Source of the DNA: a virus | Virus record (IMG/VR): IMGVR_UViG_3300021185_002100 | Span: 1 to 22,016 of that record | Direction: 5' to 3' (one strand) | DNA length: 22,016 nt | Shown here: one piece after another, positions 1 through 22,016 of the stretch | How the letters are laid out: each line of letters opens with the position of its first letter | Position numbering within the stretch: the stretch's first letter is position 1 | Notes under the pieces: model-generated | The model's input: only the letters and a program-made list of their open reading frames with translations | Databases searched by the model: none | What the model was told of the DNA's origin: nothing | Position numbers and translations under genes: made by a program

Positions 1-174
1 AGGAAGGTTGCGAAGTGCCTCGCGGTATGTTGACCAATCGGCACGAGCCGTTGAGAACGCTGCAAAACTAGCAGCGTCCTCTATTTTACGAAGCATATCC
101 ACGTCACTTATGGCTAACTTCAGGTCGCGGGTTGCCCGCATGTTTTTAATAAGGAGATCACGATCTACAGACAT
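1..174 (-). CDS. Phage tail assembly chaperone-like protein (partial, C-terminus off window)
   Basis: This is the last gene of the minus-strand late operon and it runs off the left edge; 58 codons are visible. Its ATG (174-172) shares one base with the TAA of the upstream fibre gene (TAATG), which indicates translational coupling. Near the edge the protein reads ADWSTYREALRNLP. That resembles the W-x-x-Y-R-x-A-L-R-(D/N)-(I/L)-P signature of small tail fibre assembly chaperones (Phage_tail_APC-like), which are usually encoded directly after the fibre they help fold. The position after a large fibre gene fits. The family call is inferred from this short motif and the context. The ending cannot be seen. 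Confidence 0.6.
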   Translation of the reverse strand, partial: MSVDRDLLIKNMRATRDLKLAISDVDMLRKIEDAASFAAFSTARADWSTYREALRNLP

Positions 175-2336
175 TAGGTTTCTCCATTGTATTTCATGTT
201 CGGATTTTCGGAACAGTAGGTGAACGGGAAGCTGCGCTCAGTCCCGTCTGCGCCAATACCCCAGATGATACGAAGACCCCCTGGTGCGCCGTTTCCACCG
301 CCAGAGCTTGTGCCTGATCCTCCACCGCCGCCGCCGTGCAAGCCACCAACTCGGTGTCTCTGCCCGTTGCCGTTTTCTGCACCGCCCGTAAATTGGTTTT
401 CGCCATACGCGCCTCGCGTACCGCCCGAACCGCCGCCACCACCGCCGTAGAAGCAAGGAGAGCCAAAGTTGTACGAACTCCAATCGCCTTGGTTGGCTGC
501 GTTTCCGCAGCCAGCATGGGGGTTAGTACGAGGGACGGCTGTATTGCCAGCACGATCCCCTCTCGCGCCTTGTCCATCTAGGCCAACGCCGCCGCCGCCA
601 CCCTCGCCATGCGTGGATGAATATTCGTAGCCCGACCCACCGCCGCCGTACCAGCCGTTTTGACTGTGGCCGTGGTTTCCAACATCCCCTTGATACCCTG
701 GTGCGCCCTGACCTTCACGGTTTCCAGAAGTATAGTGGCCCGCTCCGCCACCATACCACCAAGTATTGCCATCGCCATCGGCTACGCCAGAGCCTTCGGA
801 AGTTTTAAACCCGAAACCGCCACCATCACGACTGTCGTTTGCACCGTATCCGTTGCCTTTATTCCAATAAGTAAGGCCACTCATAGTTTTGCCAGCACCA
901 ATGCCTTGCGAATAACCATTGGGACTTGAGTTTTGGTATCCAGTATAACCGCCGCCTTGAGCGAAGATAATAAAATCTGTATTGGCACCACCAGAATGTC
1001 GCTTCAGCCAAGTGCCTCCCGCGCCATAACTGCCAGCACTACTTTCACTTTCTCTTCCAAGACCAAAGCACCATTGCATAATTTCGCCAGGAACTACTGT
1101 AATTCCGTTCATCCAAGCTAGACCGCCGCTTCCGCCGCCATCTTGCGCCCAAGTGTACGCACCGCCAGAACCAGCCCCAACACAGACAACCGCGATTTTT
1201 GTAACGCCAGCGGGGACTTCCCAATATCCAGAGATATATCCGTAGTTACTGCCCGTAGCAAAATCATTGTCACCAGCATAAATGCCCATAATTCCGTTTT
1301 TCCAATACGGACGCGTATCGTCGTAATAAGATTGGTTCACTGACCAATTTTGTAAACCATGACAACCATACCCATCACCTTCTTGGTAAGGCGATGTGTC
1401 TTCTTTTGCGTTCCATGTCCGTTTGAGTGCGCCAGAACTTTTGAGAGGGTTAAACCATTCGTCTTCCTGGCCAAGACTTAATTGTAGCGTGCTTCTTCGG
1501 TCGTCCTTAATATTCGCTGGGCCAAAGTAACGCGCACCATATGCGTCGCCGTATGCTATGCTGCCAGTGAAGTCCTGAGAAATTGTGCCGTATTCGCCAA
1601 GGTCTGCTGTTACCGTAAAGGTGTGAACAGTAGAGGCAGCTGTGATGTCGCCAACGGAAGCAAGGTAAACGCGGCCCGTTGCAGTATCAATAATAGGATT
1701 GACACCCGAATTAAAGCCACTGACGTTAGACAAGCTGTAAGTCGCGCCTGAGTAAGTAGTAGTTGGACCCGCTACGATTGTAGTTTCCGTGGGCGTGTTG
1801 CGAATAAAACGATTTGGAAGGGTGGTACTAGACCAAACAGGAGTAGTGCCAGAAGGTAGAACCTTCAGAACATATGTTATCTCAACTTGCTCGTCTGGGG
1901 AGCCTTCGAGGTATGTACCTTTTAGCTTAAAAGTGTTTGTCCCCACAGCAGAAGGTGTGCCGTGGATACGCATGTAGCCTATATCTGTGTCGGCCCCATC
2001 ATTGTTTTCTTGGAAAGAGATACCAGGAGGAAAGGCAGTATCACCATTCGTAAACTCGTAGGAGAAAGTACCATCCCGACTTTCAAATGCGTTGTCTATG
2101 TAGAAATACGCTTCCTGTGTAGGGATAGGGTCGCCAGCATCAATGACTACTGTGACCGTGCTGTTGTTAGCTATAAAGCCATTGTGGTTGGCGTTATTGG
2201 TAGCCTCATCACCCCTGGCAATTTTTATAGGAGTGTATGAACCAGAAGAGGCGGAACCTGACGCAGCCGCCCCAGAGCCACCACCAAAGGTGTACTCTGA
2301 GCCGTTAATCTTTTTGGGTCTACGGATACGTGCCAT
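174..2336 (-). CDS. Glycine-rich phage tail fibre / receptor-binding protein
   Basis: A 720-residue protein, probably the distal fibre or adhesin. The N-terminus (1-35) is basic, then Gly/Ser/Ala-rich, like a virion attachment segment. Residues of about 55-165 hold an Ig-like repeat of the He_PIG type (pattern PPGISF...GYMRIHGTP...GTNTFKLKG). A second similar unit follows to about residue 260. From about residue 370 to the end it is extremely Gly-rich, with GGGGGG and GGGSGG runs broken by Tyr, Asn and His. It closes with a GAPGGLRIIWG segment, seen in glycine-rich structural proteins of marine myoviruses and podoviruses. Poly-Gly sandwich tips carry host specificity in some phage adhesins. 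The start follows a GAGGAA Shine-Dalgarno inside the end of the preceding gene. Many overlapping ORFs here are composition artefacts. Confidence 0.8.
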   Translation of the reverse strand: MARIRRPKKINGSEYTFGGGSGAAASGSASSGSYTPIKIARGDEATNNANHNGFIANNSTVTVVIDAGDPIPTQEAYFYIDNAFESRDGTFSYEFTNGDTAFPPGISFQENNDGADTDIGYMRIHGTPSAVGTNTFKLKGTYLEGSPDEQVEITYVLKVLPSGTTPVWSSTTLPNRFIRNTPTETTIVAGPTTTYSGATYSLSNVSGFNSGVNPIIDTATGRVYLASVGDITAASTVHTFTVTADLGEYGTISQDFTGSIAYGDAYGARYFGPANIKDDRRSTLQLSLGQEDEWFNPLKSSGALKRTWNAKEDTSPYQEGDGYGCHGLQNWSVNQSYYDDTRPYWKNGIMGIYAGDNDFATGSNYGYISGYWEVPAGVTKIAVVCVGAGSGGAYTWAQDGGGSGGLAWMNGITVVPGEIMQWCFGLGRESESSAGSYGAGGTWLKRHSGGANTDFIIFAQGGGYTGYQNSSPNGYSQGIGAGKTMSGLTYWNKGNGYGANDSRDGGGFGFKTSEGSGVADGDGNTWWYGGGAGHYTSGNREGQGAPGYQGDVGNHGHSQNGWYGGGGSGYEYSSTHGEGGGGGVGLDGQGARGDRAGNTAVPRTNPHAGCGNAANQGDWSSYNFGSPCFYGGGGGGSGGTRGAYGENQFTGGAENGNGQRHRVGGLHGGGGGGSGTSSGGGNGAPGGLRIIWGIGADGTERSFPFTYCSENPNMKYNGET

Positions 2337-2342
2337 GTTTGC

Positions 2343-4181
2343 TTATTCCTCGATGCCGTGAACGCGAACCACAACTTGATCCTCGTCCGTAGTTACAATT
2401 ACTTGCTCGCCTTCAGAGGCCATCACGGCTGTGCGCTCAAGTATTTCACCACTGGCAATTTCAGAAGTTTCATACTTGTCCACGAGAGGCAGTGCATAGA
2501 AACGCTTTTCGCGCATGAAGGCGTTGCCGTCGAAGGTCAGATCATAGCGCCGATCCGCATCGCCGTTGTCAGCGTTGTAGATATTGACGGTTGCAAGGGC
2601 TGTTTCTGTGTCGTGAGGTGCAACAGTATCTTCGTTTACGATTGAAATCGCGTAGCCCATATCGGTGTGGTTCGGGCAGTAGAAGTACAGTGTGTCAGGA
2701 GCCGATGAAGGGACTTCCCACTCGATGATGCGGGCTTGGCCGTTGTAGGTCGCATGGCCGCTAACCCAGTCAGCATTGGTTGTGGAAGTTACTGCGAACG
2801 GAGCTGTAGCAGTAGGGTTGCCCATCATGAAGGTCATGCCTGTAGAGTAAGGCGTGCCGTTTGAATGTGGCCCACCGCGCACTTCAGAGAACTGTAGTGG
2901 ATGGCCGTTGTTACCAGCGGCAAGCTGATGCAAGCGATACGTACGACCGCGCACGAAGGTAAGCTCTGTTACGTTAGTGGAAAGGTCGTCGTTCACGAAC
3001 TTGTTCTGGCTGTCGATGCTGGCGACCGAGATGCCGATTGGCTGGGCCGCGTAGCTCTTAGCTGAAGTCCAAGTCACGCCAAGATCCGAGGAGCTTTGCT
3101 TCTCGCCTGTCGATGTAACAATAACGAAGTTCGAACCTTCTGCGCGAATATCAACCACGTTGTCGTATGTGACGCCCGCTGGGAAGTCGAATACGCTGTA
3201 GCCAGTAGTCGGGAACGGAGCTGCTGCTGTGTACGCAGCGTACGCAACCTTGTTTCCTGAGTAAGCAATGTAAAGGTTGCCCTCGCCTACGGTGGAGCCT
3301 TCGATAGCTGCCGCACCAATCATGTATCCTGAGATACCTGTAGGTGGTGACATGGTGTTGGACTGGAACTCGGCCTGAGTTTCTGGCGTGTCGTCGTTGG
3401 ACATGTAGTTAAAGCCAGTAGTTGTGCCGATGATGAAGCGCTCTTCAGCAGTTTTGACGCCAGCAATCTTACTGATAGCACCCAAACCCCAAGTAAAGGC
3501 AGAGCCGTAGGTCGCACCAGTCGCACGGTAATCCGCAATCGAGTTCACAACTGAGCCTGCGCCGCCAGGAACGCCCTGTACGTAAGTAAGAGCAAAGGCC
3601 GCGTCTTGGTTTGTGGCCCAAAGAATGTTGTCTGTGGCGGTTTGACCGTAGTTTGACGCCGCTGTAGTAGCAGCCCCGCCTGAGAAGTAGTTGTCGAATG
3701 TATATACGCCACCGTCAGGAGCGGAACGTACATAAAGCTCGCCGCCATTGTAGAATGGAAGCGGGTTGCCAACTGCTGATGGGTTGCTGACTAAGAAGAA
3801 ATTGCCGTCAGCATTTGCTGTCTGCAAAGTTTCAATCTTCTTAGAAGCGATGGGGCTGGACGCTGTGTTAGCAGCGACTGGCTCAACAGGCGTGGTCTTG
3901 AGCGCGGTCATCATCTTAGATGTGCTCTTACCAATCAAGTCGAGGGTGTTGTCTGTGTCAGCAGAAACCCATGCTTTGTTGTAGTTTAGAGGCGCGAGGT
4001 AGTTTTCGAAGTCCCGCGTCTGGTAGGTTTTGTCCGATACGTACACGTTCACAGTGGCAGCGTTGCCACCGTTGTTCAGTACGTTGATGTTAAAGGTCGA
4101 AGTTCGTGAAGCGGGTACAGTGTAAACTACTTCCGTATCGCGAGCATTTACGACCTTTTTTCCTAATAGTCCGTTTGCCAT
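2343..4181 (-). CDS. Phage structural/fibre protein with a cupredoxin-like domain
   Basis: A 612-residue virion protein candidate. The N-terminus (MANGLLGKKVV, then a beta-rich stretch to about residue 60) resembles short virion-attachment domains of marine phage structural proteins. The middle is Ser/Thr/Gly/Ala-rich and has repeated short motifs suggesting a beta-propeller or beta-sandwich. Residues of about 405-515 look like a cupredoxin fold. His427 lies in GHPLQF, and Cys502, His505 and Met508 lie in YFYCPNHTDMGY. This reproduces the H...C-x2-H-x2-M ligand order of type I copper sites. Similar CxxHxxM modules are familiar in marine phage fibres, where copper binding is generally unproven. 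It sits between a hendecad coiled-coil gene and the Gly-rich fibre, so it probably belongs to the same tail or fibre assembly. The start has GAGGACAACCATG. Confidence 0.7.
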   Translation of the reverse strand: MANGLLGKKVVNARDTEVVYTVPASRTSTFNINVLNNGGNAATVNVYVSDKTYQTRDFENYLAPLNYNKAWVSADTDNTLDLIGKSTSKMMTALKTTPVEPVAANTASSPIASKKIETLQTANADGNFFLVSNPSAVGNPLPFYNGGELYVRSAPDGGVYTFDNYFSGGAATTAASNYGQTATDNILWATNQDAAFALTYVQGVPGGAGSVVNSIADYRATGATYGSAFTWGLGAISKIAGVKTAEERFIIGTTTGFNYMSNDDTPETQAEFQSNTMSPPTGISGYMIGAAAIEGSTVGEGNLYIAYSGNKVAYAAYTAAAPFPTTGYSVFDFPAGVTYDNVVDIRAEGSNFVIVTSTGEKQSSSDLGVTWTSAKSYAAQPIGISVASIDSQNKFVNDDLSTNVTELTFVRGRTYRLHQLAAGNNGHPLQFSEVRGGPHSNGTPYSTGMTFMMGNPTATAPFAVTSTTNADWVSGHATYNGQARIIEWEVPSSAPDTLYFYCPNHTDMGYAISIVNEDTVAPHDTETALATVNIYNADNGDADRRYDLTFDGNAFMREKRFYALPLVDKYETSEIASGEILERTAVMASEGEQVIVTTDEDQVVVRVHGIEE

Positions 4182-4193
4182 GGTTGTCCTCGT

Positions 4194-4562
4194 TTACGAT
4201 TGTGACAGGAAAAAGACCTTAGACGGTGACATCGCGTAAGCGTTCAACGCTGACTGGATGCTTGTCTGTAGGCCGTTAAGAGCGTTCTGCTCGGTTGCCG
4301 ATGCTGCCTGCACGGCGCTTACTTGCGTGGAGCCTTCAGATTGTACGTCAACAATCTCCTGATCACCCGCTGTTTGGACGCGCGATAGTTGCGTATCCCC
4401 TTCTGACGACACTGCCGAAAGGTTGGCGTTGCCGTTAAAGATCTCGATCATACGCGCCAAGTACACCAAGTCGGCGTTGGGCGTTGATGCTGTTAATGTG
4501 GTCAAGCGCTGGGCAAGTTCGTCTGCGAGAGCCTGCTGGTTTGATACCGAAATGTTTGGCAT
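4194..4562 (-). CDS. Small structural protein with four hendecad repeats
   Basis: A 122-residue protein with no recognised family. Residues 51-94 form four consecutive 11-residue units, each starting with Val: V51 SSEGDTQLSR, V62 QTAGDQEIVD, V73 QSEGSTQVSA and V84 QAASATEQNA. Hendecad periodicity of this kind gives right-handed or nearly straight coiled coils, common in trimeric fibre shafts and collars. Residues 1-45 are predicted helical. The C-terminus (SPSKVFFLSQS) could be a short anchoring peptide. Its ATG overlaps the preceding TAA by one base (TAATG). Position between portal and fibres suggests a fibre shaft, neck or collar component. That role is an inference. Confidence 0.65.
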   Translation of the reverse strand: MPNISVSNQQALADELAQRLTTLTASTPNADLVYLARMIEIFNGNANLSAVSSEGDTQLSRVQTAGDQEIVDVQSEGSTQVSAVQAASATEQNALNGLQTSIQSALNAYAMSPSKVFFLSQS

Positions 4563-5098
4563 TAGAGAGAACTCCCGTTGAATAGCTCACCGTGCAGTTG
4601 GGCCAGTAAGATGCCCTGCTGGATCACGGTTGGTGTGGTTTGGTACGCTTGGTTCGCATAAGTTTGAGAGAGGTCTCGCGCACTCTGCGCGTCGTCTCTG
4701 GCTGCCTCAGATGCTGACTGAGCAAGTGCCGTGGCAGTTTCAGAAGCAAGGGCTTCCTGCGCACTCTGCTCTGCATCAGCCCGCTTCACTTCCATGTCGG
4801 AAAGAGCAGTGGCTTTGAAGTTAGCTAAGTCAGTGAATAGCTGCGTAAAAGATGCAACCTCTTGGAAATCCCCGTCCGTACCAATACGAAGCTCCAAGGT
4901 CTGTGTGTCATTCTCGTTTGTGTAACGAAACTCAAACGCGTCGATGTCACCAGTCGCGTCATCGAACAACTTGCCCATCAGAGTAGCAAGCGGTAGGCCG
5001 CCCTTCTCTGCATCCTCAAGATAAGTATCAAGAAGCGTAATGCCCGTGTTCTGCGAGCGGAAGTTTAGCTGTTCTGAAGGGACGCGTGTGCGTGCCAT
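4562..5098 (-). CDS. Putative tail fibre/neck protein with Ala-rich coiled coil
   Basis: A 178-residue protein. The first 90 residues (MARTRVPSEQLNF, then a beta-rich segment containing FEFRYTNENDTQTLELRIG) look like a small globular attachment domain. Residues of about 95-155 are a heptad-like Ala/Glu/Ser/Gln-rich coiled coil (AEQSAQEALASETATALAQ and continuing). The tail is hydrophilic. MARTRVPS-type N-termini also start other marine phage fibre proteins, and the downstream Gly-rich fibre begins MARIRRPKK. That may reflect a shared virion-docking peptide. The gene overlaps both neighbours by a single base through TAATG junctions. I do not recognise a precise family; fibre or neck component is the best guess. 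Confidence 0.6.
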   Translation of the reverse strand: MARTRVPSEQLNFRSQNTGITLLDTYLEDAEKGGLPLATLMGKLFDDATGDIDAFEFRYTNENDTQTLELRIGTDGDFQEVASFTQLFTDLANFKATALSDMEVKRADAEQSAQEALASETATALAQSASEAARDDAQSARDLSQTYANQAYQTTPTVIQQGILLAQLHGELFNGSSL

Positions 5099-5370
5099 TA
5101 GCTTTCCTCGTCCATCTGTTTCGCGATACTGGCCAATTTCGCTGCGCGGCTTGATGACATTTCAAGCAGTTCTTCAGTGTTCGACATCCGACCCGCTACA
5201 TTACCCATATCGCGCTGTAGGCTTTCTCTAGTTGCCAATATTGCAACACGAAGGGCCGCTATGTCGTCCTTAATAGGTTTTAATTCTTCGTGGATACGAG
5301 CGTCGATGTACTCGCGAGTTACCGCGTCCACCTGTGATGCCCAGTGCTTGCTGTTTACAGGGTTCGTCAT
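5098..5370 (-). CDS. Small coiled-coil phage protein, unknown function
   Basis: A 90-residue hydrophilic protein predicted to be mostly alpha-helical. The region from DARIHEELKPIKDDIAALR to the end (SSSRAAKLASIAKQMDEES) has coiled-coil periodicity. There is no signal peptide or membrane segment. The ATG overlaps the portal TGA (ATGA) and the stop overlaps the next ATG (TAATG), so it is translated with the portal and fibre genes. Small helical proteins at this location are often head-tail or fibre accessory proteins. No family was recognised, so the role is open. Confidence 0.6.
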   Translation of the reverse strand: MTNPVNSKHWASQVDAVTREYIDARIHEELKPIKDDIAALRVAILATRESLQRDMGNVAGRMSNTEELLEMSSSRAAKLASIAKQMDEES

Positions 5371-7283
5371 TGCTTCGGAGCCTCTTTCATTGGTACTAGG
5401 TTGCCCTTCTCAACTTGACGCTCGATGTCTTCTTGGGACTTTACGTTCGCGCCGCGAGCTTTCTCCATCATCAGCATCTGTTGTGACGGGGTTGGGCCTT
5501 GAGCCTGCTGCTCCTTGTTGATCTTGAACTGGTCAAGGTCAGAGACGCCCATGGAGCGGATTGCTTCCTCGACGATCTTGCCGCTGTTGTACTCCATGGC
5601 CATGCCCGTCTCGTTAAGAGTGCGGAGCATCGTGATCCATGTCTCAGCGTTGCGAGTTGGCTCCAAGGGAAGCGTACCGTCTACGACGAGGTACTCAATG
5701 TCGCCCTGGATGTCTTGAAGTTTGAAGTCGAGGTATCCGTCCTTCACCATGTCGGCCACATTCCCCGCACTATCACTGTCAGATATGCGGATGGAGCTTT
5801 CGGGAGCGAAGAAGTCCTGTACGTTGGCAACCATCATGCGAACCATAGGACGCACAGAGGTGGCCGAAATCGTACGAGCGAGTACGCCGAGGCGTTGTGA
5901 GCCTAATTGGGTAAGACGTTGGATCTCTGTGGCTGTACGAATGCCGTCTGCCGTAGGCATACCCTGCTGCGCATCAGATGCAGCAGATACACGCTGCTTC
6001 AGACCCGACATCGCCTCAATATCGTTCCAATGACCCCTAGTTACGTCAGGGATCTGGCTAATAAAGACGCCCTCACCTGGCTTTACCCCAGGTAAAGTAC
6101 GCACAATGCCGTGTGGATTGCGGTCAATTAGGTCTCCAATCGCAATTTGCGTGGGATCTACGAACATTAAGTTGGTCAAAGCGGCCTGTACGTTGTCGAT
6201 ACGTGACCTAAGAAGCCATGTCGCTACGTCGTGCAGAGGAAGAAGTAGATCATACAACGACTGCGAGTACGTTTTGTGTGCGTCGTGGTACAGACCGCCT
6301 ATCACGACAGGGAACTGCCTGCCGTATGGGTTGAGTTGGCAACGGATAACCACGTTCTCGTCGAGAATTGTGATGCACATCCATAACTGTTCGATCTGAG
6401 GTACGCCGATTTCGTACCCAGCAAGGCGAACCCACATCTCATCAACTACACGACTGTCTCCGAGGGCGAAGAATGTACCCCCACTCTCACGACGGTTGCG
6501 CTCGGCAGGGTCAATGCTTAGTCCTCGTCCCGCTTCTTTATGCCATCTATGTCCGTCCCACCCACCACTAGGAGGTGTGAGGCGGTTTCTGAGGGATGGG
6601 TACTGCTTGAGCTTGGGGTACATGCCTGTTTGCATGAGTGCGTCATAAGAAGAGAAGTCAGAAAAGATGATGTACTGCATCCGCTCCCAATCTCCCCACT
6701 GGACACGGGGGTCGTGGAAAACGCGGCGCGGGTCGAAGTTGGTGATTTGGTTTGTTCGCGAGGAAGCATCCCACGTAACTTTCGTGGGTGCGTATCCGTA
6801 CCGAATGCTGTCAAGAAGATGTTGGGCAAGGCGAGCCTCTCCTGCTGTTCTGCGCATCTGCTGATGAAGTAGGCGCTCAATAATCTGAGACCCCTTCCGA
6901 GACTTGCGGTTCAAGCCCTCCAACTGAAACATAGGGTTTCGGCCCGTAAGAGCCGACATCAGGTACGTAAGCACAGTATCTGCAATAGCGCGTGTGTCTG
7001 CAATGACCGCCTTCTCACGAAACTGTGTCGCGTGAGGATCTACGTACACATCATGTGCCCGATCCGCCTGCGTCCAGTGGTCGTAACGACGTGAAATGCG
7101 GTCGTATGACATCTGCATAGCAGAACGAGCATAATCAACTATGCGTTGTTCCTGTTCATCAGTAAGCATCGAGGAAATATCCTCGTATGCCATGAGAGCA
7201 TTAGCGTGTTCGGACAAGTCAACGATGATGCCATCGCTCTCAGGTACGAAGTCCGCACGGTAATTTGTGTTAGTCAGTGCCAT
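5367..7283 (-). CDS. Phage portal protein (head-to-tail connector)
   Basis: A 638-residue protein immediately after the large terminase, the usual portal position. It would form the ring at the capsid vertex through which DNA is packaged. Portal-like features include the N-terminal helical clip (AIADTVLTYLMSALTGRNPMF, about residues 98-118), the NFDPRRVFHDPRVQWGDW segment (about 180-200), the beta segment with NPYGRQFPVVIGGLYHD, and the helical stem rich in long amphipathic helices (LLPLHDVATWLLRSRIDNVQAALTNL). A Gln/Lys-rich helical C-terminus (from about residue 585) follows. The length is in the range of P22- or podovirus-type portals. The ATG at 7283 lies 13 nt after an AGGAG (7301-7297). 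The stop overlaps the next start (ATGA). No capsid gene follows, which is atypical. Confidence 0.85.
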   Translation of the reverse strand: MALTNTNYRADFVPESDGIIVDLSEHANALMAYEDISSMLTDEQEQRIVDYARSAMQMSYDRISRRYDHWTQADRAHDVYVDPHATQFREKAVIADTRAIADTVLTYLMSALTGRNPMFQLEGLNRKSRKGSQIIERLLHQQMRRTAGEARLAQHLLDSIRYGYAPTKVTWDASSRTNQITNFDPRRVFHDPRVQWGDWERMQYIIFSDFSSYDALMQTGMYPKLKQYPSLRNRLTPPSGGWDGHRWHKEAGRGLSIDPAERNRRESGGTFFALGDSRVVDEMWVRLAGYEIGVPQIEQLWMCITILDENVVIRCQLNPYGRQFPVVIGGLYHDAHKTYSQSLYDLLLPLHDVATWLLRSRIDNVQAALTNLMFVDPTQIAIGDLIDRNPHGIVRTLPGVKPGEGVFISQIPDVTRGHWNDIEAMSGLKQRVSAASDAQQGMPTADGIRTATEIQRLTQLGSQRLGVLARTISATSVRPMVRMMVANVQDFFAPESSIRISDSDSAGNVADMVKDGYLDFKLQDIQGDIEYLVVDGTLPLEPTRNAETWITMLRTLNETGMAMEYNSGKIVEEAIRSMGVSDLDQFKINKEQQAQGPTPSQQMLMMEKARGANVKSQEDIERQVEKGNLVPMKEAPKQ

Positions 7284-7322
7284 AAGAAAACATTTACTCC
7301 TATAATTGTACCTCAGTCGTCC

Positions 7323-8987
7323 TTATTCACCCCAGCCACGCCACGCGGAGCTGAGATTGTTTAGGTCGGACTTTTGGTTCCATAAACTGTCGCTCGACTT
7401 GGGAAGCGCGAACGATGGAGGTGCGTAATATTCACCCGTTGCTGGGGTGCGGGCGAGAACGTCTAGGCCAATGGTCATGGCGTCTACGATGTCGTCGTGA
7501 GTACCAGCAGGAAAGGTTTGCATCTCGTCGTGGAAGGCGTCTAACCACGGCGCAGCGCTGGGGATGAACACACGGCCACCCTCAATTAGAGGCAGTACCG
7601 CCGACAGGCGGGAAACTTTGTCGCTGGATATTTTGTACGGGATCACGGATACGCCGCTTTCTCGCTTCAGCTCTTGCAGCAAGGATTGACCGCTGGCCTT
7701 GTCCTCGATGTAGATGCCACGCAAGCCACGACCGCGCCACTGGTTGTTAAGCATGATCATGTTGCGCTTGAGGTCAGGGAACTCGTACCGCTCTCGATGA
7801 ACGTCCACGATGTAGATGTCGCCGTTCGTATCGAGACCCATAGTCATCATGACAGAGTAATCGCTCGTCTGCTTGGCCTTGAACGCAGTGTCGGCTGCAA
7901 TGATGAGAGAGTTAAACTTCTCTGGCTTCATGTCAGCAGGGTACGTACGCCACCAATGTGAGCGGATCATGTTGCCGCCCTGTATATACGGGGTCTGCTG
8001 GTAGAGAGATGCGAACTCTCGCGGGTTTAATCTTTGACGACGCTCCAGATCTTCGAGGGAAAACCGTTCGGGCCACAAGGCTCTCTTCTCAGTCTTGCGT
8101 ATGTATCGTTTTGCTTTGCCGAGCTTGCTGGCTTCGCCTGGTGCGAGGTACTGAGGGTCGTCGCTTGGTAGATTGGAGCGGGAAATTTTACCAGCGTCTC
8201 CTTGAATTGGTCGCTCCTCGACGGCAGGGAAGTTGATATGAAGCCAGCGGCCCTCATGCCAGTCATCAGTTTGCATAAGTCGCCCTGCAAGATCGTCAGG
8301 GTGCCATCGGGTGAGGATGATGATTTGCGCGGGGGGAACACCGTCAACGTCTGGTTGGAGACGGGTGCTGAGAGCGGATATATAATAATTCCAGACCTTG
8401 TTCCGCTGCGTGGCACTCTCGGCTTCCTCTCTGGACTTTAGTGGATCATCGAAAAGGAGGAGGTTCGCTGCGCGACCAGACGTTGTACCGCCCACACCGA
8501 TAAAGTACGCGGCTCCGCCGCCAGTTGTACGCCACTGGTCTACGGCTCGGCTGTCCTGAGACATCTCGAAGTCGGGAAACGCTTGGGATGTCAGCGGCTC
8601 ATTGACCAGATCACGCACTTGACGACCGAAATCGGTGGCCAGTTGGCTGTTGTACGAGGTGGACATCAGGAAACGGTTGGGCTTTCGCGCCATAAAGTAA
8701 GCGGGGAATATTACGGAGCCGTATGTGGACTTGCCGTGGCGCGGTGGCATGGTGATTAGTAGGTTTCGTACGGGTACTTCTTCCGTATTCTCCCGCTCGG
8801 AGGCCGACTTGCCGTGGTGAGACGTAAGCGTGTTGCGCTCTAGCTTGTCGAGAGCCTCGATCATGTCCAGGTGAAACTGCGGTAGCGTCCAGTCGGGGAA
8901 CTGTAGGCGTACCCAGCCTAGAAAGCTGTCCTCTGCTGCCTTGAGCTTGAGGAGATGCTTGGCTGCGTCCTGCGCCGAGATGCTCAT
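7323..8987 (-). CDS. terL: Phage terminase large subunit
   Basis: A 554-residue packaging motor with ATPase and nuclease halves. The Walker A motif is PPRHGKST (81-88). Walker B is LLLFDDPL (177-183; acidic D180/D181), followed by a coupling-motif-like segment (QIIILTRWHPDD, 221-232). The RNase-H-like nuclease domain starts with AADTAFK (D366), continues with IYIEDKASG (E429/D430) and ends with GTHDDIVDA (D498/D499). This is the arrangement of Terminase_6-type large subunits, which load DNA into the prohead and cut it. The start (ATG 8987) overlaps the TGA of the preceding small gene and has TGAGGA just upstream. The gene lies 39 bp before the portal. All catalytic motifs seem intact. Confidence 0.95.
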   Translation of the reverse strand: MSISAQDAAKHLLKLKAAEDSFLGWVRLQFPDWTLPQFHLDMIEALDKLERNTLTSHHGKSASERENTEEVPVRNLLITMPPRHGKSTYGSVIFPAYFMARKPNRFLMSTSYNSQLATDFGRQVRDLVNEPLTSQAFPDFEMSQDSRAVDQWRTTGGGAAYFIGVGGTTSGRAANLLLFDDPLKSREEAESATQRNKVWNYYISALSTRLQPDVDGVPPAQIIILTRWHPDDLAGRLMQTDDWHEGRWLHINFPAVEERPIQGDAGKISRSNLPSDDPQYLAPGEASKLGKAKRYIRKTEKRALWPERFSLEDLERRQRLNPREFASLYQQTPYIQGGNMIRSHWWRTYPADMKPEKFNSLIIAADTAFKAKQTSDYSVMMTMGLDTNGDIYIVDVHRERYEFPDLKRNMIMLNNQWRGRGLRGIYIEDKASGQSLLQELKRESGVSVIPYKISSDKVSRLSAVLPLIEGGRVFIPSAAPWLDAFHDEMQTFPAGTHDDIVDAMTIGLDVLARTPATGEYYAPPSFALPKSSDSLWNQKSDLNNLSSAWRGWGE

Positions 8988-9310
8988 TCCTCAGTCTCTA
9001 CGGTTTCAGCGTCTATTATGTTGTTTACGCCCATGGCAATCGCCTCAAGCTGCTCACGAGACATCTTCTCGGGTGCTTCCTGTATGTTGTGCTCGTGTTG
9101 CACGAATTGGGCGGTGAGATCAGGTACGACTTTGTTCAACATGGCCGTGAATACCCGCGCTTGGGTGGGGTTCCACTCCTGTTTGCCCATCACTACGTCG
9201 TGGGCCTCGTCTATCTGCGCCTCTACTCGGCGGTACAGTCCTGCTCGCATGTTGGCGACTTGAAGTGGCGTTAGCTTATCGCCAGTTTGTATAGCTTTTT
9301 TACGTGACAT
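8984..9310 (-). CDS. Putative terminase small subunit
   Basis: A 108-residue helical protein directly upstream of the large terminase, with a 4-nt ATGA overlap. The N-terminus (MSRKKAIQTGDKLTPLQVANMRAGLYRRVEAQIDEAHDVV) is basic and could bind DNA. The central segment (WNPTQARVFTAMLNKVVPDLTAQFV, about 47-71) resembles the helical core of small terminase-like proteins of marine podoviruses. The C-terminus is acidic (ETVETEE), as expected for a region contacting the motor. Small terminases recognise pac/cos sites and regulate the large subunit. The call rests on position, size and general composition, since these proteins diverge quickly. It is the first gene of the minus-strand late operon. Confidence 0.7.
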   Translation of the reverse strand: MSRKKAIQTGDKLTPLQVANMRAGLYRRVEAQIDEAHDVVMGKQEWNPTQARVFTAMLNKVVPDLTAQFVQHEHNIQEAPEKMSREQLEAIAMGVNNIIDAETVETEE

Positions 9311-9566
9311 TGATCATTTCCAGACGTTTTCAATTTTGCTCAGATTTCTCGGGGGTCTCGCAATGGCAATTCGCGGCGCGGCGACGGCGGGACGGGGGGT
9401 GGCCCCCCTTTCGTACGGTTTTTGGCTCACTATTGTCACATGCGACACGCATTGCGTTGATTTTGCTGTGTTTTCGCTCCCCTCGTAGGGGATTTTGGGG
9501 TGTTTTTCGTAACGCGAAAGTTCCCAGTTTCGCTCCTTTCGCGGATGAAAATTAACCATACAGGCA

Positions 9567-9601
9567 CGTTACGCATTTGCGTTACGCACGTCGTCCTGCG
9601 T
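9567..9601. promoter_or_regulatory. Clustered ACGCA/TGCGT half-sites (candidate operator array)
   Basis: CGTTACGCA occurs twice as a direct repeat (9567-9575 and 9580-9588, 13 bp apart). Within the same block, ACGCA and TGCGT half-sites make overlapping inverted pairs: ACGCATTTGCGT (9571-9582), TGCGTTACGCA (9578-9588), and ACGCA with a further TGCGT at 9597-9601. A related ACGCATTGCGT lies near 9449. This density suggests binding sites for a dimeric regulator controlling the divergent operons. The binding protein is unknown. Confidence 0.45.
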
Positions 9602-9610
9602 GGGCGCGAC

Positions 9611-9626
9611 CAAAGATAAATCTTTG
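9611..9626. promoter_or_regulatory. 16-bp palindrome, candidate operator
   Basis: CAAAGAT-AA-ATCTTTG is a perfect inverted repeat about 96 bp upstream of the histone-like gene. It has no T-run, so it looks more like a protein-binding site than a terminator. Confidence 0.4.
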
Positions 9627-9721
9627 AGGAACATCAAAGGGTGCCAGCTTCGATTGGAGGATGGCCTGTGCTCGGTCGGTACTGAGCGCAGTCACATGTG
9701 TAACGCAAAAGGAGAAATCAC

Positions 9722-10135
9722 ATGACAAAAACAGCAGCAAACACACCCGCGAAAGCACCAGCATTTTCAGCCAAAACCGCCGCAGCCGCGTGGGTCGAGG
9801 CGCAAGGCGCACCCGCGAAGAAGAAAATCCGCGCAGCCGTAGCCGCCACTGCCAAGGTGTCCTCGCGCAAGCGTTGGGCAGCTCTGCTGAAGGACATCGA
9901 CGCTGGCGACAAGGTGCGCGTCAAGGCGCGTGCGACTGGCGACTGGTCAGCCGTCAACGCAGCGCGTCCCGTAACGCCTGCGAAGCCGAAGGCCAAAGCG
10001 AAAGCCAAAGCGCCCGTAGCAGCCGAAGCGGTCAGCGCGCTTGACGCAGCCATGGCGCTCGCGACCCTCGTGGGTGCAGGCAAAGGCGCTTCCGCCGAAG
10101 CTGGCCACCTCATCGCGTTCATCCGTAACGCATAA
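9722..10135 (+). CDS. Histone H1-like Ala/Lys-rich DNA-binding protein
   Basis: A 137-residue, very Ala- and Lys-rich basic protein. The N-terminal third has PAK and AKTAAAA segments. Residues of about 33-75 (KKKIRAAVAATAKVSSRKRWAALLKDIDAGDKVRVKARATG) could be a small folded DNA-binding unit. Residues of about 83-96 form a KPKAKAKAKAP tail like the C-terminal domain of histone H1 or bacterial H1-like proteins. The last 35 residues are less basic and helical. Such proteins bind DNA non-specifically and can compact phage DNA or silence host DNA. The start has a strong SD (AAAGGAG, about 8 nt before ATG). It is the first gene of the rightward unit, and an intrinsic terminator follows it, so it may be expressed separately at high level. 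Confidence 0.65.
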   Translation: MTKTAANTPAKAPAFSAKTAAAAWVEAQGAPAKKKIRAAVAATAKVSSRKRWAALLKDIDAGDKVRVKARATGDWSAVNAARPVTPAKPKAKAKAKAPVAAEAVSALDAAMALATLVGAGKGASAEAGHLIAFIRNA

Positions 10136-10162
10136 ACGATCCACCCAGAGCACATCAACTGA

Positions 10163-10192
10163 GCCGCCTCGCGCAAGCGTTGGCGGCTTTTT
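10163..10192 (+). terminator. Intrinsic terminator after the H1-like gene
   Basis: The GCCGCC (10163-10168) / GGCGGC (10182-10187) stem continues as an inner CGC-GCAA-GCG stem with a GNRA-type tetraloop, followed by TTTTT (10188-10192). This is a textbook Rho-independent terminator and would limit transcription into the small-ORF cluster. Confidence 0.85.
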
Positions 10193-10229
10193 CGTGCGCT
10201 CTGCACGCTTACGAAAGGAACCAAACACA

Positions 10230-10544
10230 ATGGAAGACATCTCATTCGACGCCGCCTGCAAACGCATAGCGATGGAGGCGTCGGATTTCAACGCCGACGA
10301 CGTTATCGCTCATGCGCTGGGCCTAATCATCCAGTCAGTCGCGAAGAAGTCTCGTGCGTACCCGTCGGAGTACAACGACTTGTACGGGAGCCATGGCGCA
10401 GAGGTCTGGGAATGGCAGCAAGTAGCCGTTGGCCAGAACCTGATCAGAGACCCTGCTGCCGAGGAAGAACCTGACGACAAAGCGCGTCGCTTAAAGCGCT
10501 GCCTCGAATGGCTCTCAGAAAACATCACCCAAATGGGATCGTGA
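10230..10544 (+). CDS. Hypothetical small phage protein (104 aa)
   Basis: The start is ATG 10230, after AAAGGAA. An upstream in-frame extension to 10041 would overlap the H1-like gene and the terminator, so I reject it. The protein is acidic and mixed helical, with a Trp-containing segment (GAEVWEWQQVAVGQNL) and a charged C-terminus (EEEPDDKARRLKRCLEWLSENITQMGS). No signal peptide, membrane segment or known motif was seen. It lies just after the terminator and just before the first copy of the structured repeat element. Function unknown; probably an early accessory protein. Confidence 0.65.
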   Translation: MEDISFDAACKRIAMEASDFNADDVIAHALGLIIQSVAKKSRAYPSEYNDLYGSHGAEVWEWQQVAVGQNLIRDPAAEEEPDDKARRLKRCLEWLSENITQMGS

Positions 10545-10597
10545 CGCATCGGTGTCGGCCTTCACTTCGAGGGCCGCATCCCATGCGAACAGCATGA
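10545..10597 (+). ncRNA. Structured intergenic element, copy 1
   Basis: It starts directly after a stop codon. The outer stem is CGCAT (10545-10549) / ATGCG (10583-10587). It encloses an internal loop, CGGTGT on the 5' side and CATCCC on the 3' side, and an inner hairpin CGGCC (10556-10560) / GGCCG (10572-10576). A GCATGA tail follows at 10592-10597. Copy 2 at 11464-11516 keeps the architecture and the loop bases but changes the stems. It lies in the leader of the gene at 10625. Function unknown: an RNA element, a translational control site or a DNA-level protein site are all possible. Confidence 0.5.
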
Positions 10598-10624
10598 AAA
10601 CCAGCATGAAAAGGAGAAAACACC

Positions 10625-10822
10625 ATGCTCAATATGTCCACACAACAACACCCGCTAACGTCCAAGCACGTTGACGATCCTTGTGACAACTGGTCGCCAA
10701 TCGGTGCTTACGTACGCAGCATCCGCGAAGCCGTCGAGGCCCGCGAACAGATGCTCGATGAGTTCTGCGACGCCGACGCCGCATATGTGATTGCGTACGC
10801 ACGCTTTGGTACGTCGTCATGA
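10625..10822 (+). CDS. Hypothetical small phage protein (65 aa)
   Basis: The ATG at 10625 follows AAAGGAG by about 8 nt. The protein is soluble and acidic, with a helical segment YVRSIREAVEAREQMLDEFCDADAAYVIAYARFG. There is no known motif. Its TGA overlaps the ATG of the next small membrane-protein gene (ATGA), so the two are co-translated. It is one of a series of short ORFs each with its own strong SD. Role unknown. Confidence 0.6.
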   Translation: MLNMSTQQHPLTSKHVDDPCDNWSPIGAYVRSIREAVEAREQMLDEFCDADAAYVIAYARFGTSS

Positions 10823-10974
10823 CCCGCGTGCAAGAGGCAGCGCTTCAGCTCGCGTACTTCGTCATCTTCGCAATCGTGCTCATTGAGTGGTTCTGCGGTT
10901 GCGGCTCACCCGAAGGCGAATGCGTGGTTCTACACCACGCGTTCCCGTTCATCATCTCAGCATTAGGAGTTTAA
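10819..10974 (+). CDS. Small membrane protein (51 aa)
   Basis: A 51-residue ORF coupled to the gene before it by ATGA. Residues of about 9-25 (LQLAYFVIFAIVLIEWF) form a clear transmembrane helix, followed by a CGCGSPEGEC loop. A second hydrophobic stretch (VVLHHAFPFIISALGV) reaches the C-terminus. Two short membrane segments in about 50 residues would be compatible with a holin-like or host-membrane-targeted peptide. It is far from the lysin, and this role is only a guess. The coupling and the SD of the following gene inside its last codons support it as a real gene. Confidence 0.55.
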   Translation: MTRVQEAALQLAYFVIFAIVLIEWFCGCGSPEGECVVLHHAFPFIISALGV

Positions 10975-10977
10975 CAC

Positions 10978-11253
10978 ATGACCGAACACGAAATCTTAAT
11001 CATCCTTCCCGCGCATTGGGAAGCCGCCCTTACTCGTGGCAACGAAGCCGCGTTGGACGACGAAAACATCACCGCGTTCACCGCATGGATCAACCAGTTC
11101 CAAAGCAACTACGGCCTCATACTCGCAGCCGATACATTCAGCGATGAAATGCAGTGGGTCGAAGACCACTCAGCTCGTAGGTACGGCATCGAGGCGTGCA
11201 TGTGCCATCAGTACGTAGTCGTAGTCGAGAACAACATGGAGGACGTAGCATGA
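10978..11253 (+). CDS. Hypothetical small phage protein (91 aa)
   Basis: The ATG at 10978 has TAGGAG within the end of the preceding ORF. The protein starts MTEHEILIILPAHWEAALTRGNEAALDDENI and continues with an Asp/Glu-rich helical body containing FTAWINQFQSNYG and CMCHQYVVVVE. No family was recognised with confidence. Its TGA overlaps the next ATG (ATGA). It looks like a small acidic phage early protein; function unknown. Confidence 0.65.
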   Translation: MTEHEILIILPAHWEAALTRGNEAALDDENITAFTAWINQFQSNYGLILAADTFSDEMQWVEDHSARRYGIEACMCHQYVVVVENNMEDVA

Positions 11254-11462
11254 AAGAACATATCGCAGAATACACCCTCCAACTCGAAAGCAGAGCGCGC
11301 TTTTACATGGGGCGCATTGGCGGCGAAGTGCCCAAGCCGCGTAAGGAAAAGTATTACCTCGCTGCACTCGTAGTCTGCCGCATCATCGGGGATTTCACAG
11401 GCGAAGATCGCTGGGATGTCTATGACCGCTTGAAGCAACAGGTGGTCGAGCAAGCAGCATAG
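11250..11462 (+). CDS. Hypothetical small phage protein (70 aa)
   Basis: The start chosen is ATG 11250, which overlaps the upstream TGA and is preceded by GGAGGA. An in-frame start further upstream would overlap the previous gene by over 50 bp. The protein is helical and mixed-charge (MKEHIAEYTLQLESRARFYMGRIGGEVPKPRKEKYYLAALVV, then DVYDRLKQQVVEQAA). It lacks membrane segments and known motifs. It is followed at once by copy 2 of the structured intergenic element. Confidence 0.6.
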   Translation: MKEHIAEYTLQLESRARFYMGRIGGEVPKPRKEKYYLAALVVCRIIGDFTGEDRWDVYDRLKQQVVEQAA

Positions 11463-11463
11463 C

Positions 11464-11516
11464 CGTATCGGTGTCGAGCGTTGAGGCGCTCGCATCCCAT
11501 GCGACTTCCCGCATGA
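11464..11516 (+). ncRNA. Structured intergenic element, copy 2
   Basis: Same architecture as copy 1. The outer stem is CGTAT (11464-11468) / ATGCG (11499-11503), with one T-G pair replacing C-G. The internal loops CGGTGT and CATCCC are identical to copy 1. The inner hairpin CGAGCG (11475-11480) / CGCTCG (11487-11492) has a different stem from copy 1, so pairing is kept while sequence changes. GCATGA follows at 11511-11516. It sits just after a stop codon and 17 bp before the next start codon. Confidence 0.5.
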
Positions 11517-11533
11517 CAACCCAAGGAGACAAC

Positions 11534-11731
11534 ATGAAAAAGCCAACAAAGCGACAGGTCAATAAGTTCTGCAAAGTGCGGGGCATCCCGCTTCAAATGT
11601 TCGGGATGATGATTGCGTCAGGCAAGCTCACACTCGACGACTTTTCGGAAATGGTTCTCGAATTTCACGACCCCGCGAACAAAGAACACCGCGAGGAAAT
11701 GGAGTTCGAAATGAACGCTAACAGATACTAG
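11534..11731 (+). CDS. Hypothetical small phage protein (65 aa)
   Basis: The ATG at 11534 follows CCAAGGAG. The protein is basic at the N-terminus (MKKPTKRQVNKFCKVRGIPLQMFGMMIASGKLTLDDFSEMV) and acidic at the C-terminus. The first part could form a helix-turn-helix-like unit, but no specific motif is diagnostic. It lies immediately after the second structured element, which may control it. Function unknown. Confidence 0.6.
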   Translation: MKKPTKRQVNKFCKVRGIPLQMFGMMIASGKLTLDDFSEMVLEFHDPANKEHREEMEFEMNANRY

Positions 11732-11742
11732 GAGGACGCACC

Positions 11743-11925
11743 ATGAAGATCACATGCAGTCGCCAACTGAGCGACTTAGAAACCGAAGACCTAATGCACT
11801 CTGCGCGTATCATCGAGGCGTGTGGAGAGGTCAAAGGATGGGCGGGGTTTGGTATGCTTTCGAAGACCTTAACACCCGACACGTGGCACTTCGTAGACCA
11901 GAAATACAGGGAGGGGGCCGAATGA
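11743..11925 (+). CDS. Hypothetical small phage protein (60 aa)
   Basis: The ATG at 11743 has a strong AGGAGGACGCACC leader. The protein (MKITCSRQLSDLETEDLMHSARIIEACGEVKGWAGFGML and continuing) is soluble, with no membrane segment or recognised domain. Its TGA overlaps the next ATG (ATGA). It is part of a tight run of five coupled or nearly coupled small genes (11743-12495). Function unknown. Confidence 0.6.
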   Translation: MKITCSRQLSDLETEDLMHSARIIEACGEVKGWAGFGMLSKTLTPDTWHFVDQKYREGAE

Positions 11926-12137
11926 AACACGTCACATTAGAAGGCTATTCGTGGAGCGAGATCGCATGGCTTGGCGAAATGATAACCGAGAAGCTGGCCG
12001 ACATGGGATACGAAGGCGTCGATGGCCTTCACTTTAGCATCGAAGTCGAGTTCGAGGAAGCAGAGGAGGAGGACGAACCATCTATGGAAACGCTGATGTG
12101 GCAGGGACGCTTAGAGCGTGAGGAGGAGGACGCATGA
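11922..12137 (+). CDS. Hypothetical acidic small phage protein (71 aa)
   Basis: The start is ATG 11922, overlapping the upstream TGA and preceded by GGGAGGGGG. The protein has an N-terminal mixed segment (MKHVTLEGYSWSEIAWLGEMITEKLADMGYEG) and a strongly acidic C-terminal half (EVEFEEAEEEDEPSM, EREEEDA). Such acidic small proteins can act as DNA mimics or inhibitors of host DNA-binding enzymes, but nothing here proves that. Its TGA overlaps the next ATG. Confidence 0.6.
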   Translation: MKHVTLEGYSWSEIAWLGEMITEKLADMGYEGVDGLHFSIEVEFEEAEEEDEPSMETLMWQGRLEREEEDA

Positions 12138-12247
12138 AAAAAATTAGAGTGATGATTGACCGTCTCGCATCCCGTTTAGCCGACCGTATCAACCTATACA
12201 TATACGAAAGGTACGGCGAAGTTCGTTATGAGGAGGACATCAAATGA
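12134..12247 (+). CDS. Basic mini-protein (37 aa)
   Basis: A 37-residue ORF with GAGGAGGA just before ATG 12134. Both ends are coupled by ATGA overlaps with its neighbours. The sequence MKKIRVMIDRLASRLADRI continues with NLYIYERYGEVRYEEDIK. The N-terminal half forms an amphipathic basic helix. The overlaps at both ends make it credible despite its size. No function can be assigned. Confidence 0.5.
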   Translation: MKKIRVMIDRLASRLADRINLYIYERYGEVRYEEDIK

Positions 12248-12495
12248 ACGCACCCAAAGCAATCGAATGGGAACTGGAACTGTGCATGTTTGGTATGGGC
12301 GAAGAGACGCTTTCACCCACGATGGAGGAAGCAGATAGCTGGGAAGTGTCTTTGTGGCTGCGACTGGAACAGACAGGACAGGTCGAAGTCCTGTACGAAC
12401 AGGAGTTCAATTCTCAAGCCGCTGCTGAAAATCAGTTTGCGCTGATGGAGGGACTGTTTCCTGATGCTTCGCAAGACACCCAACCAGAACGCTAA
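12244..12495 (+). CDS. Hypothetical acidic phage protein (83 aa)
   Basis: The ATG at 12244 has GAGGAGGAC upstream and overlaps the previous stop. The protein is acidic (MNAPKAIEWELELCMFGMGEE and continuing), with a beta-like segment WEVSLWLRLEQTGQVEVLYEQEF and a helical C-terminus AAAENQFALMEGLF. No recognised domain. The 68-bp gap that follows contains ACGATCCACCC, an 11-mer also found downstream of the H1-like gene at 10136-10146. Confidence 0.6.
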   Translation: MNAPKAIEWELELCMFGMGEETLSPTMEEADSWEVSLWLRLEQTGQVEVLYEQEFNSQAAAENQFALMEGLFPDASQDTQPER

Positions 12496-12563
12496 CGAAT
12501 GCTTGGAGGGGGACGATCCACCCGAGGGCAAGGAGTAGCATGTAGGCAACCAAGGAGAATAAC

Positions 12564-12926
12564 ATGAAGCCTGCATTATTCGTATTCGCTGACAACGGTG
12601 GCAGCTCATGCGTGTTCGTACGAAACTGCAACAGCGAGGCAGCGTATGACATGATAGCACGCACAATCACACACGACCTGGCCCCGAGCTTGGAACTGTT
12701 TGACGCCACTGAATACACCGCCTTGTTCGTACTAGCGAACAAGAAAGAACCATTCGACATGATCGTGACTGGCGAGTTTGACGAGACCAGCGACGCTTAT
12801 GAGGATGTCGAGGGTCTGTACGAAATCACCAAGTCGCAGGACGGAAACGCAATCATCGTTGTACCCGTCACGGACGAGGATGGTATTTCCTCAATCTGGG
12901 AAATGCGTAGGCGCACAGTCCACTAA
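12564..12926 (+). CDS. Hypothetical phage protein (120 aa)
   Basis: The ATG at 12564 follows CCAAGGAG. This 120-residue acidic protein alternates beta-like and helical segments (ALFVFADNGGSSCVFVRNCNSEAAYDMIA, then DEDGISSIWEMRRRTVH). No signal peptide or membrane segment is visible. It is the last gene of the small-ORF cluster. Hairpins and a new promoter follow, so it probably ends this transcription unit. Not recognised. Confidence 0.65.
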   Translation: MKPALFVFADNGGSSCVFVRNCNSEAAYDMIARTITHDLAPSLELFDATEYTALFVLANKKEPFDMIVTGEFDETSDAYEDVEGLYEITKSQDGNAIIVVPVTDEDGISSIWEMRRRTVH

Positions 12927-12950
12927 TCAATCTCTACACGTACGCCCGAC

Positions 12951-12971
12951 CGACTGATCGAAGATCAGTCG
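12951..12971. promoter_or_regulatory. Perfect 9-bp hairpin (GAA loop)
   Basis: CGACTGATC-gaa-GATCAGTCG lies 25 bp after a stop codon. It lacks a T-run, so it may be a processing site, a weak terminator or an operator. Confidence 0.4.
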
Positions 12972-12992
12972 AGGAGGTTAGAGCTATAGATT

Positions 12993-13018
12993 GCAGCATT
13001 CCGCTGCGGTCTGTTTTC
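12993..13018 (+). terminator. Probable weak terminator before the AAA+/VWA operon
   Basis: The stem GCAGC (12993-12997) / GCTGC (13003-13007) with an ATTCC loop is followed by a T-rich stretch containing TTTT. A competing stem CTGCGG (13004-13009) / CCGCAG (13025-13030) uses the same right arm, so folding could switch between two forms. Confidence 0.4.
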
Positions 13019-13037
13019 TGCTGTCCGCAGATTAAAC

Positions 13038-13068
13038 TTGACACATCGTACGTTGTGTCAGATACACT
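13038..13068 (+). promoter_or_regulatory. Promoter with embedded palindromic operator upstream of the CobS-like gene
   Basis: TTGACA (13038-13043) matches the -35 consensus exactly. The -10 element is less clear (GATACA at 17 bp or TACACT at 19 bp spacing). A 22-bp inverted repeat (13039-13060: TGACACA, a central CGTACG at 13047-13052, TGTGTCA) covers the -35 and the spacer, with a single mismatched pair. A dimeric repressor bound here would block RNA polymerase. The start codon is about 30 bp downstream. Confidence 0.55.
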
Positions 13069-13094
13069 ACAACCTGACAACCATGAGGTATCAA

Positions 13095-14666
13095 ATGTCA
13101 AATTCAAATCTTAATGTTCAATCAATCCTCGACGATTACAATGCACGCGATGCTCAGAAAATTCTGCGCACGTATATCGTAAATGAAACCCACCGCTTCG
13201 AAGACGCGTGGACGTGTATCGTGGAAGTCGCTCTCAAATCGGTGCTTGTGAACGGAGACCATCCGAACTCACGCGCTATGAAAAGCGTCAGCAAGTCACA
13301 GATACTTGATCGCATGAACGTGCCGTCACTGGCGATGCTTATAAACTACATGAACCAAATGTCCTATGACGAGGCGCTGCTCCTTTTCGCGAATGAGTTT
13401 GTGAACAACGACCCCGATTGTATTACGAACTGGCCGTTCGTGGACGAGATAGAGGACTTGGGTACGATATACGTCTCGCGTCAAGATGGCGCGGAGATCG
13501 AGGCCGTCGAAGAAGAAGGTGACGAGGCCGAGGTGGCGGGTGCGTACGATGTGACACCCGACATCGCTGCTGCTGCTAACGTGTTGCTTCGTGCTGCTAC
13601 TGGCGGCGAGATGGAAGACTTGCAAGCGTTGCTCGACGAGGTGGTGACACTGCGTAAGAAGCCCGATGCGATTGCGCTTCCTGCTATCGAGGCGTCGGGT
13701 GAGATACCGTTCGGTGCTCCCGTACGTAAGAACGCTCACGAGGTGTTCGGCATTCAACACCCGCTGCTTAACTTCGAGATCAACACGTACGAATGGAGTG
13801 GCGTAAATCCCTTGGTGCCAACCAAAGACGAGGATTACATATTCAACGTGGACAATCTGCACGATGTGTTGTGGGCATTGGAGAACGGCGAGAACAGTTG
13901 GCTGACAGGTCAAACTGGTACAGGCAAGTCCACCCTCATTGCTCAAGTGTGTGCGTTCACTGGCTACATGATGATCCGCGCCAACATGGACAGCGCGATT
14001 GAACGTCCAGACTTTGTGGGTTCGATGGCGGTTATGACTGACGCGGATGGCAATACCGTGACCCAGTTCAAGGATGGCATCTTGCCCAAGGCGATGCAAC
14101 AACCATGCGTGTTGCTGCTCGACGAGATAGATGCAGTACGTGCTGACATTGCATACGTGTTGCAGCCAGTGCTCGAAGGTCAGCCCTTGCGCATGTTGGA
14201 AGATGGCGGTCGCGTGGTTCACCCGCACATGGACTTCCACATTGTTGCGACAGCCAACACGACAGGATCTGGTGACAGCTCTGGCATGTACGCAAGTGCG
14301 GTCAAGGTTCAGTCTCGTGCGCTTATCAATCGGTTCAGCACATTCGTAGATGTGAAGTACCTCAACATTGCCGACGAGATGAAGCTGGTTCGTGTTGCTG
14401 CTCCATCTCTGAGCGATGATGCGGCGGCGATGATCGAAGAGTTTGTCGGAGTGTACCGCATGGGCTTTCTCGACGGTACGATTGCTACCCCCATATCACC
14501 CCGCAACACCAAGGTTATCGGCAAGTACGTAGCCAACTTGGAGGGACGTATCGGATGCAACGATGCGGTACGCCGCGCCTTGCAAATGAACGTGATGCTT
14601 ACGGTCGATGAGGGCGATGCAATCGCGGTCACTGGCATCATGGATCGCATAACTACTCAATCTTAA
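13095..14666 (+). CDS. CobS-like (MoxR clade) AAA+ ATPase
   Basis: A 523-residue AAA+ ATPase. The first 210 residues (helical, with an acidic EAVEEEGDEAE stretch) are a phage-specific extension. NAHEVFGIQHPLLNF begins the CobS-like part. Walker A is GQTGTGKST (272-280). The strand VTQFKDGILPKAM and Walker B CVLLLDEIDA (D343/E344) follow, then IVATANTTGSGDSSGMY (sensor 1 region) and a late ISPRNTKVIG segment. These match the order in the cobaltochelatase subunit CobS and MoxR ATPases, which remodel or load partners through a VWA protein. ATG 13095 is chosen because GAGGT precedes it by 5 nt; ATG 13083 has no SD. The zincin/VWA gene follows 29 bp later. No CobN is present, so true cobalt insertion by this pair alone is unlikely. 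Confidence 0.85.
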   Translation: MSNSNLNVQSILDDYNARDAQKILRTYIVNETHRFEDAWTCIVEVALKSVLVNGDHPNSRAMKSVSKSQILDRMNVPSLAMLINYMNQMSYDEALLLFANEFVNNDPDCITNWPFVDEIEDLGTIYVSRQDGAEIEAVEEEGDEAEVAGAYDVTPDIAAAANVLLRAATGGEMEDLQALLDEVVTLRKKPDAIALPAIEASGEIPFGAPVRKNAHEVFGIQHPLLNFEINTYEWSGVNPLVPTKDEDYIFNVDNLHDVLWALENGENSWLTGQTGTGKSTLIAQVCAFTGYMMIRANMDSAIERPDFVGSMAVMTDADGNTVTQFKDGILPKAMQQPCVLLLDEIDAVRADIAYVLQPVLEGQPLRMLEDGGRVVHPHMDFHIVATANTTGSGDSSGMYASAVKVQSRALINRFSTFVDVKYLNIADEMKLVRVAAPSLSDDAAAMIEEFVGVYRMGFLDGTIATPISPRNTKVIGKYVANLEGRIGCNDAVRRALQMNVMLTVDEGDAIAVTGIMDRITTQS

Positions 14667-14695
14667 TCAACTCTCAACTCTCATAGGAGACACAA

Positions 14696-16543
14696 ATGTT
14701 TTCACAAAATTCAGTCAGCGCCCTTGCTACCGAGCTGGACAAGCTATCACGGATCATGGGCAACAAAGATGTACGTACCACGTTTCAAGGTACAGGTGCA
14801 TTCACCAACGGCACGACGATCAACGTGCCAGCAATGGACATGACAGCGGAGCTTGATCCAACCCATCAGGCAATCATGCGTGGGTATCACATACATGAGG
14901 TCAGCCATGTCACCGACACCGACTTTGGTGTGTTCAAGAAGCGCGGCATCAAGAAGATCAAGGACATCTGGAACTGCGCAGAGGATGTGTTCATCGAGCG
15001 TAAGGCCATGGAAAAGTACGCGGGTGCTCGCAAAAACTTGCAGCAAACGATCAACCATGTACTCGGCAACGAGAATGAGTTTCGTCGTGCCAACCCCGAT
15101 GATCCGCAGTGCAACAGAGAACGCTGGTGGAAGGAGATACCTTACGCTGCATTGCAGCAAGCACGCAAGGACATGGGGTACGAAAGCGAAGAGCTTGACG
15201 AGTACGTAAAGGGCTTACCGAAAGAACTGGCTCGCGAGGCTCGTAAGTTTGCCAAGCGTATGATCGCCTCAGAAAGTAGTGACGATGCGCTCAAGGTCGC
15301 TCGCTCAATGAAGCGCCGCATGGATAAGCTCGGGACACCCGAACAGGAAGAGGAGCAAGAGCAAGAGACCCAGCCGCAGAAGGGACAAGGTGACGACACG
15401 GAGGACGGAGAAGGTCAAGCCAACGGCGAGAACGACGGCGACGACGGCGACGAAGAGGGTGGTACGAAAGGCGACGGCGGCGACGACGACGGAGGCAACG
15501 ACGAAGGTGAAGGCGAAGACGACGGCTTCGATATTGGAGCTGCCCAGCAACGAGCCGACGATGCAATGAGTGATGTGTTTGGTAAGTACAATAGCGGCAA
15601 CAGCCGCGTGTGTGAGAACCTATCGCTTGTCTTTGATACCCATGACGAACTGTGGAGGTACTACCACAAAATCATCAACGCAGAATACAACACCAAAGGT
15701 AGCCGCAGGCTGATCAACGACAACTATCTTACGCCATCCGGTAGGATGCGGATGGATGTTGACAAGGATCTGACCACCCAATGCCGAGAGAGTATGGCCG
15801 ATGATGTACGTCAGTACAGTGCTCGCCTTGCTAGATTGCTACTGGCTCAAGAGGATCGTCGCAACGAGGGTGGATACTCAAGCGGTCGTATTGATCGTCG
15901 GCGGTTGAGCCAGCTTGTCGCTGGTAATGACAACGTGTTCACGAGACCCAGCATTACGAAGACAAGCGAGACGCGACTGATGATCGCTGTCGATGGGTCG
16001 AGCAGCATGAGCGAGGTGCTGACTATACAAGCGGTGCTTGCGCTCAACTCATGCCTTGGACGTGCTGGTATCAAGTACGACATTGTTGAATGGAGTGGGC
16101 TAGACCTTCGCAACGAGGCCGACACATTCCAAGAGCAGACAAGCATTGTGTACCACAAGAAAGCGAGTGAGAGCTGGCGGAAAATCAACGAGGTGTTTCA
16201 GTTTCTGCCAGTCGGCGGCGGTACACCTACGTACGCCAGCATCACAAGCGTTTCACGCATCATGTCTGGATGGACAGAGCCGCGTAGGGTCTGCCTATTC
16301 CTGACGGATGGTGAGCCAGATGCAGGACGTAGAGGCGAAGTTGACATGGTCGCCAAGCATACGAAGGCCATGCGTGACGGCGGCATTGAGGTCTACGGCA
16401 TAGGCATCAGTGCAAACGAAAAGATAATGAGAAATATGTTTGGAGAGCATGTCGTCATGACTGACTTCTCACGACTGGGCAACACACTGCTCGGTGGCAT
16501 CGAGCGTCTTCTCATTTCCGAAGGTCACGCTCATGCGGCGTGA
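14696..16543 (+). CDS. CobT-like protein: HExxH metallopeptidase-like N-terminus plus VWA domain
   Basis: A 615-residue partner of the AAA+ gene, with TAGGAG before its ATG. The N-terminal region carries HEVSH (67-71), an HExxH zinc motif. It is followed 25 residues later by NCAEDVFIERKAM (E96, E101), a plausible third ligand as in gluzincin-type sites. Residues 215-279 are an extreme Asp/Glu/Gly linker like that of CobT. The C-terminal VWA domain has the MIDAS motif DGSSS (433-437), a downstream GGGTPT, and LTDGEPD. VWA proteins bind metal-dependent partners and usually work with MoxR/CobS ATPases. This could be a chelatase-like, chaperone-like or proteolytic machine acting on a host or virion target. 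The end overlaps the next gene by 11 nt. Confidence 0.8.
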   Translation: MFSQNSVSALATELDKLSRIMGNKDVRTTFQGTGAFTNGTTINVPAMDMTAELDPTHQAIMRGYHIHEVSHVTDTDFGVFKKRGIKKIKDIWNCAEDVFIERKAMEKYAGARKNLQQTINHVLGNENEFRRANPDDPQCNRERWWKEIPYAALQQARKDMGYESEELDEYVKGLPKELAREARKFAKRMIASESSDDALKVARSMKRRMDKLGTPEQEEEQEQETQPQKGQGDDTEDGEGQANGENDGDDGDEEGGTKGDGGDDDGGNDEGEGEDDGFDIGAAQQRADDAMSDVFGKYNSGNSRVCENLSLVFDTHDELWRYYHKIINAEYNTKGSRRLINDNYLTPSGRMRMDVDKDLTTQCRESMADDVRQYSARLARLLLAQEDRRNEGGYSSGRIDRRRLSQLVAGNDNVFTRPSITKTSETRLMIAVDGSSSMSEVLTIQAVLALNSCLGRAGIKYDIVEWSGLDLRNEADTFQEQTSIVYHKKASESWRKINEVFQFLPVGGGTPTYASITSVSRIMSGWTEPRRVCLFLTDGEPDAGRRGEVDMVAKHTKAMRDGGIEVYGIGISANEKIMRNMFGEHVVMTDFSRLGNTLLGGIERLLISEGHAHAA

Positions 16544-16853
16544 TCTTAAACTACCCACCAAGTTTGATCCGAAGGTCAAGCCACGCATCAAGCGTGACTG
16601 GTACAGGCTCGCTGACGAATGGCGTCCTTATACCTGGTGGTGGCATGTGGCGTACGTCATCCGATCAAAGCGCGTACGCCACGCCGATGAAGAAAAGATC
16701 AAGCGCGTGATGTGCTTGGTCGATAGCAAACTACCCCATCTAAAGGAGGATTACATCCGTGCCCGTACTAACACAAGCAGTGCTTTGCCTAGCTATGAAC
16801 GTATATTTCGAGGCGAGGTCAGAGGATATGTTGGGACAACTCGCCGTGGCTGA
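16533..16853 (+). CDS. Basic hypothetical protein (106 aa) overlapping VWA and lysin genes
   Basis: The start ATG 16533 has GAAGGT about 7 nt upstream and lies within the last codons of the VWA gene. An earlier in-frame GTG (16494) lacks an SD. The protein is very basic (MRRDLKLPTKFDPKVKPRIKRDWYRLADEW and continuing), with a Trp-rich segment (RPYTWWWHVAYVIRSKRVRH). It could bind nucleic acid or membrane. Its last 95 bp overlap the lysin gene in another frame. Function unknown; the tight overlaps suggest co-expression with both neighbours. Confidence 0.55.
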   Translation: MRRDLKLPTKFDPKVKPRIKRDWYRLADEWRPYTWWWHVAYVIRSKRVRHADEEKIKRVMCLVDSKLPHLKEDYIRARTNTSSALPSYERIFRGEVRGYVGTTRRG

Positions 16854-17145
16854 AGTCACAATCAACAGAGTAAAGAGCGAGAGGTATCCCGACAACGTAT
16901 GCGATGTCGTGTGGCAGCGCAGACAGTTTTCGTGGACGCACGACGGAAAGAGCGACACCCCAAAAGACGAACAGGCTTGGGGTCGAGCGAAGCACATAGC
17001 CGAATACGCAATGCGCGATACGGACATGTTCGTAGTGGGTGGCGGCGTCACTCACTACCACGCCGACTACGTGAAGCCATACTGGACGACAAGCTATGTC
17101 CGCGTACGGCAAGTTGGAACCCACATATTTTACAAACGAGGATAA
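16759..17145 (+). CDS. SleB-type cell wall hydrolase (endolysin)
   Basis: A 128-residue protein of the Hydrolase_2 (SleB) family, which cleaves peptidoglycan glycan strands. The hallmarks are all visible: LAMNVYFEARSE (11-22, probable catalytic Glu18), GQLAVAEVTINRV (26-38), PDNVCDVVWQRRQFSWT (44-60) and THYHADYVKPYW (98-109). It starts with GTG at 16759, supported by AAAGGAGG 8 nt upstream. There is no signal peptide or membrane anchor, so release would need a holin, none of which is obvious next to it. A phage role in lysis is the simplest reading. The location beside the AAA+/VWA pair and a cupin, far from the structural genes, is less usual. Confidence 0.9.
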   Translation: MPVLTQAVLCLAMNVYFEARSEDMLGQLAVAEVTINRVKSERYPDNVCDVVWQRRQFSWTHDGKSDTPKDEQAWGRAKHIAEYAMRDTDMFVVGGGVTHYHADYVKPYWTTSYVRVRQVGTHIFYKRG

Positions 17146-17146
17146 C

Positions 17147-17731
17147 ATGAGCAGCAAGCTACAGAATATTGCTAAAGCAATTCAAAACAATTCTTTCCAA
17201 GCGTACGGCTGGGTGCCGTACGGACCAATCGTAACCCACTGGATCGAAGATGTGACAAGTATCATTTGGTACAGGGAAGACGACATCCAGGTACAGGTGT
17301 TTGCCGTGCCGCCCGACTACATCATTCCCGAACACACACACCCGAACGTGGACAGCTACGAGTTGCTTGTGGGTGGCGACATCAAGTTCAGTAAGGATGG
17401 GAAGTGGGTCACTGACAATGACATCATTGAAGCCAAGGCCGTACCGCCACCCCAAGTTCATCCCTATCGTGGATCGCTAGTCCGAGTGCATCCCGATACG
17501 CCACATGGCGGTGCGTTTGGACCGCGAGGCGGTGTGTTTATGAGCATCCAGCAATGGCTCAATGGAACAGAACCCCACTGCGTAAGCGCTGATTACGAAG
17601 GGGTCGTGATGGGAGACAGGCATCTCGACGGCGTTGTGAGTGGCAATGCCAAGAGTAAGGGAAGCCAGAAGAAATTAACGTGGCGAGACGCAGCATCAAA
17701 AGAAACATCAGCACCAACATTCGAAGGATAA
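17147..17731 (+). CDS. Cupin-domain protein
   Basis: The start ATG 17147 follows GAGGATAAC; a longer in-frame start would overlap the lysin. The 194-residue protein contains a classical cupin motif 1, IIPEHTHPNVDSYELLVGG (about 59-77: His63, His65, Glu72), and a second histidine segment, VRVHPDTPHGGAFG (His115, His120). This gives the 2-His/Glu/His metal set of a beta-barrel cupin. Cupins range from dioxygenases and isomerases to sugar-binding regulators. The fold is clear but the reaction is not. The C-terminal 40 residues are Lys/Ser-rich. It is an unusual phage cargo gene, placed between the lysin and a winged-helix regulator. A metabolic or host-signal-modifying role is inferred only. Confidence 0.75.
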   Translation: MSSKLQNIAKAIQNNSFQAYGWVPYGPIVTHWIEDVTSIIWYREDDIQVQVFAVPPDYIIPEHTHPNVDSYELLVGGDIKFSKDGKWVTDNDIIEAKAVPPPQVHPYRGSLVRVHPDTPHGGAFGPRGGVFMSIQQWLNGTEPHCVSADYEGVVMGDRHLDGVVSGNAKSKGSQKKLTWRDAASKETSAPTFEG

Positions 17732-17736
17732 CAGGC

Positions 17737-17916
17737 ATGTATATTAAGAACCCAGTAGAGGTCGTGAACGCGTTGAAGCGTATGAATACGAAGGTCGAGA
17801 ACTTGAGGCTTGAGTTCAAGGCCATGGGACACCCGCGCAAGTACGACATGGACGAGCTGTTGGGCTTGGTCGATCTGGTCAACAAGAACCTGAGAGGTAA
17901 TGATCGCAATGGTTAA
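17737..17916 (+). CDS. Small helical hypothetical protein (59 aa)
   Basis: The ATG at 17737 begins 5 bp after the cupin stop, with GAAGGA upstream. A longer form from 17680 would overlap the cupin. The protein (MYIKNPVEVVNALKRMNTK, then VENLRLEFKAMGHPRKYDMDE, ending in LLGLVDLVNKNLRGNDRNG) is basic and helical. Its 3' end overlaps the start of the winged-helix gene. No known motif. Confidence 0.55.
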   Translation: MYIKNPVEVVNALKRMNTKVENLRLEFKAMGHPRKYDMDELLGLVDLVNKNLRGNDRNG

Positions 17917-18286
17917 GAGCAGCTATACGTACGAAGAAATCTACGCCAAGAATTTGATGGCGTTCGAAAAGATGCAGGCCAAGAAAGGTCTGCGTCCACC
18001 CCTTCCCTGCATGATGCGAAAGGCAGCGCTGGATCAGACATCCGCCGAGAAGAAGGAGGCGAGAGATGATCTTCGTAAGGTTACGTACGAGCTTGTACTC
18101 AATGCAATCGAGGTGGGCGAGGTCGTCGCTACACCCGTGATTGCTGACCGATTGGGGACGACGCCGCAGAAGGTAGCAAATTATGTCAACGCGATGTGCG
18201 ACGAGGGCTACTTGAACAAGCTCAACATGACGCACGGTAAGCGAATGTTTGTCTACATGAAGACAGGCAAGGCAATGAAAGGGTGA
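17909..18286 (+). CDS. Winged-helix DNA-binding regulator
   Basis: A 125-residue protein from ATG 17909; ATG 17900 is an alternative, but the GAGAGGT ends only 1 nt before it. Residues of about 58-115 read as a winged helix: ELVLNAIEVGEVVATPVIADRLGTTPQKVANYVNAMCDEGYLNKLNMTHGKRMFVY. This contains a typical recognition-helix pattern (IADRLGTTPQKVANYV) and a wing. The first 55 residues are a basic helical extension. It probably binds DNA as a local repressor or activator. The region right after it (18291-18423) is highly structured and could be under the same control. Target unknown; the 22-bp palindrome at 13039-13060 or those near 9611 are candidates. Confidence 0.7.
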   Translation: MVKSSYTYEEIYAKNLMAFEKMQAKKGLRPPLPCMMRKAALDQTSAEKKEARDDLRKVTYELVLNAIEVGEVVATPVIADRLGTTPQKVANYVNAMCDEGYLNKLNMTHGKRMFVYMKTGKAMKG

Positions 18287-18290
18287 TCGT

Positions 18291-18423
18291 GCAGGACGCG
18301 GTTAGCGTTCGAAACTGTGGCGCAATTTGGTAGCGCTGAAACCAATAAACAACCGCCGCCTGTTGGGACATGAGCGTGGTTAGAATAAGCGTCCTGCCCA
18401 GATATTGTATCCGAGCGGGACGC
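18291..18423 (+). ncRNA. Candidate structured RNA with mutually exclusive hairpins
   Basis: Three 9-nt segments compete: GCAGGACGC (18291-18299), GCGTCCTGC (18389-18397) and GCGGGACGC (18415-18423). The middle segment pairs perfectly with the first and with one T-G wobble with the third, so only one stem can form at a time. Inside the large loop, GGTT-AGCG (18300-18307) pairs with CGCT-GA-AACC (18334-18343) and encloses a GCGC...GCGC stem-loop (18320-18336). This looks like a switch controlling the downstream small genes. It starts 4 bp after the regulator stop codon. The ligand or trigger is unknown, and the pairing was assessed by eye only. Confidence 0.45.
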
Positions 18424-18449
18424 GATGCACAACATATGGAAATTAAAAA

Positions 18450-18560
18450 ATGGAAAAAGATAACGCTTGGCCCACGACATTGGTGGGCTGGATGCTGGCA
18501 ATGTTCAGCACGGACATCGTTTGGAAACCAAAAGACAAGGACGAGGAGCCGCCGTTTTGA
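18450..18560 (+). CDS. Mini-protein with hydrophobic segment (36 aa)
   Basis: A 36-residue ORF, MEKDNAWPTTLVGWMLAMF continuing with STDIVWKPKDKDEEPPF. Residues of about 8-25 are hydrophobic and could span a membrane; the C-terminus is charged. Its TGA (18558-18560) overlaps the TTG start of the next gene (18557-18559), a coupling that supports both. The SD is weak (GGA about 9 nt upstream), which would suit control by the preceding hairpin region. Low certainty because of size. Confidence 0.4.
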   Translation: MEKDNAWPTTLVGWMLAMFSTDIVWKPKDKDEEPPF

Positions 18561-18835
18561 GCAAGCAACCTGAGATTAAATACGTACGAAAGAGATTGTA
18601 CGTCACAGACACGAAGACGCCCGCGCTGTCGATTGACGATGATGGTTACGTGCGGTGTGGAGTTACGCAAGAGATGCGCGACAACGACATGCTTGTGCTG
18701 GCCCTGACGTTGGCACTGAGGAATGAGGACTGGAAAAAGAAAATGATCGAGCGCGTACGAACTGAGTTGGTAGGCGCGACTACTCCGACGAGTAGGATTT
18801 ATCGGGTAATGGAATTGATAAAGGGCGGTGACTAA
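18557..18835 (+). CDS. Hypothetical small protein (92 aa), TTG start
   Basis: The chosen start TTG 18557 is preceded by GAGGAG (18543-18548) with 8-nt spacing and overlaps the stop of the mini-protein. No ATG in this frame has comparable support. The protein (MSKQPEIKYVRKRLYVTDTK and continuing) has a basic N-terminus, a short beta-like centre (ALSIDDDGYVRCGV) and a helical C-terminal half (MLVLALTLALRNEDWKKKMIERVRTEL). The hydrophobic patch is probably part of a soluble helix. Its stop lies inside the loop of the following terminator. Function unknown. Confidence 0.55.
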   Translation: MSKQPEIKYVRKRLYVTDTKTPALSIDDDGYVRCGVTQEMRDNDMLVLALTLALRNEDWKKKMIERVRTELVGATTPTSRIYRVMELIKGGD

Positions 18836-18850
18836 CCGCCCTTTTCTTTT
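18823..18850 (+). terminator. Strong intrinsic terminator ending the rightward operon
   Basis: GGGCGGT (18823-18829) / ACCGCCC (18835-18841) with a GACTA loop is followed by TTTTCTTTT. The stop codon of the last gene is in the loop and stem. On the other strand it ends in only TTTA, so it may act weakly for the convergent gene as well. Confidence 0.9.
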
Positions 18851-18896
18851 AGTTATTATGTGTGCAGGGGGGCACCCGAGAAGGCCCAGCGTCCTA

Positions 18897-19589
18897 CTAA
18901 ACGAGAGTTGGGTTCACCTGTTCCATTCGACGTGCATAAACGAGCGACGTGTTGGACTGACCAAGCGGGTTGTGGGTGGTATAGCTGGCCTCCACCAGTT
19001 TACCCGCACGAGCTAACGTCATGCAACGACTTTGGACTTTGGTGTAGCAACCTTTCTGTGCCTTGTTCATATCCTTCAAAGCTATTTGATTGACGTTGAG
19101 GACAGACCAAAGGACATCAACGAATGACATCGCGTCCACGTCTAGTATGCCGATGATCATGTCGTCGAGTTCAGAGTTGTCCATGTCTAGTAAAATACTA
19201 AACATTTGTTCTCTTATATCATGCAAGCTGGGTGTGGCAGTCACAGTTTCCACAACTGATCTCGGGGTCTGAGTTGTGACAACCTTCGTGGTCTGTGGAT
19301 CTTCGTCTACTACGATACCGTCTTCGTCGTAGTAGTCTTCGTCCTCACCTACGATGTAAGTTTCCTCATGGTTTACGTCCAGATATATGGCGATGTACTT
19401 TGCGACGTAAGATCGCTCTGGATAGTTATCCTTCATCTGTGCGTAGTATCTGTCTCCGATGGCCACGTTGGTTGCCTGTGCCATGTTGACTGATATGTAA
19501 CACGTATCTCCATCACTGGTCTGGGCGTAGGCTGATCCACTGATGGTTAAGTTTGTAATCTCAAGGACTGAAGTTGTGTGATTTGTCAT
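18897..19589 (-). CDS. Unknown 230-aa protein, OB-like N-terminus and winged-helix-like C-terminus
   Basis: A convergent gene, opposite to the whole rightward operon. Residues of about 10-75 (LEITNLTISGSAYAQTSDGD, with later IGDRYYAQMKDN) are beta-rich and may form a small barrel. Residues 81-110 are an acidic linker (GEDEDYYDEDGIVVDED). Residues 120-175 are helical and hydrophobic. Residues 180-222 (CYTKVQSRCMTLARAGKLVEASY...SLVYARRM) look like the end of a winged helix. No family was recognised. A perfect 16-bp palindrome lies 22 bp upstream of its ATG, which suggests regulated or autoregulated expression. No clear SD is present. A lysogeny or cargo (moron) gene is a reasonable guess given its place next to attP. 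Confidence 0.65.
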   Translation of the reverse strand: MTNHTTSVLEITNLTISGSAYAQTSDGDTCYISVNMAQATNVAIGDRYYAQMKDNYPERSYVAKYIAIYLDVNHEETYIVGEDEDYYDEDGIVVDEDPQTTKVVTTQTPRSVVETVTATPSLHDIREQMFSILLDMDNSELDDMIIGILDVDAMSFVDVLWSVLNVNQIALKDMNKAQKGCYTKVQSRCMTLARAGKLVEASYTTHNPLGQSNTSLVYARRMEQVNPTLV

Positions 19590-19610
19590 TTTTAGTACCG
19601 TATCTTTGGC

Positions 19611-19626
19611 GCATCGTTAACGATGC
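19611..19626. promoter_or_regulatory. Perfect 16-bp palindrome upstream of the 230-aa gene
   Basis: GCATCGTTAACGATGC is fully self-complementary and lies 22-37 bp upstream of the minus-strand ATG at 19589. The position and symmetry fit an operator for a dimeric repressor, possibly the protein's own. There is no T-run, so it does not look like a terminator. Confidence 0.5.
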
Positions 19627-19675
19627 AGGTGATTATTAAGCCAAGAGTTGTCACGTCTTGGGCCGCTCAATAAGC

Positions 19676-19818
19676 ACCGAAAGTTATGGTAGTTGGTATG
19701 GAAATACCTTAGCAGGGGAGCGCCTTCGTCCACTCGGCCACGTCTCCGTGGATCGGAATAGTCGGTACGCTTCTGATCTGCAATAGGTAAACACATAAAT
19801 CTTTTCATAACTTTCGGT
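19676..19818. other. attP: Phage attachment site attP (arm sites plus tRNA-like core)
   Basis: Two perfect 13-bp inverted repeats, ACCGAAAGTTATG (19676-19688) and CATAACTTTCGGT (19806-19818), flank a 41-nt tRNA-Ser segment. The right repeat lies 28 bp from the end of the integrase gene. This matches a tyrosine-integrase attP: arm-type sites on both sides of a core where crossover takes place, probably at the anticodon loop. Both arms are present on one molecule, so attP has not been split by integration. The short GGTAT-ttcc-ATACC hairpin next to the core may be an additional recognition feature. Confidence 0.75.
19707..19747 (-). tRNA. 5' half of tRNA-Ser(GCT), partial, attP core
   Basis: On the minus strand from 19747 the sequence reads as a serine tRNA: acceptor strand GGAGACG, TG, D arm GCCGAGTGGACGAAGGC, G, anticodon stem CTCCC, loop CTGCTAA with anticodon GCT (19713-19711), then GG. 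After this the sequence leaves the tRNA pattern: no 3' anticodon stem, variable arm, T arm or 3' acceptor strand follows. It is not a functional gene by itself. It is the piece shared with the host attB. Confidence 0.85.
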
Positions 19819-19846
19819 CTTCTGTTTAGTTGTGTGGCTGACCCAA

Positions 19847-20854
19847 TTACAGGGACATCACGGCTGCTTTATGATCCTCATAGGTGGTGTTCATGTAACG
19901 CATCACCATCTTTAGATCTGAATGCCCCAGTAAATCTGCGATTACTTTGGGCGGTATTCCGTTACGCGCAAGACGCGTAGCGAATGTGTGTCTTAGGGTG
20001 TAAGGTGACTTTCTTATTTCTAGCCTGTCAGTAACCTTACGCCAGTGATACCCAATCTGTTTGTTAGTTTCGAACGGTCGCCCGTCGATCATGAATGGGT
20101 ATGCCGCAGGGGGTGGATCACTGCGCGGGATTGTTAAGAGTGCCTTGTCGTTGAGGGGCACCCGACGCTCCCTGAGTTCTCCGTCTGCACCTTTGTACGA
20201 GCCGAGGACTACAGTGTTGTTGCTGAAGTCTACGTTGTCATAGGTCAGACGCATCGCCTCAATAGGACGAGCACCAGTGTGGAGTAGGAAGTTGCAAAGG
20301 CGTCGGATGTCTGGATGCAAGTCAGGAAAGATTGTGTCGATCTCTTCTTGCGATAGCGTATCCGTTTTGTGTTTGCCTTCACGCGGCTTCTTTAACTTTA
20401 CTGGTTCACGTAACCCGAGGGATGCAGCGAAGTTGAGTACGCCTTGGAGTTGGTTAAGGTCTCTGCGAATTGTTGAGTTCGCATTGCCACGATTGACATG
20501 CTTCTCCTCTACATATTCTTCCACGTCGTTGAGGTCGATCTTGTTGATCTGAAACTCTCCGAAGTGATTGACGAGACGCATGACGTACTCCTTGGTTGAT
20601 TTGCTGCTCCCAGTATGGGGCGATTTGAGATAGCGGCGAGCGACAGATTTAAATCTGTTCTGTGCTCCGTGGATTGATTTCTGTCCGAGCTTTATAGTTC
20701 CTGCTAAAACCTTGGCTTCGTACTCAGCGCATAGTTCTTTTGCATGTACGTAGTCATTGGTTCCTAGAGAATGTCGAACGCGGAAACCTTGGAACGAGCC
20801 AACCGCTTGATACATTTTTCCACCGCTGCGCTTCTTAACTTTGAAGAGCGGCAA
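19847..20854 (-). CDS. int: Tyrosine-type site-specific integrase
   Basis: A 335-residue tyrosine recombinase that would integrate the phage at a tRNA-Ser gene. The N-terminal arm-binding part (1-60; FQGFRVRHSLGTNDYVHAKE) is followed by a SAM-like core-binding domain (about 65-155). The catalytic domain has Arg196 in HTGARPIEAMRL, a likely Lys221, Arg288 and His289 in YTLRHTFATRL (Tyr285 replaces the common first His), His311 in LLGHSD, and the nucleophile Tyr320 in VMRYMN. The gene starts with TTG at 20854, supported by AAAGGAGG, which overlaps the end of the LuxR-like gene. Low-efficiency initiation plus coupling would keep integrase tied to that regulator. The 3' end points at attP. Confidence 0.93.
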   Translation of the reverse strand: MPLFKVKKRSGGKMYQAVGSFQGFRVRHSLGTNDYVHAKELCAEYEAKVLAGTIKLGQKSIHGAQNRFKSVARRYLKSPHTGSSKSTKEYVMRLVNHFGEFQINKIDLNDVEEYVEEKHVNRGNANSTIRRDLNQLQGVLNFAASLGLREPVKLKKPREGKHKTDTLSQEEIDTIFPDLHPDIRRLCNFLLHTGARPIEAMRLTYDNVDFSNNTVVLGSYKGADGELRERRVPLNDKALLTIPRSDPPPAAYPFMIDGRPFETNKQIGYHWRKVTDRLEIRKSPYTLRHTFATRLARNGIPPKVIADLLGHSDLKMVMRYMNTTYEDHKAAVMSL

Positions 20855-20857
20855 AGT

Positions 20858-21391
20858 TTAGTCCTCCTTTCGATACAAGTTTTCATATGGGTCGGGCTTG
20901 GAACCGTCGTAAGCTCTAGCCCAGTCGATTGGTAAGCCGCCCGAAGATCGTTGGTACTCAGTCGGGTCAACGCGGTCGAGTATGTCGTGCATTACTAAGG
21001 CAGCTTGGCCTCTAGTTTTGGTGCCGACCTTCTTACATACGGCCCGAACGTGCAGCTTAACAGTGTTCTCTGCTATATTAAGAACGTCGCCTATGGCTTT
21101 GTTTGACCAGCCTTCTATTAAGAATTGGGCAGTAACATGCTGCTTCGCTGTCATGGTACGAAGTAGAGACAGCTCGGCGGGTGCAACTGGGCTGGCAGTG
21201 TCCTTGATAGCTGGTGCGCTATTTGTACTTTGCAGCAGGAGATTGGTGATAATGTCGAGCTTCGCCTCAAGTCGAGCAAGTTCGAACCGAAAGTTTTGTG
21301 TGTTGTTTGACATTGTTTCATACTGATCCATGATTGATTTAAAAGGCCCAGGGGTTTCTGGACTGTCTCCTATGTAGTGGTTATGATACAT
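20858..21391 (-). CDS. LuxR/GerE-type transcriptional regulator without autoinducer domain
   Basis: A 177-residue protein from ATG 21391, with AAAGGTG 10 nt before it. A GTG 12 nt further upstream, giving 181 residues, is an alternative. Residues of about 28-58 form a coiled coil (NFRFELARLEAKLDIITNLL), probably for dimerisation. Residues of about 77-133 are a LuxR-type HTH: LLRTMTAKQHVTAQFLIEGWSNKAIG continuing with DVLNIAENTVKLHVRAVCKKVGTKTR. There is no acyl-homoserine-lactone or response-regulator receiver domain, so it should be controlled by level or by partner proteins. The integrase SD is inside its last codons, and only 3 bp separate the genes. It likely controls lysogeny genes. Confidence 0.85.
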   Translation of the reverse strand: MYHNHYIGDSPETPGPFKSIMDQYETMSNNTQNFRFELARLEAKLDIITNLLLQSTNSAPAIKDTASPVAPAELSLLRTMTAKQHVTAQFLIEGWSNKAIGDVLNIAENTVKLHVRAVCKKVGTKTRGQAALVMHDILDRVDPTEYQRSSGGLPIDWARAYDGSKPDPYENLYRKED

Positions 21392-21403
21392 CTTTGTCAA
21401 CAC

Positions 21404-21527
21404 CTTTCGATCTGTTTAGGCACACTTCTCCTTCAAGCTACTGTTACTGCTACGTTATTATTTTTATTAAGTAGGCTATAAGATATGCACTACAAATGTA
21501 TCGGTGAAAACACCAAGTGATTTGGCG
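21404..21527. promoter_or_regulatory. AT-rich gap upstream of the LuxR-like and integrase genes
   Basis: This 124-bp gap lies between two minus-strand genes and is clearly more AT-rich than its surroundings (runs such as TTATTATTTTTATTAAG). It contains TATCTT and TATAGC hexamers on the minus strand that could be -10 elements. It probably holds the promoter for the LuxR-integrase pair. No clear operator repeat was seen. Confidence 0.35.
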
Positions 21528-21953
21528 CTAAATTCCAAGCGCCTTGATCGCTATGTGCGTGTCACTAAAGTCTATACGATTTGATACATCTCGCACTCTT
21601 TCGGCGTATGATCCCCACACCTCTAGCAAGAAAGGGGTCGCAGAAAGATACCGATAGTTTGGTATAGACCTGTCGCTGGCAACCCAACCTTCGGCCTCGC
21701 AGTCGTTTGCAATCGTCTCGGCAGAGTTGCGACTGATGCCAAGTAACTTTGCGGTGTCTGTTATAGTTGTTAACTCCTCGTGAAGAGTATTTCGTATGAC
21801 CAGTACACCGAAACAACGTCGCGCATGAGACGATAAGAAGTAAGCCCGAGCACGCATTTGCTTCTTAGGTAAGTCTATTTTTGGTTCTAATATTTGAAGC
21901 TCGTACTCCAGTTGAGACAGTTGCGCACTGTATTTTTTAATAAGTTTATCCAT
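21528..21953 (-). CDS. Putative HTH transcriptional regulator with N-terminal coiled coil
   Basis: A 141-residue protein. Residues 1-35 form a coiled coil (YSAQLSQLEYELQILEPKID). Residues of about 55-105 contain a MarR/winged-helix-like element: RNTLHEELTTITDTAKLLGISRNSAETIANDCEAEGWVASDRS. The ITDTAKLLGISRNSAETIANDC part is typical of a helix-turn-helix and YRYLS of a wing. The SD upstream is weak (TGAAG). It probably works with the LuxR-like protein in the lysogeny decision, in place of a CI/Cro pair, which is not seen in this window. Exact family uncertain. Confidence 0.7.
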   Translation of the reverse strand: MDKLIKKYSAQLSQLEYELQILEPKIDLPKKQMRARAYFLSSHARRCFGVLVIRNTLHEELTTITDTAKLLGISRNSAETIANDCEAEGWVASDRSIPNYRYLSATPFLLEVWGSYAERVRDVSNRIDFSDTHIAIKALGI

Positions 21954-22016
21954 ACTTCATAAATGCAAGCGAACATTTAGGGATCAATACATTATTTGCA
22001 CACCTTTTGGTGCGTC

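Follow-up and report, generated by a model that had tools for sequence, protein, structure and literature searches.

What does a marine phage do with two adjoining genes that resemble cobS and cobT of the cellular cobaltochelatase? In cyanophages, cobS belongs to the core genes, and studies of phages and viromes commonly count it among the B12-related auxiliary genes. The pair considered here lies in a 22,016-base virus record, a marine virus fragment that was analysed over its whole length (the window), and it comprises an AAA+ ATPase (P0001) and a partner with a zincin-like domain, an acidic linker and a VWA domain (P0002). A sequence-only reading had proposed that the two proteins were retooled for another task, such as remodelling or metalating a host or virion protein. 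That phages carry such pairs is already known (PMC11288001, PMC8651126), and the useful result of the present work is the comparison that separates the pair from CobT.

The window and its phage family

The gene set and gene order of the window are those of the CRP-810 family of Roseobacter phages (PMC11288001). The portal (5367-7283) and terminase large subunit (7323-8987) are encoded on the minus strand together with further large proteins; plus-strand genes, beginning at about 9.7 kb, comprise small ones, the P0001/P0002 pair, one for a cell-wall hydrolase and others. Near the pair are also genes for an integrase and for a LuxR-type regulator (19847-21403, minus strand), with terminase and portal in the opposite arm, as is typical of the CRP-810 type. 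Two close relatives of the window, L016 and L017, also match the terminase, portal, integrase and LuxR of CRP-810.

The nearest annotated relatives of the window pair are those of CRP-810 and phage T5S1. CRP-810 has both genes in the order seen here (gp06 and gp07), likewise close to integrase and LuxR-type regulator genes, but their products share only 28–31% identity with the window proteins, and in the window the integrase and luxR genes are on the opposite strand. In a quick unrooted tree, the CobT-like protein of the window groups with those of L013, L016 and L017 on a branch separate from CRP-810. Genes named cobS/cobT were already reported for almost all members of the family, where they are annotated as cobalt chelatase and their function in the phage is called uncertain (PMC11288001); the pair was thus known, though without an explanation.

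Three further features of the window deserve mention. The integrase and LuxR genes run opposite to the pair in the window's subgroup, whereas most CRP-810-type relatives have all of these genes on one strand, a difference that, judged by sequence, is an inversion of the lysogeny block. A cell-wall hydrolase (PF07486, E 6e-26; 16759-17145, plus strand) is encoded immediately 3′ of the VWA gene, at a distance from the structural arm, and is possibly an endolysin. Finally, the product of 17096-17731 (plus strand) has weak, cupin-like matches to PCO_ADO and DMSP-lyase families, below the curated cut-offs, and could possibly be a small-molecule enzyme carried by a marine phage.

The AAA+ ATPase and its promoter

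P0001 (523 aa; 13095..14666, plus strand) consists of an N-terminal extension (residues ~1-200) and an AAA+ core (~205-523), and ends 29 nt before P0002. The CobS-type order of motifs recognised in the earlier reading was borne out: Walker A is GQTGTGKST (272-280), Walker B is LLLDEID (D343/E344), and TANTTGSGD follows from residue 386. Profile matches were obtained to phrog_249 (E=7e-53) and to CobS TIGR01650 (E=1e-40), the latter at 140 bits and hence short of the equivalog cut-off of 558.55. Residues 214-472 align to 18-273 of solved CobS, and the structural model (mean pLDDT 83.5) has fold matches in CbbQ2 and NorQ (TMt 0.81-0.86). An AAA+ protein with Walker A and B motifs and a MoxR/CbbQ-type fold is therefore encoded next to a VWA protein with a MIDAS, which is the arrangement of MoxR-clade pairs.

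The N-terminal extension (13095..13694, plus strand) is predicted to be helical at 8-115 and 155-188, with a low-confidence acidic linker at 127-149. It makes P0001 about 196 residues longer than solved CobS, somewhat less than the ~210 extra residues first estimated, and is lacking in cellular CobS. Across the phage group (39 non-redundant members), ~275-437 residues precede Walker A. A relationship of the extension to DUF3150 was considered and rejected (hhalign probability 0.25%).

Upstream of the pair lies a promoter-like sequence, TTGACA-17-GATACA (13038..13066, plus strand), whose spacer is filled by a 22-nt near-perfect palindrome, TGACACATCGTACGTTGTGTCA (13039-13060). Promoter and palindrome are kept in six relatives while the flanks diverge, and in three of the six the P0001 and P0002 homologues are only ~57–73% identical. 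A simple sigma-70 consensus scan did not pick up this promoter because of its weak -10 element, so it is the conservation of the palindrome amid changing flanks that supports the earlier proposal of a dedicated promoter with an operator. The palindrome is likely a repressor operator. Further upstream, a terminator-like hairpin is followed by a T-rich tract (12986..13014, plus strand), and the hairpin region is partly conserved in relatives.

The zincin-VWA partner

P0002 (615 aa; 14696..16543, plus strand), whose relatives are labelled CobT, begins with a zincin-like N-domain (aa 1-215; 14696..15340, plus strand) that possesses intact HEVSH (67-71) and NCAEDVFIER (93-102) motifs. One predicted helix (55-74) carries H67, E68 and H71 and a second (85-107) carries E96, D97 and E101, such that an HExxH helix is followed by a helix with a downstream acidic ligand, as in gluzincins. 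Residues N93, E96, D97 and E101 are invariant in 29 diverse N-domains from phages and plasmids. The N-domain had no match among the Pfam peptidase families. A weak profile match to the anti-CRISPR protein AcrIIA26 (PDB 9zq6_B; E 4e-4) falls on the region of the N-domain's second helix, but as it covers 62 residues without the HExxH part, it was rejected as a probable chance match to an acidic helix.

The linker that follows (aa 215-290; 15338..15565, plus strand) is 41% D/E and mostly unstructured in the model, and the VWA domain (15974..16540, plus strand) has a complete MIDAS (DGSSS at 433, GGGTPT at 507 and TDGEPD at 537). The partner is therefore as the sequence-only reading had described it, with zincin site, acidic linker and MIDAS all in place. 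Matches of P0002 to CobT PF06213 (1e-5) and to VWA (2e-4) were found, the former just under the family cut-off. The solved folds closest to the VWA model are the Rea1/midasin MIDAS domain (Z 19.7) and the NorD VWA domain (Z 19.1); the search, run with full-length P0002, gave VWA matches only.

A predicted remodeller with a peptidase head

We regard it as an even call that the pair is a two-part remodeller powered by ATP and equipped with a predicted peptidase head, and that its likely target is a DNA-bound complex early in infection. P0001 would probably form a hexameric ring like those of CbbQ, NorQ and CobS, and P0002 would act as its adaptor and effector, with a contact between ring and VWA domain like that presumed from NorQ-NorD. 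If NorQ-NorD and midasin are a guide, the MIDAS could grip an acidic residue of the target protein or complex, and the acidic linker could couple this grip to the ring. Turnover of ATP in the ring would then pull on or loosen the target, and the zincin domain would cleave whatever part became exposed. The target would likely be a replisome, a recombination complex or a host protein trapped on DNA, rather than a corrin ring or, probably, a virion. The metalating role suggested earlier finds no support. The best solved-fold matches for the P0001 ring and the P0002 VWA domain, NorQ-NorD, CbbQ and midasin/Rea1, act in cells in cofactor insertion, Rubisco activation or ribosome assembly, and we know of no zincin domain in any of them.

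Genomic context and the likely target

The choice of target is suggested by the replication-linked context of the pair in other lineages. T5S1 (Cobavirinae)-like phages have DNA polymerase and primase-helicase genes ~3-7.5 kb downstream of the pair, and in the 100-kb phages SSU5, RHEph10, ANB28 and ZY21, DNA polymerase III alpha is ~1-5 kb downstream. Close neighbours include a sliding clamp and clamp loader in cyanophage S-RIM44, primase, helicase and polymerase in ICP2, UvsX and a primase-helicase in DLP6, and the DNA-repair enzyme T4-type endonuclease V in many CRP-810-type relatives. On plasmids, a toprim protein accompanies the pair of pAR349, and DnaE that of a Microvirga plasmid. These adjacencies are descriptive, and the lineages share ancestry. 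In the CRP-810 family, including the window, the pair heads the non-structural arm, divergent from the terminase, and no replication gene adjoins it; ~8-12 kb separate it from the nearest one, which encodes a Holliday-junction resolvase, and the link to replication is hence drawn there by analogy.

The IncC plasmid pSN254 carries a pair of this kind. Its CobS-like ATPase is 31% identical to P0001 over 244 aa, and its VWA protein has kept the zinc site (HEAAH and NVLEDCRIER); it differs in that DUF3150 is encoded by a separate gene, that ssb-bet-exo lies between the ATPase and the DUF3150/VWA genes, and that the ATPase has no N-terminal extension. Close relatives of this pair occur in E. coli, and matching plasmid records numbered 4,115 for the ATPase and 2,274 for the VWA protein. 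Genes for a CobS-like AAA protein, DUF3150 and a VWA protein were also seen at three conjugative plasmid loci (L160, L252 and L253), and DUF3150 had no mention in the literature searched.

A role in the virion would be another use for such a machine. For the MoxR AAA+ and metallopeptidase-vWA pairs of jumbo phages (group 2.2), a remodelling chaperone with a peptidase was predicted and a part in virion assembly was proposed by analogy with an Acidianus two-tailed virus system (PMC7824862). The domain architecture is the same by description, and cobalt chelatase and CobT go unmentioned there. The VWA domain of P0002 also has a weak fold match to an Acidianus two-tailed virus VWA protein (E 1.1e-5). 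Against a chaperone-peptidase of virion assembly or maturation, the pair and the structural genes occupy opposite arms and are transcribed divergently, replication genes adjoin the pair in other lineages, and no pair was seen inside a structural module among the loci inspected. Moreover, homologues occur on plasmids, which have no virions, and this together with the non-structural placement argues against a purely virion role. We consider this explanation improbable, and the virion-protein target of the earlier reading is likewise not favoured.

It is similarly improbable, in our judgement, that the pair is a protease-unfoldase of counter-defence or host takeover that dismantles a host protein. 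Such a role would account for the broad distribution among phages and conjugative plasmids and for the non-structural placement, and the dedicated promoter with its likely operator would suit it. However, entire phage families keep the pair in nearly every member, and it recurs in replication contexts, which is unlike the fast turnover of counter-defence genes. PADLOC, which covers defence rather than counter-defence, returned only weak, generic AAA matches, and identity with a PADLOC defence family was rejected on that account.

Separation from cobaltochelatase

The preferred reading, a remodeller with a predicted peptidase head, draws on the zinc site, and it is here that the mobile-element proteins part from cellular CobT. 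Viral loci were picked by CobS alone, with the zincin motif left out of the selection, and the neighbouring VWA protein was then inspected. HExxH was present in 44 of 48 non-redundant viral partners, or 44 of the 47 that have an N-domain; the exceptions were L150 (no N-domain), L136 (HEGAGH, with one extra residue) and the degenerate L112 and L115. None of 80 cellular CobTs had the motif (44/47 versus 0/80; Fisher 6e-31, ignoring shared ancestry), a contrast biased by the retrieval of these CobTs, nearly all alphaproteobacterial, which used patterns taken from the degenerate N-domain of CobT and from its VWA motif. At the aligned positions cellular CobT has RGLGD or RGHAD, and DAVEQARVEA, and the CobT N-domain in solved structures agrees. 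This degenerate site (RGxxD, DAVEQxRxEA) is absent from the window, which has HEVSH and NCAEDVFIER instead. The invariance of the H/E/H residues in sets A3 and A7 is partly circular because viral-contig members were filtered on HExxH, and the unbiased figure is that of the CobS-picked set (44/47). When bacterial genomes were scanned with a profile of the phage zincin-VWA protein, no relative was found, although the narrow peptide patterns used make this no evidence of absence. The contrast in HExxH between viral partners and cellular CobT is, at the level of the motifs compared, a new result, as are the CobN comparison given below, the replication context in other lineages and the conservation of the promoter with its palindrome.

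Some mobile-element members have lost the site as well. HExxH is missing from L112, L115, ANB28 (L166) and ZY21 (L167), and in the first two the NxxED motif has also changed, as in cellular CobT. Catalysis is thus not needed in every member.

CobN, the remaining chelatase subunit, was found in none of 32 virus records with the pair (the window and 31 others), many of them possibly fragments, with nine deposited phage genomes searched whole; its absence from the window had been noted before. By comparison, of 30 cellular genomes that encode CobT, 26 also encode CobN. The other four (L172, L175, L197 and L199, from Chelativorans, two Bartonella and Pseudochrobactrum) gave no match, and either CobN may have been missed in them or their CobST may have another use.

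It has been argued that viral CobST hijacks host CobN to form a cobaltochelatase and raise cobalamin, and that the "peptidase" label on cyanophage cobT is mistaken (PMC8651126), and CRP-810 is annotated accordingly (PMC11288001). The AAA+ core, N-domain and VWA domain of cellular CobST (PDB 9uka, 9ujv, 21vu) are indeed homologous to those of P0001 and P0002, alphaproteobacterial hosts could supply CobN given its frequency in CobT genomes, and some relatives encode a ribonucleotide reductase. Yet cellular CobST has lost HExxH and N-x-x-E-D from its N-domain, has a shorter CobS and usually comes with CobN; the zinc site is intact in viruses and lost in the sampled CobTs; a similar pair on IncC plasmids is also found in E. 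coli, of which a control genome had no CobN; no ribonucleotide reductase was found in CRP-810 or the longest close relatives; and the cobaviruses, defined by a B12-dependent ribonucleotide reductase, are described without mention of cobS. An auxiliary B12 function is therefore very improbable. Conservation of the zinc site, which extends to the "peptidase" of S-RIM44, suggests that the peptidase label was right. The intact zinc site, the lack of CobN in the virus records and the presence of the pair on IncC plasmids reaching E. coli support the view that P0001/P0002 is not a cobaltochelatase as such, nor a B12 gene set.

Origin of the pair

To this extent the earlier notion of a pair retooled for another task holds, but the direction of change is perhaps the reverse. 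The phylogenetic comparison it had called for was run on 54 CobT-like proteins as a quick, unrooted tree with long branches. Here a long stem leads to a single clade of 15 cellular-type CobTs (100% support), which is placed among the proteins of mobile elements. This topology fits, though it does not prove, such a reversal, and the chelatase subunit CobT may be a derived, specialised branch that has lost its zinc site. More tentatively still, and with some doubt on our part, it is conceivable that the phage genes called cobS/cobT, whether in cyanophages, the CRP-810 type or other phages, and the related AAA/VWA genes on IncC plasmids constitute one replication or recombination module of mobile elements. 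The module would be a zinc metallopeptidase powered by ATP that removes DNA-bound proteins or processes them, with a logic like that of Cdc48-Spartan/Wss1, and cellular CobT would have arisen later by loss of the zinc site.

Implications

If these pairs are indeed peptidase-remodellers acting on DNA-bound proteins, ecological inferences based on B12 would be wrong. A protein-processing step would instead be common to large phages and conjugative plasmids, and it would be testable in laboratory systems.
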